In this document: in pieces, positions 1 through 64,000 of the stretch
Numbering within the stretch: the first letter of the stretch is position 1
How the letters are laid out: every line of letters starts with the position of its first letter
Assembly: GCA_019456165.1 (NCBI GenBank)
Contig: VRUJ01000014.1
Coordinates: forward strand, 1-64,000
Source: Chloroflexota bacterium
GTDB taxonomy: Bacteria; Chloroflexota; Anaerolineae; Anaerolineales; UBA11579
Length of the DNA stretch: 64,000 bases
Direction of reading: 5' to 3'
Notes under the pieces: generated by a model
The model's database searches: none
What the model saw: only the letters and a program-made list of their open reading frames with translations
What the model was told of the DNA's origin: nothing
Made by a program: the position numbers and the translations under genes

Positions 1-82
1 ACCACGAAAAATTCTAAACTTCTATAAACCTGATGAAGTAATTAACAACATTGTTGCACTAAAAGTTTGAAGCCACAGATAT

Positions 83-107
83 AAAAAACCTCACTAATCT
101 AGTGAGG
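83..107 (-). terminator. Intrinsic terminator of the sigma/anti-sigma operon
   Basis: The perfect 8-bp inverted repeat CCTCACTA/TAGTGAGG has a 3-nt loop. On the minus strand it is followed by a run of six T. It lies about 45 bp past the stop codon of the anti-sigma gene, as expected for the end of that transcript. Confidence 0.8.
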
Positions 108-152
108 TGGAATTATTAGAAAATAACAGGTTGTGTGAATATTAGCGGAATT

Positions 153-398
153 TTAGCTTATGTCAGCTTCCAAAGCTTCCAAAGCAAGAAGTAAAGCCTC
201 AAATTCCTCGCCACAACTGCCGCACATTTCAAGGTGGTGTTGCACAAGGGGCAATACCTTTGCGGGATCTTCCCCGTTTTTCAGCATATCTGCGAAGCGG
301 TGTAGGTATTCATAGCATGTGTCACATCCGATTTCATCTGGACGCGTTGCTGCTATTCCCATAATTACTTTCTTCATTGTTTCAGATTTGAACTTCAT
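153..398 (-). CDS. Small zinc-finger anti-sigma factor-like protein
   Basis: This 81-residue soluble protein probably binds and restrains the ECF sigma factor encoded 65 bp upstream. The visible evidence is an H-x3-C-x2-C motif (HLEMCGSC, residues about 55-62), typical of the ZAS zinc-binding anti-sigma fold, plus an upstream Cys pair (CDTC). There is no membrane segment, so it would act in the cytoplasm, perhaps as a redox- or zinc-responsive switch. It is the last gene before a strong terminator. The role is inferred from the motif and the neighbouring sigma gene; a general zf-HC2 protein is the alternative. Confidence 0.7.
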   Translation of the reverse strand: MKFKSETMKKVIMGIAATRPDEIGCDTCYEYLHRFADMLKNGEDPAKVLPLVQHHLEMCGSCGEEFEALLLALEALEADIS

Positions 399-463
399 TA
401 TTTGATACCTTTTTTGTGTTCTCTTATAATTACATCAGTTAGACGAAATGGAAACAACCGGTC

Positions 464-1093
464 TTACTTTTTTTCAAATAAAGCTAATAATTCTTTTGCT
501 GTGATTCCAGAAGTTTCTTCAAGTCGGCGCTGCAGTGTTTGGCGAGCATCGTGCATCAATTTGTAAAGCGCGTTGCGGTTGGTACCCAGGCGCTGGGCAA
601 CCTCTTCCATTGGCATGCCGCCTTGGAGCACAGCTAACATAGCAGTACGCTGTTTTTCTGTTAGTTCTTCATTAATTAATCGTTCAACAATTTCAAAGAC
701 CTCATTTTGAGTAGCTTCTAATTCTGGACTGGCTGAAGGATCAGTGAGTATGGCAGGAGTGTATTCATCTCCTTCACTAGTTTCAATAATGGTCTGTAAG
801 GATACATCTTTCCACCGCCGGCGGCGCAGTTCAGTGAATGCTACGTGTATAGTTACTTTTTGCGCCCAGGTAGTAAACCGGCTTTCCCCCCTGAAGGTTT
901 CCAAACTTTTTAGTACTTTTAATAATGCTTCCTGAACAAAATCCTCCACGAGTGCATCCAAGTCAGTCTGCACTCGTCCAGAAAGCGCAGCTCGCAGACC
1001 ACGGATTAGGATATTACGAAGATCTGTTAGTGCCTCGTCAGAGACTGGCGCCCTCAAAGAGTCGAGCCAGTCCTCATTGCTCCGTTGGTTCAA
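464..1093 (-). CDS. ECF-type RNA polymerase sigma factor
   Basis: This 209-residue sigma-70 family protein has the two-domain ECF layout. Region 2 lies around residues 45-95 (VEDFVQEALLKVLKSLETF, then FTTWAQKV and an arginine-rich RRRRW stretch). Region 4 is a helix-turn-helix around residues 150-200 (LTEKQRTAML, MEEVAQRLG). No region 1 or 3 is visible. The predicted start is TTG, preceded by AGGAG about 10 nt upstream. The zinc-finger anti-sigma gene follows in the same operon, so the pair probably forms a regulated switch. The target regulon cannot be told from the sequence. Confidence 0.88.
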   Translation of the reverse strand: MNQRSNEDWLDSLRAPVSDEALTDLRNILIRGLRAALSGRVQTDLDALVEDFVQEALLKVLKSLETFRGESRFTTWAQKVTIHVAFTELRRRRWKDVSLQTIIETSEGDEYTPAILTDPSASPELEATQNEVFEIVERLINEELTEKQRTAMLAVLQGGMPMEEVAQRLGTNRNALYKLMHDARQTLQRRLEETSGITAKELLALFEKK

Positions 1094-1240
1094 ATGTGAA
1101 ATTCTCCTACTTTAGTGTGCTAATATAATACCCCAACTTAGAATTAAATGCATGTGTCTATAAACTTAATATGTTTGAGAATTCTCCTTGACAACGTGAG
1201 CGACTTGCGGTTGATGAACCTCAATTTAGGAGGGGGTTAA

Positions 1241-1606
1241 TTAAGATTCCAGGCGGCCTGTTTTCTTTTCGGATTTATCCTCCACCCCCGGACCATCCAT
1301 TACAAACATCATCGGGATGTTTGCTAAACTAATGATGTCACCGGAATAAAGAACACCTTCTTCTATTTTTTTGTTATTAATAAAAGTGCCGCCGGTAGAT
1401 TTTAGATCGTAGATCATAAATTGATTGTCTTTGTAATGAATCTCGGCGTGTTCTCGTGATACGAGACTATCTTGAATAACAAGATCGTTTTCCAGTTTAC
1501 GTCCAATAGTGGTTATTTTGCTGCGGATTGGGACAACCTGAGTGTTAATTACCAAATATACATTTTCTGGTAATTCGGGATCTTTTTCAGATGGTAATTC
1601 AGACAT
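1241..1606 (-). CDS. FHA domain protein
   Basis: This is a short cytoplasmic phosphothreonine-binding protein made almost entirely of one forkhead-associated domain. The conserved FHA residues are visible: IGR at the first loop, SREH for phosphothreonine contact, and STGGTFIN. The ORF track starts nine codons earlier, but the ATG at 1606 has GGAGG at ideal spacing (GGAGGAAACG-ATG), so I prefer it and a length of 121 residues. It stands alone, convergent with no partner kinase beside it. Two FHA-kinases occur about 50 kb away in the window, and a link to them is only a possibility. Confidence 0.88.
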   Translation of the reverse strand: MSELPSEKDPELPENVYLVINTQVVPIRSKITTIGRKLENDLVIQDSLVSREHAEIHYKDNQFMIYDLKSTGGTFINNKKIEEGVLYSGDIISLANIPMMFVMDGPGVEDKSEKKTGRLES

Positions 1607-1798
1607 CGTTTCCTCCACGTGGAAATAGGTCATTATTATACCATAATAAACGTGGATAAATCCGATAAATAATCTACAATATCAGGATATGAGGGGATGT
1701 TTAAATTTTTATATTATTTCATGATATGGGATGCATTTGGAATCTGCTCATTATCCTAATACTCTGTCAATCATGATTTGATAAGTTGAAGTATGCCC

Positions 1799-1894
1799 AC
1801 CTTGCGAAGGTTTATTGAAAAAGTGAGTGGTTTTACTCTTAAGAGCAGTTTTTGAACTAGAATCGGAGCATAACAACCTTCGCAAGGTTTATTA
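1799..1894. repeat. Pair of inverted near-palindromic repeats
   Basis: ACCTTGCGAAGGTTTATT (1799-1816) and AACCTTCGCAAGGTTTATT (1875-1893) share an 11-bp core that is the reverse complement of the other copy. Each core is itself an imperfect palindrome, and both end in the same GGTTTATT. They lie 58 bp apart in the 335-bp gap between the FHA and DUF547 genes, where I see no gene. They could be a REP-like element, a terminator pair or an operator. I saw no further copy in the window. Confidence 0.6.
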
Positions 1895-1941
1895 CAACTC
1901 ATCAATTGAGTCTTGACGGATTACTAGTAGCAAAATTCGAT

Positions 1942-2868
1942 TCAAATATTTAATTCCCAATTATAGGGTCGATATTTTATTTCAGCATTTGATCCAAAAT
2001 GGCTCAACCAAAGATGGCGTTCACCTTCTGGCAGGTATTGATTTAATAATCTAAAAAGATTTGCTTTACCACCAAAATCAGCTTGATACCATTTAAAGAT
2101 TAAGGACAGAACTAATTTATCCCTGTTCTGGTTGAAAGTTACTTCGTGGTTAATGAAATTGCGTGCGGCTAAATCTAATTGTTCGTCTAGGTGATCTGCG
2201 GAATAAACCCGGATGGGGGGACAAGATTGACTCGCGCAGTTGAGCGCAAAGTGAATGCGAGCATCAATTTTGGGGATCACTCGCGCTTGCCGTGGGTCAT
2301 GGCTAGAGAAATGAGCTCCAGGAAGAAAAATATTACCGCGGTTGGCCCGTAGGATTCCGTGTTCAATATCTTCCAAGCTAAAGCGTAAGCCTCCGACATT
2401 ATAGGCTGTGCGCTGGAAAAACCGGACTATTCCCAGCCAACCTTCGGCTACGGAGTTCTGGATATTTGAACTGATAACCCCATTAATCGTCAAAGCATTG
2501 TAGAGGTTTATCCAAAACGCAGTTGCTCGGGCCCCGGTACCCAGACTATCCAGGTCTATACCTCTTAGTTGGGGTACTAGTTCTTCACAATAATTGTGAT
2601 ATTGTTCGCTCTCCCGCAGGAGTGTGTAATCCACGCGATTTCCATCGGAGTCTATCGCCAGTTCTTTGAACTCGTTAACAGCTTGTTTGATTTTGGTAAT
2701 CACTTTTTGGCTGTCAACCGGACCTATCTTATCTACTTGGGCATTAAGTACAGTGTTTGAAGAAATGTTCAGGAGTTTATTAATACTTGCCTGACGTAGT
2801 GTTATGAAAATGTCGCTTAATTTTTCAGCTAGCTGGGCGAATAGGGAGGGAATTAGGGTGTGATTCAT
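1942..2868 (-). CDS. DUF547 domain protein
   Basis: This protein of about 308 residues carries a DUF547 domain in its C-terminal two thirds. The hallmarks are AFWINLYNALTING, then a basic/aromatic segment, HFALNCASQSCPP and a final FKWYQADFG. DUF547 has a conserved Cys/His layout resembling transglutaminase-like folds, but its function is unestablished. The track start at 2898 is a TTG inside a likely promoter. The ATG at 2868 sits exactly 6 nt after an extended -10 box with no Shine-Dalgarno, so the mRNA may be leaderless. There is no obvious signal peptide from this start. Confidence 0.82.
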   Translation of the reverse strand: MNHTLIPSLFAQLAEKLSDIFITLRQASINKLLNISSNTVLNAQVDKIGPVDSQKVITKIKQAVNEFKELAIDSDGNRVDYTLLRESEQYHNYCEELVPQLRGIDLDSLGTGARATAFWINLYNALTINGVISSNIQNSVAEGWLGIVRFFQRTAYNVGGLRFSLEDIEHGILRANRGNIFLPGAHFSSHDPRQARVIPKIDARIHFALNCASQSCPPIRVYSADHLDEQLDLAARNFINHEVTFNQNRDKLVLSLIFKWYQADFGGKANLFRLLNQYLPEGERHLWLSHFGSNAEIKYRPYNWELNI

Positions 2869-2874
2869 AGATTT

Positions 2875-2883
2875 ATTATCGCA
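2875..2883 (-). promoter_or_regulatory. Extended -10 box at leaderless spacing
   Basis: On the minus strand TGCGATAAT is followed by 6 nt and then the ATG of the DUF547 gene. This spacing puts the predicted transcription start on the A of the ATG. No convincing -35 hexamer is seen, which fits an extended -10 promoter. Confidence 0.45.
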
Positions 2884-3053
2884 ATTAACGCATACCAATA
2901 TAATTCTGACGAATTAGTTTATGAGGGTCTTACAACGTCTCAGGGGTCAAAAGATCACACTTCTCTAAATATTGAAAACAAGTGTTGATATTTTTTTCAA
3001 ATCCCTGCCTAATTTAGGTTACCCGGGTCTAATGACATAGGTGATGCATTTTA

Positions 3054-4655
3054 TCAATCGTAACCAAAATAGAAATAGTCGATGCAAAGGATTTCCTCAT
3101 TCCCCACATCCACGAACCAATCCCCATCTTCATTCTTTTCGGCTAAATAAGTGCGAAAACCAGACTCGCTAGAAAGGTCATCCCATCGTGAAGCAGCCCG
3201 AAAATCAGCTAAATGAAATGCTTGCCAGGGTAGATCATTTTCGTAATTATTATTGAGCGCAGCGTGGCAGGCTAAAGCTCCGGCGATGTTCTCAATAACC
3301 GTATCCTCTTCCTGCTCATTTGCACTGGCAAACAAATAGGACAAAGTTGGAACCACATCCTCAGACAATGAAGCCAGATAAGCGATATCTAGCAGCTTGC
3401 CTTCTTCGAGGCGAGTCACATTTTGTTTGGCAATGAAAGCGTCAACGTTGAGCAGGTTGAGACTGGTTGTAAAACCCACAATTGCTGCTAAGGCTGCGAG
3501 AGCGAAGGCGCGCTGGCGTTTGGATAGCTCTATTAAGACTACTGTCAGTAATAAAGCTCCCAACCAAAAAATGAAAGTGTGGGTGTAAGTTCGCAGGCGG
3601 CTGAATCCGAAAGCTTGCTCGTATAAGTTGAGGCGTTGGAAGGCAGAAACCAGCATCACTCCCACCAGCACGAACAAAGTAATTCCTAGCCCAGAGAAGA
3701 TTTGCTGCCGCTTCCCGGCTCGTTTTGTTATTAAGCTCAAACTCAAGAATAGAAGTAGGCTGAAGAAAGCCACCGCTACCAGTTCGAAAAATCCACGCCG
3801 GGCGTATTCAGCATAAGTGAATCCATCTATAGCGATATTGACAATGCCACCAAAGAAATAACGGATTTGGATGAGAACAAAAGAGAAAAATAAAGCCACC
3901 ACGCTTCCAAGGACTATTGTAGCTTCGGTGAATCCCAAAAATGGTGATAATCTTGGCTTTCCATCACTGGGGAGATTTTCATCATCACTTTTATTGATAG
4001 CATGGATATACACTCCAGCGAGTAGATATCCTGCGAATAGGATCATTATCATACGGAAGATATATTCTGTGAAATCCTCAATGAAAAAAATATCAAGAAA
4101 ATCACCTACGCTTTGAGAAAAAATTGGATCAGCAGAAGATAGTAGCGCGGTAAAAATAATAATTACTGGAAAAGCCAAAATCAAACCACTTACTACAGCA
4201 AATATATTTTTCCAATTGAGAAATCTTTTCTTCTGGGTTGATTCTGAATCCCGCGGAGTAACTAACATGTCCGCTGGTCTCCAGAGGGAGCTGAATATCA
4301 ATGAACTTATTCTTGTGAGATAATCGCCCAGGCTGTAAACCAACCAACGCCCTCCACGAAAAGTGCTCGCTAGAATCGCCATAAATAACAATGTCAGAAT
4401 GCGGTTTAGAAAGGTGGTCAGCGGTTCACCGCGTATTAAACTCATCACAGCAAAAAATGTGATCGGAATCAATAGCCAAAGCGTACGGTGGGCAGCTTGA
4501 ATCCCTTCTCCTCGAGCTAAGGCAAATCCGGTCGCTAAGCATAATGCTGTAAATATTGCAAAGTTGATTCCCGGTGGTTTTTTCCAAAATAGATAATCAA
4601 AGATCCAACCTAATGCTAGGGCTGAGATGAAAAGTGAGTTTGTTTTTTTTAGCAT
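3054..4655 (-). CDS. Polytopic membrane protein, DUF4173/DUF4153-like
   Basis: This 533-residue integral membrane protein has roughly 11-13 hydrophobic segments, the first starting near residue 9. A segment with FPVIIIFTALLSSADPIF in the middle resembles the DUF4173 family found in many Gram-positive-type bacteria. After about residue 410 it becomes hydrophilic, with an acidic, Trp/Tyr-rich tail that may form a soluble domain. The ATG start has GGAGA about 10 nt upstream. The gene stands alone between DUF547 and a small-protein operon. Function is unknown; the family name is moderately sure. Confidence 0.7.
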   Translation of the reverse strand: MLKKTNSLFISALALGWIFDYLFWKKPPGINFAIFTALCLATGFALARGEGIQAAHRTLWLLIPITFFAVMSLIRGEPLTTFLNRILTLLFMAILASTFRGGRWLVYSLGDYLTRISSLIFSSLWRPADMLVTPRDSESTQKKRFLNWKNIFAVVSGLILAFPVIIIFTALLSSADPIFSQSVGDFLDIFFIEDFTEYIFRMIMILFAGYLLAGVYIHAINKSDDENLPSDGKPRLSPFLGFTEATIVLGSVVALFFSFVLIQIRYFFGGIVNIAIDGFTYAEYARRGFFELVAVAFFSLLLFLSLSLITKRAGKRQQIFSGLGITLFVLVGVMLVSAFQRLNLYEQAFGFSRLRTYTHTFIFWLGALLLTVVLIELSKRQRAFALAALAAIVGFTTSLNLLNVDAFIAKQNVTRLEEGKLLDIAYLASLSEDVVPTLSYLFASANEQEEDTVIENIAGALACHAALNNNYENDLPWQAFHLADFRAASRWDDLSSESGFRTYLAEKNEDGDWFVDVGNEEILCIDYFYFGYD

Positions 4656-4787
4656 ATCTCGGTTTCTCCAGGGATATTTTTGAATCTAATATTAGACTAC
4701 ATGTGCCGGAGTTTCAAGAGCTTGAGTGTCTCTGTTTAAGCGCCTGAGTGTGAGTTTGGGGATGAAAGCTGAGAGGCTGGACAAAAC

Positions 4788-4816
4788 AAATAAAAATCCT
4801 GCAAAAAATGCAGGAT
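4788..4816 (-). terminator. Intrinsic terminator downstream of the 50-aa membrane protein gene
   Basis: ATCCTGCA and TGCAGGAT form a perfect 8-bp stem with a 5-nt loop. On the minus strand it is followed by TTTTTATTT. It lies about 57 bp past the stop of the small gene at 4873, ending what appears to be the uvrC-receiver-small protein transcript. Confidence 0.8.
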
Positions 4817-4872
4817 ATAAAAACTCTATGAATCCCCAGAAGGGAACTTTTAGGAAATTAATTCTAAATGGT

Positions 4873-5025
4873 TCAGCGAAGGAGAGGGGCGAGCAGCATT
4901 GATAAGATCACTAAAGCGCCAAACCCGTAGAATACGATCTGGCTGAAACTCATGCGCGTCTTTCGAGGTGTGGTCAATTCCCGGTGTTTCTTAACATTCC
5001 TCTTTTTTTTCTTTTTCTGTGCCAT
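4873..5025 (-). CDS. 50-residue basic single-span membrane protein (not in ORF track)
   Basis: I translated this by hand because it is below the track's length cutoff. It starts MAQKKKKKRNVKKH, a strongly basic N-terminus. A central TTPRKTRMSFSQ segment follows, then one hydrophobic helix (IVFYGFGALVILSMLLAPLL) reaching almost to the stop. The ATG is preceded by GGAG at 6-nt spacing and the gene is followed by a good terminator, which argues that it is real. It would be a tail-anchored inner-membrane protein with a positive cytoplasmic side. It lies 85 bp downstream of the receiver gene. I do not recognise a named family. Confidence 0.75.
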   Translation of the reverse strand: MAQKKKKKRNVKKHRELTTPRKTRMSFSQIVFYGFGALVILSMLLAPLLR

Positions 5026-5110
5026 GGTCTGCTCCGTAATTTTTCAAGATTGGATATTATTATTTTACTATGTTCCTGCAGGTTTTCCAAGCCTTCTCGG
5101 GTTTATTAAT

Positions 5111-5527
5111 TTATGTGAAGAAACTTATCTCTCCACCATTTCCACTTCTCTTTTGGGCAGCGGCGAGAGCTTTATCAATTGCAGATTCGATTTCGTCCAA
5201 GGTCGCAGGCTTCAACACAAATGCATCTGCACCCAGATCGTAAGCTTCATTTACTTGAATATCGGTGAATTCCGACGAAAGCATAACTACTGGCAGGTCC
5301 TTAAATTCAGGTTTCATACGCAAGAATTCAAGCATATCCATACCTGAGACCTGAGGCATATTGATATCTAGCAAGATCAGGTCTGGCTTTGCTTCCTCTG
5401 TTAGCAGAGCTTCTGATGCTTTAGGGGCAGTCAAGAAAGATTTCACTTCATACCCAAGCAAATTCAACATCAAGCTGATCACGTTGAGCATTTCTTGGTC
5501 GTCGTCAATGTGCCAGGCAGTCTTCAT
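5111..5527 (-). CDS. Stand-alone response regulator receiver
   Basis: This 138-residue CheY-like receiver has no output domain. The acidic triad (DDD, residues 8-10), the phosphoacceptor Asp54 in LLDINMP, the switch Ser around 84 and Lys106 in LKPA are all present, so it should be phosphorylated. The C-terminal tail of about 20 residues is Ala/Gly-rich and probably flexible. It lies 18 bp downstream of uvrC, and no histidine kinase is adjacent. It probably works through protein-protein contact with a distant kinase and target. Confidence 0.9.
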   Translation of the reverse strand: MKTAWHIDDDQEMLNVISLMLNLLGYEVKSFLTAPKASEALLTEEAKPDLILLDINMPQVSGMDMLEFLRMKPEFKDLPVVMLSSEFTDIQVNEAYDLGADAFVLKPATLDEIESAIDKALAAAQKRSGNGGEISFFT

Positions 5528-5545
5528 AATGTTTAGCTCTTTATC

Positions 5546-7411
5546 CTAATCCAAATATTCTTTTATTGTGTAGGCTAGCCCTTGATCAATTCCTTGAACG
5601 GTAGCTAATTCTTCGATTGAGGCTTGCTCAATTTTCTTGATCGAACCAAATTCTGTTAAAAGTATTCTGCGTCGTGCGGGGCCAATGCCTGGGATGCTGT
5701 CTAAGCGTGATGCTAACCCAGTTTTGATCCGGCGTCTACGGTGAGCTGTTATCGCAAAGCGGTGGGCTTCGTCTCGGATGCGTTGCAGCAAGAAAAGACC
5801 CTGTGATTTGCGCGGTAGTAGTATACTCCGTTTACGCCCGTGCACGAACAGCTCTTCGTTACGTTTGGCTAATCCAGCGACCATTATTTTGCTTAATAGA
5901 TCGAAAGCCTCCAAAACAGCTACTGCTCTGCTCAATTGCCCCTTACCTCCATCCACTATCAATAGATCTGGCAAACGGCTAAAAGACTCGTCTGGCTTTT
6001 TCCCCGGTGTTTTGGCTAACTCTTGTGCTGCTTGCCAGCGGTTGAAGCGCCTTTTTAAAACTTCTTCCATACTGGCGAAATCGTCTGATCCTGAAACTGT
6101 CTTTATATTGAAGCGGCGGTAATGTTTTTTGGTAGGGACTCCCTGCTCAAAAACCACCATGCTGCCTACAGCAGCGGTCCCTTGTGTATTAGAAATATCA
6201 TAACACTCTATTCGGTTCAGCGGAGCTTCCAGCTTCAGCGCTTCTTGCAGCTCTGCCAGCGATTGGGTCTGGCGATGACGGTCTGCTTCCCAGCGGAGCT
6301 GCAATGCAGAAAGTGTTTCGGCCGCATTTTCCGCAGCCATGCGAATCAGGTCCTTCTTTTTGCCCCGCCGCGGGATTTTGATTTCAACTTTACCTCCCTC
6401 ACGCCTCTTTTCAAGCCACTTTTTGATGATGTTGGCTTCTTCGATCTCATTTGGCAATAAAACCTGGGGAGGAACACTGGCAGCTTTATCGTAAAATTGT
6501 TTGATGAATTCTTTGATAACGTCCGGATCTTTAGCATCCTCGGTACCTTCCATTAGGAAATATTCTCTGCCAATTAGTTTGCCGGAGCGAATGAAAAACA
6601 CCTGAACGCAAGCTTCGCTTTCGTCCCGAGCCATAGCGATAACGTCTGAATCAACATAATCTGAGGATACTACCTTTTGTTTCTCGACCACGTTTTCAAT
6701 CGCTTTGAGTTGATCGCGGATCGTAGCTGCCTGTTCAAAACGCATATCTTCTGACGCTGTTTGCATATCAACCTGTAATCGTGAGGTGATTGGCTCGGTG
6801 CGCCCCTTCAGGAACTGCCCAAGATCATCAATCATCTGACGGTAGGTTTCTTGGTCAATCTTTCCTATACAAGGCGCTGTGCATAATTTGATATCCAAGT
6901 AGAGACAGGCGCGGGTATCATTTCCCGTAATCGTGCGGTCACAGGTAAGATATGGAAAGATATGCCGCAGCACGTCCAAAGTTTTATGCACCGCCCAAAC
7001 ACTTGTGTAGGGGCCGAAATAGCGTGAGCCGTCTTTGACCATGTTGCGGGTTACAGTTATTTTGGGGAAAGGGTCTGCCCAATGCACTTTGATGTAGGGG
7101 TAACGCTTATCATCCTTAAGACGCACGTTGAAATGCGGTTTGTATTTCTTTATCAGATTCATTTCAAGGATTAAGGCTTCAAGCTCAGACCCCACCACAA
7201 TCCAATCGAGATCGGCAATTCGGCTCACCAGCTTACGAGTTTTACGGTCTTGCTGTGCGCTAGAATGGAAATAAGAGCGCACTCTGCTGCGCAGGTTGAC
7301 CGCCTTGCCAATGTAAATTACCCGGTCATTGGTGTCCCTCATTAAATAACAACCGGGTTTTAATGGTAGAGACTCGAGCAGGGCTTTGATTTCAGGTGAC
7401 GCGCTCAACAT
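5546..7411 (-). CDS. uvrC: UvrABC excinuclease subunit C
   Basis: UvrC makes both incisions in nucleotide excision repair after UvrA/UvrB mark the lesion. The 621 residues show the full family layout: the N-terminal GIY-YIG nuclease (GCYLMRD, YIGKAVNLRSR); four cysteines around residues 150-180 (LTCD, RACLY, LCTAPC) that match the UvrC iron-sulphur site; a UVR helix pair near 205-240; the RNase H-like 5' nuclease (ECYDISN, LLIVDGGKGQL); and C-terminal tandem HhH motifs (SIPGIGPARR). Its length is normal. No Shine-Dalgarno precedes the ATG, but a -10-like TAAAAT sits 7 nt before it, so initiation may be leaderless. Confidence 0.98.
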   Translation of the reverse strand: MLSASPEIKALLESLPLKPGCYLMRDTNDRVIYIGKAVNLRSRVRSYFHSSAQQDRKTRKLVSRIADLDWIVVGSELEALILEMNLIKKYKPHFNVRLKDDKRYPYIKVHWADPFPKITVTRNMVKDGSRYFGPYTSVWAVHKTLDVLRHIFPYLTCDRTITGNDTRACLYLDIKLCTAPCIGKIDQETYRQMIDDLGQFLKGRTEPITSRLQVDMQTASEDMRFEQAATIRDQLKAIENVVEKQKVVSSDYVDSDVIAMARDESEACVQVFFIRSGKLIGREYFLMEGTEDAKDPDVIKEFIKQFYDKAASVPPQVLLPNEIEEANIIKKWLEKRREGGKVEIKIPRRGKKKDLIRMAAENAAETLSALQLRWEADRHRQTQSLAELQEALKLEAPLNRIECYDISNTQGTAAVGSMVVFEQGVPTKKHYRRFNIKTVSGSDDFASMEEVLKRRFNRWQAAQELAKTPGKKPDESFSRLPDLLIVDGGKGQLSRAVAVLEAFDLLSKIMVAGLAKRNEELFVHGRKRSILLPRKSQGLFLLQRIRDEAHRFAITAHRRRRIKTGLASRLDSIPGIGPARRRILLTEFGSIKKIEQASIEELATVQGIDQGLAYTIKEYLD

Positions 7412-7418
7412 AAATTAG

Positions 7419-7446
7419 ATTTTATCATGCTCAGTAGGCTTAGCAA
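7419..7446 (-). promoter_or_regulatory. Putative promoter of uvrC, leaderless spacing
   Basis: On the minus strand TTGCTA is separated by 16 nt from TAAAAT, which carries an upstream TGA (extended -10). The hexamer ends 7 nt before the uvrC ATG, leaving essentially no 5' UTR. Confidence 0.5.
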
Positions 7447-7591
7447 TGTTACGCAAGAACGATATTTTGTAATCGGGTCTCCAGGTGTGAGGTTTTGGTA
7501 GGTTTATTGTCTCAGATTTAGTATTTAAGGCTTTATTAATATTCTATTAAACAAATTATTATTAGAATATCGTTAATATCGATTTTGCTAC

Positions 7592-7621
7592 TTGACTCAC
7601 CCCCCAAATTTATTGTATATT
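7592..7621 (+). promoter_or_regulatory. Sigma-A type promoter of the ABC exporter operon
   Basis: TTGACT and TATATT are separated by 18 nt, with the predicted start near 7628. This is about 93 nt before the ABC ATPase ATG, which has its own AGGAG. The rest of the 308-bp gap shared with the divergent uvrC is AT-rich and holds no gene that I can see. Confidence 0.6.
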
Positions 7622-7720
7622 CTTACGTGGCAATTACTTTTCCAGCGCCGGGCAAGTTAACATTAACGGTAGCTGGGTTTTTATTGTGACCATCAAATAA
7701 ATAATTTTTCAGGAGTAATT

Positions 7721-8683
7721 ATGATCCAGGTTAAAGGACTTAGCAAGGATTATGGAAGCCGCGTGGCTATTGAGGATTTGAATTTTAATGCCAAGCGCGG
7801 CGAGATCTTAGGTTTTCTTGGCCCAAACGGCGCCGGGAAAACCACTACGATGCGGATTCTTGCAGGCTATATGCCTCCAAGTGAGGGGAAAGCCACAGTG
7901 GCAGGATTTGATGTGGTGGAAGAATCAATGGAGGTTCGCAAGCGGGTCGGCTATCTACCTGAAAATGTGCCCTTATACGGCGATATGACAGTTTATGATT
8001 ATCTCAAATTTATGGCCGATTTACGCCAAATCGAAGAGCGCGAAGAGCGTATTTATGAAGCCATTGAGACGGTAGGATTAGAAGAACGCGCTTTTAGTTA
8101 TATTGGAAAACTTTCTAAAGGCCTGCGCCAACGCGCCGGGCTGGCACAAGCCTTGCTGCATGAACCAGATGTCCTCATTTTAGATGAGCCTACGATTGGC
8201 TTAGACCCAGCCCAAATTATAGAATTTCGCAAGCTCATCCAAAACATCGGAAAAGAACGGACTGTGATGCTTTCAACCCACATCCTTTCTGAGGCTCAAC
8301 AGGTTTGCGACCGCGTATTGATCATCAATAATGGTCAGATTGTTGTGGAAGATTCCCCAGAGAATTTACAGGCTCGTCTGGCGGGCGCTCAACAAGTGGC
8401 TTTGCGTGTAGATGGAGATGATGATGGCCTGGATAAAGTCTTAAATAAGGTAAAGGGAGTAACCCGTGTGCAGCGAGAGAAAGATGGTAGCTTGGTCATA
8501 GAGACCAGTTCGGGCAAAGACGTGCGGCCAGAAATGGCACGCGCAATCATAAAAGCAAAATACGATCTCTTGGAGATGCGACCGGTTGGTATGAGCCTGG
8601 AGGATATCTTCTTGGAGTTGACGCGGGAGAATGCTGGCCCGCCCGAATTAATGGATGATCAAGAATATGAGGAGGCAGAATAA
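7721..8683 (+). CDS. ABC transporter ATP-binding protein, GldA-like
   Basis: This is the ATPase subunit of an ABC-2 type exporter. All nucleotide-binding motifs are present: Walker A GPNGAGKTT (about residue 35), signature LSKGLRQRAG, Walker B VLILDEPT and the H-loop THILSE. The last 100 residues form an extra C-terminal domain usual in this subfamily. The start has AGGAG 7 nt upstream. The permease gene begins 3 nt after its stop, followed by a GldG-type protein. This order is that of the Gld/ABC-2 auxiliary systems first named from gliding motility; the substrate here is unknown. Confidence 0.93.
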   Translation: MIQVKGLSKDYGSRVAIEDLNFNAKRGEILGFLGPNGAGKTTTMRILAGYMPPSEGKATVAGFDVVEESMEVRKRVGYLPENVPLYGDMTVYDYLKFMADLRQIEEREERIYEAIETVGLEERAFSYIGKLSKGLRQRAGLAQALLHEPDVLILDEPTIGLDPAQIIEFRKLIQNIGKERTVMLSTHILSEAQQVCDRVLIINNGQIVVEDSPENLQARLAGAQQVALRVDGDDDGLDKVLNKVKGVTRVQREKDGSLVIETSSGKDVRPEMARAIIKAKYDLLEMRPVGMSLEDIFLELTRENAGPPELMDDQEYEEAE

Positions 8684-8686
8684 CTC

Positions 8687-9427
8687 ATGTCAAAAATATG
8701 GACAATAGCCCGGCGAGAATACAAGCAGTATTTTACATCCCCAGCCGCTTATGCCGTGGCTGCAATGATCCTACTAATAATCGGGTTGATATTTGTTTCT
8801 GAGGTTAGCTCGGGAATTGATTCTTTCGGTCAATATGTACCAGACGTGATAAACATTATTTTCCCGATTTCATTTTTATTCTTATTTGCAATACCAGCAA
8901 TCACTATGCATGTTTTCAGCGAAGAAACAAACTCGGGCACAATTGAACTTCTACTCACAGCCCCTATTCGTGATTGGGAAGTAGTAATTGGAAAGTGGTT
9001 GGGAGCGTTTTTATTTATGCTCACAATAATTGGGACTACCTGGGTTTATCCAATCGCCTTGAATTATATGATTGACCCTGGAATCGATCAGGGTGTGCTG
9101 CTGAGTGGATATCTCGGCCTGGCTTTTGTGGCAGGAGTCTTTGTTGCGATAGGTGTAACAATTTCAACCTTTTTCAGCAGCCAGGTGGCAAGTTTTATAA
9201 CTACGATGGGAGTTTTTATCGTAATGTGGTGGTTGATTCCTATACCTGCTAGGCTGGGGGGAACTGCGTGGGCAGAGTTAATGAACTACTTGGATTTCAA
9301 CAGCCATTTTGCTGCGACTCTGGCAATAGGGACTATTGCCTTGAGCGATATAGTCTACTTTGTGAGTGTGATCACCTTTGCTTTACTGGTCGGTACTGTT
9401 TCTCTGGAAACCCGGAGGTGGCGATAA
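8687..9427 (+). CDS. ABC-2 type permease, GldF-like
   Basis: This 246-residue membrane subunit has about six transmembrane helices. It starts MSKIWTIARREYKQYF, the common amphipathic entry of ABC-2 permeases. The segment VFSEETNSGTIELLLTAPI is the family's diagnostic loop after the second helix. It would pair with the ATPase encoded 3 nt upstream. Its TAA stop overlaps the ATG of the next gene (TAATG), so translation is coupled. Whether it serves motility, export or envelope stress cannot be told here. Confidence 0.9.
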   Translation: MSKIWTIARREYKQYFTSPAAYAVAAMILLIIGLIFVSEVSSGIDSFGQYVPDVINIIFPISFLFLFAIPAITMHVFSEETNSGTIELLLTAPIRDWEVVIGKWLGAFLFMLTIIGTTWVYPIALNYMIDPGIDQGVLLSGYLGLAFVAGVFVAIGVTISTFFSSQVASFITTMGVFIVMWWLIPIPARLGGTAWAELMNYLDFNSHFAATLAIGTIALSDIVYFVSVITFALLVGTVSLETRRWR

Positions 9428-11037
9428 TGAAACCCGAATGGCGCCGTTTTGCTCCTATTGGATTATATATTGCGATTCTTTCAGGCTTGATTTCGTTCGC
9501 CTTGTACTTTGTGAACCGCAATGTTGACCTCCCCTTACAGATCAGTTTGGGTTTAGTTGTGATCGGCCTGGGAGCCTTCATGATCTTAGACCCAGACCGG
9601 ATAAGGATGGCCTTTTCCGGTCGCCAGGCGCGTTATGGAAGCAATGCCTTTGTCTTGGTCTTAGCGACCTTTGGTATCTTGGTAGTAGTTAACTACATCG
9701 TATACCAGAATCCGAAACGTTGGGACCTGACCGAGGATAGATTGAACTCCCTGGCTCCTGAGACCATCGAAATATTGAAGGCTTTGGAAGAGCCTGTGCA
9801 CGCGATAGCCTTTTTTGTTAACACCACCAGCCAAGCAAATTTTGAGCAAGCCAGAGACATGCTGAGAGCATTTCAACTGTTTGGAGATGGAATATTTGAT
9901 TACGAATTTATTGATCCATACGTGGATATTGCAGCCGCCAGCGCTGCTAACCTATCCACGGAACAATCTATGGTCCTACAACTTGGTGAACGGCAAGCTA
10001 TTGTTCTGCAAATGGGTGACCGGCAGGAGCAAATATCCTCGGCCACTGAACAGGAGATCGCGCGCGGGTTATATCGTTTGTTGAGCGCTAATGAAGAAGA
10101 CGAGAATGTGTATTTCCTAACTGGACATGGAGAACGCAGTCTGGATCAGCAAACGGAGGTTTCTTATTCTCTGGTTGGTTTAGCGCTCGAAACCAAGGAT
10201 TATGTTGTTGATAGTTTGGATTTAGTCAGTAGGCGTGAAATTCCTGAGGATGCTGACATGATCGTGATCGCAGGGCCACAGATCCCGATGACAGAAGCAG
10301 AAGTGGTTGAACTGAAAGAATTTATGGACTCTGGGGGAGCATTGGTGGTTTTGGAAGACCCAATTCTTGACACCTTTATTGGTGATTCCGTTGACCCATT
10401 GGCAGATTATTTGTTAGAGGATTGGGGGGTTATCCTTGGAAAAGATATTATCGTGGATATTTCAACGGAATATTATACCTGGGCAGTTGCTGACACGGAA
10501 ACATATGCAAACCATGCCATTATCCAAAAAATGCTCGAGGGTGTAACCTTATTCTTCCCTAGAGCACGCAGCGTACAAATCGGAGATCAGGTTGAGAATG
10601 TAAACTGGCAGGTTTTGGTTTCTACGGCGCCATTTGACGAATATGCATCCTGGGCTGAGTCCAACCTTGAAGGATTAGCGAGTGAAAATCCCAGTCCAGA
10701 TGAAGGTGAAGATATTTTGGGGTCTGTTCCGCTTGCTGGAGTTGGGGAAAATACCCTCACCGGGGCGCGCTTGGTTGTAATTGGAGATTCGGATTTTGCC
10801 AGTAACACCTACTACATGATCCAAATGAACGGTGATTTCTTAATTAATGCTGTTGATTGGGCAGCCGAACAAGAAGATTTGATAAGCATTTCTCCAGGTA
10901 CTAGAACCGAGCGCTTCCTGTTACCGCCTCTACCCAATATTACAAGAATTATTTTCTTGGCTGCAGTAGTAGTGGTGCCAGGCGCGGTTGTGGTCGGCGG
11001 CGGGGTGGTCTGGTTCCTACGGCGAAGACAAGGGTAG
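9427..11037 (+). CDS. GldG-type ABC auxiliary protein (ABC_transp_aux)
   Basis: The track starts this ORF 159 bp too early, inside the permease gene. The real ATG is at 9427 in a TAATG overlap, giving 536 residues. Three N-terminal hydrophobic helices (about residues 10-30, 38-55, 70-90) precede a large extracytoplasmic region with the GldG signature (NRWDLTEDRLNSL-like segment KRWDLTEDRLNSLAPETI). A closing helix follows, ending in a basic FLRRRQG tail. It probably forms the periplasmic-side partner of the GldA/GldF exporter. The ligand is unknown. Confidence 0.88.
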   Translation: MKPEWRRFAPIGLYIAILSGLISFALYFVNRNVDLPLQISLGLVVIGLGAFMILDPDRIRMAFSGRQARYGSNAFVLVLATFGILVVVNYIVYQNPKRWDLTEDRLNSLAPETIEILKALEEPVHAIAFFVNTTSQANFEQARDMLRAFQLFGDGIFDYEFIDPYVDIAAASAANLSTEQSMVLQLGERQAIVLQMGDRQEQISSATEQEIARGLYRLLSANEEDENVYFLTGHGERSLDQQTEVSYSLVGLALETKDYVVDSLDLVSRREIPEDADMIVIAGPQIPMTEAEVVELKEFMDSGGALVVLEDPILDTFIGDSVDPLADYLLEDWGVILGKDIIVDISTEYYTWAVADTETYANHAIIQKMLEGVTLFFPRARSVQIGDQVENVNWQVLVSTAPFDEYASWAESNLEGLASENPSPDEGEDILGSVPLAGVGENTLTGARLVVIGDSDFASNTYYMIQMNGDFLINAVDWAAEQEDLISISPGTRTERFLLPPLPNITRIIFLAAVVVVPGAVVVGGGVVWFLRRRQG

Positions 11038-11043
11038 CTGGGT

Positions 11044-11673
11044 ATGCTACGACGGAATACTTGGATTGTACTGGGTGTTTTCCTGGTTCTGCTGATAGTA
11101 CTTTTCATAATGCAGCGCCAACCAGAAATGATTGAAGTCGTTCCTAATGCCCCGGCTGTAAGCCAAACTTTATTGTCGATAGCTGGGGAAGACGTTCATG
11201 GAATCCGGGTTGCGGAAACTAACGGCGAAGCAGTGGTTTTTGAGCTTGGCGATGATGAACTCTGGGCTTTTGTCGAACCGGAAACCCTAGCAGAAGAAAC
11301 GAATGCTGATGATATATTGGCTGCTGTTACCCAACTTTCTAACTTGCGCATCCTTTCCCAGTTGGACTCCCAGCCCAGCATGGAAGCTATGGGTCTAGAT
11401 GAACCAGCTTTTACGATCACTCTGAGGTTGGAAGATGATGGGGAAATGATCATTTATGTTGGCGACGAGACCCAGATGGCAGATGGTTACTACGTCCAAT
11501 TGGAGGATGAAGGCCCGGTAGTGGTTGCCAAATTTGCCCTTGGTATCGTTCTTGATTTGCTGCACGAACCACCGCTTGCTCCCACTCCAACACCGGAAAT
11601 CTCCACCGAAACTCCGGAGAGCGAACAGACGCCTACGGAACTTTCAACTGAAGAAAGCAATTCTGAACCTTAG
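11044..11673 (+). CDS. DUF4340 domain membrane-anchored protein
   Basis: This 209-residue protein begins with a single N-terminal helix (IVLGVFLVLLIVLFIM) that would anchor it outside the membrane. A DUF4340-type region follows, with typical phrases such as ELGDDELWAF, LRILSQL and the IYVGD strand. The last 40 residues are a Pro/Thr/Glu-rich low-complexity tail (PTPTPEISTETPESE), perhaps a cell-wall spacer. It follows the GldG-like gene by 6 bp. DUF4340 proteins regularly accompany such exporters, so it is likely a fourth component. Molecular function is unknown. Confidence 0.82.
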   Translation: MLRRNTWIVLGVFLVLLIVLFIMQRQPEMIEVVPNAPAVSQTLLSIAGEDVHGIRVAETNGEAVVFELGDDELWAFVEPETLAEETNADDILAAVTQLSNLRILSQLDSQPSMEAMGLDEPAFTITLRLEDDGEMIIYVGDETQMADGYYVQLEDEGPVVVAKFALGIVLDLLHEPPLAPTPTPEISTETPESEQTPTELSTEESNSEP

Positions 11674-11934
11674 AAAGAATGAAGGAGTATAGCTTTCAGA
11701 TACCTTAGAACTATAAATTGGGTGTTGATTTTTGTTCAGAAAAAGAGTATTCTGTGATGTATAACTTTGAGGTTTCTTTTGCTGGAGCATTGTTATCCAA
11801 CTCTGAGAATCATTCGGATCTTGCGGCATTGATACTTTGAAGAAATGATGGTTGTCGCTCTCTTGATAAAGACACACGCTTGACTGGAAAACCAGAAAAA
11901 TAAATCTTATAAATTGGTAAGGATATTTAATAGT

Positions 11935-13170
11935 ATGAAAGTGTTTAGTGAAAAACTTTTGGATGAAATGGAAAAAGGGCAGGAGGATTATTCTCCCATA
12001 GCACGTTTGATCGAGCTTGGGAGGCAGAAAACTTACGTCACGATTGACGATATATTGAACCTTTTCCCCCAAGCTGAACGTGACGTTGATCAGCTCGAGG
12101 AAGCTTTTGCTGCACTACTAAGTGCTGGTATCCCTTATGTTGATGACGATACAGTAATTGAGCCAACAGAATCCCAGTTGGTAGCTGAAGAAGAAGAAGA
12201 TTCGCCTGAAATAAGCGCCAAAGATAAAGCATTATTGGATGATAATTATTTAGCGAATATCGATACAGATGACATGATCGGCCTTTATCTTAAAGAGGTT
12301 GGTCGTGTACCATTGTTAATTGCTGAAGAAGAGGTTTCTTTGGCCAAACGGATTGAACTTGGGCGTCTTTCGCGCGAAGAACTAGCCTCCGGCGACGCTC
12401 CATCCAATGATCGTTATGGTCTGCGTGACCATATTGAAGATGGCTGGGCTGCCCGCGAACACTTGATCACGGCCAATTCGCGCTTGGTGATCAGTGTGGC
12501 AAAAAAGTATATGGGCCGGGGAGTCCCATTCCAAGACCTTATCCAGGAAGGCAATATTGGCCTGATAAGAGCTGCTAAAAAGTTTGATTACCGCAGAGGC
12601 CATAAGTTCAGCACTTATGCCACCTGGTGGATCCGTCAGGCTGTAACCCGGGCAATAGCAGACCAAGGCCGCACCATTCGCGTGCCGGTTCACATGGGAG
12701 ACCAGATTAACAAACTGCTGCGCATCCAACACCACCTCACCCAACGCTTAGGGCGCGATCCTTCTGTGGAGGAGCTGGCTTCTGCCTTGGATGTGCCGCC
12801 AAAGAAAATTGAAAATATGATTCAGGTGGCGCGGCGACCATTGTCGCTGGAAACACCCACCGATGATGAAGAAGATTCTGTGCTGGGGGATTTCATCCAA
12901 GATCGCGAAGCCCCAGCGCCCGAGGATTCTGCCACTTACAATTTGCTGCGCAAACACCTTGACGAGGTGCTAGATTCCCTGCCTCCCCGCGAAGTGCGCA
13001 TATTACAACTTCGCTATGGCCTATTAGACGGGCAGTCTTATACCCTGGAAGAGGTTGGACGTAAGATGGGCGTTACACGTGAGCGCGTCCGGCAGATAGA
13101 AGCCCAAGCCCTCAGCCGGCTGCGGCATCCTGTGATCCGTAAAAAGTTGAAAGAATATTTGGGGGAGTAA
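11935..13170 (+). CDS. rpoD: Primary RNA polymerase sigma factor
   Basis: This is the housekeeping sigma-70 factor (RpoD/SigA). From the ATG at 11935 (the track's earlier TTG is less likely) it has about 411 residues. Region 1.1 is near residues 15-60, region 1.2 is at DMIGLYLKEVGRVPLL, region 2 has RLVISVAKKYMGRG and FSTYATWWIRQA, region 3 has IRVPVHM, and region 4 has LPPREVRILQLRYG and GVTRERVRQIEAQAL. All promoter-recognition motifs are intact. The 260 bp upstream probably hold its promoter, but I found no convincing hexamer pair. A strong terminator follows. Confidence 0.95.
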   Translation: MKVFSEKLLDEMEKGQEDYSPIARLIELGRQKTYVTIDDILNLFPQAERDVDQLEEAFAALLSAGIPYVDDDTVIEPTESQLVAEEEEDSPEISAKDKALLDDNYLANIDTDDMIGLYLKEVGRVPLLIAEEEVSLAKRIELGRLSREELASGDAPSNDRYGLRDHIEDGWAAREHLITANSRLVISVAKKYMGRGVPFQDLIQEGNIGLIRAAKKFDYRRGHKFSTYATWWIRQAVTRAIADQGRTIRVPVHMGDQINKLLRIQHHLTQRLGRDPSVEELASALDVPPKKIENMIQVARRPLSLETPTDDEEDSVLGDFIQDREAPAPEDSATYNLLRKHLDEVLDSLPPREVRILQLRYGLLDGQSYTLEEVGRKMGVTRERVRQIEAQALSRLRHPVIRKKLKEYLGE

Positions 13171-13200
13171 ACAGAACCTGGATTAGATAGATGATTCGTA

Positions 13201-13230
13201 GGGCGGGTAGAGACCCGCCCTTGTTTTTTT
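13201..13230 (+). terminator. Intrinsic terminator of rpoD
   Basis: GGGCGGGT and ACCCGCCC form a perfect 8-bp GC-rich stem with the loop AGAG, followed by TTGTTTTTTT. It starts 30 bp after the rpoD stop and separates rpoD from the convergent glycosyltransferase operon. Confidence 0.92.
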
Positions 13231-13249
13231 AAAGGCAGCTCTTGCCTCG

Positions 13250-14557
13250 TTATTGCAGCTGATTTCTTTGTTGGATAGTTGTAATTAAATTAGCTAAGCC
13301 ATAAGCAGCCCATAAACTAGTAAATGGTATTAGTGGAATAATAAAACGCTGCCAGGTGAGAAACACAGATATACCAAGGGTGATGAATTGGGCTGCTGTT
13401 GCCAAAAGGAGAATAACAAGTCCCCGATTATTAGAAATTCCATTACGGATAATATCCCAGACAGCTATCAAAATGCCAAAAATTGTGAGGGTGAACGCAA
13501 TTCCCCCAACGGCAATACCGCGCGTTAAAGCATGGCCGGGAATATTTTGATAATTAATTTCTGAATCGAGTGTATCTTGGCTGTAATTTCCTATATCCCA
13601 ATAAGACGGCGGAGTTATGAAGAGGTTGGCTAAGATGGCAAGATATCTTTCAGGTGAGGATTGTAGCGAGGTATCTAGATAATCAAACTCTTTTAGGGTG
13701 TCTAATTGGGTTTGGACCCAGGCTTGTCGCTCTGCGGCCATAGTTTGGACGCCTTCAAAAGGGTGCTTCCAGATGAAGGGGTTAAGCAGGTAGGTTGCTC
13801 CTAGAAGCATAAAGGTGTATTTAAGCAGGTTACTTATACGATTTTTCCCCGTGAGAATCGCACCGTTGGGAGGCCAAGCCACCGCAATAATTCCAATCGG
13901 CACTAACGCCAGGGTTGAGTGTTTTGAGTTTATTGCTACCGCGATGCATAAGGCGGTCAGCCAGGGACGTTTATCTGCTTGAAGGATTCCCCAAATACTC
14001 AAAGATAATCCAAAAATAACAATCCCTTCGGCCATTGCCCGGCGGCCATGCAGCATTACCAACGCATTCGTTCCTATAAGAAATACAACCAATAACCCGA
14101 AACTATTACTGCGTAGCTGCCTGGCGCTCAGATACAAGAAAAAAATTCCGACCAGGGTGGCTGTGGTAGCAGCTATTCTGGCAGAGATCAATAAGCTCGT
14201 TGAAGGCATCGCTCCTCTTTCGATATTGACTTCCCAACTGGCGGACCAATTCCAATCCTCAGAAACCTCAACAGCAGGAAATCCTGCTAGACTGCGCCCA
14301 AAGCCTATTAAATACTTTGGCAGCGGCGCGACAGTAGATCGATAGTAATCTGGTTGCGTGTCCCTCTCCCATACTAGTGAGAATGGTTCGTTGAGTATGC
14401 TTTCATAATCTTGACTTTGGAAAAGCAGGTGCACCTCGTCAGGGTGAAAAGGGACCAGTCCAACACCCCAGAAGTAGAAAGTGGTTAAGATGCTAAATAG
14501 GACCAAGAATCCGCGGTTTTCAGATAATAATTTCTTCACAGGATTTTCGTTGCTCAT
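13250..14557 (-). CDS. GT-C fold membrane glycosyltransferase-like protein (PMT/GT39-like)
   Basis: This 435-residue protein has about ten hydrophobic segments. An acidic HPDE motif follows the first helix, at the position of the catalytic Asp/Glu of the dolichol/polyprenol-phosphate-sugar-dependent GT39 family. Such enzymes sit in the membrane and move a sugar from a polyprenyl-phosphate donor to a protein or glycan on the outer face. The gene overlaps the upstream GT-C gene by 4 bp (ATGA), so the two are translationally coupled. Donor and acceptor are unknown. Confidence 0.72.
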   Translation of the reverse strand: MSNENPVKKLLSENRGFLVLFSILTTFYFWGVGLVPFHPDEVHLLFQSQDYESILNEPFSLVWERDTQPDYYRSTVAPLPKYLIGFGRSLAGFPAVEVSEDWNWSASWEVNIERGAMPSTSLLISARIAATTATLVGIFFLYLSARQLRSNSFGLLVVFLIGTNALVMLHGRRAMAEGIVIFGLSLSIWGILQADKRPWLTALCIAVAINSKHSTLALVPIGIIAVAWPPNGAILTGKNRISNLLKYTFMLLGATYLLNPFIWKHPFEGVQTMAAERQAWVQTQLDTLKEFDYLDTSLQSSPERYLAILANLFITPPSYWDIGNYSQDTLDSEINYQNIPGHALTRGIAVGGIAFTLTIFGILIAVWDIIRNGISNNRGLVILLLATAAQFITLGISVFLTWQRFIIPLIPFTSLWAAYGLANLITTIQQRNQLQ

Positions 14558-16131
14558 TGGTTGAGTTCATATATGAGCATTGCCTCGCTGCCGTAAATAT
14601 CGGTTGGGATTTGATGATGAAGTCTGTATAGTTCAAAGAAGCGCGGATTGGTGAGCAACCCCGTGCGGCCATAAATCTCTAGGATGACAACATAATCCGG
14701 TTGTAATTCCAGTATGAGTTCTGGTGGCACGGCATAGGCATGCTCGGAATATATGTCTGGATCAAGTGGATAGAAGGATGAAGTTTGGGGTGAGATCAAA
14801 CCAACTGTGTCCAGTATGCGTGTGGGGATATAATAGCCCAGTACACCGACGTCTCCAGCCGCTAAGGTAGGGGTCTCGGGAAGGTCGGCAATCTCTGGCA
14901 TTAATGTATCCGCTACCTGGCGATAAAGCAACTCTAAATTGTACCAGGCCATTTCTGGGGCAGGATTTGAAAGGCCGTGGTCTGGCTGCCAACTCCACCC
15001 TTGTAAAACCATCAGAGCAGGTGAAAGAATCACAAAGAAGGTGAGTAATACGTTTGTTAATGGAAGACGTTCAGGCCACTTAATTATCTTTTTCTTCAAG
15101 AAATCTAGAATGTCTTCAAGGAGGCTTTCAGCACCCATCAGAATAATCAAAACGTAAAAAGGGAGAGGTGGAGTGAGGTACCAACGAAAGATCAAAGGGT
15201 TGGCGATCGCGAAAACGGTAAAATGCAGCCAGGGGAAAACCAAAAAAGGCCATGTAGCGCTGGAAGAAGCTCTTGCCCTGATAACTCCGGCAAGAAAGAG
15301 AAAGGGATACATCAGTATACCAATTCCTATCCAGGGGGACCCAAACGTAAGATTGCCCATGAATGGTGTGGCGTAGTGCTGTAACAATCGTCCCAAAGCT
15401 GATAAAGCAGGTAAGTGATAAGCTTCTGATTTGGCAACTAAAGAATGCGGCAGGGGATTACCAAAGTAGAATGCTGCGAAACCAAACCAAACCAATGTTG
15501 GCAGGAGAAACGCTAAGAATTCCTTTTTACTTATCGCCTTGCCCCTACGCTTTTGATCAAAGAATATTCTGTCGAACGCAAGCGGCAAGATGAGCAGCAA
15601 AATGTCTGGGCGTGCGATCAAAGACAGCGCTGCAAGCAGCGCAGTTAAAGTATATCGCCCTTGAATGTAGGCAGCCCAGGTCGCAAGCATTATAAACACC
15701 ACCAGGCTGGTTTCCAACCCGCCGATGGCGAAAGTGACGCTAAAAGGTGCCATAGCCCAAAATAGAGCTGCTCCTAATCCTGCACGCCGGGAGCCTAATA
15801 ATTCACCAATCTTGATTAACAAGATCACACTAAGCGCATCCGCGAGCGCGTTGAAGCCCAGCGCGAGTTGGGGAAATGGCGCATCAACTCCACCGCTGAA
15901 GGCGCCTAATAATGTGATCAAGAGGGTGTACAATGGGGTGGTGGTCCCTAAAACTTGCTCACCTGGGTTGTATACAAAGCCATCCCCGGCTAAAATATTA
16001 CGAGCATAGCGAAATGTTATGAATGCATCATCAATAGTACGTGCCCCAGGTATTATCCGAGCGCCGAGCGCGAGAAGGAATATTATCAAGATTAGAAAAC
16101 GACCACGCCCCGGACGAATCAAATATCGCAT
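14554..16131 (-). CDS. GT-C fold membrane glycosyltransferase-like protein
   Basis: From the ATG at 16131 this is a protein of about 525 residues with about ten membrane spans. After helix 1 it carries DDAFITFRYARNIL and NPGEQVLGTTTPLY. This is a recognisable motif set of bacterial mannosyltransferase-like GT-C proteins, with the paired Asp as likely catalytic acids. The C-terminal 100 residues are soluble. The track start (TTG at 16197) lies upstream of a TATAAT box. That box ends 6 nt before the ATG at 16131, so the later start and a leaderless mRNA are favoured. It is first in a two-gene minus operon. Confidence 0.72.
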   Translation of the reverse strand: MRYLIRPGRGRFLILIIFLLALGARIIPGARTIDDAFITFRYARNILAGDGFVYNPGEQVLGTTTPLYTLLITLLGAFSGGVDAPFPQLALGFNALADALSVILLIKIGELLGSRRAGLGAALFWAMAPFSVTFAIGGLETSLVVFIMLATWAAYIQGRYTLTALLAALSLIARPDILLLILPLAFDRIFFDQKRRGKAISKKEFLAFLLPTLVWFGFAAFYFGNPLPHSLVAKSEAYHLPALSALGRLLQHYATPFMGNLTFGSPWIGIGILMYPFLFLAGVIRARASSSATWPFLVFPWLHFTVFAIANPLIFRWYLTPPLPFYVLIILMGAESLLEDILDFLKKKIIKWPERLPLTNVLLTFFVILSPALMVLQGWSWQPDHGLSNPAPEMAWYNLELLYRQVADTLMPEIADLPETPTLAAGDVGVLGYYIPTRILDTVGLISPQTSSFYPLDPDIYSEHAYAVPPELILELQPDYVVILEIYGRTGLLTNPRFFELYRLHHQIPTDIYGSEAMLIYELNQ

Positions 16132-16137
16132 GTCAAA

Positions 16138-16166
16138 ATTATATAGGTACATACTGCGATTGGGAA
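16138..16166 (-). promoter_or_regulatory. Putative promoter of the minus-strand GT-C operon, leaderless spacing
   Basis: TTCCCA and TATAAT on the minus strand are separated by 17 nt. The TATAAT ends 6 nt before the ATG at 16131, so the transcript would begin at the start codon. No Shine-Dalgarno is visible upstream of that ATG. Confidence 0.5.
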
Positions 16167-16180
16167 TAGGAAATCGAATC

Positions 16181-16208
16181 TTATTTTTATTCGACAACTC
16201 CCGATAAT
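16181..16208 (+). promoter_or_regulatory. Putative promoter of the plus-strand GT-C operon, leaderless spacing
   Basis: A weak TTATTT and a good GATAAT are separated by 16 nt. The -10 hexamer ends 6 nt before the ATG at 16215, again with no Shine-Dalgarno. It is arranged back to back with the minus promoter. Confidence 0.4.
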
Positions 16209-16214
16209 ACAGAT

Positions 16215-17786
16215 ATGAGAAATTGGAAAACTTATTTCCCTTTAGTTGGAGCTTTGCTGCTGGCCGCGGGATTAAAAACTTGGCTGACTATCTCTGCTTC
16301 CGTACCGTTCAACGGAGATGAAGCTGTAGTCTCCCTGATGGCCCGCCATATCTTGGATGGTTTTCGCCCGGTCTTCTTTTACGGGCAAGCTTATATGGGC
16401 AGCTTAGATGCCTGGTTGGTTGCCTTGGGATTTCGCCTGTTTGGTGAAAGTGTTGCAGCAGTACGCATCGTGCAAAGCTGCCTGTATTTACTTTATATTA
16501 TTTCAATTTGGGGTTTAGCCCGGCGATTATTTACAAATAAGCTGATTGCAAACCTATCAGTTTTTCTTGCAGCTATCCCTCCGGTGGTGGTGACAACCTA
16601 CACAACAGCCACACTGGGAGGCTATGGGGAATCATTGGTTTTAGGAAACTTGATTTTATTGTTAGGATATGAAGTTACTTTTGGGGATAAGCAAGATAAG
16701 TGGTGGACCTGGCTGGCATTAGGGCTGGTAGGAGGAATTTCCTTTTGGACATTGGGAATCGCAGGAGTCTATCTTTTGCCAATCGGGTTAATTGGTTTAT
16801 GGAAATTTAACCAAAAACTAATAGCTTATTATATTCTGGCTGGAATAGGATTCTTCTTGGGAGCAGCTCCTTGGTGGTTATATAATATCAATAATTCTTG
16901 GGCGGCTTTACAAGCTCTTTCAGGACCAGAGCTAATTCAGACCTCAATTTTTAATAGAGCGATTAGCTTTTTGTTTTTAGGTCTGCCTGCATTATTAAGT
17001 TTACGGGTTCCTTGGTCACCCAATTTCATCGTGTGGCCGTTGCTTTTATTAGGCATGTGGATGTATTTTGCTGTTGCCACTTACTCATTGGGTTTGTCTA
17101 AAGCTGAGAAAACCGGAAAGAATCCTGGAGCGAGTATCCTGTTGAACGTTTTCGGCCTCGCGTTTTTGGGTGTTTTTATCTTCACTCGATTCGGTATTGA
17201 CGCCACAGGTCGTTACCTGATTCCTTTGTATCTCTTGGTTGTATACTATTCTGCGAATTTCATCGCTGCCTTTTGGAAAACCAAAAAAGGGATTGCAATC
17301 GGGCTGTTGGCTGCATTCTTGATTTTAAATGGGGCCGGAACTTGGTTAGCGGCAATTTCGGTGGATAAAATCACCACCCAGTTTGACCCTATCACCAGCT
17401 TCGACAATTCCTATGATGAGACCTTGATAGATTTCCTGGAGCAGTCGGGGGAAACTACCGGGTACTCAAACTATTGGGTGAGTTTCCGTTTAGCCTTTCT
17501 CTCTCAAGAACAGATTGTTTTTTCTCCCGAATTACCTTATAAAGAAGATATGAGCTACACTCCAAATGACAACCGCTATCTTCCTTATGCGCAGACAGCA
17601 GACTCGAGTGCACAGGTAGCTTACATCACCACAAAACACCCTGAACTTGATGCTTATATCCGCGAGCATTTTGATGAGTTGGGCATCTCCTATCAAGAAC
17701 ATCAGATCGGCGAATTTCACATTTTCTATGCACTCTCACGCGCGGTTAGGCCCGAAGAGATTGGCTACGGGAGTGCTTACCGGTGA
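16215..17786 (+). CDS. GT-C fold membrane glycosyltransferase-like protein (GT39-like)
   Basis: This 523-residue polytopic protein has about eleven hydrophobic segments. The FNGDEAVVSLMARHIL motif after the first helix places an Asp-Glu pair where GT39 enzymes hold their catalytic acids. FFYGQAYMGSLDAW follows in the first external loop. The last 120 residues are hydrophilic and probably fold outside the membrane. It heads the long plus-strand operon and overlaps the next gene by 4 bp (GTGA). The specific sugar is unknown. Confidence 0.75.
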   Translation: MRNWKTYFPLVGALLLAAGLKTWLTISASVPFNGDEAVVSLMARHILDGFRPVFFYGQAYMGSLDAWLVALGFRLFGESVAAVRIVQSCLYLLYIISIWGLARRLFTNKLIANLSVFLAAIPPVVVTTYTTATLGGYGESLVLGNLILLLGYEVTFGDKQDKWWTWLALGLVGGISFWTLGIAGVYLLPIGLIGLWKFNQKLIAYYILAGIGFFLGAAPWWLYNINNSWAALQALSGPELIQTSIFNRAISFLFLGLPALLSLRVPWSPNFIVWPLLLLGMWMYFAVATYSLGLSKAEKTGKNPGASILLNVFGLAFLGVFIFTRFGIDATGRYLIPLYLLVVYYSANFIAAFWKTKKGIAIGLLAAFLILNGAGTWLAAISVDKITTQFDPITSFDNSYDETLIDFLEQSGETTGYSNYWVSFRLAFLSQEQIVFSPELPYKEDMSYTPNDNRYLPYAQTADSSAQVAYITTKHPELDAYIREHFDELGISYQEHQIGEFHIFYALSRAVRPEEIGYGSAYR

Positions 17787-19279
17787 GCACACGCAGGCTG
17801 GTTATTGGGATCACTTTTTTGGCTGTTTTCGCCATGTCTGCACGCGTAGCTGTGGACACTGATACATGGTGGCACTTACGCACAGGCCAATTAATTGTCA
17901 CAGAGAGGTCAATTCCGGGTGTGGATACATTTTCTCACACCCGTGCTGGAGAAGCATGGCAAGGCCCCAGTGTGGGCTGGTTGATGCAGGTAACCTTATA
18001 CTTGATCTTTGATACTTTTGGATCAGGGGGATTAAATCTTTTTCAAGCGATCATGGTCACCTTGGCTTTTGGTTTTGTGTACCGGAGTATGTCTGGGGAT
18101 GTTTTTTTGCGTGCTTTCGTGATCATATTGGCCGCGCTTGCATCAGGTGTATATTGGGCTGCGCGACCTTACCTGATGACATTTTTATTAGCTGCGTTAA
18201 CTTTATGGATCTTCGAGGATTACCGTTGGAAGCGAAAAGACCGCCTGGGTTGGCTGCCATTGGTGATGGTGGTCTGGAGCAATAGTCACGGAGGTTTTGC
18301 GGTTGGAATAATGCTGTGGGGCATCTATGCCCTGGGTGAGGTCGTAAGCTGGATGGGAATGGCACGCAAGGAAGGCAAATTGCTTCCTACGGAATTCACA
18401 CGAGACTGGCTTGATGCCGGCATGCGCGGGCGGGTAGGACGCATGCTCTTGGTGGGTGTTTTGATGTTAGCAGGGGCAAGTTTTAATTTCTCGGGTCCAT
18501 CAATCTTGTTATATCCTTTCCAAACGGTGTCTATTGGCGCGCTGCAAGAGTTCATTCAAGAATGGCAGTCGCCAAATTTTCATGACCTGCAGATGCAACC
18601 GTTCGCCTGGCTGTTATTTCTTGTTTTGGGAGCGTTGGGGATTTCCAAAAAGAGGCTAGCGTTAACAGATTTCTTGCTAGTGGCCGGATTTGGATATTTG
18701 GGTTTGCTGGCTGGGCGAAATATCGCTCTGTTTGCCCTGGTGGCTCCAGCAGTACTGACCCGCCACGCAGCTCCCCTGGCAAATGATTTGGGCTGCAAGG
18801 TTGGTCTGAGCAATTTGTCTATAGATTCCCCAAATGTGCCGCGTTGGCAATCCGTGGTCAATTGGGGTTTGTTGGTAATATTATTCTTAACCGTGTTAAT
18901 AAAGGTAATTACAGTTTTACCTGAAACTGTGAACCGGAATGCATATGCAGACAGTGTGCCAGTGGAAGCTGTGGAATTCTTGCTAGCTGAAAATCCACCA
19001 GGACCAATATTGAACTCCTACAACTGGGGTGGTTATCTGATCTGGGCTGCGCCGGATTATGCGGTGTTCTTGGACGGTCGAACAGACTTATACGGAGATA
19101 AGATCATATCCGAGTGGCTGCAAATCCTGCGTGCAGAGGAAGGCTGGCAGCATTTATTGAATGATTGGCAAATCCGCTTGATTTTAGTTGAACCCACCTG
19201 GCCGTTGGTGGATTTGCTTGGTGGTGAAGGCTGGGAAAATATCTATGCAGACGATCTAGCAGTGATTTATGCTAGATAA
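17783..19279 (+). CDS. Polytopic membrane protein, GT-C-like
   Basis: This 498-residue protein starts with GTG inside a GTGA overlap with the previous gene. Its first loop reads DTDTWWHLRTGQLIV and then WQGPSVGWLMQV, a pattern seen in uncharacterised bacterial GT-C-like proteins with paired acids after helix 1. About ten further helices follow, and the C-terminal 110 residues are soluble with FLDGRTDLYGD. Its place among GT39/GT87-like genes suggests a glycosyltransferase role, but the family is not assigned with certainty. Confidence 0.62.
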   Translation: MSTRRLVIGITFLAVFAMSARVAVDTDTWWHLRTGQLIVTERSIPGVDTFSHTRAGEAWQGPSVGWLMQVTLYLIFDTFGSGGLNLFQAIMVTLAFGFVYRSMSGDVFLRAFVIILAALASGVYWAARPYLMTFLLAALTLWIFEDYRWKRKDRLGWLPLVMVVWSNSHGGFAVGIMLWGIYALGEVVSWMGMARKEGKLLPTEFTRDWLDAGMRGRVGRMLLVGVLMLAGASFNFSGPSILLYPFQTVSIGALQEFIQEWQSPNFHDLQMQPFAWLLFLVLGALGISKKRLALTDFLLVAGFGYLGLLAGRNIALFALVAPAVLTRHAAPLANDLGCKVGLSNLSIDSPNVPRWQSVVNWGLLVILFLTVLIKVITVLPETVNRNAYADSVPVEAVEFLLAENPPGPILNSYNWGGYLIWAAPDYAVFLDGRTDLYGDKIISEWLQILRAEEGWQHLLNDWQIRLILVEPTWPLVDLLGGEGWENIYADDLAVIYAR

Positions 19280-20729
19280 TTCGAAATCAGAGCGTGTTTT
19301 TGGCATAATTATCATTCTTTTAGCCGCGCTCTTACGTTATTACCAGTTGGGATTGCCGAGTTTGTGGCATGATGAGGCTTTCACCTGGTATTTTACGCGC
19401 CTTCCCTGGTTGGAAATGTTGGATACAGTGCGCTTAGATGGGGTAAATCCGCCAGTGTATTACCTGGTCAGCAAAGTTTTTGTTGATCTTTTCGGGGATA
19501 GTGAGCTTATCCTACGCTTACTCTCAGCCATCGCTGGGATAGTTTCTGTGTATCTGGGTTGGTTATTGGGCAGGCAGGCGGGAGGGCGCATTGGCAGTTG
19601 GGCGGGGGCATGGTTGATCGCTTTTCATCCGATGGCAGTTCATTACGCGCGTGATGCGCGCCCATATTCTCTAGCTCTTGCAATGGCGCTCTTATTAGTG
19701 TATTTGTTTACCCGACTGCGAGAAGAGAGTGACCGGAGATTATGGCTTTTCGCGTTTATTACTTTGCTATTAGGTCAACTGACACATTACTTCTTTTTTG
19801 TGTTGGGTGGTGCGCTTGTCTTGTTTGCCCTGACAGAAATGACGCGCAAGCCCTTATTCTTCCGCGCCTGGATGTTGCTCTGGCTCGGAGCTTTTCTGCC
19901 TCTAGCTGGGTGGATGGGCTGGTATTTCTCGCAGCCAACACCTTCCCTGGGAATCGGATGGATAGAGCTGCCGCCATTGGATGCTCCCCTAGGTACATTG
20001 GGAAACTTATTGTCCGGTTTTGGAGGCGTTGAATCTTCACCCTCCGCGGTATTTGGCTTAATTGTAATAGTCTTTATTCTATTTGCGCTCTACCGGGGTG
20101 AACGCACGCGCATAATTCGGCAGGTGCTCTGGTTTGGACTACTGATACCAATCGCAGGAGTGTGGGTGATCTCCCAACGCCGTCCCGTTTATGTTGACCG
20201 TTATTTTATTGTGCTGCTGCCTTTCGTGGTTTATCTGTTTGCTGGAGGCGCGCAAGCCGCTCTACAGTGGATCCAGAAAATCAAAGGTCATGAGAGATGG
20301 AATAAGGCTTCCACATTAATTTGGGCATTTTTACTCTTTATCGGATTTTGGGCAGGCTGGCAGGTGCACGTGGACGTAAAGTACAGCCGGGAAGATTGGC
20401 GCGGCCTGAGCAGATATCTTGAAGAAAATGCTGGGGAGCAGCCTGAGCTTTGGCTATCTGAGCCGGAGGCGTCTGTGCCCATGCAATATTATTACCGCCA
20501 AGACCTCAGTTCAGCTTCCACAGGTGATAATCCAATGATGTGCGATTTTCCTTGCTGGTGGGTATGGCGCCAACCGTACACTTCCACGCACGCATTTTCG
20601 CAAGCAGTCACTTTGCCAGACCGACCCGAGAGACCTGACCTACCTGATGGGTGTACTATTCTGGATAAATGGGATAGCTCTACAGGATTAGCTCTTTGGA
20701 AGGTAGATTGTGAGGTGGGTGAGGGATGA
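19269..20729 (+). CDS. GT39-family membrane glycosyltransferase
   Basis: This 486-residue protein is the clearest GT39 member of the cluster. The first external loop has LPSLWHDEAFTWYFTRL with the HDEA acid motif, followed by NPPVYYLVSKVFVDLFG, both diagnostic of the PMT_2/ArnT-like superfamily. About ten helices follow, then a short soluble C-terminus. It overlaps the previous gene by 11 bp and the next by 4 bp. It should use a polyprenyl-phosphate-linked sugar and act at the outer face of the membrane. The acceptor is unknown. Confidence 0.82.
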   Translation: MLDNSKSERVFGIIIILLAALLRYYQLGLPSLWHDEAFTWYFTRLPWLEMLDTVRLDGVNPPVYYLVSKVFVDLFGDSELILRLLSAIAGIVSVYLGWLLGRQAGGRIGSWAGAWLIAFHPMAVHYARDARPYSLALAMALLLVYLFTRLREESDRRLWLFAFITLLLGQLTHYFFFVLGGALVLFALTEMTRKPLFFRAWMLLWLGAFLPLAGWMGWYFSQPTPSLGIGWIELPPLDAPLGTLGNLLSGFGGVESSPSAVFGLIVIVFILFALYRGERTRIIRQVLWFGLLIPIAGVWVISQRRPVYVDRYFIVLLPFVVYLFAGGAQAALQWIQKIKGHERWNKASTLIWAFLLFIGFWAGWQVHVDVKYSREDWRGLSRYLEENAGEQPELWLSEPEASVPMQYYYRQDLSSASTGDNPMMCDFPCWWVWRQPYTSTHAFSQAVTLPDRPERPDLPDGCTILDKWDSSTGLALWKVDCEVGEG

Positions 20730-22720
20730 AACCTAAAAAAGGGTTTATCGTTGGAATAATTTGTGTTACAGTTTTGACAGGGATGCGAATAATTTCCCCT
20801 GAGAGATCAATAGAATACACCGGACCGAGGGCGCTCTTGGATGCTGGATTTGCCTTGGGTTTGTTATTATTCATTTTAAGTCTTGCCGCGGGTATTGGTC
20901 TTAAGATACTGCGTTGGTTTAAATTGCAAGGGTTGACGCACCTAGAAAGGATATTGTTTTCATTAGCGATTGGCTTGGGGGTGGTGGCATATGGCGTGCT
21001 TGCTCTTGGTTTAGTTGGACTTTTGAAGAAAGAGTTGATACTGTTGTGGTTAGGTATTGCAACCTTATGGTCTTGGAAAGAGTGGGGGGGAATTATTAGC
21101 CTTATGCCTCGATGGACAAAAAAACAAATTGACATATTCCGTAATTTAGGTATTTATGAGAAAGGATTCATCGTTCTTACAGGATTAATCGTTGGGTTGA
21201 GTGCAGTCCAAGCCCTATCACCGCCCTGGGATTATGATGGCCTGATGTACCATTTGCAGGTACCCCGCTTGTTTTTGGAGGCAGAGCGAATAATTTTATT
21301 ACCTGATGTTTTGCAGGCGAACAGTCCACTGACTACAGAGATGCTTTATTCTATCGGGCTTGGGTTTGGTAGCGACGTTTTCGCTAAGTTAATTCATTTA
21401 GCTTTTATGGGGTTACTGTTGTTCACGACATTTAGCCTTGGAGGCCGTCTTTTTAGTGGAGCGGGAGGTTGGGTTGCCTCAGCGATTATTCTTGGCATAC
21501 CTATTTTTCCAATCTGGGGAGGTCTCGCTTATGCAGATATGGCTTGGGCATTTTTTGAATTACTAGCAATATATTCATTTATTCTTTGGATGGAAAAAAA
21601 CCAAGTACATTTTCTTGCACTTAGTGGGGTGTTTACAGGATTAGCAATGGGCAGCAAATATTTTGCTTTAGGCTTACTCGGGGTGTTAGGATTATTTACG
21701 CTATGGCTTAACCGCAAGGAGGGAGGGAGGAAAGTCATCCGATATGGATTCATGTATACCGTTCCAGCTTTATTGGTAGCTCTGCCATGGTATGTTAAGA
21801 ATTGGGTGCTTGGAGGAAATCCATTATATCCATTATTTTTCGGCGGTGTCGCTTGGCCGGAAGAACGCCTTGATTTATTGTTGTTATTCACCATTGACAG
21901 TTTCGGAGTTGGGCGTTCATTAATAGATTATTTAAAACTACCCTGGGATATTTACGCTAATCATGTCCGTTTCGGTACTTTTATTACCAGTATTGAATAT
22001 CCAAGTTTTCTCTTTCCGTTGGTATTGCTTTTTCCACTGATCTCAAAAAACAAAGCTCTAAAAATCCTGGCTGGGATCACATTATTGCGTTTTATTGTTT
22101 GGTCAATAGGCTCGCAACAAACGCGCTTTCTATTACCTTTGTTTGCCCCATTGAGCATATTGGTTGCGGGAGTATTAATCTGGTTAGGAAGTCGGATCAA
22201 ATTCGATCTACTTCGCAGGGTTCTAGGGAATAGTCTGCTCGCCGGATTTGTAATGATGTCGTTGGTATATCAAGTATTATTTATTTCCGAAACATCCCCA
22301 TTAGCTCCAGTACTCGGAATGGAATCGAAAGTTTCTTTTCTGCGGAGAGAGGTGTATGATTATCAAGCGGTAGAATACATCTCGGAATATCTAAAGCCAA
22401 GTGATCGCGTTTTGATGATGTGGGATGGGCAAGGATATTATTGTGATGAACGTTGTTTGCCCGATGCTGAACAATCTCAATGGGTACAGCTTGTTATAAA
22501 TTCGGCTTTCGATGTAGAACAACTAGCAGGAGAATTGAGATCAATGAGTGTTACCCATTTGCTATTTAGTCTGGAGGGGGCAAATTTTTTCTTGAACCAC
22601 GACCCGGGTGGCTGGCATAAATTATCAATAGAATTCTTCATACAGGAATTTAAACCATTTTGTACTCAGGAAATTTATTTGGATGACGCGGTAGCGCTAT
22701 ATGAAATTATTTGTAATTAA
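20726..22720 (+). CDS. Large GT-C-like membrane protein, YYC-R-C type, copy 1
   Basis: This 664-residue protein has about 13 membrane helices and a C-terminal soluble domain of about 120 residues. The acid motif is WDYDGLMYHLQVPRLFL around residue 170, much later than in standard GT39 proteins because extra helices come first. The C-terminus contains GYYCDERCLPD and then THLLFSLEGANF. It is a paralogue of the gene at 24714, which has the same architecture and motifs. The Cys pair could form a disulphide or bind metal outside the cell. Enzymatic function is inferred from fold and neighbours only. Confidence 0.68.
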   Translation: MKPKKGFIVGIICVTVLTGMRIISPERSIEYTGPRALLDAGFALGLLLFILSLAAGIGLKILRWFKLQGLTHLERILFSLAIGLGVVAYGVLALGLVGLLKKELILLWLGIATLWSWKEWGGIISLMPRWTKKQIDIFRNLGIYEKGFIVLTGLIVGLSAVQALSPPWDYDGLMYHLQVPRLFLEAERIILLPDVLQANSPLTTEMLYSIGLGFGSDVFAKLIHLAFMGLLLFTTFSLGGRLFSGAGGWVASAIILGIPIFPIWGGLAYADMAWAFFELLAIYSFILWMEKNQVHFLALSGVFTGLAMGSKYFALGLLGVLGLFTLWLNRKEGGRKVIRYGFMYTVPALLVALPWYVKNWVLGGNPLYPLFFGGVAWPEERLDLLLLFTIDSFGVGRSLIDYLKLPWDIYANHVRFGTFITSIEYPSFLFPLVLLFPLISKNKALKILAGITLLRFIVWSIGSQQTRFLLPLFAPLSILVAGVLIWLGSRIKFDLLRRVLGNSLLAGFVMMSLVYQVLFISETSPLAPVLGMESKVSFLRREVYDYQAVEYISEYLKPSDRVLMMWDGQGYYCDERCLPDAEQSQWVQLVINSAFDVEQLAGELRSMSVTHLLFSLEGANFFLNHDPGGWHKLSIEFFIQEFKPFCTQEIYLDDAVALYEIICN

Positions 22721-22735
22721 GATAGGAACCAAGTA

Positions 22736-23338
22736 GTGACAAACTCCCAGATCAAATTTACGCGCGGTAAAGGTGTATTGGAGCCTCTGCTGGCGCGTTT
22801 ACGTACTAGACAAGCCAACCGATTGATTCCCCAGCACTTGCGCAAAGGAAGAATTCTGGATATCGGTTGTGGCTCCTACCCCTATTTCCTTTCACATACT
22901 TTGTTCAAAGAAAAGTTTGCTATAGACCAACTCCCGGCGAATGAAGATGCCGTGAGTGGAATTCACTGGCACACCATCGATCTTAATGCCGAACCACAAA
23001 TACCCTTCGATGATAATTACTTTAATGTAATAACAATGCTTGCTGTAGTTGAGCATCTTAACCCCGCTAGTCTGACCAAGTTGTTTAGCGAGGCATTTCG
23101 CACATTGGTACCCGGAGGGATGGTTATAATCACTACGCCGGCAGCCTGGTCGGATCCGCTCCTCCGTTGGATGGCGCGCTTAAGTCTGGTGAGCGCTGAG
23201 GAGATCAATGAACATGTGTATGCATATACGTTACCGTTGTTGGGCTGGTATTTCGGAAAAGCTGGCTTTGAGATGGATAAGGTACGTTTTGGGTATTTTG
23301 AATTTCGGCTCAACATGTGGGCGGTTGCCTACAAGTAG
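22736..23338 (+). CDS. Class I SAM-dependent methyltransferase
   Basis: This is a 200-residue methyltransferase of the type-11 class. The SAM-binding motif I is ILDIGCGSYPYF near residue 40, followed by the acidic end of strand 2 and FDDNYFNVITMLAVVEHL, the usual post-motif helix. The start is GTG preceded by AGGAA. It sits inside the GT-C operon, 15 bp after the preceding gene, so it may methylate a sugar, lipid carrier or glycan intermediate of that pathway. The actual acceptor is not evident. Confidence 0.85.
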   Translation: MTNSQIKFTRGKGVLEPLLARLRTRQANRLIPQHLRKGRILDIGCGSYPYFLSHTLFKEKFAIDQLPANEDAVSGIHWHTIDLNAEPQIPFDDNYFNVITMLAVVEHLNPASLTKLFSEAFRTLVPGGMVIITTPAAWSDPLLRWMARLSLVSAEEINEHVYAYTLPLLGWYFGKAGFEMDKVRFGYFEFRLNMWAVAYK

Positions 23339-23370
23339 CCGTTTTGGCGATCTCAAAACCGCGATTATTG

Positions 23371-23376
23371 TATAAT
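23371..23376 (+). promoter_or_regulatory. Possible internal -10 box in the GT-C operon
   Basis: A consensus TATAAT stands in the 77-bp gap before the gene at 23416. The best -35 candidate (TTGGCG) is 21 nt away, which is too far, so only the -10 is supported. It might give extra transcription of the second half of the cluster. Confidence 0.3.
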
Positions 23377-23415
23377 CAAATGAAAATTGTCACTTGTTAT
23401 TAGACTGGAGTAAAC

Positions 23416-24675
23416 TTGGGAGTTAAGCGGCGTGATCTTGCTTATTTGGGATTAATAATTATTTGTCTGCTGTTGTTTACCGGTTTAACCTGGGTAAATT
23501 ATCAGTTTACTACAATAAATTCGGGGGGTAATGATTTCACACCCCGCTGGTTGGGTACGCGCCTTTTCATCACAGAAGGTCTCAGCCCGTACAGCCAAAA
23601 TACTACAGATGAAATCCAGGATTTTTTTTACGGGCGCACAGCACGCGGGGAGGAGGACCGCGCTCTTTTTGTTTACCCACATTATAGTATGTTGGTATTT
23701 GCACCATTTTCCTTGGTTGAAGATTACCCACAGGCGCGTGCATTGTGGATGGCGGTCTTAGAAACTTCAATTTTAATAATTTCGTTTATCAGTCTATCCC
23801 TAACTCGCTGGCGGCCGTCCCTTGTGGTATTTGGGGTTTATATTTTGTTCAACCTCTCCTGGTATCACGCGGTCAGACCGATAATCAATGGGAACGCGGC
23901 AGTAGTGGTGGCTTTATTTATCTCAATGGCTTTCCTAGCTATCCGTGCAGGGCAGGACATGTACGCAGGAGCTATGTTGGCTTTGGCCAGTATCAAACCA
24001 CAAATGGTAATTCTTTTGATACCTTTTGTGATCTATTGGGCATATTCAAAGGGTCGCTGGAGGTTATTGGGCAGCATAATTGGCGGATTATTGATTTTAG
24101 TGATTGTATCCCTTTTGATCGAGAGAGATTGGATCATTCAAAATCTGCGTCAGGTAATAAACTACCCTGAATATTCCCCGCCGGGGTCTACAGGAGCGAT
24201 CTTTTCAGTCTGGTGGCCTGAAACCGGTAGGCAGCTAAGCTGGGCGCTCAACGGGGTTCTAGTAATCCTTTTGATCCGTGAGTGGCTGGCAGTTTACGGA
24301 AAGAGTTTTCACTGGTTCCTTTGGTCAGCCTCATTAACCTTAGTGGTCACAAACTTGATTGGTATCACCACGGCTACCGCAAACTATATTGCCCTCATTC
24401 CGGCCCTGACTTTAGTTTTATCTGTTTGGGAGAAGAGGTGGGGGCGCAGCGGCGGTTGGTTTGTGATTGGGGTCATGCTAGTTTTCTTGGTGGGTTTGTG
24501 GGTATTATTTCTCAACACAGTACGCCCTGGCATGGGTGTGCAGCCTGTTCAAGGGCCAATCATGTTCTTTCCGCTGCCAATATTTTTATTGTTTAGTTTA
24601 TATTGGATCCGTTTGTGGGTTTTGCAGCCCCGCCATCTTGGAATAGAAGATATATTGTCTGCTGGTGAAATCTAG
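23416..24675 (+). CDS. GT87-family (DUF2029) membrane glycosyltransferase
   Basis: This 419-residue protein has about ten helices. The first loop shows NDFTPRWLGTRLF followed by YPHYSMLVFAPFS, and helix 4 is followed by NGNAAVVVALF and LASIKPQMVILLIP. These phrases are characteristic of the GT87/DUF2029 family of polyprenol-phosphate-mannose-dependent alpha-mannosyltransferases. The start is TTG with GGAG 7 nt upstream. It suggests that the cluster uses polyprenyl-phosphate mannose or a similar donor. Confidence 0.8.
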   Translation: MGVKRRDLAYLGLIIICLLLFTGLTWVNYQFTTINSGGNDFTPRWLGTRLFITEGLSPYSQNTTDEIQDFFYGRTARGEEDRALFVYPHYSMLVFAPFSLVEDYPQARALWMAVLETSILIISFISLSLTRWRPSLVVFGVYILFNLSWYHAVRPIINGNAAVVVALFISMAFLAIRAGQDMYAGAMLALASIKPQMVILLIPFVIYWAYSKGRWRLLGSIIGGLLILVIVSLLIERDWIIQNLRQVINYPEYSPPGSTGAIFSVWWPETGRQLSWALNGVLVILLIREWLAVYGKSFHWFLWSASLTLVVTNLIGITTATANYIALIPALTLVLSVWEKRWGRSGGWFVIGVMLVFLVGLWVLFLNTVRPGMGVQPVQGPIMFFPLPIFLLFSLYWIRLWVLQPRHLGIEDILSAGEI

Positions 24676-24713
24676 CAGTACACATTGAAAATCATCCGAC
24701 TAGAGTATATTAG

Positions 24714-26711
24714 ATGAAACCAACCCGCGGCAAAAAACTTACCGCCTTCTTGGCATTATTGTGGTTGACCATCACTGTTAGTTCATATTATTTAACCCAC
24801 AAACCTTTTTCAACTGATTTAGCCTTGAATATTATTGTTGTTTTATTGAACCTATTTGTAGGATTATCTATCACCGCGCTCGCTGGGGGAATAGGGATGC
24901 GGCTCTTGCCGAAACTTGATCTGGATCCCTTGACGCGTTTATTCCTACGTGCTGCACTGGGTATGGGCGTAGAAGCATTATCTTTTCTTGTCATCGGTTC
25001 TACAATAGGGATTAATGAGTGGACAGGCTGGGGATTGCTATTGGCCCTTGGTATCGTATTCAGGAGGGAAGTAATCCTCTGGGGAAGAGATTGGCGTTCC
25101 TTGGCAAAAGCCTGGAACGAAGTAGGAAAGTTGGGTCGTTTGATTGCTATCTTATCTAGTTTGATACTCTTAAGCAGTCTTTTTGTGGTATTAGCTCCAC
25201 CGCTCAAGTTTGATAGCCTGGTTTATCATCTTGCGTTACCGCGAGCATATTTAGAGGTCGGGCGTATTACTTTTATTCCTGGAAATATGTATTGGGGATT
25301 TCCACAACTGCCTCAGATGCTCTACACCTGGGCTTTTTCTCTAGGAATGGGATACCCAGCGTTAATCGGTTGGATTATGGGAGTGCTCACGCTGGTGGGG
25401 ATCTTGGGATATGTATCCCAACGTATGTCACCACGCTATGCCTGGATGGCAGTAGCTACATTGCTGGGAAGTTATTCATTGGCCTTATCTCTGGGGTGGG
25501 GCTATGTAGATTGGCCGAGTATGTTAATGAGTTTAGCATTCATTGTTGCTATTGATTCGTGGATGATTCATGCAGAGCGCAAATATCTCTGGCTTGCAGG
25601 AATATTTGCGGGATTAACATTTTCGACAAAATATACTGCGGGAATTATTTTTCTCTCTGGGATTGCGGTGTTACTTTGGTACCAGTGGAAGAATAAAAAT
25701 AATCTACGTAAAGAGCTACTTGTTTTCTCATCTGCTGCTGCGATCTTTGCATTCCCGTGGTTATTTAAGAATTTTATATTTACCGGTAATCCTATATATC
25801 CTTTTATATTTACTAGCGGGGAGATTACTCAAATTCGTTTAAATTTCTACCAAGGACAACCCGTAGAAGGCAATTGGTTGGATTTATTCTTTTTGCCAAT
25901 CCGTGCAACCTTTTGGGGTGTAGAAGTTGCCCACGTAGGAGATGGCCCAGGATATGATTCTTCGATTGGACCTCTTTTCTTGGCGTTGGGCAGCCTTGCT
26001 TGGATCAATTTGAGAAAATTTGATTCATCTCGTCGAAATTTAGTACGAAATGCAGGTTTAATTAGTTTTATTAGCGTGGTGATATGGGCTCTTGGTGGAC
26101 GTATTTCTGGTCACTTATTAAGGACTCATTTATACTACTCAATTTTCCCTGCTCTAGCAATTTTGGCTGCTGCAGGATTCGCAGGATTAGAGCGTATCTC
26201 AATATCTGGGATCCGGCTTGGGAGGCTTGCAGGCGTTTTCGTGATTATGGTATTAGGTCTTAATGTATTACAGGTAGGAGTAAATACATTAAAAATCGGG
26301 GCTCCGCAGTTTCTTATAAATAGTATTTCGGAAGAGGAATATTTAAATAATAATTTGGGTATATTAAACACAACCATGCAGGCTTTAAATGAATTAACGG
26401 AGGATAGTTTAGTACTGATGCTTTGGGAACCACGCAGTTATTATTGTGTGCCGCGATGCCAGCCAGACGAGGTGTTGGATGCTTGGGTCAATTACATTCA
26501 TTCTACGCCGGATATTTCAGAATTGGTTGCTGATTGGCGAGACCTGGGTTTTACCCATTTGCTCTATTTCCGATTCGGGGCGAATTTCGTCCGCGAAGAG
26601 GATGCGCGTTATCAATCCTCTGAATGGGAAGCTCTAGAAGAATTACTTTCAGGCTTGACTTTGCATACAGATTTTGCCAACGCATACCAGCTATATTCCT
26701 TAAACCCATGA
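24714..26711 (+). CDS. Large GT-C-like membrane protein, YYC-R-C type, copy 2
   Basis: This 665-residue paralogue of the gene at 20726 has about 13 helices. The acid motif LKFDSLVYHLALPRAYL is near residue 165 and FTGNPIYPFIF is in a middle loop. The C-terminal soluble domain carries SYYCVPRCQPDEV and THLLYFRFGANF. The conserved spacing with copy 1 makes a shared enzymatic role likely. Its final TGA overlaps the ATG of the next gene. Substrate unknown. Confidence 0.68.
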   Translation: MKPTRGKKLTAFLALLWLTITVSSYYLTHKPFSTDLALNIIVVLLNLFVGLSITALAGGIGMRLLPKLDLDPLTRLFLRAALGMGVEALSFLVIGSTIGINEWTGWGLLLALGIVFRREVILWGRDWRSLAKAWNEVGKLGRLIAILSSLILLSSLFVVLAPPLKFDSLVYHLALPRAYLEVGRITFIPGNMYWGFPQLPQMLYTWAFSLGMGYPALIGWIMGVLTLVGILGYVSQRMSPRYAWMAVATLLGSYSLALSLGWGYVDWPSMLMSLAFIVAIDSWMIHAERKYLWLAGIFAGLTFSTKYTAGIIFLSGIAVLLWYQWKNKNNLRKELLVFSSAAAIFAFPWLFKNFIFTGNPIYPFIFTSGEITQIRLNFYQGQPVEGNWLDLFFLPIRATFWGVEVAHVGDGPGYDSSIGPLFLALGSLAWINLRKFDSSRRNLVRNAGLISFISVVIWALGGRISGHLLRTHLYYSIFPALAILAAAGFAGLERISISGIRLGRLAGVFVIMVLGLNVLQVGVNTLKIGAPQFLINSISEEEYLNNNLGILNTTMQALNELTEDSLVLMLWEPRSYYCVPRCQPDEVLDAWVNYIHSTPDISELVADWRDLGFTHLLYFRFGANFVREEDARYQSSEWEALEELLSGLTLHTDFANAYQLYSLNP

Positions 26712-28300
26712 ATCGTTATCAATATCTGAGTCTATTCCTAATTGGACTGGTCGTAGGATTAATAACAGCCAACTACCAAGATGCACCCGGATACATGGAC
26801 GCGGATTATTATTTCGCAGGGGGTTTGCGTCTTGCAGAAGGGGAAGGTTTTTCGGAACTGGTTTTGTGGAATTATTTAGATGATCCACAGGGAATTCCGC
26901 ACCCTTCTCATGCTTATTGGTTGCCGCTGGCTTCGATAATTTCGTGGATTGGATTAAAGATTTCTGTATTCCAAAATCAATTTAAAGCTGCCCAAGCGGC
27001 CTTTATCCTAATTCTAGCCTTTATTCCGCCTCTCACAGCAAAGCTTTCCTACTCAATAACTAAAAGCAACCGTTTGGCACTGGTTGCAGGAATATTAGCT
27101 TGCTTCCCGGCATATTATCTGCCCTTCCTGACCACCCCGGATACCTTTGGTTTATATATGCTTTTAGGAAGCGTATTCCTCCTACTCTTAGGTCAGGAGG
27201 GAAACGGTATTCAAAATAAGCGTAATGGGTTTCTATTGGGGTTGGTAGTTGGACTAATGCACCTGGCCAGACAAGATGGAATTCTATGGTTAGGTGTGGC
27301 TGCGCTGGCAATCACAAGCCCAAGAAATAAGGAAAATAGTGTAAGTAACCGGCAACGCCTGGCTGCTCTAGGTCGAATCATTCTCGGTTACTTGATCGTT
27401 ATGGGTCCTTGGTTGGTGCGCAATGTGTTCGTTTTCGGAAGCCCGCAAGCACCCGGTGGATTGCAGACTTTATGGTTAACCGAATACAATGAGTTGTTTT
27501 CGTATCCAGCTAGCAGTCTAACCCTAGAACATTGGCTACAATCCGGTTTTGGGCATATTTTAGGAGCACGCTTGTGGGCACTCGGCCAGAATTTACAAAT
27601 CACCCTGGCAGTCCAAGGCTCAATTTTTCTATTGCCCCTAATCCTTTTGGGCGCCTGGGACTTGCGGAGCGACAAGAGTATCAGGTTTGCGTGCCTCGGT
27701 TGGATGCTCACATTCATTGTTATGACATTATTCTTTCCGTTTTCCGGTGTGCGTGGTGGTTTTTTCCACTCTGGAGCAGCAGTGCAGCCCTTGTTTTGGG
27801 CAATGGCGCCAGTGGGACTTAAAAAAGCAATTTCTTGGGCAAATCAAATGCGGGGTTGGAATATTCATACAGCAAGCTACATTTTCCATGCGAGCATCAT
27901 AATTTTTGCTTTTGGATTAACCAGTATAATTTTCACCCAGAGATTTCTTGGAATAGGAGAATCCCCAAAACCTTGGGGAGCTAGTGAAGCACACTATTCG
28001 GATCTCGAGCAAGTTTTACAGGAGAATGGAGCTTTGCCAGGTGATGTCGTCCTGGTGAAAAACCCGCCAGGATACTTTGCAGCCACAGAACGCGCCGCAA
28101 TCGTGATTCCTAATGGAAACTTAGAAACTTTGTTAACAGTAGCCCAGCGCTATTCGGCTAGGTTTGTGTTGTTAGAAGCTGATCACACAGTGGGTTTGGA
28201 TGGGCTTTATGAAAATCCTGCCAACCATCCAGGATTACAATATCTGGGCGTTTTTGAAGATACGCATTTATTTAGATTAGAAATTTCTCCCCAAGAGTAG
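26708..28300 (+). CDS. GT-C fold membrane glycosyltransferase-like protein
   Basis: The track starts 84 bp too early, inside the previous gene. The ATG at 26708 forms an ATGA overlap and gives 530 residues. A helix leads to MDADYYFAGGLRLAEGEGF, with paired acids, and then HPSHAYWLPLAS, the typical first-loop layout of this superfamily. About ten helices and a soluble C-terminus of about 110 residues follow. It lies in the same operon as the other GT-C genes and is followed after 3 bp by another. Confidence 0.7.
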   Translation: MNRYQYLSLFLIGLVVGLITANYQDAPGYMDADYYFAGGLRLAEGEGFSELVLWNYLDDPQGIPHPSHAYWLPLASIISWIGLKISVFQNQFKAAQAAFILILAFIPPLTAKLSYSITKSNRLALVAGILACFPAYYLPFLTTPDTFGLYMLLGSVFLLLLGQEGNGIQNKRNGFLLGLVVGLMHLARQDGILWLGVAALAITSPRNKENSVSNRQRLAALGRIILGYLIVMGPWLVRNVFVFGSPQAPGGLQTLWLTEYNELFSYPASSLTLEHWLQSGFGHILGARLWALGQNLQITLAVQGSIFLLPLILLGAWDLRSDKSIRFACLGWMLTFIVMTLFFPFSGVRGGFFHSGAAVQPLFWAMAPVGLKKAISWANQMRGWNIHTASYIFHASIIIFAFGLTSIIFTQRFLGIGESPKPWGASEAHYSDLEQVLQENGALPGDVVLVKNPPGYFAATERAAIVIPNGNLETLLTVAQRYSARFVLLEADHTVGLDGLYENPANHPGLQYLGVFEDTHLFRLEISPQE

Positions 28301-28303
28301 GTT

Positions 28304-29788
28304 ATGATTCAAAGAAATGTTCCCCTGTTGGGTTTATTGTCTGCCATATCCGTGGGGGGGTATTTGGTGTTCAGCCAGGCATTCTATGGGATCGGTTTCC
28401 CTTTAGATGATTCTTGGATACATCAGACATACGCGCGCAATCTAGCACGCGCAGGTGAGTGGGCGTTTTTCCCGGGACAACCTTCAGCTGGCTCGACCTC
28501 TCCCATTTGGGCAGCAATTTTATCAATTGGGCACGCACTTCGCCTTGGACCGTTTGTTTGGACCTTCCTCTTAGGATGGGGAATTCTGTGGGCTTTGTCA
28601 GTTGCAGGAATGTATACTTTCAACCTAGTTACACCATCCAGACCAATATGGGGTATTTGGGCGGGTGTACTGTTGGTGTTGGAGTGGCATTTAGTATGGG
28701 CTGCCGGTTCAGGTATGGAAACCTTGCTTTTTGCGCTAATTATTATTTCGGTGATAGCTTGGTTCTTAAAGATCCATTCTGAACCGGAAGAGATTACACC
28801 AAAAGTTTGGATGAGGCTGGGTTTGCTAATCGGTTTGAGCCTGTGGGTAAGACCGGAAGGAGTTACTCTGCTCGCGATGGTGGGAGCCAGTGTGTTTTTC
28901 TTGAAAATTGGATGGCAAGCGAGGTTTAAAATATGGTTTGAGATGGCTTTGGGTTTTGTATTGCTTGTAGGTCCATATCTGGTTTTTAATCAGACTTTAG
29001 CCGGAGATTGGTGGCCGAATACATTCTATGCAAAACAAGCAGAATATGCAATCTTACGCACACAACCGTTGTGGTTAAGATATTTGGAACAATTGAGTCT
29101 TCCTTTGGTTGGCGTTGGGGCATTATTGCTCCCCGGGTTCATCAAATCCATATTATTAGTTCTTCGCAGCCGGAATTGGCCAGTTTTGTTAGCAACTATT
29201 TGGGTAATGGGCCATTTAGGTTTGTACGCTTTGCGTTTGCCTGTGACCTACCAGCACGGACGATATATTATCCCTATTATGCCGGTCTTCTTCATGCTTG
29301 GGTTATCAGGGATGGCGGCTCTGGTCAAACCATCCTCAAACGGGCTATGGCCGCGTCTTTTGGGCCGCGCCTGGCTTATCTCTTGCGGTCTGGTTATTAT
29401 TATTTTTTGGGGGTTTGGGGCAGCTGCTTATGCCCGGGATGTGGCTTTTATTGAGAGTGAAATGGTTGCCACTGCAAAATGGGTGGCAGAAAATATCAAA
29501 GAAGGTGACGTGGTTGCAGCTCACGATATTGGCGCGCTGGGTTATTTTGCAGAGAGGCCGTTATTGGACCTAGCCGGTTTAGTTTCGCCGGATGTGATAG
29601 CATTTATACGGGACGAAGGGCGTTTAGCAAATTACTTAGATTTGCAACGAACAACCTACGTGGTTACCTTTCCGGGTTGGTATCCGGAGTTGGTGGAGCG
29701 AAGCCAGTTGATATATTCAACCGCAGGAGAAATTAACCCCACAATGGGAGCTGAAAATATGGCAGTCTATCTTTGGACGCTTCCCTGA
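28304..29788 (+). CDS. GT-C fold membrane glycosyltransferase-like protein
   Basis: This 494-residue protein is the last gene of the GT-C operon. After the first helix come LDDSWIHQTYARNLARAGEW and GSTSPIWAAIL, closely matching the DDAFI-YARN-TTPL pattern of the protein at 14554 and pointing to the same subgroup. The paired Asp are likely catalytic. Around ten helices and a soluble C-terminus of about 110 residues follow (AAHDIGALGYFAERPLLDL). That C-terminal pattern also appears in the 14554 protein (DVGVLGYYIPTRILD), so these two are paralogues. Confidence 0.72.
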   Translation: MIQRNVPLLGLLSAISVGGYLVFSQAFYGIGFPLDDSWIHQTYARNLARAGEWAFFPGQPSAGSTSPIWAAILSIGHALRLGPFVWTFLLGWGILWALSVAGMYTFNLVTPSRPIWGIWAGVLLVLEWHLVWAAGSGMETLLFALIIISVIAWFLKIHSEPEEITPKVWMRLGLLIGLSLWVRPEGVTLLAMVGASVFFLKIGWQARFKIWFEMALGFVLLVGPYLVFNQTLAGDWWPNTFYAKQAEYAILRTQPLWLRYLEQLSLPLVGVGALLLPGFIKSILLVLRSRNWPVLLATIWVMGHLGLYALRLPVTYQHGRYIIPIMPVFFMLGLSGMAALVKPSSNGLWPRLLGRAWLISCGLVIIIFWGFGAAAYARDVAFIESEMVATAKWVAENIKEGDVVAAHDIGALGYFAERPLLDLAGLVSPDVIAFIRDEGRLANYLDLQRTTYVVTFPGWYPELVERSQLIYSTAGEINPTMGAENMAVYLWTLP

Positions 29789-29816
29789 CAGAAACATTTC
29801 AATTTAATAAAATATG

Positions 29817-29845
29817 TTGCCCGCATAGTACTCATGTGCTATACT
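29817..29845 (+). promoter_or_regulatory. Promoter of the DegU/DegS-like operon
   Basis: TTGCCC and TATACT are separated by 17 nt, and the -10 is preceded by TGC (extended -10). It lies about 50 nt upstream of the response regulator start. Confidence 0.7.
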
Positions 29846-29899
29846 CTCAGAAATGTTTAGATATATTCGATTTTTAACGTTTTGAATTTGGGGACCCCT

Positions 29900-30601
29900 A
29901 TGAGAATGATTTCTATTGTTGTGGTTGATGACCATCCTCTATTCCGGCAGGGTGTAGTTGATTCATTTTCCTTGGAATCAGATTTTGATGTTATTGGGCA
30001 AGCCTCCAACGGGAAAAAAGGGTTTGAATTGATCCGTGAAAAGAAGCCGCAGGTTGCTGTGGTTGACGTAAACCTTCCAGAAATTAACGGACAACAAGTT
30101 GCCCGACAGGTTGTTGCTGAGAAGCTGCCGACACGGGTGATCCTTCTCACTGCATATGATGATGCCGAGCAGGTGATTCATGCTATGAGGGCTGGCGCAG
30201 TGGCTTATTGTGCCAAAGATATTCTTCCTGAAAAGCTGGTAGAGATTGTTCGCTCAGTCGCTGATGGAAAATATGTGGTCCATTATGAAACCTTAGACGC
30301 GGATGGTTTGGATCAATGGATGATTGAGCAAACTGAACAAGCTATCCGCCCTTACAGCGACCCAGGAGATCCTTTCCATCCATTATCTGGGAGGGAGATG
30401 GAAGTCTTAGAGAATGTGACCAAAGGAATGAGCAATAAAGAAATTGCCAGCTTACTCGGAATCAGCCACCAAACAGTTAAAAATCACGTCACTGCAATCC
30501 TTCGAAAACTGGGTGTTGATGACCGTACGCAAGCGGCCGTTTTTGCTTTACGTCGGGGATGGGTGCGGTTGTATAAAGATAATCCGGAATCTCGGGAGTA
30601 A
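29900..30601 (+). CDS. NarL/DegU-type response regulator
   Basis: This is a DNA-binding two-component regulator of 233 residues from the ATG at 29900 (the track uses an upstream TTG). The receiver spans residues 1-120 with VVDDHPLF and phosphoacceptor Asp56 in VVDVNLP. A LuxR-type helix-turn-helix occupies about 165-225 (LSGREMEVLENVTKGMSNKEIA, then HQTVKNHV). The partner kinase starts 3 nt after its stop and is DegS-like, so this is a DegU analogue. It lies directly upstream of the Flp/Tad pilus genes and may control them, though no binding site can be named. Confidence 0.93.
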   Translation: MRMISIVVVDDHPLFRQGVVDSFSLESDFDVIGQASNGKKGFELIREKKPQVAVVDVNLPEINGQQVARQVVAEKLPTRVILLTAYDDAEQVIHAMRAGAVAYCAKDILPEKLVEIVRSVADGKYVVHYETLDADGLDQWMIEQTEQAIRPYSDPGDPFHPLSGREMEVLENVTKGMSNKEIASLLGISHQTVKNHVTAILRKLGVDDRTQAAVFALRRGWVRLYKDNPESRE

Positions 30602-30604
30602 GTG

Positions 30605-31693
30605 ATGGCCTTACCAGAAGGAACGCAGGAACAAGCTGAAGAGCAAAAAGTGAAGGGCCCAGAAACAAGCCCTTGGGATGTTTTGATCGAAAAAGCACAA
30701 ACCGAATCCGAGGAAGTACAACGTGAATTAAAAGAAATTGCTCTTATGCTTGACCAAAGTAAGGTTGAGGTGGAAAAATTAGCTCAACGCAGCGCAACAA
30801 TTACTATGCACTTACAACAAGTTCAAGCGAAAGTTGAAACGATTCCACCGGCAGATATTCGCGTAGCCTACGATGCTGCCCTGGATGCTCAACAGCGCCT
30901 AGCTGTAATGCGCGGTCAGGTTGAGAAATTGCAGAGCGACCAGATTCACCTTGAACGTTTCATGGGATTGCTTGATGACCTGAACGGTGCTTTGGGGGCT
31001 GGTTCAAAACCCGATAGTCATAATGGAGGAGGTAGATTTGCCTCCGCCGAGATGATGATTCAAGCCCAGGAAGCGGAACGGCAAAGGCTTTCTCGCAAAA
31101 TGCACGATGGTCCAGCTCAAGCCCTCGCAAATTTTATTTTATTGACCGAAATCGCTATGCGCCTTTTTGACCACGACCAAGATAAAGCTCGTGAAGAATT
31201 GTCTAATTTGAAGATTGCTGCAGGAACCACATTCCAGAAAGTGCGTGATTTTATTTTTGACTTACGGCCAATGATGTTAGATGACCTGGGATTGGTTCCG
31301 ACCATCAAACGATATGTAACTGCTTTTGGGGAAAAATCCGAACAGGATATTGGCGTCACTGTCACTGGAACCGAGCGACGTTTTGAATCCTATTTAGAAG
31401 TGATGATTTTCAGGTCTGTTCAAGAATTATTGACAAATGCTGCCCAGCACAGCCAGGGAAATCAGATAAAAGTTCAATTGAATATCACCGAAACTGAAGT
31501 AAGAGCCAGTGTTGAAGATGATGGCAAAGGCTTTGATTCAACCATTGCAGCTGAAAGCTCCGGGTTAGGGTTAAAATTGATCAGGGAGCGCGTGGAAATG
31601 CTGGGAGGAAACTTTGAAATTGACAGCGCTGTTGGCCAGGGAGTGAGAGTAAATATTACGATACCAACTGAAAATACAGCCCCCTTTGCATAA
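30605..31693 (+). CDS. DegS-like cytoplasmic sensor histidine kinase
   Basis: This soluble sensor kinase has 362 residues from the ATG at 30605 (GGGAG 7 nt upstream). Residues about 20-130 are a long coiled coil matching the DegS sensor domain. The HisKA_3 phosphorylation helix follows (EAERQRLSRKMHDGPAQ, with the phosphorylated His), then LRPMMLDDLGL. The ATPase domain has the N box LLTNAAQH, G1 DDGKGFD and G2 GLGLKLIRERV. There is no membrane segment, so it senses an internal signal. It should phosphorylate the regulator encoded just upstream. Confidence 0.93.
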   Translation: MALPEGTQEQAEEQKVKGPETSPWDVLIEKAQTESEEVQRELKEIALMLDQSKVEVEKLAQRSATITMHLQQVQAKVETIPPADIRVAYDAALDAQQRLAVMRGQVEKLQSDQIHLERFMGLLDDLNGALGAGSKPDSHNGGGRFASAEMMIQAQEAERQRLSRKMHDGPAQALANFILLTEIAMRLFDHDQDKAREELSNLKIAAGTTFQKVRDFIFDLRPMMLDDLGLVPTIKRYVTAFGEKSEQDIGVTVTGTERRFESYLEVMIFRSVQELLTNAAQHSQGNQIKVQLNITETEVRASVEDDGKGFDSTIAAESSGLGLKLIRERVEMLGGNFEIDSAVGQGVRVNITIPTENTAPFA

Positions 31694-31721
31694 CTGTTAG
31701 GTAATTAACCCTTAAATACTA

Positions 31722-31750
31722 TTGATTTCAAATCCAAAAACCTCTATAAT
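31722..31750 (+). promoter_or_regulatory. Strong promoter of the Flp pilin gene
   Basis: TTGATT and TATAAT are separated by 17 nt, followed by a leader of about 43 nt containing a small CTCTG/CAGAG hairpin and then GGTGG before the pilin ATG. Together with a terminator after the gene, this makes flp its own highly expressed unit. Confidence 0.78.
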
Positions 31751-31799
31751 GAAATCATCTCTGGGAAAAACAGAGAAATTCTAAAATGAAAGGTGGTGG

Positions 31800-31952
31800 A
31801 TGAAAATGTTGTTTGCTCCCAAAGAAAAGGGACAGGGCCTCGTAGAATATGCTTTGATTCTGGTTCTGGTAGCCATTGTGGTTATCGTAATTCTCGCCCT
31901 GCTCGGACCCGCGATTGGTAACGTATTTAGCTCTATTATCGTTGGTATCTGA
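31800..31952 (+). CDS. flp: Flp-type pilin (not in ORF track)
   Basis: This 50-residue prepilin was found by hand translation. It has a short basic leader (MKMLFAPKEKG), then a predicted prepilin peptidase cut after Gly11. The mature start QGLVEYALILVLVAIVV carries the diagnostic Glu at +5 and Tyr at +6, followed by the hydrophobic assembly helix. The mature protein of about 39 residues is the major subunit of a Tad (type IVc) pilus. It has its own promoter and terminator ahead of the cpaB operon, suggesting a high subunit-to-machine ratio. No second pilin or TadE/TadF is nearby. Confidence 0.93.
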   Translation: MKMLFAPKEKGQGLVEYALILVLVAIVVIVILALLGPAIGNVFSSIIVGI

Positions 31953-32020
31953 TCCATTTATTCAGACGTATTCGTAAAATTTTTTCGAATCAACGGTTGC
32001 AAAATATTCCAATCGTATTC

Positions 32021-32060
32021 AAATGATAAGGCCCTGTTGAAATGCAGGGTCTTATCATTT
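32021..32060 (+). terminator. Intrinsic terminator after flp
   Basis: A 16-bp stem (left arm AAATGATAAGGCCCTG) with one G-U pair and an 8-nt loop is followed by T-rich sequence. It separates the pilin unit from cpaB. Confidence 0.88.
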
Positions 32061-32285
32061 ATCATTTATTTACAATTCTAAACAGATAAATATTCATTTG
32101 TAACGTATTTGCGCAACAATACTTATAAAAATATGGCATAATCAAGTAGACTATATTTGTCCTATTATTGGGCATCTATCTAATTTGTACCAGTACTCAT
32201 TTCGACTTGACTTTTCCATGTTAAAGCGTATGATTGTTTTCATAACCATTAAAGAAAATTATATTCTAGAAAACCAGGAGGCATC

Positions 32286-33491
32286 ATGCGTCTAGGACGG
32301 TTATTAATCATATTAGCAATAGTACTTATCGGAGGAGTAGCAGCCTTGTTCTTCCTCCTCCGTGGGTCTACTGGAGGGGACGAAGCTGCGACTCCCGAGC
32401 CAGAAGTATTATTGCTAAACATAATAAGTGTTGGCCAACCAATTGCGCGCGGTGAAATAATCACTGAAGTAAAATTGGATACAATTGCAATTTTGGATGA
32501 AGAATTTATTCCCGATATAATGTTCATCGACCTGATTGATGTTGTGGGATACCGTGCGAGATTTGACTTAGATCAAGCAGTTCCATTAACTAGGGGGATG
32601 TTGGTTGAGTCACTGGAAGGGCTTTCAGAAATTGGCTCGGATGCTTCGTTACTAATTCCGGAAAACAGAGTAGCGATCTCTATTCCAATGAACCGCTTCT
32701 CAGGTGTTGCATATGGCTTACGGCGGGGAGACCATGTTAATGTTCTCGTTACTATGTTATTTGTAGATTTGGACACCCAATATCAAACCTTGCTTCCCAA
32801 TACTTTAGCTGGCTTGATTGCTCCAGGCCCCAATGTATTAATGACTATCGATACTGAAGAAGAAACCAATGCTACTTTAACTCTTGACACTGAACTCTTT
32901 TTGCGGAACCTCACGGCCCAAAGCGTAACAGGTGGCTCTCTCTCTCCTTTAGGTCGAGTAGAGTTTGACGCAGTATTTAGTGAAACACCTTACTACATCG
33001 TCCCATCTGAGCCCCAACAGCGGCCGCGCATGGTGAGCCAAACTTTGTTGCAGGATGTTATCGTACTAAATGTCGGCAACTTCCCACAACCTACAGATGA
33101 AGAAGAAGAAATAATCCAAGAACCTGAACCCGTGGAAGGGGAAGAACCTCAACCCGCAGAGGCGGCAGAAGAACCCCCCCCAGCTGAAGGTGAGGAAGTT
33201 GTTGAGGAAGTAGTACAATTACCAGATATAATTACACTGATCGTAACACCTCAAGAAGCGGTTACCTTGAACTATCTTATGTTGTCTGGCGCTGATTTGA
33301 ACATAGTGATGAGAGCAAGTGGAGATGATAGCCGCATAAACACAGATTCAGTTACGTTACAATACTTGCTGGATAATTACAATATCCTGGTTCCAGCGCA
33401 GCTCCCTTATGGGTTTGAACCTGCAGTGAATGAGATAATTAATCCTGCGATGAGTGATCTATTAGAGAGTTTATTAATTCCAGAGGAGTAA
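32286..33491 (+). CDS. cpaB: Tad pilus assembly protein CpaB/RcpC
   Basis: This 401-residue protein has an N-terminal membrane helix (LLIILAIVLIGGVAALFFLL), then a SAF domain around residues 45-115 (VGQPIARGEII) and the RcpC/CpaB region (ENRVAISIPMNRFSG, LRRGDHVNVLVTM). A Glu/Pro-rich insertion (residues about 275-310) is acidic low complexity. It has an ideal AGGAGG upstream of the ATG. In diderms CpaB stabilises the secretin. With no secretin gene here, it probably acts in a single-membrane envelope. Confidence 0.88.
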   Translation: MRLGRLLIILAIVLIGGVAALFFLLRGSTGGDEAATPEPEVLLLNIISVGQPIARGEIITEVKLDTIAILDEEFIPDIMFIDLIDVVGYRARFDLDQAVPLTRGMLVESLEGLSEIGSDASLLIPENRVAISIPMNRFSGVAYGLRRGDHVNVLVTMLFVDLDTQYQTLLPNTLAGLIAPGPNVLMTIDTEEETNATLTLDTELFLRNLTAQSVTGGSLSPLGRVEFDAVFSETPYYIVPSEPQQRPRMVSQTLLQDVIVLNVGNFPQPTDEEEEIIQEPEPVEGEEPQPAEAAEEPPPAEGEEVVEEVVQLPDIITLIVTPQEAVTLNYLMLSGADLNIVMRASGDDSRINTDSVTLQYLLDNYNILVPAQLPYGFEPAVNEIINPAMSDLLESLLIPEE

Positions 33492-33515
33492 GCATTAGAA
33501 TCTTGGAGTAATTGA

Positions 33516-34754
33516 ATGACAGATGAAAAAATCCGCGTGCTTATTGTTGATGATATAGCAGAGACGCGTGAAAACATCCGAAAACTATTACAATTTGAAA
33601 CAGATGTAGAAGTAGTAGGCGCAGCAAGGACGGGCGCAGAAGGAATCCAGTTAGCGGGAGAATCGGAACCAGATGTGGTTCTCATGGATATCAATATGCC
33701 GGATATGGATGGAATCGCTGCTACTGAAGCCATCCGAAGCAAATACCCGGCGACTCAGATAGTAATATTATCTGTGCAAAGCGATGCGAATTATATGCGA
33801 CGCGCCATGTTGGCGGGTGCACGCGATTTTCTCACAAAACCACCCGATGTAGATGAACTAACCGCGGCCATCCGGCGAGCTGGAGAAATGGCTCAATCGG
33901 AGAGAGCCAAAAGAGCAGCATCTACTATGATGGTTCAATCAAGCGGGCCGGCTACCGGACCACTTGTCTCAATGCCGCACTTAACCCAAGGCAAAGTGAT
34001 TACGATTTATGGACCTAAGGGAGGGACTGGATCTACTACCCTGGCTGCCAATTTAGCAGTAGCCATGCACAGTAGTGAAACACCCGTTTCTGTGGCCGAT
34101 GCGAATTTGCAATTTGGAGATCTATCTTTTTTCTTCAATGAGCAAGGCAAAAATAACATCGCTGATCTAGCGCCGCGGGCAAACGAACTGGATGCGGAAA
34201 TCGTTGATGATGTAATTATTGAACACGCAGATTCTGGAATAAAAATCCTGGCTGCGCCAATGCGTCCCGAACATGCAGAATCCGTTACCGGCGAACAGTT
34301 TGGTTCGGTGATTAAATTTTTGCGCCAGATGTACTCTTACGTGATTGTGGATACAGCTTCATTGCTGACAGATGTCACCCTAGCGGTTCTAGATGTTAGT
34401 GATATCATTGTGTTAATAACCACCCAAGACATTCCAGCCATCAAAAATGCCCGGTTATTCTTAGATTTAGCCAACGCGCTTTCACTCGACCGGGAACGAA
34501 TTTTAATGGTCATGAATCGTTTTGATAAACGACGGACAAATATTACCCCTGCTAAAGTCAGCGATAATTTTAAGCAAGAATTCGCTGCGGTAGTTCCTGT
34601 GGATGAAAAATTAGTGATACCAGCAATGGATCGGGGGATACCTTTTATGTTACAGAATAAATCACATCCCGTCTCTCGTGCCATTCTTCAACTTGCAGAA
34701 AATACCCGCAAAAAAATTAACGAACTTGAAGAGATGGAAGCGGAACATGTATAA
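33516..34754 (+). CDS. cpaE: Receiver-ParA fusion, pilus localisation protein CpaE/TadZ
   Basis: This 412-residue two-domain protein has a receiver (residues 5-125, phosphoacceptor Asp58 in LMDINMPDMDG) followed by a MinD/ParA-like ATPase from about 160. The deviant Walker A is GPKGGTGSTTLAANLA. CpaE/TadZ proteins position the Tad machine. Many relatives have a degenerate receiver, but here the acidic pair and Asp58 are intact, so phosphorylation may control assembly, perhaps by the DegS-like kinase upstream (inference). Confidence 0.9.
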   Translation: MTDEKIRVLIVDDIAETRENIRKLLQFETDVEVVGAARTGAEGIQLAGESEPDVVLMDINMPDMDGIAATEAIRSKYPATQIVILSVQSDANYMRRAMLAGARDFLTKPPDVDELTAAIRRAGEMAQSERAKRAASTMMVQSSGPATGPLVSMPHLTQGKVITIYGPKGGTGSTTLAANLAVAMHSSETPVSVADANLQFGDLSFFFNEQGKNNIADLAPRANELDAEIVDDVIIEHADSGIKILAAPMRPEHAESVTGEQFGSVIKFLRQMYSYVIVDTASLLTDVTLAVLDVSDIIVLITTQDIPAIKNARLFLDLANALSLDRERILMVMNRFDKRRTNITPAKVSDNFKQEFAAVVPVDEKLVIPAMDRGIPFMLQNKSHPVSRAILQLAENTRKKINELEEMEAEHV

Positions 34755-34807
34755 GAGATGGAATTTGATGATTGTTAGCATGCAAGTAAAAATAGGAGTC
34801 TGAAATA

Positions 34808-36235
34808 ATGTCATTACTTAAACGCCTCGAGAAAGGACAAGGCGAATCTGGCGAGTCTGGACCTCAAGAAGGCGGGCGATCAGGCGGTGGTGGTCAGCAG
34901 GGCGGCTCGAAATTGTCTTCTCTTCAATCGCGGCGTGTTGCACCACCTGGAGCAGATTCCCAGCGTGATACATATTTTGACTTAAAGACCAGGGTTCAGA
35001 ACCGTCTATTGGCTGAATTGGACCCAGCGATGGATGTTTCCAAAATCGCTGAAGTGCGCAAAACCATTCAGGATTTATTTGAACAGATCTTGGCAGAAGA
35101 AAGTATCCCTCTTTCTAGACCTGAAAAACACCGTTTATTTGAACAAATTGCAGCTGAGATCTTAGGTTTTGGTCCATTGGATCCGCTATTAAGGGAAGAG
35201 GGGATCACGGAAGTTATGGTTAACGGGGCCAAGAACATCTACGTTGAACGCAAAGGCACCCTCACCCGGGTACCTGTATCATTTGAAAGCGATGAGCATG
35301 TCATGCGCATAATAGACCGTATCGTTGCGCCTCTGGGACGCAGGATCGATGAACAAAGCCCCTATGTGGATGCTCGTCTCCCAGATGGATCGCGTGTGAA
35401 TGCGATCATTCCGCCAATATCATTGGTAGGTCCATCCCTCACCATTCGTATCTTTTCGAAAAACCCGATCACAGTTGAGCAATATATTGGGTTCGGCTCG
35501 ATGACCCCAGAAGCCATGCAGTTTTGTAAAGCCTGCGTTGAATCTAAATTAAACATTGTTGTCTCTGGAGGTACAGGCTCAGGCAAGACAACACTACTCA
35601 ATATACTTTCCGGCTTTATCCCGGAGGGTGACAGGATAATCACAATTGAAAATGCGGCGGAGCTACAACTTCGCCAGGAACACGTCGTCACCTTGGAATC
35701 TCGCCCGCCAAATATCGAAGGCCGTGGAGAAGTCACGATCCAGCATTTAGTTATCAACTCATTGCGTATGCGTCCTGATCGTATTGTAGTCGGAGAGATT
35801 CGTGACGGAGCGGCTCTCGACATGCTCCAAGCGATGAACACAGGCCATGACGGCTCTCTGACGACCGCTCACTCCAACAGCCCGCGTGATACTATCGCTC
35901 GTATTGAAACCATGGCCTTGATGGCTGGTTTTGATCTCCCTATCCGTGCGATTCGTGAACAAATTGCCAGTGCAGTGGATTTGATTGTGCATATCGATCG
36001 TTTGAGGGACGGTTCCCGGAAAGTTGTCTACATTAGTGAAGTCGCTGGGATGGAAGGAGACGTTATCACATTGACCGATCTATTCCAATACGAACAAACT
36101 GGTTTCGATGAGGGTAAAATTATTGGCCAATTTCGAGCAACGGGATTGCGACCTAAGTTCATGGATAAAATCGAAGCCTCAGGTATCCATCTTCCTGCTT
36201 CTATTTTTGGTGTTGGCAAGCGGCAAAGGTATTAA
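34808..36235 (+). CDS. cpaF: Tad pilus assembly ATPase CpaF/TadA
   Basis: This 475-residue member of the type II/IV secretion ATPases powers pilus extension and probably retraction. It shows Walker A GGTGSGKTTLLN (about residue 260), a Walker B/Asp box region, and the His boxes around LTTAHSNSPRDTIARIE. The N-terminal 45 residues are a Gly/Gln/Ser-rich flexible stretch. An N-terminal domain with EILGFGPLDPLL, typical of CpaF, precedes the core. AGGAG precedes the ATG. It lies between cpaE and tadB in standard tad order. Confidence 0.95.
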   Translation: MSLLKRLEKGQGESGESGPQEGGRSGGGGQQGGSKLSSLQSRRVAPPGADSQRDTYFDLKTRVQNRLLAELDPAMDVSKIAEVRKTIQDLFEQILAEESIPLSRPEKHRLFEQIAAEILGFGPLDPLLREEGITEVMVNGAKNIYVERKGTLTRVPVSFESDEHVMRIIDRIVAPLGRRIDEQSPYVDARLPDGSRVNAIIPPISLVGPSLTIRIFSKNPITVEQYIGFGSMTPEAMQFCKACVESKLNIVVSGGTGSGKTTLLNILSGFIPEGDRIITIENAAELQLRQEHVVTLESRPPNIEGRGEVTIQHLVINSLRMRPDRIVVGEIRDGAALDMLQAMNTGHDGSLTTAHSNSPRDTIARIETMALMAGFDLPIRAIREQIASAVDLIVHIDRLRDGSRKVVYISEVAGMEGDVITLTDLFQYEQTGFDEGKIIGQFRATGLRPKFMDKIEASGIHLPASIFGVGKRQRY

Positions 36236-36266
36236 AAACAATATCTAAGAGAATTGTGCTGAAGAT

Positions 36267-37238
36267 ATGACAATATTACTTTGGGTAGGCGGAGGATTGG
36301 TTTTACTTCTCCTCCTTGTTGGGGTGGTAGTTACAGTATCAGGTGAGCGTTCGCTTGTAGAGGAGCGGATTGGCAAATATCTGGATGAATCAGAACAAGA
36401 ATTCGAATTTCTAGACCAGGAAGAAGATGGAGAGCAATCCACACCGCTTACGGATTGGATAAACGCACGCGTTGAAAAATCTAATTTTGGAGATAATATC
36501 GCGCGTGAATTGGCACGCGCGGATCTAAAATTCAAACCAGGGGAATATGTGTCCATAATGGGTATCTCAAGTTTCGCCACTGCCGCCTTTTCATATTATT
36601 TTTTTAATGGCTCACCCGTATTTGCTTTGGGAGGATTAATTGTCGGTTTGTTCATTCCACGCCTGCTTGTAAAAAGACAACAAAGCGCTCGCTTGAATAA
36701 ATTCGGTATTCTGTTGCCTGATATGTTAAATTTGATGGTCAATGGCCTCAGGGCCGGGTTTTCGAACATGCAAGCTATGGAGGCAGTGAGTAAAGAACTG
36801 CCTACTCCAATCAGCGATGAATTTCGCCGCGTTGTCCAGGAAATGCAGCTTGGCGTGCCAATGGAAAAATCTTTAGCTAACTTGTTACGTCGCATACCCA
36901 GCGATGATCTTGATCTGGTAATCACCGCAATCAATGTTCAGCGAGAGGTTGGCGGCAACTTGTCAGAAATTCTAGAAACTATTGCACACACCATTCGCCA
37001 AAGAATTATCATGAAAGGCGAGATAAAAACTCTAACTGCGCAAGTTGTGTATTCAGGCAGGTTCATTTCAATACTGCCTGTTATCTTGGCATTGATACTA
37101 TGGGTTGTGAATAGAAATTATATGATGCAGTTTTTTTTGGAACCAAAATTTTGTGGCATAGCAATGCTGACCTGCGCTGGTTTCATGATAATAATTGGAT
37201 ACTATGCGATGATGAGGATAGCAGATATAGAAATTTAA
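36267..37238 (+). CDS. tadB: Tad inner membrane platform protein TadB
   Basis: This 323-residue membrane protein has a type II secretion F (T2SSF) domain at residues about 155-285 (LPDMLNLMVNGLRAGFSNMQAM, MQLGVPMEKSL). It has an N-terminal helix, a central helix pair and two C-terminal helices. It forms the platform with TadC and contacts the CpaF ATPase. It starts 31 bp after cpaF and is followed by tadC. Confidence 0.92.
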   Translation: MTILLWVGGGLVLLLLLVGVVVTVSGERSLVEERIGKYLDESEQEFEFLDQEEDGEQSTPLTDWINARVEKSNFGDNIARELARADLKFKPGEYVSIMGISSFATAAFSYYFFNGSPVFALGGLIVGLFIPRLLVKRQQSARLNKFGILLPDMLNLMVNGLRAGFSNMQAMEAVSKELPTPISDEFRRVVQEMQLGVPMEKSLANLLRRIPSDDLDLVITAINVQREVGGNLSEILETIAHTIRQRIIMKGEIKTLTAQVVYSGRFISILPVILALILWVVNRNYMMQFFLEPKFCGIAMLTCAGFMIIIGYYAMMRIADIEI

Positions 37239-37280
37239 TAATTCATACCTCGATTACCTAACTGAATAGGAGTAGGAACC

Positions 37281-38225
37281 ATGTTTATTGGTTTTTTAGT
37301 GTTGTTATTTGTGGGTATCGCTGCAGCGTTGGTAGTTATTGGTTTGCGATCCGCCCAAGAGGAAGATCCATTTGAAACTCGCTTAGCAGAATTTGCTGAA
37401 CGCGGTGAAGCTACCAGCCTAGAAGATATTGAGCTCTCACAACCCTTTATGGATCGTGTGGTATACCCGGTTGCGCGGCGATTAGGGGAAATTGCCCTGC
37501 GGTTCACACCTCAAAGTGCCCTGCAAGAAATTGCCGTTAAATTAGAGATGGCAGGCAACCCGAGGGGGTTGGAGCCGACGACATTTTTTGCATTACGTAT
37601 CGGTGTTGGAGTTGGCGTAGCGATAATACTTTTTATTATCTTTTTAGCTGCTCCAGGTCAATCCCCTTTCTCTTTGCGAAATCTTGGAATCTTGACAGGG
37701 TTTACATTATTCGGCTTTTACGTGCCCAATCTACTTATTTCCAGCCGAATCTCTAGCCGCCAAAATGAAGTGCGTAAAGCGATGCCAGATGCTTTGGACT
37801 TGCTTACGATTTGTGTTGAAGCAGGGCTTGGCTTTGACGCAGCAATGAAGAAAGTGCAAGAAAAATGGGATAATGAATTGGCCTTGGCATTCGGGAGAGC
37901 ACTCCAAGAGATACAGCTTGGTAAACTAAGGCGTGAGGCTTTGCGTGATATGTCTGACCGGATGGGAGTCACGGAGTTTCACAGTTTCGTCGCGGCAATA
38001 ATTCAGAGCGAGTCCTTGGGTGTTAGCATGGCAAAAGTCTTGCGTATTCAATCTGATGATATGCGCATAAAACGCCGCCAGAGAGCAGAAGCAGAAGCTC
38101 AAAAAGCGCCGGTGAAAATGCTTTTCCCTATGGCGCTCTTGATCTTTCCTACTATTATGTTGATCTTATTAGGCCCCGCAGTATTACTTTTAATGCGTTC
38201 GGCTTTGGGCGGCATACTCTTTTAA
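37281..38225 (+). CDS. tadC: Tad inner membrane platform protein TadC
   Basis: This 314-residue paralogue of TadB contains a T2SSF domain (residues about 165-290: KAMPDALDLLTICVEAGLGFDAAM, SLGVSMAKVL) and ends in two closely spaced hydrophobic helices. The ATG is preceded by AGGAG. It completes the platform pair and is the last recognisable tad gene. No prepilin peptidase (TadV/CpaA), secretin or TadE/F gene follows, and comF is next, 13 bp later. Confidence 0.92.
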   Translation: MFIGFLVLLFVGIAAALVVIGLRSAQEEDPFETRLAEFAERGEATSLEDIELSQPFMDRVVYPVARRLGEIALRFTPQSALQEIAVKLEMAGNPRGLEPTTFFALRIGVGVGVAIILFIIFLAAPGQSPFSLRNLGILTGFTLFGFYVPNLLISSRISSRQNEVRKAMPDALDLLTICVEAGLGFDAAMKKVQEKWDNELALAFGRALQEIQLGKLRREALRDMSDRMGVTEFHSFVAAIIQSESLGVSMAKVLRIQSDDMRIKRRQRAEAEAQKAPVKMLFPMALLIFPTIMLILLGPAVLLLMRSALGGILF

Positions 38226-38238
38226 ACTCACAAATATC

Positions 38239-38973
38239 ATGACCTTGCCGGGCACCTTAAATCCTCCGGCACTGGCGTACCGCTTGTATCAATGGTTTTG
38301 GAATTCGCTGGACTGGCTGTATCCGCCGCAATGTGCCGGTTGTGAGACCATCGGTTACCGATGGTGCCAAGAATGTCAGGCGAGTTCACCGCGACTTCCC
38401 GATAAACTTTGCATGAGCTGCGGAACACCCCATAAAGGTGTTCGCGTTTGTGAACAATGCCAACTTTTACCACCCAATTATGATGCTGTACGTTCTTGGG
38501 CTGTTTTTGAGGACCCTTTACGGAAAGCAATTGTGAGATTGAAATATAAGCGGGACCTTGGTTTGGGCGAAGTTCTTGCTCGATCCCTCATTGGTATTAT
38601 GCATAAAATTGAATGGCAGATTGATATGGTTATCCCAGTTCCTCTGGGAAAAACCCGCTTATCAGAGCGAGGTTATAACCAGGCAGCCGTTTTGGCTAGG
38701 CCATTGGCATTGTCATTAAGGTTACAGTACCAACCAAACGCCTTGCACAGGATTCGGGAAACTATCTCTCAGGTGGGATTATCTTTCAGTGAAAGGCGGG
38801 AAAATGTAGCTGGAGCTTTCGAAGCTGATAGGAGTGTGGTAGCTGGAAAGCGTATACTTATGGTGGATGACGTGATGACCACAGGAGCTACTTTGGATGA
38901 ATGCGCCAAAGCTCTTAAATTGGCTGGAGTCAAGCAGGTATTAGGAATTACTCTGGCAAGGGTGGTTGAATAA
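38239..38973 (+). CDS. comF: ComF family phosphoribosyltransferase-like protein
   Basis: This 244-residue protein has an N-terminal zinc-binding region with four CxxC pairs (CAGC, CQEC, CMSC, CEQC). A type I phosphoribosyltransferase domain follows, with the PRPP loop ILMVDDVMTTGATLDE near residue 210. ComF proteins are needed for DNA uptake in naturally competent bacteria, probably at the translocation motor. Position next to the tad genes and hpf is suggestive, since comF-hpf (yfiA) adjacency is widespread. No Shine-Dalgarno is evident. Confidence 0.9.
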   Translation: MTLPGTLNPPALAYRLYQWFWNSLDWLYPPQCAGCETIGYRWCQECQASSPRLPDKLCMSCGTPHKGVRVCEQCQLLPPNYDAVRSWAVFEDPLRKAIVRLKYKRDLGLGEVLARSLIGIMHKIEWQIDMVIPVPLGKTRLSERGYNQAAVLARPLALSLRLQYQPNALHRIRETISQVGLSFSERRENVAGAFEADRSVVAGKRILMVDDVMTTGATLDECAKALKLAGVKQVLGITLARVVE

Positions 38974-39030
38974 TCTAGTTAGGACAAAAATTAGACGAAG
39001 GGGAACTATTCCCTTATGAAAGGAGAAATA

Positions 39031-39600
39031 ATGGCAATAGAAATAGACATCCATTCAAAAGATATGGAAGTAGATGACAGGTTGTATTCATATATCACCA
39101 AGAGGGCGGCAAGAGTTGAGCGATATATCAAAGGTGTTCGAGATTTGAGGATCGATTTATCCTTTATCAAATCAGCCCGTGATGCCAATGATCGACAGGT
39201 TGCTGAGATCACTCTTCGCGGGAAGGGCTTTATCTTGCGAGCTGAGGAACGTACCGATGATATCTATTCCGCTTTCGATATCGCATTAGACAAATTGCAG
39301 CGCCGCATCGCACGTTATAAGGGCAAACATTACAAGGGACATGGTGATAGGGCTACTGTCCGGGAAGGACCTTTGGAAGAGGGAGCAGATATTACTGAGG
39401 CGGCTGATTCGGAAAAGGAAATTGTTAGACGAAAAATGTTCACACTAAAGCCAATGGATGAGCAAGAAGCTATTGAACAAATGAATCTATTAGGGCATGA
39501 AGACTTCTTTGTATTTTTTAATGTGAACACCGATTCTGTGAATGTGCTTTACCGGCGTAGAAACGACTCATATGGATTAATTGGAACCGAAATCGCATAA
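39031..39600 (+). CDS. hpf: Ribosome hibernation promoting factor, long form
   Basis: This protein of about 189 residues blocks idle ribosomes and dimerises them into 100S particles. The N-terminal S30AE domain is at residues 1-105 (DVDDRLYSYITKRAARVERY-like start). A linker and the C-terminal dimerisation domain follow (RRKMFTLKPMDEQEAIEQM, DFFVFFN, VLYRRRNDSYGLI). The track start at 39016 overlaps the Shine-Dalgarno. The ATG at 39031 has AAAGGAG at ideal spacing and is preferred. It is co-oriented with comF. Confidence 0.95.
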   Translation: MAIEIDIHSKDMEVDDRLYSYITKRAARVERYIKGVRDLRIDLSFIKSARDANDRQVAEITLRGKGFILRAEERTDDIYSAFDIALDKLQRRIARYKGKHYKGHGDRATVREGPLEEGADITEAADSEKEIVRRKMFTLKPMDEQEAIEQMNLLGHEDFFVFFNVNTDSVNVLYRRRNDSYGLIGTEIA

Positions 39601-39606
39601 AAAATG

Positions 39607-39676
39607 TTGTTACATAAGAAGAGGGCTTGTCTAAAGGAATAAGCAGCAACATAAGCCCTCTAACAATGAATTTTTT
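39607..39676. terminator. Bidirectional terminator between hpf and the convergent gene
   Basis: AGAGGGCTT and AAGCCCTCT form a 9-bp stem, extended by TTGTTA/TAACAA outside it. Six T follow on the plus side (39671-39676), and the A-run at the left gives six T on the minus side, so it can serve both convergent transcripts. The loop is long (24 nt). Confidence 0.6.
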
Positions 39677-39684
39677 GCCCTCAA

Positions 39685-39891
39685 TTAATCGCCATTTTCT
39701 ACTGGTTCACAAGTTGCGTGTAAAAAGTAAAAATCACCTCGAGGGGGCATTAATTCTAAGACTTCGGTGACCAGAAATTTATCATCTCCCAGAGAGATAT
39801 GCTGGCCTGGCTCTGGCCGTTCAGACAGGTTTAGGATTGTGCCAGGATTATCGCCTTTAGTGATAACTATACTAACTTTGTAAGTTGGCAT
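39685..39891 (-). CDS. Small hypothetical protein paired with a cNMP-binding protein
   Basis: This 68-residue soluble protein appears mostly beta-strand (TYKVSIVITKG, HISLGDDKFLVTEVLEL) and is mildly acidic. I do not recognise a family. It starts 3 bp after the stop of the cyclic-nucleotide-binding gene, so the two are cotranscribed and probably translationally coupled. The product may be a partner or output of that sensor. Confidence 0.65.
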   Translation of the reverse strand: MPTYKVSIVITKGDNPGTILNLSERPEPGQHISLGDDKFLVTEVLELMPPRGDFYFLHATCEPVENGD

Positions 39892-39894
39892 CTT

Positions 39895-40341
39895 TTAACC
39901 TAAGTCACTCAAGTGGCGCTGACGCAGACGGAAAGATAAGTCTGCAGCAATATTTCGCATAACAATGTAACCAATCTTATGGTTGTTTTCACAGAGTTCT
40001 GCAAAAGCTTCTTGTTGAATTACCTGAACAGTTGTAGGGTTGTTGATCGCTCGGATTGTTGCCGACCGCGGTCCCTGATCTACTAGTGACATTTCACCAG
40101 CTGTTTGCCCGCTTCCCAGATTTACCACTAATTTCCTGGGCGCATCCTGTTCACTATCTACTGAGATTTCAGCAAAGCCTTCGATGATGATATAAAATTC
40201 ATTGCCGGGATTGCCTTGTTCGGCGATTATATCACCCTTAGAGTAGCTGCGTTCTTCACACAATGTTATAACTGCTTCAAGCTCAGAATCGCTGAGGCCT
40301 TCAAATAATTCAATTCCGAGTAAAGCTTGTTTTAGACTCAT
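39895..40341 (-). CDS. Stand-alone cyclic nucleotide-binding domain protein
   Basis: This 148-residue protein consists of one Crp-like cNMP-binding beta barrel. GNPGNEFYIIIEGFAEI marks the barrel, and GEMSLVDQGPRSATI is the phosphate-binding cassette with the ligand-contacting Glu and Arg. There is no C-terminal helix-turn-helix, so it cannot bind DNA by itself. AGGAAA lies upstream of the ATG. The ligand (cAMP, cGMP or none) cannot be told. The 217-bp gap upstream shows no gene. Confidence 0.88.
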   Translation of the reverse strand: MSLKQALLGIELFEGLSDSELEAVITLCEERSYSKGDIIAEQGNPGNEFYIIIEGFAEISVDSEQDAPRKLVVNLGSGQTAGEMSLVDQGPRSATIRAINNPTTVQVIQQEAFAELCENNHKIGYIVMRNIAADLSFRLRQRHLSDLG

Positions 40342-40558
40342 TAAAAATGTTTCCTATTAAAATAACTTTATTGGTGTTATGAGTGCTGTGACGGAGTTGG
40401 TGGTTATTGGATCTTCTTTTATTATAATCCCATTTTTTGAAATTTATGCTTTAAAACTATCTTGAATTTCCACATGGTTTCTATCAAAATATTAATGTAG
40501 AAAAAGCCAGAATTCCCAGTTACTTCTTTCGGGGTCCTTCCCTAATTGCTTTGATTTT

Positions 40559-41059
40559 TTACAAGCCAAAAATGCTTGGTTCGAGTTCTATCCTGTTATT
40601 CCGTTGTAAATACTTAGCTGCGTGTGCAATCGTTTTTCCAGTTTCTGGATGTTTGTAATCAGGATGAATTTCTGCTAAAGGAACTGCCAAATGAGGTGTT
40701 GACCACAAGGAAGGGTCTACTTCCGTATCTTCGTAGATCAAAATATCAATATCAATTTCGCGGGGAGCATTTTTATCCGAGGAGCGTTTGCGACCAAGTT
40801 TTGATTCAATTTTTCGGAGAATTTCATCTTTTATTTCATTAGATTCTTGGGGTGATAAGAACAGTAAAGCTGCATTGATAAACTCGGGTCCGGAAAATCC
40901 CATAGCGGGTGATTTCCAAGCTGAGGAGACAATTTCCACCTGCCCATGTTTTTTTAGAAGATTAATTGCCTTGGGTATGTTTTTTGTCGGGTTAATGTTA
41001 GAACCCAGACTCAGGTAATACTTTTTTAGGTGTCGCTCAATTTTTCCGGGTGCGTTCAA
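40559..41059 (-). CDS. folK: 6-hydroxymethyl-dihydropterin pyrophosphokinase
   Basis: HPPK transfers pyrophosphate from ATP to hydroxymethyl-dihydropterin in folate synthesis. The family motifs are YYLSLGSNI at the N-terminus, SSAWKSPAMGFSGPEFINAALL, and PREIDIDILIYED with the metal-binding Asp pair. The track ORF begins deep inside folB (41110). Based on a GGGAG 6 nt before a TTG at 41059, I place the start there, giving about 166 residues and a 23-bp overlap with folB. The exact start is uncertain because no in-frame ATG exists near the domain edge. Confidence 0.9.
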   Translation of the reverse strand: MNAPGKIERHLKKYYLSLGSNINPTKNIPKAINLLKKHGQVEIVSSAWKSPAMGFSGPEFINAALLFLSPQESNEIKDEILRKIESKLGRKRSSDKNAPREIDIDILIYEDTEVDPSLWSTPHLAVPLAEIHPDYKHPETGKTIAHAAKYLQRNNRIELEPSIFGL

Positions 41060-41399
41060 TTTCAACTCCCACAGACTTTGCGAAGCGCACGGCGCCAGGC
41101 TTTTCAACACGCACGTTCACTTTTTCTGCTCCAGGTTCCCCCAAACATATTTTGGCTATATCGTTTGCCAAAGCTTCCACAGTAAAACGGGATGTTTGCT
41201 CAGTGTGGCTTATCACCTTTTTGGATATTGTGCGGTAATTGACGGAATCGGTGATGTCATCGCTCTCGCCAGCTTTGCGTAGATCAGTGAATATGACGAT
41301 GTTAATTAAGATATCTTGCTTATTTTTCCTTTCCCAATCGTTAATTCCGATGATACCGCGCACTAAAAGATCGCTGATTAAGACCCTGTCCTGGTTCAT
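41037..41399 (-). CDS. folB: Dihydroneopterin aldolase
   Basis: This 120-residue enzyme converts dihydroneopterin to hydroxymethyl-dihydropterin, the substrate of FolK. Family motifs are RGIIGINDWER near residue 15, SVNYRTISKKV around 60 and VRVEKPGAVRFAKSVGVEI at the C-terminus with the catalytic Lys. It overlaps the upstream SDR gene by 4 bp and the downstream folK, forming a compact folate operon. Confidence 0.94.
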   Translation of the reverse strand: MNQDRVLISDLLVRGIIGINDWERKNKQDILINIVIFTDLRKAGESDDITDSVNYRTISKKVISHTEQTSRFTVEALANDIAKICLGEPGAEKVNVRVEKPGAVRFAKSVGVEIERTRKN

Positions 41400-42121
41400 A
41401 TCAAATGCCTCCCGCCGTCTAAGTGGATGATTTCGCCTGTGATATATGTAGGACCTTCTAGCAAGAAGAGCAAGGTTCTACCCACCTCGTCCAAGTCTGC
41501 CCAGCGGCCGGCCGGAACGTTTTCTAAAATGCTGGAAACATCAGCTCCATTACTGGGGGGGAGAATGGCGCCAAAAGCTATCCCGTTCACGGTAATGTTT
41601 GGTGCGAGAGTGATGGCCAGAGAATGGGTGAGACTGACCAAAGCTGCTTTGCTGATCGTGTATGCAAAATGGTCTGCGCCTGGACGTATGGCGCGCCAGT
41701 CTAGTATGTTTACGATGCGACCTTCTTGACCTTGGTCCAATGCACCTGCAAATGTTTGGCTGATAAGGAATGGGGCGGTTAGATTCACTGCCAGATGTTT
41801 GTTCCAGTTATCGAGGTCTGTTTCCGTTAAAGTTTGGTTTTTAAAAATCGAGGCGCTGTTAACAACCGCAAAAAGAGGCCCGTACTCCAAAGCTTCCGTC
41901 ACCAATGCGCCAGCTTCATCAGGCTTACTTAGGTCGGCTTTAACCAAATTGCCATTAACTCCCAGCGCCTTAACATCCGCAATTGTTTCTCTAGCACGTT
42001 CTTCTGAGCGCCAGTAATGGATGATTACCCCAAAACCAGCTTTAGCGGCTGCTAGGGCCATGGCGCGGCCAATCCTTACTGCCGCCCCGGTGATCAATAC
42101 ATTTTTTTCAGCCGCCTGCAT
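41396..42121 (-). CDS. SDR oxidoreductase, pteridine reductase-like
   Basis: This 241-residue short-chain dehydrogenase has the cofactor motif TGAAVRIGRAMA, with Arg in the place of the usual Gly (TGxxxRxG), and IIHYWRSEE after strand 2. Both are features of pteridine reductases (PTR1/FolM) that bind NADPH. The active site reads IVNILDW, then YTISKAAL (Tyr-x3-Lys). Direct coupling to folB and folK supports reduction of dihydrofolate or dihydromonapterin. An ordinary SDR with another substrate remains possible. Confidence 0.82.
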   Translation of the reverse strand: MQAAEKNVLITGAAVRIGRAMALAAAKAGFGVIIHYWRSEERARETIADVKALGVNGNLVKADLSKPDEAGALVTEALEYGPLFAVVNSASIFKNQTLTETDLDNWNKHLAVNLTAPFLISQTFAGALDQGQEGRIVNILDWRAIRPGADHFAYTISKAALVSLTHSLAITLAPNITVNGIAFGAILPPSNGADVSSILENVPAGRWADLDEVGRTLLFLLEGPTYITGEIIHLDGGRHLI

Positions 42122-42130
42122 AATAATATT

Positions 42131-42865
42131 CTAACCCTGTTCAGTTTTTTGAAGTTGTAGAATTCCCCACCAGCTCAATGCTAATATTATCCATGCAACA
42201 ATCTGTGCGGCGCGCAAACTATCGAAAATTATCAGGCTGTCTCCACGAAAAGCTTCCAAAAATAAACGGGCAGCAGCGCTCAACGCTAGAAATTTCAAAA
42301 AAAACGATCCGGGAATATTATTCTTTTCTTGGCGGGAAGGCCATACTAACCACAGGATCAATCCACCAGCGAGAGCCTGGTAAATTTGTGTAGGGTGCCG
42401 GCTTGCTCCCCAAAGATCTATTGCCCAGGGAAGCTCGCTGGGTGCGCCAAAAGCGCTGCCAGATGCTAGGTTGGCGATTGGGATTGCGATGCCTAAAATA
42501 GCAAATACTGGGATGAGTGCATCTAGAGTGGACTTGAGGACCAGTCCTCTCCGCTGCCCGTAGATTAGACTAGCCAATAAGGCTGCTGCTGCCCCACCAG
42601 CGGGATCGAGCAGGCTCGGGTTTAGGGAGATCAAGCTCGCAGGGTTATCTGCGAAGGAGGCTGGAAAACGTATGGCAACTGCCAACCGGGCGCCCACTAA
42701 TCCAGCGATTAATACTATGAACGTGAGGTTATAAATTAAATCGGGATTTATCTCATAACGTCTGGCATGGCGTTCGGCGATCGTCAAACCTAGCCATAAC
42801 CCAACCAGTAATATCAAGCCAGGAGTCTGCAGAGCTAAAGGACCAATTTGGAGAATAGGGAACAT
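42131..42865 (-). CDS. Lgt-like membrane protein lacking catalytic residues
   Basis: This 244-residue polytopic protein (about seven helices) resembles prolipoprotein diacylglyceryl transferase. Shared features are LVGLWLGL, GLVGARLAV, RHPTQIYQAL and a late Arg-x3-Glu (ARLFLEAFR). Residues known to be essential in E. coli Lgt are absent: the His of HGG is replaced (DPAGG), and the GRxGNFxNxE signature reads GIAIPIANLAS. It overlaps the stop of the upstream tlpA by one base. It may be a divergent paralogue with a new role, possibly acting with the thioredoxin. Diacylglyceryl transfer by it is unlikely. Confidence 0.72.
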   Translation of the reverse strand: MFPILQIGPLALQTPGLILLVGLWLGLTIAERHARRYEINPDLIYNLTFIVLIAGLVGARLAVAIRFPASFADNPASLISLNPSLLDPAGGAAAALLASLIYGQRRGLVLKSTLDALIPVFAILGIAIPIANLASGSAFGAPSELPWAIDLWGASRHPTQIYQALAGGLILWLVWPSRQEKNNIPGSFFLKFLALSAAARLFLEAFRGDSLIIFDSLRAAQIVAWIILALSWWGILQLQKTEQG

Positions 42866-43440
42866 TATCGCGTTTCTCCTATGAGTTGCATGGCTCGTAC
42901 TTCTAACAAAGCTTCCGCCATTGGCCCACCAATGATGACTTCCGTGATGATGCCATCTTTATCGACAAAATAAGAACTGGGGAAAGCACGCATGTTGTAT
43001 GCATCCGCAACTTCTCCGCGTACATCCAGTAAGATAGGGTATGTTAGGTTGTGTTCTTCGGCAAATGCAACTGCATTTGTGAGGCTGTCCTGGCTGGTAA
43101 TATTGACAGCCAGCACGACAAATCCCTGATCTTTATATTGATCATAAACGCGCTGCATAGCAGGCATCTCAGCCCGGCAAGGACCGCACCAGCTGGCCCA
43201 TAAATTCACCAATACACCCTGGCCTCTGAAATCAGAGAGAGTTAAAGTTTCTCCAGCAAGGGTTTCAAGCGTAAAATCTGGAGCCAGGAATCCCTTTTGG
43301 GGGGCAGGGATGTCCCCGCTGGTGGTCTCGCCTGGCTCTACCGCGCTGATCCAAATCCACCCTGCGCCAAATACAAGAATCAAGATTGAGAACAACTTAA
43401 ATTGCTGCGGATTGCTTGTTGCCAATGTGTTTCTCCTCAT
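42865..43440 (-). CDS. TlpA/ResA-type membrane-anchored thioredoxin
   Basis: This 191-residue extracytoplasmic thiol-disulphide protein has one N-terminal anchor helix (FSILILVFGAGWIWI, about 15-32), then a thioredoxin fold with NLWASWCGPC (Cys85, Cys88) and a cis-Pro at AFPSSYF. It probably reduces disulphides, for example in apocytochromes. An alternative TTG start at 43425 has a perfect AGGAGA upstream (made from the first codons), which would shorten it by five residues. It heads the minus-strand operon with the Lgt-like gene. Confidence 0.9.
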   Translation of the reverse strand: MRRNTLATSNPQQFKLFSILILVFGAGWIWISAVEPGETTSGDIPAPQKGFLAPDFTLETLAGETLTLSDFRGQGVLVNLWASWCGPCRAEMPAMQRVYDQYKDQGFVVLAVNITSQDSLTNAVAFAEEHNLTYPILLDVRGEVADAYNMRAFPSSYFVDKDGIITEVIIGGPMAEALLEVRAMQLIGETR

Positions 43441-43598
43441 CTGAGATTATTACATAATATTGAGAGAATCGTAAGGTGACTGTCGCTTTTGGACATTTTA
43501 CAGAGCATAGACGTTTGTCACTAAGTTAATATTACTTTGCGTGGGTGGCGAAAGGAAGGAGAAATAATTAGTATTAGCTTAGAAGAATACTGGTTCAG

Positions 43599-43626
43599 TT
43601 GACTTGCTAATTATTAGTGTTATGAT
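43599..43626 (+). promoter_or_regulatory. Promoter of the thioredoxin lipoprotein gene
   Basis: TTGACT and TATGAT are separated by 16 nt, with TGT before the -10 (extended). The predicted start near 43633 is downstream of the track's ORF start (43604), so the coding start must be the later ATG at 43673. Confidence 0.65.
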
Positions 43627-43672
43627 GGTATTAGTCCATTATAACACCTTTTCAAAAGAGGTTGATTCGGAA

Positions 43673-44329
43673 ATGTTCGTTTCAAAGAATAAAATAAAAT
43701 TTCTTGTATTATTAATAATAGCCAGTGTGCTAATACTTTCCGCTTGCGGAAATGGATCGAATTCTATAACACTGCCTAGTGACGAAACGGTCGAGGCTGT
43801 TTCAGTTGATGGAGAAGCGGTCTCACCAAACCAGCCTGAAACAGAAATGCCGACAGCTCCAGAAGATAATGGAGAAGCTGTCCCCACACCCCCAAAAGAA
43901 ACAGAAATGCCTGCTTCACCTACTCGTGTATCCGATGTGGTATATACTTTAGGATTTAGTTTGGGGGGTCCGGATTTGAGGGCTACAGCTCCTGGCAGGG
44001 TGAATTTGGCGTCTGGGGAAATTCAACTTGTGGAATTCTTCGCATTCTGGTGTACTCGCTGCCAACAAATGGCGCCCGTCGTGCACGGGTTAGAAAATAA
44101 GTATGGTGAAGATATAAGATTCATCTATTTGGATATTGATGACCCAGATACACTGGAACTCCAGCAAGCTGTCCATTACCAATATCGGCTCCGTCCATAC
44201 ATAATGCTTCTCGACGGAAATGGGGAGGTTATCACAGATGAAAGTGGAAACAAATACATTTGGATTGGTGTATTCCCGGGGGAGTCTCTAGATTTAGCGC
44301 TTATGAATATACTAAATGGGTATAAATAA
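43673..44329 (+). CDS. Thioredoxin-like lipoprotein
   Basis: From the ATG at 43673 this has 218 residues. A signal peptide ends in the lipobox LSAC (Cys25), predicting a lipid-anchored outer-face protein. A Pro/Glu/Thr-rich spacer of about 70 residues with two TEMP repeats follows. The thioredoxin-like domain has FFAFWCTRCQQMAP (CxxC with Thr-Arg) and a cis-Pro region at RLRPYIMLL. The Cys-Thr-Arg-Cys active site differs from both thioredoxin and TlpA types. A strong terminator follows, so it is a single-gene unit. Confidence 0.85.
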   Translation: MFVSKNKIKFLVLLIIASVLILSACGNGSNSITLPSDETVEAVSVDGEAVSPNQPETEMPTAPEDNGEAVPTPPKETEMPASPTRVSDVVYTLGFSLGGPDLRATAPGRVNLASGEIQLVEFFAFWCTRCQQMAPVVHGLENKYGEDIRFIYLDIDDPDTLELQQAVHYQYRLRPYIMLLDGNGEVITDESGNKYIWIGVFPGESLDLALMNILNGYK

Positions 44330-44353
44330 AAATTCAATCAAGGCGATTTTGGA

Positions 44354-44394
44354 AAACTCTCCGGTAGCATAGAAATTGCCCGGAGAGTTTTTTT
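44354..44394 (+). terminator. Intrinsic terminator upstream of the copper operon
   Basis: AAACTCTCCGG and CCGGAGAGTTT form a perfect 11-bp stem with a 15-nt loop, ending in a run of seven T. It insulates the lipoprotein gene from the copper operon. Confidence 0.9.
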
Positions 44395-44455
44395 GTTACC
44401 CTCGCCTAAAATTCAGGTGTAGCATTTTAAACTGTACATTGCGCTAACAGCCCTA

Positions 44456-44484
44456 TTGACAAATGGGGAAATTTCGTCTATTAT
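44456..44484 (+). promoter_or_regulatory. Promoter of the copper operon
   Basis: TTGACA (full consensus) and TATTAT are separated by 17 nt. The predicted start near 44491 is immediately before the CsoR operator, so repressor binding would block initiation. Confidence 0.82.
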
Positions 44485-44492
44485 TAAATAAA

Positions 44493-44511
44493 TACCCCCC
44501 CCAGGGGGGTA
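44493..44511 (+). promoter_or_regulatory. CsoR operator
   Basis: TACCCCCCCCAGGGGGGTA is a near-perfect palindrome of the TACCC-n-GGGTA type known for CsoR repressors. It covers the predicted transcription start and lies 27 bp before the csoR ATG, so csoR should repress its own operon until copper(I) releases it. Confidence 0.85.
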
Positions 44512-44537
44512 GGGAAGATCTAAACAGGAGTGTGTCT

Positions 44538-44807
44538 ATGAAAAATGAGGAAGCTGTAAAGCGTTTGAAAACGGTTGAAGGCCACGTGCGTGGGGTGCAG
44601 CGCATGATCTCTGAAGGTGAATATTGCATCGATGTTATCCGTCAGATACAAGCCGTCCAATCCGCGTTAAATAAAGTTAGCAAAATGGTCCTTGAAGAAC
44701 ACATGAACTCATGCTTAATTAAGGCCGTGCGCGGTGATGAACCCGATGAGCGTGAGCGTGTCTTACAAGAAATCGCTGATATTTACGAAGCGGCAACAAA
44801 AGTTTAA
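44538..44807 (+). CDS. csoR: Copper-sensing repressor CsoR
   Basis: CsoR is an all-helical tetrameric repressor that leaves DNA on binding Cu(I). The ATG at 44538 has AGGAG upstream and gives 89 residues; the track start is 25 codons too early and runs through the operator. The three copper ligands are present as Cys30 (EYCIDV), His55 and Cys59 (EEHMNSC), with the His-x3-Cys spacing of the Mycobacterium protein. It heads a seven-gene copper operon with its operator directly upstream. Confidence 0.94.
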   Translation: MKNEEAVKRLKTVEGHVRGVQRMISEGEYCIDVIRQIQAVQSALNKVSKMVLEEHMNSCLIKAVRGDEPDERERVLQEIADIYEAATKV

Positions 44808-44830
44808 TAACATTATATTAGGAGCAAACA

Positions 44831-45040
44831 ATGCAAACCATTACGTATACCATACCCGCAATCCACTGCCACAACTGCGTGCATACCATCCAAATGGAAG
44901 TTGGGGAGCTGCAGGGCGTCCGATCCGTTCATGCAACTGTGGATACCAAATCTGTGGTTATTGAGTTTGAAGATCCAGCAACTGAAGAGCAAATTCAAAA
45001 CCTGCTCAAAGAGATCAATTACGCCCCAGCTCTAGCCTGA
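44831..45040 (+). CDS. HMA-domain copper chaperone (CopZ-like)
   Basis: This 69-residue ferredoxin-fold metal-binding protein has the HMA motif IHCHNCVHTI (CxxC near residue 13) and a C-terminal IxYAPALA end. It probably carries Cu(I) to CsoR and the P-type ATPases in the same operon. The His between the two Cys is unusual compared with MTCGGC or MTCANC chaperones. AGGAG precedes the ATG. Confidence 0.88.
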   Translation: MQTITYTIPAIHCHNCVHTIQMEVGELQGVRSVHATVDTKSVVIEFEDPATEEQIQNLLKEINYAPALA

Positions 45041-45106
45041 AAAATCCAGATTGAGTACCCGCCCGTTGTGACATGAGCACACAAACATTAGAAATGGAGA
45101 CTTCGA

Positions 45107-45565
45107 ATGGGAAAACGCAGAATACAGATCATACAGCAGCGTAGACAAGCACAAAAGCGCAAAAAAGCTCTTATATATATGGCAGCCGGTATAGGGATAA
45201 TCGGTTTACTGGCATATGGGATTTGGAATACCTCCCGCCTGGCTGAACCTCTGGCGAGTGAGACATTGATCGCTTTTGGAGCCCAGGTGTACTCAAATAA
45301 TTGTGCTGTCTGCCATGGTGAAAATGGCGAAGGTCATGCTTCAACCCCCCTTGCTCCTGCATTGAATGACCGAGAACACGCCTGGCACCACGCGGACGGT
45401 CAATTACAAGAATTAATTTTAGAAGGCGGTATCGAAATGCCTGCTTTCGAGGAAATCTTAGAAGATCAAGAAGTTGTAGCTGTTATTCGCTACTTTCAAA
45501 CTTGGTGGCAAGCAAGTCAATTAGATACTCAACAAGCGCGTAGTGTCAGTGATCCCCTACGTTAA
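45107..45565 (+). CDS. Membrane-anchored mono-haem cytochrome c
   Basis: This 152-residue protein begins with a highly basic cytoplasmic tail and one anchor helix (residues about 25-42). A class I cytochrome c domain follows, with the haem site CAVCH near residue 67 and the axial Met in GGIEMPAF. It would sit on the outer face of the membrane. Such small cytochromes can take electrons in Cu(I) oxidation or assist copper oxidase assembly. Its presence within a CsoR operon suggests a role in copper handling, but that is inference. Confidence 0.85.
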   Translation: MGKRRIQIIQQRRQAQKRKKALIYMAAGIGIIGLLAYGIWNTSRLAEPLASETLIAFGAQVYSNNCAVCHGENGEGHASTPLAPALNDREHAWHHADGQLQELILEGGIEMPAFEEILEDQEVVAVIRYFQTWWQASQLDTQQARSVSDPLR

Positions 45566-45589
45566 ATATATTTTATGGAGATGTTACAA

Positions 45590-45814
45590 ATGAGCGAAAA
45601 AGTTAATTTCAAGGTTGTTGGTGGTAAGACAATGAACTGTGGCGGTTGCGAAGGCCGCGTTAAAGCGATACTTTCACAAGTCCCTGGCGTTGCGGGAGTG
45701 GTTGCTGATTCAAGTACCCAGTTGATTGAAGTAACTTTGGGACAAGCCAATACAAAGGTAGATGATATGAAAACTGCACTTGGGGCGCTTGGTTACCAGG
45801 TTGCTGTAGTTTAG
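45590..45814 (+). CDS. HMA-domain heavy-metal-binding protein
   Basis: This second small HMA protein has 74 residues from the ATG at 45590; the track's earlier ATG overlaps the GGAG Shine-Dalgarno. The metal site is TMNCGGCEGRV (CxxC around residue 17), followed by the usual beta-alpha-beta pattern and a final LGYQVAVV. It differs clearly from the first chaperone, so the operon encodes two distinct copper carriers, perhaps one for each ATPase. Confidence 0.88.
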   Translation: MSEKVNFKVVGGKTMNCGGCEGRVKAILSQVPGVAGVVADSSTQLIEVTLGQANTKVDDMKTALGALGYQVAVV

Positions 45815-45918
45815 GTAACAGTTCTTTCGAATAATACAAAGAGATAAATCTGTTATTAGAAACATGAAAGCAATCCCGTAGGTTTGCCCTGAGGGAAGGC
45901 ATTCAGAGAATAAACCTT

Positions 45919-46566
45919 ATGGTAAATGCGACTGGGAAAATTGATTTGCGTGCCACGCAGCATACCCGCAGTCGATATGATCTAGTTGCGCCGCTTTACG
46001 ACGCGCTAGAAACCTTTTCTGAACGCTCCAGATTCCGCCACTGGCGCAGAGAATTATGGAAAAGGGTTAATGGACCGAATGTTTTGGAGATAGGAGTTGG
46101 TACCGGAAAAAATATCAACTATTATCCTCAGAACAGCCGGATTACTGCAATCGATCTTTCGAAAAAGATGTTGGATCGGGCCAGGCAGACAGCCAAGCAA
46201 TCCGCAGATCTGCATATCGATCTAAAAATAATGGATGCTCAAAATTTAGAGTTTCCTGATGAAGAGTTCGATTGTGCAGTTGCAACATTTGTGTTTTGTT
46301 CTGTGCCAGATCCAATCTTAGGATTGCAGGAAGCCAGAAGAGTGACCAAAACCGGTGGGCAGTTATTTTTGTTAGAGCATATGCTTTCGAGCAAGGCTCC
46401 CCTGGCGTGGTTAATGCAAAAATCAGATAGATTGATCCACTGGATGACAGGTTTCCATATTGCCCGCTTAACGGAACATAATGTTCAGGCAGCTGGATGG
46501 CAAATCGATAAAGTGATTGCACTTAATTCAACAAATATTTTTAGGATGATATTAGCCCACAAATAA
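45919..46566 (+). CDS. UbiE-like SAM-dependent methyltransferase
   Basis: This 215-residue class I methyltransferase has SRYDLVAPLYDALE at the start, motif I VLEIGVGTGKNI near residue 55, ITAIDLSKKMLDRAR and motif III FCSVPDPILGLQEARRV. This layout is close to the UbiE/MenG and phospholipid methyltransferase groups. It lies 104 bp after the HMA gene and 21 bp before copB, apparently inside the copper operon. Its substrate is unknown. Methyltransferases of this type do recur in metal-resistance operons. Confidence 0.83.
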   Translation: MVNATGKIDLRATQHTRSRYDLVAPLYDALETFSERSRFRHWRRELWKRVNGPNVLEIGVGTGKNINYYPQNSRITAIDLSKKMLDRARQTAKQSADLHIDLKIMDAQNLEFPDEEFDCAVATFVFCSVPDPILGLQEARRVTKTGGQLFLLEHMLSSKAPLAWLMQKSDRLIHWMTGFHIARLTEHNVQAAGWQIDKVIALNSTNIFRMILAHK

Positions 46567-46587
46567 AGATGTGTACGGAGTTTACCA

Positions 46588-48744
46588 ATGGATGAACATA
46601 ACCAACGTCAAGAAGAACCTCAGAAAGATGCTCATAAAAAAATGAATCATGCTGAACATGATAAGCACGAGGATATGCAGCATGTGAAGGTTGAAGAACC
46701 AATGCATCAGGATCATAGCGGCATGGATCACGATAATATGCAGCATTCTGATGACCACCAGGGAGATCATGTAAACCACATGGGACACGAAATAATGTTC
46801 CGTAATCGTTTTTGGGTCTCGCTGGTCCTATCTATCCCAGTTCTAACATTCAGTGAAAGTATTCAGGCATGGTTGAGTTTTACCCCGCCAGAATTTTCTG
46901 GCATTGATTGGATCACTCCTGTCTTATCAATAATAATATTTTTTTACGGTGGTATTCCCTTCCTAAAGATGGCCGTTCCCGAGGTTCGCAAACGCCAGCC
47001 CGGCATGATGACGCTTATCTCATTGGCGATCAGTGTGTCTTTCGGTTACAGTGTGGCGGCTCTAATCTTCAAGTTGGGGCCAGGATTCTTCTGGGAATTG
47101 GTAACTTTAATTGATGTAATGTTGCTCGGTCACTGGATCGAGATGCGCAGTGTACGCCAAGCCTCCGGAGCGCTGGATGAACTGGCAAAATTGATGCCGG
47201 ACACCGCTGAAAGGATCACCGAATCTGGTGATACAGAAACTGTCCGAACGAGCGCCTTGGTGAACGGTGACTTGGTATTAGTAAGACCGGGTGCAAGTAT
47301 CCCCTCCGATGGAATAGTAATCAAAGGTGATTCTGATGTAAATGAAGCCATGATCACAGGCGAATCAATCCCTGTCAGTAAACATCCAGGGGAAAATGTC
47401 ATCGCTGGCACGATCAACGGTGAAGGGAGTTTACGAATTGAAGTCACTGCCACGGGGGATGAGACTGCCTTGGCTGGAATCATGCGCCTTGTTGAGCAAG
47501 CTCAACAAAGCAAATCACGTACTCAGATTTTGGCAGATAAAGCCGCGGGTTGGTTATTCTATGGAGCGATCACAGTAGCAATTTTGACCGGAATCGCCTG
47601 GGGGGTATCTGAAGGTTTGGGCTTGTTCACCCTTAAGCGGGTTGTTACCGTTTTGGTAATTGCCTGTCCGCATGCATTGGGTTTGGCTGTCCCGCTTGTG
47701 GTAGCAATCAGCACCTCTTCAGCGGCCAAGAATGGAATTTTGGTACGTGACCGCCTGGCTTTAGAAGCCGCCCGGAATGTTGACGTGGTTATTTTTGATA
47801 AAACCGGCACTCTAACCAAAGGTGAACAGGGTGTGGTTGGAAGCGAAGTTATTGAAGGAATGGATGAGGTAGAGGCATTAGCTCTAGCTGCCGCCCTTGA
47901 AGGTGATTCTGAGCATATCGTCGCAAGAGCCATTCGCCAGGCGGCAATTGAAAAGCAATTAATTGTCCCTAGCATCAATGGATTCGAAGCAATAAAGGGC
48001 CGGGGTGTGCGTGCAAGCGAGAATGGAAATGAAGTTTATATTGGGGGACCGCGACTGCTTGAAATGCTGGAGCTTGAAGCTCCCAGCTCAATTAGAAATT
48101 TTTCTCAGGATGCAGGTAAAAAAGGCCAGACTGTAGTCTATCTTGTGCGTGAGAAAAAGGTGGTAGCCGGGTTTGCATTGGCTGATGTTCTTCGTCCTGA
48201 GAGCTTCCAGGCAATTCAGAGGCTGCAGAAGATGGGAATTCAGGTAGCCATGCTGACCGGGGATAGCCAGGCAGTTGCTGAGGCAGTGGCGGCAGAATTG
48301 AGTTTGGAGTTGTTCTTTGCTGAAGTACTGCCTGAAGACAAAGATAAGAAGGTTGCCGAACTGCAAGCTGAGGGCAAAAGAGTTGCCGTGGTTGGAGATG
48401 GAGTTAACGACGCTCCTGCATTAACCCGTGCAGATGTGGGTATCGCGATTGGCAGCGGAACTGATGTGGCAGTAGAGTCCGCGGGAATAATTTTGGTGCA
48501 AAGCAATCCAATGGACGTGGTAAAGATCTTTTCTTTGAGCCGGGCAAGTTACCGTAAGATGATCGAAAATCTAATTTGGGCCACAGGTTATAATGTGATT
48601 GCTATTCCCTTGGCGGCCGGTGTATTAGCCTCTTTCGGTATCCTGCTATCACCTGCCATCGGAGCATTATTCATGTCTCTCAGCACTGTAATCGTAGCCC
48701 TCAATGCCCAATTGCTGCGCAGAGTTGATCTAAGTGCCGCTTAA
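46588..48744 (+). CDS. copB: CopB-type P1B ATPase (CPH)
   Basis: This 718-residue metal-exporting ATPase has a cytoplasmic N-terminus of about 67 residues very rich in His, Asp and Met ([20 protein letters not shown]) in place of an HMA domain. The transmembrane metal site is ACPHALG (CPH), which defines the CopB/P1B-3 group thought to favour Cu(II) or Ag. Catalytic motifs are complete: the TGES phosphatase motif (MITGES), phosphorylation site [10 protein letters not shown] and [10 protein letters not shown]. It is coupled with copA, the next gene. Confidence 0.93.
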
Positions 48745-48798
48745 AAAAAAGGAATTTTAACTCGATAGAAAGATATCGAACTATTTAATGGAGTAAAT

Positions 48799-51231
48799 AT
48801 GGCTGAACTAAAACAATTGACTTTACCGATAACCGGCATGACTTGCGCAAACTGTGTGGCAACAGTTGAGCGAAATATTAAGAAAGTAGCTGGGGTGGAA
48901 GTAGCAAATGTGAATTTATCCACCGAGCGAGCTTCCGTGGAATACGACCCAGACCAGGCAGAATTGGACGCCATGCTCGACCGCATCCGCCGCGCTGGCT
49001 ATGATGTTGCTAAAGGCGAAGCTGATCTTATAATCCAACGTATGAGCGATGACAACGACGCCCGCCGCTTAGAGAAGTCTCTAATTGCAATGGAAGGGGT
49101 GTTAGATGCTCAGGTTAATTTTACAAGCGAGCGAGCCCGGGTGAGCTATATCCCAACCGTAGTCAGCCAGGCAGAATTGCGAAAATCAGTGATTTCGGCT
49201 GGTTTTGGCGTCGTAGAGTTGGGGGGTGATGCTGAGGATGTCGAGGCAAAAGCCCGCGAGGCTGAGATAGCCCAACAACGCCGCTTATTAATAACCGGTT
49301 TGATTTTCACCATTCCACTTTTCCTGCTTTCCATGGCAAAGGATTTTGGTCTTCTGCCTGCCTCTATTGCTGAAGCTTCCTGGGTTCCCTGGTTGATGTT
49401 TGCCCTGGCTACTCCCGTACAATTTTACGTTGGGTGGCAGTATTATGTAGGGGGGTATAAGGCTTTACGCAACGGTTCTGCAAACATGGATGTTTTGATA
49501 GCCATGGGTTCTTCAGCCGCTTACTTTTACTCGCTGCCAGTTCTGCTGGGTTTGATCAGAGGCCACGTCTATTTTGAGACAGGTGCAGTAATCATCACAC
49601 TTATTCGACTCGGAAAATTCTTAGAAGTGCGCGCTAAAGGCCGTACCAGCGAGGCGATCAAGAAGCTGATGTCCTTGAGCGCCAAGACTGCACGCATCAT
49701 TAGAGATGGTAATGAATTGGAAGTTCCTGCAGATGAGGTTATTGTAGGTGATTTGGTGATAGTGCGCCCTGGCGAGAAATTCCCAGTAGATGGTGTGGTT
49801 GTCGAAGGTCAATCTTCCGTGGATGAGTCGATGCTGACAGGAGAATCTCTCCCTGTGGGCAAAAGTCCCGGAGATGGAGTCATAGGCGCAACGATCAATA
49901 AACTTGGATTGATCAAATTCGAGGCCTCCAAAGTTGGTAAAGAAACGGCCCTGGCACAGATTATACGTCTGGTAGAAGAAGCCCAGGGCAGTAAGGCGCC
50001 AATCCAAAAATTAGCCGACCAGGTTTCTGCATATTTTGTCCCTATCGTGATCGCAATCGCTTTGGGCACATTCGTGGTTTGGTATTACTTCATCCAAGCG
50101 CCTCCACCAGGTGCGGATGTGGATTTATTTACCCGAGCATTGATAAACATGGTCGCGGTTTTGGTGATCGCTTGCCCGTGCGCTATGGGTTTGGCTACTC
50201 CAACCGCAGTGATGGTGGGTACAGGCAAGGGAGCGGAGATGGGTGTGTTGCTAAAATCTAGCGGTGCCCTGGAACGAGCCGGAAAGGTGTCTGTTGTTAT
50301 CCTCGATAAGACAGGCACGATCACGCGTGGTCAACCAGCAGTCACAGATATCGTTGCTAATGATTTCCTTCCAGGAGAGAATGAACTTCTTCGTTTAGCG
50401 GCCAGTGTGGAAGATGGCAGCGAGCACCCTTTGGGTGAGGCTATTGTAGCTGAGGCCAATGCTCAGGCTATATCCTTAAGTTCACCAGACGCGTTCAAGG
50501 CGGAGGTTGGGCATGGAGTATCGGCACAGATTGACGGCCAAGCGGTTATGGTAGGTAATCTACGCATGATGTCAAACCACGGTTTATCGATGAACGGATT
50601 GGGTTCAGAAGTTGAACGTTTACAAATTGAAGGCAAGACAGCTATGTTGGTAGCTGTTGACGGCGCCGTGCAAGGTGTTATCGCGGTAGCGGATACTGTG
50701 AAAGATAATTCACTCGAAGCTATCCAAGAAATGCGCGTAATGGGCCTGCAGGTGGCGATGATTACAGGAGATAATCAAGCAACTGCTGAAGCCATCGCTA
50801 AAGAGGTTGGTATAGATCGTGTCTTGGCTGAGGTCTTACCGGGTGATAAAGCCGCCAAAGTAAAACAACTGCAAGAGCAAGGCGAGATCGTTGCTATGGT
50901 GGGGGATGGCATTAATGACGCCCCTGCACTTGCCCAAGCTGAGGTCGGCATTGCAATCGGCACTGGCACGGATGTGGCTATGGCAGCCGCTCCTGTGGTA
51001 TTGATCAGCGGAGATTTGCGCGGCGCGCCGCGGGCGATTGATCTCTCGCGCAGAACCCTCAGGACGATAAAGCAAAATCTTTTTTGGGCTTTTATCTATA
51101 ACATTATCTTGATCCCAGCAGCAGCAGCAGGATTTATGAATCCAATGTTAGCGGCAGGGGCAATGGCTTTCAGCAGTATTTTCGTGGTCAGCAACAGCTT
51201 GCGGCTTAGAAAGTACCATCCAAAGGTTTAA
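48799..51231 (+). CDS. copA: Copper(I)-translocating P-type ATPase CopA
   Basis: This 810-residue Cu(I) exporter has two N-terminal HMA modules and the CPC membrane site ([12 protein letters not shown]) of P1B-1 pumps. The first HMA is intact ([10 protein letters not shown]). The second, residues about 80-145, has lost its CxxC and reads [10 protein letters not shown], so only one copper site remains at the N-terminus. [16 protein letters not shown], the SEHPLG nucleotide motif and [10 protein letters not shown] are all intact. It is the last gene of the copper operon. Confidence 0.97.
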
Positions 51232-51457
51232 TAAAATTTGTTTGTTAGAAAATTTTACCCACTATAATTATTGAGCAAACCACAAAATAAACCGATCGAG
51301 AATAAACGATCCACCTTACAAGATTGAAAGATTCTTTATCCAGAAAATTGTTGTATAATGCATTTGGCCTTATATAAATTTAGATGTAATAGCAAATTCT
51401 AAAAAGCATTCTCATCTGCAATAACAATTTGCTTTGTGGAGCAGCTCACTGATAAAG
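51232..51457. other. Intergenic region before the first FHA-kinase
   Basis: This AT-rich stretch holds no gene that I can support. A TATAAT at 51354-51359 could be a -10 box, but no -35 lies at proper distance. It leads into the damaged 5' end of the kinase gene. Confidence 0.4.
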
Positions 51458-51532
51458 TCTGAGAACTTTGATGTTTTAATTGGGGAAAAGTTTGGCAACT
51501 AATCCATTGTTGATTATCTGGGCAGCGGGGCG
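51458..51532 (+). pseudogene. Kinase N-terminal coding remnant interrupted by TAA
   Basis: In frame with the kinase at 51533 this encodes FDVLIGEKFGN, then a stop (TAA, 51500-51502), then SIVDYLGSGA leading into MSKVFKAY. The intact paralogue at 52928 reads IGRKFGNYSVTDILGTGMSSKVFKAY, so the stop stands exactly where it has Tyr (TAT to TAA). This strongly suggests a nonsense mutation, or a base error, in the first strand of the kinase domain. Confidence 0.8.
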
Positions 51533-52735
51533 ATGTCAAAAGTATTCAAAGCTTATCATCCCGGTCTAAACCGTCATGCGGCCATAAAAGTATTAAACCC
51601 AGAATTATCGTCAGATATGGATTTTGTCAATTTATTTCATATTGAAGCAAAAAGTTTAGCCCATCTAAACCATCCGAATATAGTTAAAGTATATGATACT
51701 GGTGTACAACGTCAACTATTGTACATTGTTATGGAATATATTAATGGCAAATCGTTAAGGTTATTGATCGATGAGTACCATGAGGCTCAAGAAACAATCC
51801 CTATCAGAGAAGCGGTTCTATTTATTAAATCTCTTGGAAATGCTCTTTCTTATGCCCACAAACTAAAAATCATCCATCGTGATGTAAAGCCAGGTAATGT
51901 CTTAGTAGAGAAAACTGGGCGAGTTGTTCTGGCGGATTTCGGTCTTGCCAAGGTGATTACAGGTGCAACGGAAATGCTTACCGGTACTTTGCGGGGCGCT
52001 CCAGCATATATGGCTCCCGAAGTATTAAAGTTTAAAATGTCACACTCCATGAGAAACTATGGAGATGTATATTCCCTCGGGGTGATATTTTATGAACTAA
52101 CCGTTGGAAAACGCCCCTACAATTCAGAAAAACCCGTCGCAGTAGCTTTAAAACAAATCAATGAGCCATTACCCAAACCTAGATCGGTGACGAAAAGCGT
52201 TCCGAGAAAGGTTGAAACTATAATTATTAAAGCCCTGGAGAAGAACCCAGCTAAACGCTATAAAAATATGGCAGCTATGGTTGGTGCGATCGAAAAACTT
52301 AAAGAAGCTAAAACCACACATTTACCCACAGGTACTTTAGGCCTTTCTGATAAACTTGCACTAGAAGATTTGTTGTCAGTCACCCCTACAAAACTGCAAA
52401 TAACGTTGCATTTTTTACGCACCGGACAGATTCTGGAACTTCCTTATGGTACTGAATTTTCCATCGGGAGGAAAAACAAAAATCCACCCAATCGACCTGA
52501 CATCGATCTTACACCCTTTAAAGGTTTTGAATGGGGTATTTCCAGATCGCATGCCAAACTTATCGTAGGAAAAAGAGATGTAAAGCTAGTTGATTTGAAA
52601 TCAACAAATGGGACCTGGTTTGATGGTAAAAAGTTGAAGCCGAATAAGCCATTAACCTTAAATCACGGAGATACTATCAGTCTGGGAAAGCTGCAAATCC
52701 AAGTGCTAATATATATGGAGCGATTAGCCCGGTAG
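51533..52735 (+). CDS. FHA-fused Ser/Thr protein kinase, 5'-damaged
   Basis: This 400-residue Hanks-type kinase domain (residues about 1-250) has a C-terminal FHA domain (LPYGTEFSIGR, SRSHAKL, STNGTW). Catalytic residues are intact: AAIK, HRDVKPGN, ADFGLAK and MAPEV. The only usable start, ATG at 51533, falls inside the glycine-rich loop, because an in-frame TAA interrupts the upstream coding sequence. The product would lack strand 1 and half of the ATP-binding loop. It is a tandem paralogue of the next gene. Either it is a recent pseudogene or the TAA is a sequence error. Confidence 0.8.
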   Translation: MSKVFKAYHPGLNRHAAIKVLNPELSSDMDFVNLFHIEAKSLAHLNHPNIVKVYDTGVQRQLLYIVMEYINGKSLRLLIDEYHEAQETIPIREAVLFIKSLGNALSYAHKLKIIHRDVKPGNVLVEKTGRVVLADFGLAKVITGATEMLTGTLRGAPAYMAPEVLKFKMSHSMRNYGDVYSLGVIFYELTVGKRPYNSEKPVAVALKQINEPLPKPRSVTKSVPRKVETIIIKALEKNPAKRYKNMAAMVGAIEKLKEAKTTHLPTGTLGLSDKLALEDLLSVTPTKLQITLHFLRTGQILELPYGTEFSIGRKNKNPPNRPDIDLTPFKGFEWGISRSHAKLIVGKRDVKLVDLKSTNGTWFDGKKLKPNKPLTLNHGDTISLGKLQIQVLIYMERLAR

Positions 52736-52927
52736 AGTTTTTAGGAATTGAGTACCCCATAGAAGCGAATTAGACGATGGGAATTTTATAGGTATTAACG
52801 ATTTTCTACTATTTTGGATTATAATATTATCAAGAAGTTGGAGGTAATTTTACTTCATCCAGCAACCATTGCATTGTAGTTTCTCTGAAGCGATTAAACC
52901 ATCAAATTATGAAGGATTCCTACTATT

Positions 52928-54199
52928 GTGGGAAATTATTTTGACAACATAATTGGAAGAAAGTTTGGCAATTATTCCGTAACTGATATTCTTGGCACTG
53001 GGATGTCGTCAAAAGTGTTCAAGGCGTATCATTCAAGTCTGAAATACCATGCATCAATAAAAGTTTTTAATCCACAGGTATCTTCAGATTCTGAATTTGT
53101 CAAATTATTTCAAATTGAAACCAAGAAATTTGCGCAAATCAACCATCCAAATATTGTAAAAATATATGATGCTGGAGTTCAAAATGAACTCGTTTACATA
53201 ATTACGGAATATATTAGTGGGAAGTCGTTGGAGAGATTGATTGAAGAGGGGAAAAATAATGGAGAAAAGATACAAGTAAAACAAATAGTGAATTTTGTAA
53301 AATCTGCCGGTCGCGCTTTATCTTATGCTCACATCCAAAATGTCTTGCACGGTAATGTTAAACCTAGCAATATTTTAGTTGAGAAAACGGGACGAGTTGT
53401 ATTGACTGACTTCGGAATAGCCAAAATGACTATGGATAACAAAGATAAGATAACAGGCAAGTTGGTGAACACTCACCCTTATCTCGCACCAGAACTAAGC
53501 GCCCGAAAACCTGAGAGTAAAAAAGCAGATATATATTCCTTAGGAGTTATATTTCACGAATTGATAGTGGGTCAAGTTCCCTATAGTTCGAAAAAAACAA
53601 ACGAATCATTGGAAAAGCAAGGCGAAGACACAAAAACACAATCCTCATCCATGTTGAAAAATGTTCCAGAAAGATTTACTACAATAATTCTTAAGTCCAT
53701 AGATAAAAAACCTAAAAATCGATATAAAAACATGGCAGCGATGGTTGCCGATATCGAAAAACTTAAGGAGGCTATCCCCGAACAATTAGCCATTGCAACC
53801 TCAGAGTTAGTTGAACCTCCACCTCCTGAAGATATTTCCCCAGACAAATCAACAGATTTGCGCGTTATCCTGCATTTTTTAAAGACAGGACAAATTCTCG
53901 AACTTCCCTTAGGCACAGAATTTTCTATTGGAAGGAGAAATGAAAATCCACCCGTTTTCCCTGATATCGACTTATCACCATATAAGGGGTATGTCTGGGG
54001 TATATCCAGAATGCATGCCAAGCTTATCGTAGGAGAGGGATCAGTTAGAATAGTTGATTTGAACTCAACTAACGGTACATGGATTTATGGCAAGCAATTA
54101 GAACCCAATGTACCCTTTCGATTGAGGCATGGGGCTATTGTCAGTTTGGGGGATTTACATACTCAGGTGCTTATTTACAAGGAGCGAAACATCCAATAG
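52928..54199 (+). CDS. FHA-fused Ser/Thr kinase homologue, probable pseudokinase
   Basis: This 423-residue paralogue of the previous gene has an intact N-terminus (GTG start, IGRKFGNYSVTDILG) and C-terminal FHA domain (FSIGRRNENP, SRMHAKL, STNGTW). The catalytic HRD motif is replaced by HGN (LHGNVKPSN), losing the catalytic Asp, while the Lys (ASIK), DFG and APE motifs remain. It can probably bind ATP but not transfer phosphate efficiently. It may be a pseudokinase scaffold, possibly regulating the active paralogue. Confidence 0.85.
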   Translation: MGNYFDNIIGRKFGNYSVTDILGTGMSSKVFKAYHSSLKYHASIKVFNPQVSSDSEFVKLFQIETKKFAQINHPNIVKIYDAGVQNELVYIITEYISGKSLERLIEEGKNNGEKIQVKQIVNFVKSAGRALSYAHIQNVLHGNVKPSNILVEKTGRVVLTDFGIAKMTMDNKDKITGKLVNTHPYLAPELSARKPESKKADIYSLGVIFHELIVGQVPYSSKKTNESLEKQGEDTKTQSSSMLKNVPERFTTIILKSIDKKPKNRYKNMAAMVADIEKLKEAIPEQLAIATSELVEPPPPEDISPDKSTDLRVILHFLKTGQILELPLGTEFSIGRRNENPPVFPDIDLSPYKGYVWGISRMHAKLIVGEGSVRIVDLNSTNGTWIYGKQLEPNVPFRLRHGAIVSLGDLHTQVLIYKERNIQ

Positions 54200-54485
54200 G
54201 TTGTGGGCTTCGTGAGTTTGCCTTTATTCTCAAATCTCCAAGTAGACAAATTTCGTTTCCTTTGGTCATTATTACATAATTTCCTATAGCTAGCTGCCTG
54301 GTTAGGGAGATAGTTTTTAATACGATATACTCAATATTATGGAAAATTCGTTATACAGTTGTGACGTAAGTCTCATGTTTGCGAATGGCGAATTAAATAT
54401 AATATAGTTGATATTGTTATGAGAAATAATCTCTCAATACACAGGATTAGGCTGTGCTATTGGAAGGTTTTCAGGAGAAACTAAC

Positions 54486-55403
54486 GTGCGTATTTTGATA
54501 TTAGATAATGATGAAGAACAACGTAAGTTTGTGCGCGATAACATCAGCAGTGATGATTATGAACTCATCGAAGTTGAAAATGGACAGGCAGCTCTTGATA
54601 TCTTGCGAGAAAAACCTATAGAGATTCTGATAACTGAATTTGAAATGCCGGATTTCAGCGCAATGGATTTGGTAAACAATATTTTGTCATCCAATCTAGA
54701 GAAATTCCCATTCATTATCCTAATTACTGATGAGGAAACTCAGAATGAAGCGGTCGATTGCTTGGGACCCATTCCGGGTGATTATATTATCAAACCCTTA
54801 GACCCTGAAGGCTTGCGGGCGCGCGTTAAAGTTGCTGAACGCTCGATTTCTATGCAAGAACGGTTAAGCAGGGTTCGTAAGGAAAGTGCTTCCTTAGCGC
54901 TATACGACAAATTAACTGGGGTCCTGAATCGTCAGGCGATTTACGATCAGGCTCTGGCAGAAATCAGCCGTGCACAACGCGGAAACATCATGGTAAGTGT
55001 GGCTATGATCGAAGTTGCTAATTTGACTGGTGTTACAGAAAAACACGGTTCAGATATCAGAGACCAGGCTTTGCGTTACGTGGCCAGTGCAATCCGGGCT
55101 AATGTGCGTATCTACGATATACTTGGCCGCTGGATGGGAGCTAAATTTTTACTAGTACTCCCAAATACGTCTGAAGAAAATGCAGCTAAAGTGGTTGAAC
55201 GAGTTAATCAGAGTGTTTCCACGATTGGGATTAGATTACCTGATCGAAAACGTTTAGATGTCGAGGTTGCAATAGGTGTGAGCAGTCTTCCAGACGAAGA
55301 ATCCATGCCCTTGTATGTCCTAGTCGACCAGGCAAATGAAGCCTTAAAAAAAGCTGTCGAAGGAGAATCTGACAAAGTTGTGGTGTATAGTGGAATGAAG
55401 TAA
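54486..55403 (+). CDS. Receiver-GGDEF protein with degenerate active sites
   Basis: This 305-residue protein has a receiver (1-120) joined by a helix to a GGDEF-like domain (about 140-300, with YDKLTGVLNRQAIYDQA at its entry). The phosphoacceptor Asp is replaced by Glu51 (LITEFEMP), which may mimic constant phosphorylation. The GGDEF signature is replaced by GRWMGAKF, so diguanylate cyclase activity is unlikely. It may bind c-di-GMP or GTP, or act only as a scaffold. The start is GTG with GGAG upstream, and a terminator follows. It lies next to the two FHA-kinases. Confidence 0.88.
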   Translation: MRILILDNDEEQRKFVRDNISSDDYELIEVENGQAALDILREKPIEILITEFEMPDFSAMDLVNNILSSNLEKFPFIILITDEETQNEAVDCLGPIPGDYIIKPLDPEGLRARVKVAERSISMQERLSRVRKESASLALYDKLTGVLNRQAIYDQALAEISRAQRGNIMVSVAMIEVANLTGVTEKHGSDIRDQALRYVASAIRANVRIYDILGRWMGAKFLLVLPNTSEENAAKVVERVNQSVSTIGIRLPDRKRLDVEVAIGVSSLPDEESMPLYVLVDQANEALKKAVEGESDKVVVYSGMK

Positions 55404-55484
55404 TCCTCATATCTATAAAAAATCATAGTCTCTGCTCGATCACGCGATTAGCATCGAGGGGAATTATTTGAATTGAGTAAAAAT

Positions 55485-55511
55485 ACCCTGCAGCTAGCTG
55501 CGGGTTTTTTT
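55485..55511 (+). terminator. Intrinsic terminator after the receiver-GGDEF gene
   Basis: ACCC-T-GCAGC and GCTGCGGGT pair over 9 bp with one bulged T and a 2-nt TA loop (or slightly opened), followed by seven T. Confidence 0.85.
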
Positions 55512-55695
55512 GCCATGAGAACAAAACATGTGACAAATATTCCCCATAAATAGTTAATTCGATTAGAATTATTGGTAAATCCATGCTGGAATTAATTTGA
55601 GCAATTTAAGTAAACGCTGAATCGCAAATTTTATTTGGATTCGTCTGAAGTTGAACAGCAAATAATCCTTCAATAATAGAGAAAGGTGCACTGAC

Positions 55696-56589
55696 ATAGA
55701 AATTCTAAGAACTCCTGAAGATAGGTTTGATAATCTACCTGATTACCCATTCGAACCAAACTATGTCAAGGTTGAAGGGTTGAGGACCCATTACCTTGAT
55801 GAGGGCCCGAGCGATGGCACCGTAGTTCTTATGCTGCATGGAGAACCTAGCTGGTCCTTCCTATACCGCCATATGATTCCGGTGATCGTTGATGCGGGGC
55901 ACCGCGCCGTTGTCCCTGACTTGATCGGTTTTGGGAAATCCGATAAACCCTCCTCGACTGAAGATTACACTTACCAACGTTTCGTTGATTGGACAAAGTC
56001 CTGGATGGATGCCGTAGATCTACAAGATATAACATTGGTTTGCCAAGATTGGGGCTCGCTGGTTGGTTTGAGGTTGGTAGCAGAAAACCCTGAACGCTTC
56101 GCCCGCGTCGTGGTTGCCAATGGGGGTCTTCCTACTGGAGATCAAAAGATGCCGGAGGCTTTCATCCAATGGCAAGAATTTTCGCAAAAGGTTTCTAAGC
56201 TTCAAATCGGGCGAGTGGTAAACGGAGGCACAACCACCTCTCTATCCAAAGAAATACTTGCAGGTTATGAAGCCCCATTCCCGGATGAATCTTATAAAGC
56301 GGGGGCACGCATTTTCCCATCCTTGGTGCCGACCACACCAGAAGACCCCTCCGCGCCGGCCAACCGCAAAGCTTGGAAATCCTTAGCTCGTTTTGACAAA
56401 CCATTTCTTACCGCGTTTAGTGATGGTGATCCCATAACCGGTGGGGGCGATAAGATTTTCCAAAAGCTTGTACGCGGCGCCAAAGGACAAGCTCACACAA
56501 CAATCAAAGATGCCGGACATTTCCTTCAAGAAGATAGAGGCCTGGAATTTGCGAAAATTGTCGTGGACTTCATTGCAGCTAATGGGTAG
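55696..56589 (+). CDS. Haloalkane dehalogenase (HLD-I-like), start codon unclear
   Basis: This alpha/beta hydrolase hydrolyses carbon-halogen bonds. It has the oxyanion motif HGEPSWSF, nucleophile Asp followed by the halide-binding Trp (CQDWGS), the catalytic acid region SDGDPIT and the base His in DAGHFLQED. The track begins at a TTG (55780), but 28 upstream in-frame codons encode the conserved family N-terminus (EILRTPEDRFDNLPDYPFEP). That segment has no ATG, GTG or TTG. The first codon matching family starts is ATA (55696), 8 nt after AAAGG, which suggests an ATG-to-ATA change or rare initiation. Confidence 0.85.
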   Translation: MEILRTPEDRFDNLPDYPFEPNYVKVEGLRTHYLDEGPSDGTVVLMLHGEPSWSFLYRHMIPVIVDAGHRAVVPDLIGFGKSDKPSSTEDYTYQRFVDWTKSWMDAVDLQDITLVCQDWGSLVGLRLVAENPERFARVVVANGGLPTGDQKMPEAFIQWQEFSQKVSKLQIGRVVNGGTTTSLSKEILAGYEAPFPDESYKAGARIFPSLVPTTPEDPSAPANRKAWKSLARFDKPFLTAFSDGDPITGGGDKIFQKLVRGAKGQAHTTIKDAGHFLQEDRGLEFAKIVVDFIAANG

Positions 56590-56737
56590 CTCCAAAAAGG
56601 TCTATCTACACTTAGATTTCTCGATATTGTTAAGAATCGCAGTATTTTTTGGAAAATTTGTTAAGATAGGAGATCGCAGGAAAGCCGGGGCAAATAATTA
56701 TGGAAAATGCTTTGATTAATCTCGAGGAGGAAAAAAA

Positions 56738-57340
56738 ATGAGGCGGATTGGAATATTGACTGGCGGGGGGGACGCGCCAGGATTAAACGCAGTTATCCGC
56801 GCGGTCGTAAAAACGGCCATTAACCACTACGGTTATGAGGTATTGGGGATATTAGATGGCTTTGATGGTTTATTAGAAGAAAGTGGCTTGATGCCGTTGA
56901 CTCTGGAAAGTGTACGCGGCATCTTGCCGCGTGGTGGGACTATATTAGGGGCGGCCAATCGCGGAAATCCCTTTGCGCGTGAAACTGAGCAGAATGGCCA
57001 ATTGGTAGTTGAAGATACCTCAGATGAATGTATCGCCCGGATTAATGAATTAGGCATAAACGCTCTAATAGTTGTAGGGGGTGATGGCACCCTAAGAATC
57101 GCTAAGGAAATGTATGATAAAGGTGTCCCTACGATTGGTGTGCCCAAGACGATTGATAATGATGTCGGTGGAACAGAAGTCACTTTTGGATTTGATACTG
57201 CCTTAAACATAGCGATGGAGGCGATTGACCGGCTGCACACTACCGCAGAGTCGCATCACCGTGTGATGATCTTAGAATTGATGGGCCGGGACGCAGGATT
57301 CATCGCGCTACATGCTGGGGTTGCTGGGGTGCGGATGTGA
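56738..57340 (+). CDS. pfkA: 6-phosphofructokinase, N-terminal part (frameshifted)
   Basis: This is the first 200 codons of phosphofructokinase, the committing step of glycolysis. It has ILTGGGDAPGLNAVIRA, the ATP/PPi loop VVGGDGTL, the catalytic PKTIDNDVGGTE and LMGRDAGFIALHAG. An AGGAGG precedes the ATG. The frame breaks at GCTGGGGTGCGGATGTGA: adding one G to the run of four restores GGADVILIP and the family alignment. The rest of the enzyme continues in another frame in the next entry. The cause is either a homopolymer sequencing error or a real frameshift. Confidence 0.9.
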   Translation: MRRIGILTGGGDAPGLNAVIRAVVKTAINHYGYEVLGILDGFDGLLEESGLMPLTLESVRGILPRGGTILGAANRGNPFARETEQNGQLVVEDTSDECIARINELGINALIVVGGDGTLRIAKEMYDKGVPTIGVPKTIDNDVGGTEVTFGFDTALNIAMEAIDRLHTTAESHHRVMILELMGRDAGFIALHAGVAGVRM

Positions 57341-57831
57341 TCTTGATCCCGGAAATTCCATTTTCTTTCGAAGCGATTTGTCAAAAAGTGCAAAAAAGAA
57401 AAGAAAGTGGGCGCAAATTCAGTATTTTTGCCGTCTCTGAAGGAGCACATCCTAAAGGGGAGCAGAAGGTTTTCCGGCGGGCTGAAGATAATCTCTACGT
57501 CGCCCGTTTGGGTGGAATTGGCCAGGTAGTGGGTAAGTTTGTAGAAAGTGTGTGTAAATCTGAGACACGCGTTACAGTCCTAGGACATCTCCAACGCGGC
57601 GGAACACCCACAGCTTTCGATCGTTGGTTAGCTACACGGTACGGGGCTGCGGCGGTCCGGGCCGCGGCTGCCAACAATTTTGGGCATATGGTGGCATTGC
57701 ATGATGCTAAGATTATCGAGGTACCCCTCGTAGACGCACTAAAAGAACCGAAAAGAGTTGATGTGCATGGAGATGCAATTGCCACGGCGCGGGATTTAGG
57801 CATATATTTAGGGGATGAAGTAGAGGAGTAA
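57337..57831 (+). CDS. pfkA: 6-phosphofructokinase, C-terminal part (frameshifted)
   Basis: This 164-codon continuation of pfkA opens with a GTG overlapping the upstream TGA (GTGA). It begins ILIPEIPF and contains VSEGAHPKG, LGHLQRGGTPTAFDR and the final helices of the family. Together with the N-terminal part it makes a normal length of about 365 residues. The GTGA overlap could allow coupled translation as two chains, but no split PFK of this type is known to me, so a single-base deletion or sequence error is the simpler reading. Confidence 0.88.
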   Translation: MILIPEIPFSFEAICQKVQKRKESGRKFSIFAVSEGAHPKGEQKVFRRAEDNLYVARLGGIGQVVGKFVESVCKSETRVTVLGHLQRGGTPTAFDRWLATRYGAAAVRAAAANNFGHMVALHDAKIIEVPLVDALKEPKRVDVHGDAIATARDLGIYLGDEVEE

Positions 57832-57867
57832 TCGAATTTTTTTTTTACCTTAAGGTTAGATTTAACG

Positions 57868-57898
57868 CAGAAAGCCGCTTATTAGAAGCGGCTTTCTG
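57868..57898. terminator. Bidirectional terminator between pfkA and the small ORF unit
   Basis: CAGAAAGCCGCTT and AAGCGGCTTTCTG form a perfect 13-bp stem with a 5-nt loop. Both strands show TTTCTG at the stem base with only a modest T content after it. It ends pfkA on the plus strand and could end the small minus-strand transcript. Confidence 0.7.
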
Positions 57899-57908
57899 AC
57901 TGTTTAGA

Positions 57909-57954
57909 CGCTGTGGCACTCTATCGTTCGAAAACGGGGAGGTGTGCCACAGCG
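57909..57954 (-). ncRNA. Hairpin overlapping the end of the small ORF
   Basis: On the minus strand CGCTGTGGCAC and GTGCCACAGCG form a perfect 11-bp stem around a 24-nt loop that contains the ORF's stop codon. Its left arm shares bases with the segment that masks the Shine-Dalgarno, so the two structures exclude one another. Confidence 0.6.
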
Positions 57955-57974
57955 CCTGTTTTGGTACTACACAT
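57921..57974 (-). CDS. 17-codon small ORF with its own promoter and switchable RNA structure
   Basis: The peptide is MCSTKTGAVAHLPVFER. It has a perfect AAAGGAGGTG Shine-Dalgarno 8 nt before the ATG, a consensus promoter about 80 bp upstream (TTGACA-17-GATACT) and a strong hairpin beyond the stop. The Shine-Dalgarno can pair with codons 9-13 (GGAGGTG with CACCTCC, extended by TGCC with GGCA). A competing 11-bp hairpin uses codons 7-10 and sequence after the stop. It is antisense to no gene until pfkA. The peptide is hydrophilic, so a membrane toxin is unlikely. A regulatory leader-type peptide or dual-function sRNA is possible. Confidence 0.55.
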   Translation of the reverse strand: MCSTKTGAVAHLPVFER

Positions 57975-58052
57975 AGGCAACACCTCCTTTACGTTGAGAT
58001 GGCGGAATCTACCAGTTTCTATGTAAGGATTTCATATTAATGGTATATAAAA

Positions 58053-58081
58053 AGTATCACACAGGTTGGAGAATGTGTCAA
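58053..58081 (-). promoter_or_regulatory. Promoter of the small ORF unit
   Basis: Minus-strand TTGACA (full consensus) is separated by 17 nt from GATACT, which is preceded by TGT (extended -10). The predicted start near 58046 leaves a 5' leader of about 72 nt before the 17-codon ORF. Confidence 0.72.
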
Positions 58082-58092
58082 TGGATGAGAGC

Positions 58093-58779
58093 TTAATTTG
58101 ATAGGTTATTTAGCTCGTCGTCTGATACGTCCAGTTCTATCAACTCGCCGGTGACAACAAATATGGTACGTTCACAGATGTTGGTTACCCTATCTGCCAT
58201 GCGCTCAAGGTTATGCGCCGCCCACTGCAAGTGATTTGCCCGATCAATAGTTTCTGGATCAGAAATCATAAAGGAGATCAATTCGCGAGAAACCTGGTTG
58301 AACAGATCATCTATTTGATCATCTTCTTTGGGAATTGCCAGTGCTTGCTTATCATCGGAATTGACGAAAGCTTGAATGGCACGGTGCAGCATATCAGCTG
58401 TGATTTCTGCCATGCGCGGCAGGTCGACTAAAGGTTTAAGCAGGAGATCTTCACCCATATTAATGTTAATACGGGCGATTCCTTTGGCATAATCTCCCAT
58501 ACGTTCAAGCTCGCTGCTGATATCCAGGATAGCGGCTAATATTCGCAGGTCGGTGGCCATTGGCTGTTGGCTGGCAATTATTACAAGGCATTGGGTTTCA
58601 ATATCGAAACGCTTGTCATTTATCTGTTGGTCATTGGCATATATACTTCGGGAGGCTTTGATATCGCGTGTACGCAAAGATTCGACGGCTGAAATTGTAG
58701 CTTGCTCCACCATACCGCCTAAATCTACAACATCATCCAATAGTTCTTTAATTTTGCGTTCGAGAGTTTCTCTCGTCAT
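58093..58779 (-). CDS. phoU: Phosphate signalling protein PhoU
   Basis: PhoU is an all-helical protein that links phosphate transport to the PhoR kinase. The ATG at 58779 has GAGGTG upstream (the track's TTG is four codons earlier) and gives 228 residues. Two repeats of the PhoU three-helix bundle show the metal-binding motifs SSELERMGDYAKGIARI and AAHNLERMADRVTNICE. No pstSCAB or phoR gene is nearby, so it is separated from its usual operon. It is transcribed alone, upstream of the small ORF unit. Confidence 0.94.
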   Translation of the reverse strand: MTRETLERKIKELLDDVVDLGGMVEQATISAVESLRTRDIKASRSIYANDQQINDKRFDIETQCLVIIASQQPMATDLRILAAILDISSELERMGDYAKGIARININMGEDLLLKPLVDLPRMAEITADMLHRAIQAFVNSDDKQALAIPKEDDQIDDLFNQVSRELISFMISDPETIDRANHLQWAAHNLERMADRVTNICERTIFVVTGELIELDVSDDELNNLSN

Positions 58780-58889
58780 GGTGCACCTCAAGCTATATTA
58801 TACGCAAATTATGGAGAAAAATGTATATTCGCTAAAGGGGAATTTTAGGGGAAAACCCAAAATTTTTTCACTACTTTATTATTGAATAA

Positions 58890-59963
58890 TTATTCTTCGT
58901 TTGATCGTGTTTCGACGGCTTTCCCATTGTGGAAACAAGCTAGGGGATGCCCTGGATCTGCCCAGACGTGTACAGTAGTACCAGGAGGAATGATCTTGGT
59001 GTGTGGTTGAATTGCGTGCAGCAATCTACCTGATGGGAGGCGTAAGCGGTATATGTTATGCGCTCCTTTGAAGTGCCGGGCTAAAATTATAGCTTTTTCT
59101 CCTGATTTGGGCTTAAACGTAATATCGTCGGCGCGTGCAGCCAATTCAACTGGGGTGTTGACCGGTAGATCAACTCTTTGGGGAATTATCCCAATCTCTG
59201 TTTGGATGCCGTCGGGGTGGACTTCGCCAAGCAAGAAATCTGTATTTCCCATAAATTCGGCAACAAAGCGGGTGGCAGGTTGGTGGAAGATCTCTTCCGG
59301 TGAGCCAATTTGTTCAATCCGGCCTTTATTCATTACAGCCAGCCGGTCTCCCATAAAGAGGGCTTCTTCTTGATCATGTGTGACGAAAATTGATGTAATA
59401 TTTATGGTCTTCAGGATTATGCGGACTTCTTCGCGAATTTTTATGCGTAGATCAGCATCCAAATTACTGAAGGGTTCATCCAGCAGGATGATTATTGGTT
59501 GCGGTGTGAGCGCGCGAGCCAGGGCAACTCGCTGGCGCTGCCCGCCAGAAAGCTCGTGCGGGTAACGATGAGTGAGCTCATCAAGACCAGCTAGTGTAAG
59601 CATTGAGGATATATTGGAAGTTTGGGTATTTTTCGAGTGGGGCTTGACACCGAAGGAAACGTTTTCATTTACTGTGAGATGCGGGAAAAGAGCGTAATCT
59701 TGAAAAACCATACCGACCCCCCGGTTTTCTGGAGGTATGTTTATGTGCGAATTAGCTACCATTGTTTCGTCAAGTTTTATGTTTCCAGCATCCGGTTCTT
59801 CAAATCCTGCGATAAGCCTTAGAGCTGTGGTCTTCCCACAACCGCTGGGTCCCACCAAAGCGATAATCTCATTGCAATGCACAGATAGGTTTAGATCATC
59901 GATAGCGATAACATTCCCATAATTTTTGTATAAACCTTGTATGTCAACTGCAATATCGGTCAT
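58890..59963 (-). CDS. Iron(III) ABC transporter ATPase (FbpC/FutC-like)
   Basis: This 357-residue ATPase is the last gene of the fur-led iron operon. It has Walker A GPSGCGKTTALR (about residue 36), signature ELSGGQRQRVALARAL, Walker B IILLDEPFSNLD and H-loop VTHDQEEAL. The C-terminal 110 residues form a TOBE-like regulatory domain (LRLPSGRLLHAIQPH). It should energise the fused permease encoded 9 bp upstream. An iron role is inferred from the binding protein and Fur context; polyamine or sulphate ATPases are similar by sequence. Confidence 0.92.
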   Translation of the reverse strand: MTDIAVDIQGLYKNYGNVIAIDDLNLSVHCNEIIALVGPSGCGKTTALRLIAGFEEPDAGNIKLDETMVANSHINIPPENRGVGMVFQDYALFPHLTVNENVSFGVKPHSKNTQTSNISSMLTLAGLDELTHRYPHELSGGQRQRVALARALTPQPIIILLDEPFSNLDADLRIKIREEVRIILKTINITSIFVTHDQEEALFMGDRLAVMNKGRIEQIGSPEEIFHQPATRFVAEFMGNTDFLLGEVHPDGIQTEIGIIPQRVDLPVNTPVELAARADDITFKPKSGEKAIILARHFKGAHNIYRLRLPSGRLLHAIQPHTKIIPPGTTVHVWADPGHPLACFHNGKAVETRSNEE

Positions 59964-59972
59964 GGTAAATTC

Positions 59973-61625
59973 CTAGGAGCGGTGTTCGGATTTCTGATCG
60001 CGCAAGATCAGCGCGGCTAAGGGAAGTGAGGAAACCAAGATGAGGATTAGAGCCGGAGCAGCCGCGCGGGCGAAAAATGCTTCGGAGACCGCACTCCACA
60101 CACTGGTTGCTAAAGTCTTAAAGCCATATGGCGCTAGGATCAGGGTGGCGGGTAATTCTTTCATCGTAGTGAGAAAAACGAGACCAGCGCCAGCTGCTAA
60201 ACCTGGGCGGATGAGGGGCATGGTGATCTTTTGGAAAACTTGCAGAGGTTTTTGGCCTAGGCTGCGACCTGCCTCTTCAAAATTAGGCGGAACTTGCAGC
60301 ATACTGGTACGCACAGCACCAACAGCTTCGGGGAGAAATAGAATGGCATAAGCGAAGACTAAAAGAGGTAATGTTTGGTAGAGAAATGGAGCGAAATTGG
60401 CGCCGAAGAATACCAACGCCAAGGCAATGACAATTCCCGGTAACGCGAATGCTATGTACGTGAGACGATCTAGCAGGCGGCTAACCGGGTTAGGCCTACG
60501 GATGGCGAGCGCCGCCACAGGTAGAGCTGCAACCAGGGTAACTCCCGAAGCCAGGGAAGATCCCAAAATGGAATTTTTTGCTGCCAACCATAAGCTGCCG
60601 ATTTGTTCCCCTGCTTCTAGGCCGCGTAGGAGCCAAAAAATTAACATGCCCGCAGGCATAACTAATGCTGCCCCTACTAACAAACTGCAGAATATCAAAG
60701 CAGGCCAGCGCCAGCGGCCTAGCTGGATTACCGCAGCAGGCTTGGACGCCGAAGCGTCACTGCGGTAATAACGCGCCTTTCCCCGCGTCCAAATTTCGAA
60801 CGCTAAGATCAGGATTGCGATGCTGACTAATACCAAAGCAAGAACCGCGGCAGTAGAGCGGTTGAAAGAAGATTGATATTGGATGTAGATCACGCGTGTA
60901 AAAGTGTTGTAACGCATGATGGAGACGGCACCAAAATCCCGCAGCACATACAGGGCAACGAGCAGGCCGCCTGCCGCGATGGCCGGGCGAATTTGTGGGA
61001 ATGTCACCCGCCAAAATGTGCTCCAGGCGTTCAGCCCCAGGCTGCGAGCGGCATCCTCAAGAGCGGGGTCTATCTTCTGGAGCGCAGCGCGCACGCTCAA
61101 CAGAATGAAGGGATAGCTCATTAGAGTGAGGATCAACATCGCTCCGGGGAAGCCGTAAATATCAGGGAAGCGTTCAATTCCTAAAGAGGATTCAAGCCAA
61201 TTCTGGAACAATCCGCGTGGCCCTATTGTGGAGACCATCAAGTATGCTCCCACATAGCTGGGAATCACCAATGGAAGAGGTGTGAGCACCGCCCATAACC
61301 GACGAAAGGGGAGATCGCTGCGCACTGTCAGCCAGGCAACCGGTACCGCGATAGCTGTGGATGCCAAAGTAACCGCGAAAGCTAACCATATTGTTCGCCC
61401 TACCGTTTCGAGTGTTTGGATGCGGAAGATCTGTTCCCAGGTAGATTGATCGGCACCATAAGCCCGCAAAATCAGATAAAAAATTGGCAGCAGCACCAAT
61501 CCTGCTACGAAAATGGTAGGTATCCATAGCCCAAAAATTGATCTTAGGGTGGGATATCTGGCTTGAGATGGTATAACCCGCAAGCGTCTAAGTTGAGAGG
61601 GCTGCTGCCTAAGAATTTCGCTCAT
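59973..61625 (-). CDS. Iron(III) ABC transporter fused permease (FbpB/FutB-like)
   Basis: This 550-residue permease is a tandem fusion of two six-helix BPD_transp_1 domains, the usual layout of FbpB. Each half carries the cytoplasmic EAA loop (LEDAARSLGLNAWSTFWRVTFP and FEEAGRSLGQKPLQVFQKITMP) that docks on the ATPase. A short linker near residue 275 separates the halves. It starts 2 bp after the binding-protein stop and is followed by the ATPase gene, so the three form one transporter. Confidence 0.94.
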   Translation of the reverse strand: MSEILRQQPSQLRRLRVIPSQARYPTLRSIFGLWIPTIFVAGLVLLPIFYLILRAYGADQSTWEQIFRIQTLETVGRTIWLAFAVTLASTAIAVPVAWLTVRSDLPFRRLWAVLTPLPLVIPSYVGAYLMVSTIGPRGLFQNWLESSLGIERFPDIYGFPGAMLILTLMSYPFILLSVRAALQKIDPALEDAARSLGLNAWSTFWRVTFPQIRPAIAAGGLLVALYVLRDFGAVSIMRYNTFTRVIYIQYQSSFNRSTAAVLALVLVSIAILILAFEIWTRGKARYYRSDASASKPAAVIQLGRWRWPALIFCSLLVGAALVMPAGMLIFWLLRGLEAGEQIGSLWLAAKNSILGSSLASGVTLVAALPVAALAIRRPNPVSRLLDRLTYIAFALPGIVIALALVFFGANFAPFLYQTLPLLVFAYAILFLPEAVGAVRTSMLQVPPNFEEAGRSLGQKPLQVFQKITMPLIRPGLAAGAGLVFLTTMKELPATLILAPYGFKTLATSVWSAVSEAFFARAAAPALILILVSSLPLAALILRDQKSEHRS

Positions 61626-61627
61626 CG

Positions 61628-62653
61628 TTAGGGTAAGGCACCCACCTCCTGGAGCAGCTCAACTGACCCCTGCAAATCGGAAAGGTCACCCAGCGCGATA
61701 TCCAGAGCGTTTAGCTCAGTTAGAGGCGTCAACCCGGTAAAGATTTGGATATCAGGGATCAGGGGGTATTCGAATGTCTCGGAGGCGAAGTACTGCTGGG
61801 CAGTCTCAGATAAGAGGAACTCAATGAATTCCAGCGCCGCGGCTTCATTCTGGCCGGTAGCGATTCGTCCAATGCCGGATACCATCACAAGTGATCCAGG
61901 GCCGCCGGAAGGGAGAAAATAATTGCGGGCAGCGAATCCTTCGCCTTCTTCTGCGATAAAGCGGTACAAATAATAGTGGTTGACAAAACCAACATCCACC
62001 TCACCTGAGGCTACCGCCGCCACGGTAGGGGTATTCTTTTCGTAGAATACAGGCTCGTTTGCTAGGATGCCTAGCAGCCACTCGCGGGTGGCTTCTTCAC
62101 CCCATACTTGGCGCATCCCGGTGATCATGGTTTGGAATGAACCATTGGTGGGGGGCAAGCCGATGCGGCCTTTCCAGGCTGGGTCGGTAAATCCATGCAG
62201 GTCTTCGGGCAGGTCATCCGGGCTGAGGCGCTCAGAGTTATAAACCACCACGCGGGCACGGCCAGAGATTCCCACCCAAAGGTTCTGGGGTGATCGGAAG
62301 CGTTCATCAACTAAATACATGAGGTCAAAAGGTAGTTGGGCCAAAAGCCCGGCATCAGCGACAGCCCCGAGACCTCCCGGATCTTGGGCAAAAAACAGGT
62401 CCGCAGGGGAATTCTCACCTTCTTCCAGGAGAGTGGCAGCCAGCTCAGCTGTACTTCCGTAGCGTACTTGCACTTCTATGCCGCTGGCCTCGGTGAATTG
62501 AGTGATGATCGGCTCAACCAGGCTTTCGCTGCGCCCGGAATAAAGCACCAGGGTGTTTGAGCTTTCATCAGAAGATCCCAGGGTGCAAGCGCTGAATAAT
62601 AATCCCGTAAGAACTAAGGTGGAAATAATAATAAATTCGTGTTGTGATTTCAT
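61628..62653 (-). CDS. Iron(III)-binding lipoprotein (FbpA/FutA-like)
   Basis: This 341-residue extracellular solute-binding lipoprotein has a signal peptide with the lipobox LFSAC (Cys near 23). The mature part opens with LVLYSGRSE and has a tyrosine pair in VNHYYLYRF, matching the adjacent Tyr ligands for ferric iron in FbpA. Lipid anchoring instead of free periplasmic location fits a single-membrane cell. It lies 36 bp after fur and starts the transporter genes. Confidence 0.92.
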   Translation of the reverse strand: MKSQHEFIIISTLVLTGLLFSACTLGSSDESSNTLVLYSGRSESLVEPIITQFTEASGIEVQVRYGSTAELAATLLEEGENSPADLFFAQDPGGLGAVADAGLLAQLPFDLMYLVDERFRSPQNLWVGISGRARVVVYNSERLSPDDLPEDLHGFTDPAWKGRIGLPPTNGSFQTMITGMRQVWGEEATREWLLGILANEPVFYEKNTPTVAAVASGEVDVGFVNHYYLYRFIAEEGEGFAARNYFLPSGGPGSLVMVSGIGRIATGQNEAAALEFIEFLLSETAQQYFASETFEYPLIPDIQIFTGLTPLTELNALDIALGDLSDLQGSVELLQEVGALP

Positions 62654-62689
62654 GTATTTTCAAAGCTCCGTAGTGAATTGAATATATTA

Positions 62690-63175
62690 TTAATGTTCAT
62701 GATTGAGTGTATGCTGTGATGTGATCGTGTGGATTAGATCGCTCCTCTTGGGGGCGCAGTCTGGGCAGTAACCTTCAAAACACATGCACGTGTGACTGAA
62801 AGCAACCCCGTGCTCCCCGGCTAACTCGTCCTTAGCCTGGTTGATGCGCTTGGTTTGCATCTCGATGACCTTCCCACAGGTCAGGCAAGTGAAATGGTAG
62901 TGCTCGGCCTTGTCCACCTTCTCGTAGTATTCGCGTTTGTGGTCGCGCGCAAAATATAACTGCGAGACCAGATCGACATCCTTAAGTTTGTTGAGCGTGC
63001 GGTATACGGTAGCCAGACTGATGTAGGGGTCGTGGATGTTGGCTATCTGGCTGATAGTTTCCGCGTCCAGGTGGCGCTCGGCCTGCTCCAGGATCTGCAA
63101 CACGATCAGCCGCTGCGGGGTGGCGCGCAGACCGTGTTCGTTAAGCTGTTGGCGTAGATATTGCTTGGTTTGCAT
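62690..63175 (-). CDS. fur: Ferric uptake regulator Fur
   Basis: This 161-residue Fur-family repressor has an N-terminal winged helix (GLRATPQRLIVLQIL, ATVYRTLNKL), then the dimer domain with the metal ligands EHYHFTCLTCGKV and the C-terminal CxxC (CFEGYCPDC) structural zinc site. It heads an iron transporter operon and has a Fur-box-like palindrome at its own predicted start site, supporting an iron-sensing Fur over Zur or PerR. The C-terminal tail contains extra His residues. Confidence 0.93.
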   Translation of the reverse strand: MQTKQYLRQQLNEHGLRATPQRLIVLQILEQAERHLDAETISQIANIHDPYISLATVYRTLNKLKDVDLVSQLYFARDHKREYYEKVDKAEHYHFTCLTCGKVIEMQTKRINQAKDELAGEHGVAFSHTCMCFEGYCPDCAPKRSDLIHTITSQHTLNHEH

Positions 63176-63212
63176 GTTTTAACCCAATGCTTTCTCGTTG
63201 AGGCGTCAATGC

Positions 63213-63237
63213 CTAGTTGCAAATCATTCTCAACTAG
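63213..63237 (-). promoter_or_regulatory. Fur box at the fur operon start site
   Basis: An outer perfect inverted repeat CTAGTTG/CAACTAG encloses TGCAAATCATTCTCA. On the minus strand this reads TGAGAATGATTTGCA, a good match to the 7-1-7 Fur box TGATAATnATTATCA. It covers the predicted +1, so Fur would block transcription of its own operon when iron is plentiful. Confidence 0.75.
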
Positions 63238-63238
63238 A

Positions 63239-63267
63239 AGTATACCCCCAGCCAGCAAATTTTGCAA
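63239..63267 (-). promoter_or_regulatory. Promoter of the fur-iron operon
   Basis: Minus-strand TTGCAA is separated by 17 nt from TATACT. The predicted start near 63232 lies within the Fur box. Confidence 0.72.
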
Positions 63268-63323
63268 GGCTTTGTATTAAATTTCACTTATGGTGGGGAT
63301 GGGGAGAAATATATCTTATATGC

Positions 63324-63761
63324 TCAGTCAACTTTTGACGAGCCAATAATCCTGTTATCGCGTTCCCAGCGTTGGATGGCGGCTTGCAGCCACTTGTAGC
63401 GGTTTGCTTCGGGCATTCTATCGCTTTCGTAGGCAATTAGTCTTTCTACCACACCGTGATCTCCACCCACTTTGTTAAGTAGATCCTGGTACAAAGCAGC
63501 CTGGTTGAGCGCATCGCCAAAGACTTCTTCAGCCGAATACGGTTTGCCTGTGATTCGCCGCCATAAATCCCCAAGCTTATCCATGATCCCCTTTTGTGGG
63601 CTTGATGAGCTGCCGTGGTATTTATCTATTATTTCATCTTCCGGTTCATACAGATTGACCCCGCATTCTGGGCAGCGCGTTAGCTCAATAAAAACGTGCG
63701 CGCCGCAGTTGGCGCATTCAATTTCGTTTTCGCGGGGAGGGGGATCTATGCTAGTGGGCAT
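63324..63761 (-). CDS. Zinc-ribbon protein
   Basis: From the ATG at 63761 this is a protein of about 145 residues. An N-terminal zinc ribbon (ECANCGAHVFIELTRCPECG, two CxxC) is followed by a short linker and a helical domain (SAEEVFGDALNQAALYQDLL, then a Trp-rich AAIQRWERDNRIIGS end). I do not recognise the second domain. The track's TTG start lies inside a TATAAT box that ends 6 nt before this ATG, so the later start and a leaderless mRNA are preferred. It is transcribed toward fur but has no obvious link to it. Confidence 0.75.
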   Translation of the reverse strand: MPTSIDPPPRENEIECANCGAHVFIELTRCPECGVNLYEPEDEIIDKYHGSSSSPQKGIMDKLGDLWRRITGKPYSAEEVFGDALNQAALYQDLLNKVGGDHGVVERLIAYESDRMPEANRYKWLQAAIQRWERDNRIIGSSKVD

Positions 63762-63767
63762 GGGGGG

Positions 63768-63773
63768 ATTATA
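63768..63773 (-). promoter_or_regulatory. -10 box at leaderless spacing before the zinc-ribbon gene
   Basis: Minus-strand TATAAT is followed by CCCCCC and then ATG. No Shine-Dalgarno is possible in this context, and the predicted transcript starts at the ATG. No clear -35 is seen. Confidence 0.45.
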
Positions 63774-63816
63774 CAACTAATTTTAGGCATCTAATGTGTC
63801 ATAATTAGGATTTGGA

Positions 63817-64000
63817 TTAGTAGGAAATGGAATAAATCCCCGTCTTGCCATCATAATTCAGCTCAGTATTGGCAAGTATGTCGCGCCCTATCAAGCACTC
63901 AATTCCATTTAGATTTAGCGGTTGGACAATTGCTGAAATATCAAAATATTCCACCCCAACAAAGGTAAAACCCACTCTAAACACTGGGTGTTTTACTGGC
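63817..64000 (-). CDS. C-terminal end of a retropepsin-like aspartic protease (partial)
   Basis: The gene runs off the window's right edge, so only the last 60 codons are visible, ending at TAA (63817-63819). The reading frame gives VGFTFVGVEYFDISAIVQ, then CLIGRDILAN and a closing GIYSISY. The GRDIL element resembles the conserved C-terminal ILGRDxL of bacterial retropepsin-like (gag-asp type) proteases. The catalytic DTG would lie beyond the window, so the family call is tentative. Confidence 0.5.
   Translation of the reverse strand, partial: PVKHPVFRVGFTFVGVEYFDISAIVQPLNLNGIECLIGRDILANTELNYDGKTGIYSISY

Follow-up and report, generated by a model that had tools for sequence, protein, structure and literature searches.

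A conserved short ORF among mutually exclusive helices: a candidate ribosome-operated RNA switch in Chloroflexota

Introduction

Several described RNA systems resemble the element reported here. Leader-peptide attenuators of the trp/erm type harbor a short ORF behind a strong Shine–Dalgarno (SD) sequence, together with mutually exclusive helices that are chosen by ribosome position. The aapA/IsoA and hok/Sok type I toxin mRNAs are small and stand-alone, with the SD closed by upstream and in-ORF anti-SD sequences, and aapA3 in particular is a stand-alone short-ORF mRNA carrying successive anti-SD elements (PMC6733600). The alpha-r14/cuckoo sRNAs (NfeR1) contain anti-SD motifs in hairpin loops and are defined by three hairpins that all carry a CCUCCUCCC loop (PMC10746234). 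In Bdellovibrio bacteriovorus HD100, APsRNA2 (535,188–535,321, plus strand, 134 nt) is one of eight attack-phase sRNAs, with an RPKM of 8,869 in attack phase compared with 204 in growth phase, a 43-fold increase; that report appears to present it only as an attack-phase sRNA, with neither an ORF nor relatives described (PMC3627812).

Here we describe a short minus-strand transcription unit in a 64,000-nucleotide stretch of Chloroflexota DNA (contig VRUJ01000014.1, positions 1 to 64,000; hereafter, the window). As judged from its sequence, the element is closest in form to leader-peptide attenuators without a regulated gene. Like these, it combines a short ORF, whose translation is predicted, with alternative helices around it, as indicated by conservation of both the pairing and the ORF. 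Unlike these, it occupies a separate locus and ends in its own terminator, and no regulated gene was found directly downstream in the same transcript in our analyses of the terminators of 96 homologues and of 38 downstream loci. In contrast to the type I toxin mRNAs, the element has neither an antisense antitoxin promoter nor a hydrophobic, conserved peptide and is present class-wide as a single copy. It also differs from the alpha-r14/cuckoo sRNAs in that it contains, rather than three anti-SD hairpin loops, one anti-SD segment only, which is part of a conserved ORF and has the SD of the element itself as its pairing partner.

Results

Parts of the element in the window

The original prediction had described a promoter with an extended −10, a leader of ~72 nt, an SD and a 17-codon ORF, all on the minus strand, and each is present. 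Its list of parts was correct but left out two features, a 14-bp hairpin enclosing the stop codon and an anti-SD inside the ORF. The features of the region are as follows.

58093–58791, minus strand: phoU (PF01895); the element starts just downstream on the same strand.
58053–58081, minus strand: sigma-70 type promoter TTGACA-17-GATACT with a TG-extended −10 (sequence scan); TTGACA at 58081–58076, 17-nt spacer, end of GATACT at 58053, 10/12 matches.
57996–58003, minus strand: segment 1, GCCATCTC (consensus GCYAYYYY), in the leader; within class Anaerolineae it can form P1 with the SD (40/40 aligned sequences pair).
57975–57990, minus strand: segment 2, AAAGGAGGTGTTGCCT, a perfect SD plus conserved spacer (sequence comparison).
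57921–57974, minus strand: short ORF of 17 codons, peptide MCSTKTGAVAHLPVFER, with stop codon TAG at 57923–57921 (translation; homologues).
57938–57944, minus strand: core of segment 3, the anti-SD CACCTCC within the ORF; pairs with the SD (P2) and adjoins the P3 5′ arm (P2 covariation, duplex energies).
57906–57957, minus strand: P3 hairpin, 14 bp, around the stop codon; 5′ arm 57957–57944, 3′ arm (segment 4) 57919–57906 (folding, compensatory changes).
57868–57898, minus strand: 13-bp terminator-like hairpin at the end of the unit, possibly bidirectional with the convergent pfkA (folding).
56738–57831, plus strand: pfkA (PF00365), convergent with the element and the next gene after it.

The SD, AAAGGAGGTG, is separated from the ATG by 6 nt (8 nt if counted from GGAGG). 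The whole window transcript folds with an energy of −68.4 kcal/mol compared with −41.4 for shuffles (z −7.1), and P1 is absent from the single-sequence MFE structure. The terminal stem is real, as had been predicted, but in this copy it lacks a U-tract on the minus strand, whereas most relatives harbor a proper U-tailed terminator. The window copy thus has the SD, short ORF, P2, P3 and terminal stem of the Chloroflexota family, the stem without its U-tract, and the element is present as a single copy in its own genome. In a promoter scan of the region, chance would account for 5.3 promoter-like sites in every 3 kb, so the window promoter is no proof on its own. It is the joint occurrence of promoter, SD and terminator, which the original prediction had judged unlikely by chance, together with conservation that establishes the unit.

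Near 57325, a run of G (GCTGGGGTGCGG) shifts the frame of pfkA by one base, so that the gene reads as two overlapping ORFs (56738–57340 and 57337–57831); this may be a sequencing error in the homopolymer or the mark of a recently formed pseudogene. Also on the plus strand, 51533–52735 and 52928–54199 encode two neighboring proteins that resemble each other and appear to be fusions of a Ser/Thr kinase with an FHA domain, probably the outcome of a tandem duplication.

Distribution in Chloroflexota

BLASTN and a regular-expression scan identified the element in 17 of the 24 genomes of its own family, mostly directly after phoU and elsewhere in three of them (G007, G010, G013). A covariance-model search, the check that had been proposed for the unit, extended this distribution considerably. 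Model A1/R1, built on 15 family sequences, matches 200/301 genomes of the order (133/174 good-quality genomes; 96/112 genera), and a second model, R2, matches 228/396 genomes of the class. Both ORF and structure are kept in the relatives, which bears out the view that annotation had overlooked a stand-alone transcription unit. Among named genomes, an exact DNA pattern also placed the element in Caldilineae, Ardenticatenaceae, Herpetosiphon, Chloroheliaceae, Chloroflexaceae, Kouleothrix and Thermomicrobiales. The third model, R3, built from Chloroflexia and Thermomicrobia sequences only, matches ~58 Chloroflexota genomes outside the class with E below 1e-6. That a model derived solely from other classes also recovers the window element itself (E 1.4e-7) supports a single family across classes. 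Almost every genome with the element contains one copy.

When compared with the 4227 families of Rfam release 15, the window element falls below every curated threshold, and a permissive search also returned no relative. Rfam searches of 11 loci, most of them holding homologues, gave rRNA and tRNA matches only, and we found no description of the Chloroflexota RNA family in the open-access literature. Collectively, the comparisons indicate a real and widespread structured RNA, previously unlisted, in which a short ORF is conserved.

Several classes of match were rejected. A repeat or mobile element was discarded on the basis of the single copy in the window's genome and in most others. Additional opposite-strand R1 matches in two loci (L059, L066), which arise because P3 is self-complementary, were not accepted as copies. 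Pattern-scan matches in Azospirillum, Glutamicibacter, Tsukamurella and other proteobacteria and actinobacteria were taken as chance, those inspected being inside coding frames. In Bacillota there were eight weak matches in 160 genomes; six loci were inspected, of which some were ordinary gene starts and none was clearly the element. One Bacillota locus (L322, genome G1222) contains a 10-codon ORF, MENWVQEKQG, behind GGAGGTGATGCCTATG, with a long stem that encloses a second hairpin, and is either unrelated or very distant.

Transcription signals and neighboring genes

Among 96 model-defined homologues from many families, which also underlie the ORF statistics below, a promoter with at least 10/13 matches is found upstream in 85% and a U-tailed terminator follows the element in 92%, compared with 2.5% and 11%, respectively, of shuffles that ignore the relatedness of the sequences. 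The −10 usually ends 35–70 nt before the SD, and the family RNAs are predicted to be ~120–210 nt long. A consensus sigma-70 scan for antisense promoters found one in 2 of the 96 homologues, hence not conserved.

In the window no same-direction gene follows the unit, as originally noted, the next gene being the convergent pfkA. Across 38 loci, the nearest downstream ORF shares the strand of the element in 19 cases and has the opposite orientation in the other 19, and the families encoded are unrelated (NDH-2-like oxidoreductase, B12-binding, HNH, AIRS, 3HCDH, response regulator and PfkB). The even division of strands and the unrelated families therefore argue that the element is not the leader of one gene. 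A function linked to phoU or pfkA was likewise rejected, as that adjacency is kept in one family and lost elsewhere. The element is thus predicted to act alone and not on a neighboring gene. Local gene order does recur within some Anaerolineae of other orders: the convergent neighbor is an HNH endonuclease (VLVLNATYEPL..) in L126, L128, L129, L132 and L136, and an AIRS-family gene lies downstream of the element in L121, L124, L134 and L139. This is lineage-specific synteny.

Conserved pairing

The conserved pairing involves four segments: segment 1 (GCYAYYYY) in the leader, found in Anaerolineae only; segment 2, the SD and spacer; segment 3, inside the ORF; and segment 4, just after the stop codon. 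P3 (3:4) shows compensatory changes in 9/13 pairs, and neither its compensatory-pair count nor the combined P1 and P3 covariation score was reached by any of 500 shuffles, which, like those for P2, ignore the relatedness of the sequences. In P2 (2:3), 95.8% of cells are paired, with 23 double-change cells compared with 9.2 in shuffles. The spacer GUUGCC covaries with GGCAAC or GGCAGC in the ORF, GAUGYC with GGCAUC and GAUGCCC with GGGCAUC, the spacer being GATGYC or GATGCCC outside family f1. P2 duplex energies relative to shuffled ORFs give a mean z of approximately −4.4 in Anaerolineae and −4.0 in Chloroflexia and Thermomicrobia. The evidence for P1 (1:2) appears weaker: although all 40 sequences pair, 6/8 pairs vary only as Y opposite G, that is, by one-sided C/U changes. 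Helices 2:3 and 3:4 share bases and largely preclude one another. Since segment 3 is complementary to both segment 2 and segment 4, 2:3, in which the SD would be closed, and 3:4, in which it would be released, are alternatives, with an additional 1:2 helix in class Anaerolineae.

The short ORF

The start codon is ATG in 93 and GTG in 3 of the 96 homologues and lies 12–17 nt from the start of GGAGG in all of them, while the ORF varies from 9 to 22 codons. A stop codon in the ORF frame falls between the P3 arms in 93/96 homologues, compared with 12 and 1 for the other two frames, a statistic in which the P3 5′ arm is confined to the ORF; the rule is broken in a few members (L136, L146, L147). 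Within the family, indels from the start codon to P3 are multiples of three. Depending on the lineage, however, one and the same RNA segment reads AVASLL, AVASPP, RRITS, RRHL or GITVE, although start codon, stop codon and pairing are retained, and variability at third codon positions does not exceed that at the first two. On these counts, which make no correction for relatedness, selection appears to act on initiation, the point of termination and RNA pairing, and not on the peptide. The proposal that the peptide is the product is not supported by its frame relative to the RNA, its residues or its codon-position pattern, none of which is typical of a conserved peptide.

Similar architecture in Bdellovibrionota

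The pattern scan also matched a Bdellovibrionales bin (L172). When 99 Bdellovibrionales genomes were searched for the SD-spacer-start pattern, ten matches were obtained, one an ordinary gene and nine stand-alone ORFs of 13–21 codons; a hairpin follows each of the nine, and the loci that were inspected also have a terminator. R3 added several more candidates in Bdellovibrionota. Divergent stand-alone ORFs of 13–21 codons with terminators, located behind AAAGGAGGTG(A/G)TGCCCATG, are seen in L270, L273–L279 and L305–L315.

L270, at 535,209 on the plus strand, falls inside the reported APsRNA2 coordinates (PMC3627812), from which we infer that its genome is HD100 and that L270 coincides with APsRNA2. 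Like the Chloroflexota element, APsRNA2 is a stand-alone transcript with a maximal SD, a short ORF (15 codons), a hairpin over the stop codon and a terminator; unlike it, its P2 is weaker. In the Bdellovibrionota members generally, P2 has a mean z of −1.3, with 3/13 below −2, while P3 is below −2 in 8/13. The sequences indicate the same architecture in the two groups, which, given the weak P2, may have a convergent origin.

Discussion

Conservation of the SD, the ORF and the mutually exclusive hairpins, but not of the peptide, suggests that the element is an RNA switch operated by ribosomes and not a peptide gene. We consider it probable, as the best reading of the data, that this switch is self-contained and that ribosomes on the short ORF determine its conformation. 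Without a ribosome, P3 would be the most stable helix and the SD would be open to the 30S subunit. Binding of a 30S to the SD and the passage of ribosomes as far as the stop codon would melt segment 3 and so choose which helix forms. When the window sequence is folded with the 30S site masked, P3 is favored; when the region under a terminating ribosome is masked, P2 is favored, and in this sequence P2 would then close the SD. The conformation would thus depend on whether ribosomes occupy the short ORF. The distance from the anti-SD to the stop codon is only 3–6 nt in some Anaerolineales, where a terminating ribosome would mask P2 as well, so the P2-at-stop state is not general. The conformation of the RNA, and probably its stability or interactions in trans, would report on and respond to translation initiation, with the ORF serving as a moving part and not as a product; the output may be RNA abundance, binding of ribosomes or a target in trans.

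Alternatively, the element could be a micro-peptide gene, with a peptide of 14–20 residues as the product and the RNA structure only tuning its translation. Start, frame, stop and spacing are indeed kept, and motifs recur: SA(A/V)A(S/T)LL in Anaerolineales, GIT.EV in Chloroflexia and Thermomicrobia and DIT.AEV in Bdellovibrio. Yet these residues coincide with the nucleotides needed for P2 and P3, all three frames are used for this RNA segment among other lineages, and third codon positions vary no more than the others, which makes this explanation unlikely. Still less likely is a trans-acting sRNA that would present the anti-SD CCUCC in its P3 loop and thereby block SDs on other mRNAs. The Anaerolineae P3 loop does contain CACCUCC or CCCUCC, as in the alpha-r14/cuckoo anti-SD loops (PMC10746234), but the segment is GGGCAUCAC in Chloroflexia and Thermomicrobia and often not C-rich in Bdellovibrio, so a general anti-SD is not common to the family; moreover, the best match of the segment is the SD and spacer of the element itself.

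The 1:2, 2:3, 3:4 layout about a short ORF is that of a classical leader-peptide attenuator. A role as leader of a neighboring gene is nevertheless largely refuted and very improbable, given the strong terminator after P3, the opposite-strand orientation of the next ORF in half of the 38 cases and its variable family. We give slightly less credence again to a type I toxin mRNA of the AapA or Hok kind, in which structure would control translation: successive anti-SD elements on a stand-alone short-ORF mRNA would fit, as in aapA3 (PMC6733600), but the peptides are neither hydrophobic nor conserved, antisense promoters occur in only 2/96 homologues, and one chromosomal copy is present across whole classes.

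If the RNA is indeed a self-contained switch, translating the short ORF itself, and not the peptide or a downstream gene, would be what selection preserves. A structured RNA that is kept as a single copy throughout entire classes of a major phylum, has no Rfam family and escapes gene callers likely does something basic. A broader and rather doubtful possibility is an RNA class in at least two phyla that targets the ribosome: a mini-mRNA that combines an almost full complement of the 3′ end of 16S rRNA with a mimic of this end inside its ORF, and that might sense free 30S subunits or initiation capacity and, in cells growing slowly or not at all, exert feedback on the translation machinery. APsRNA2 of Bdellovibrio, as a published attack-phase transcript, offers a culturable and genetically tractable testing ground.
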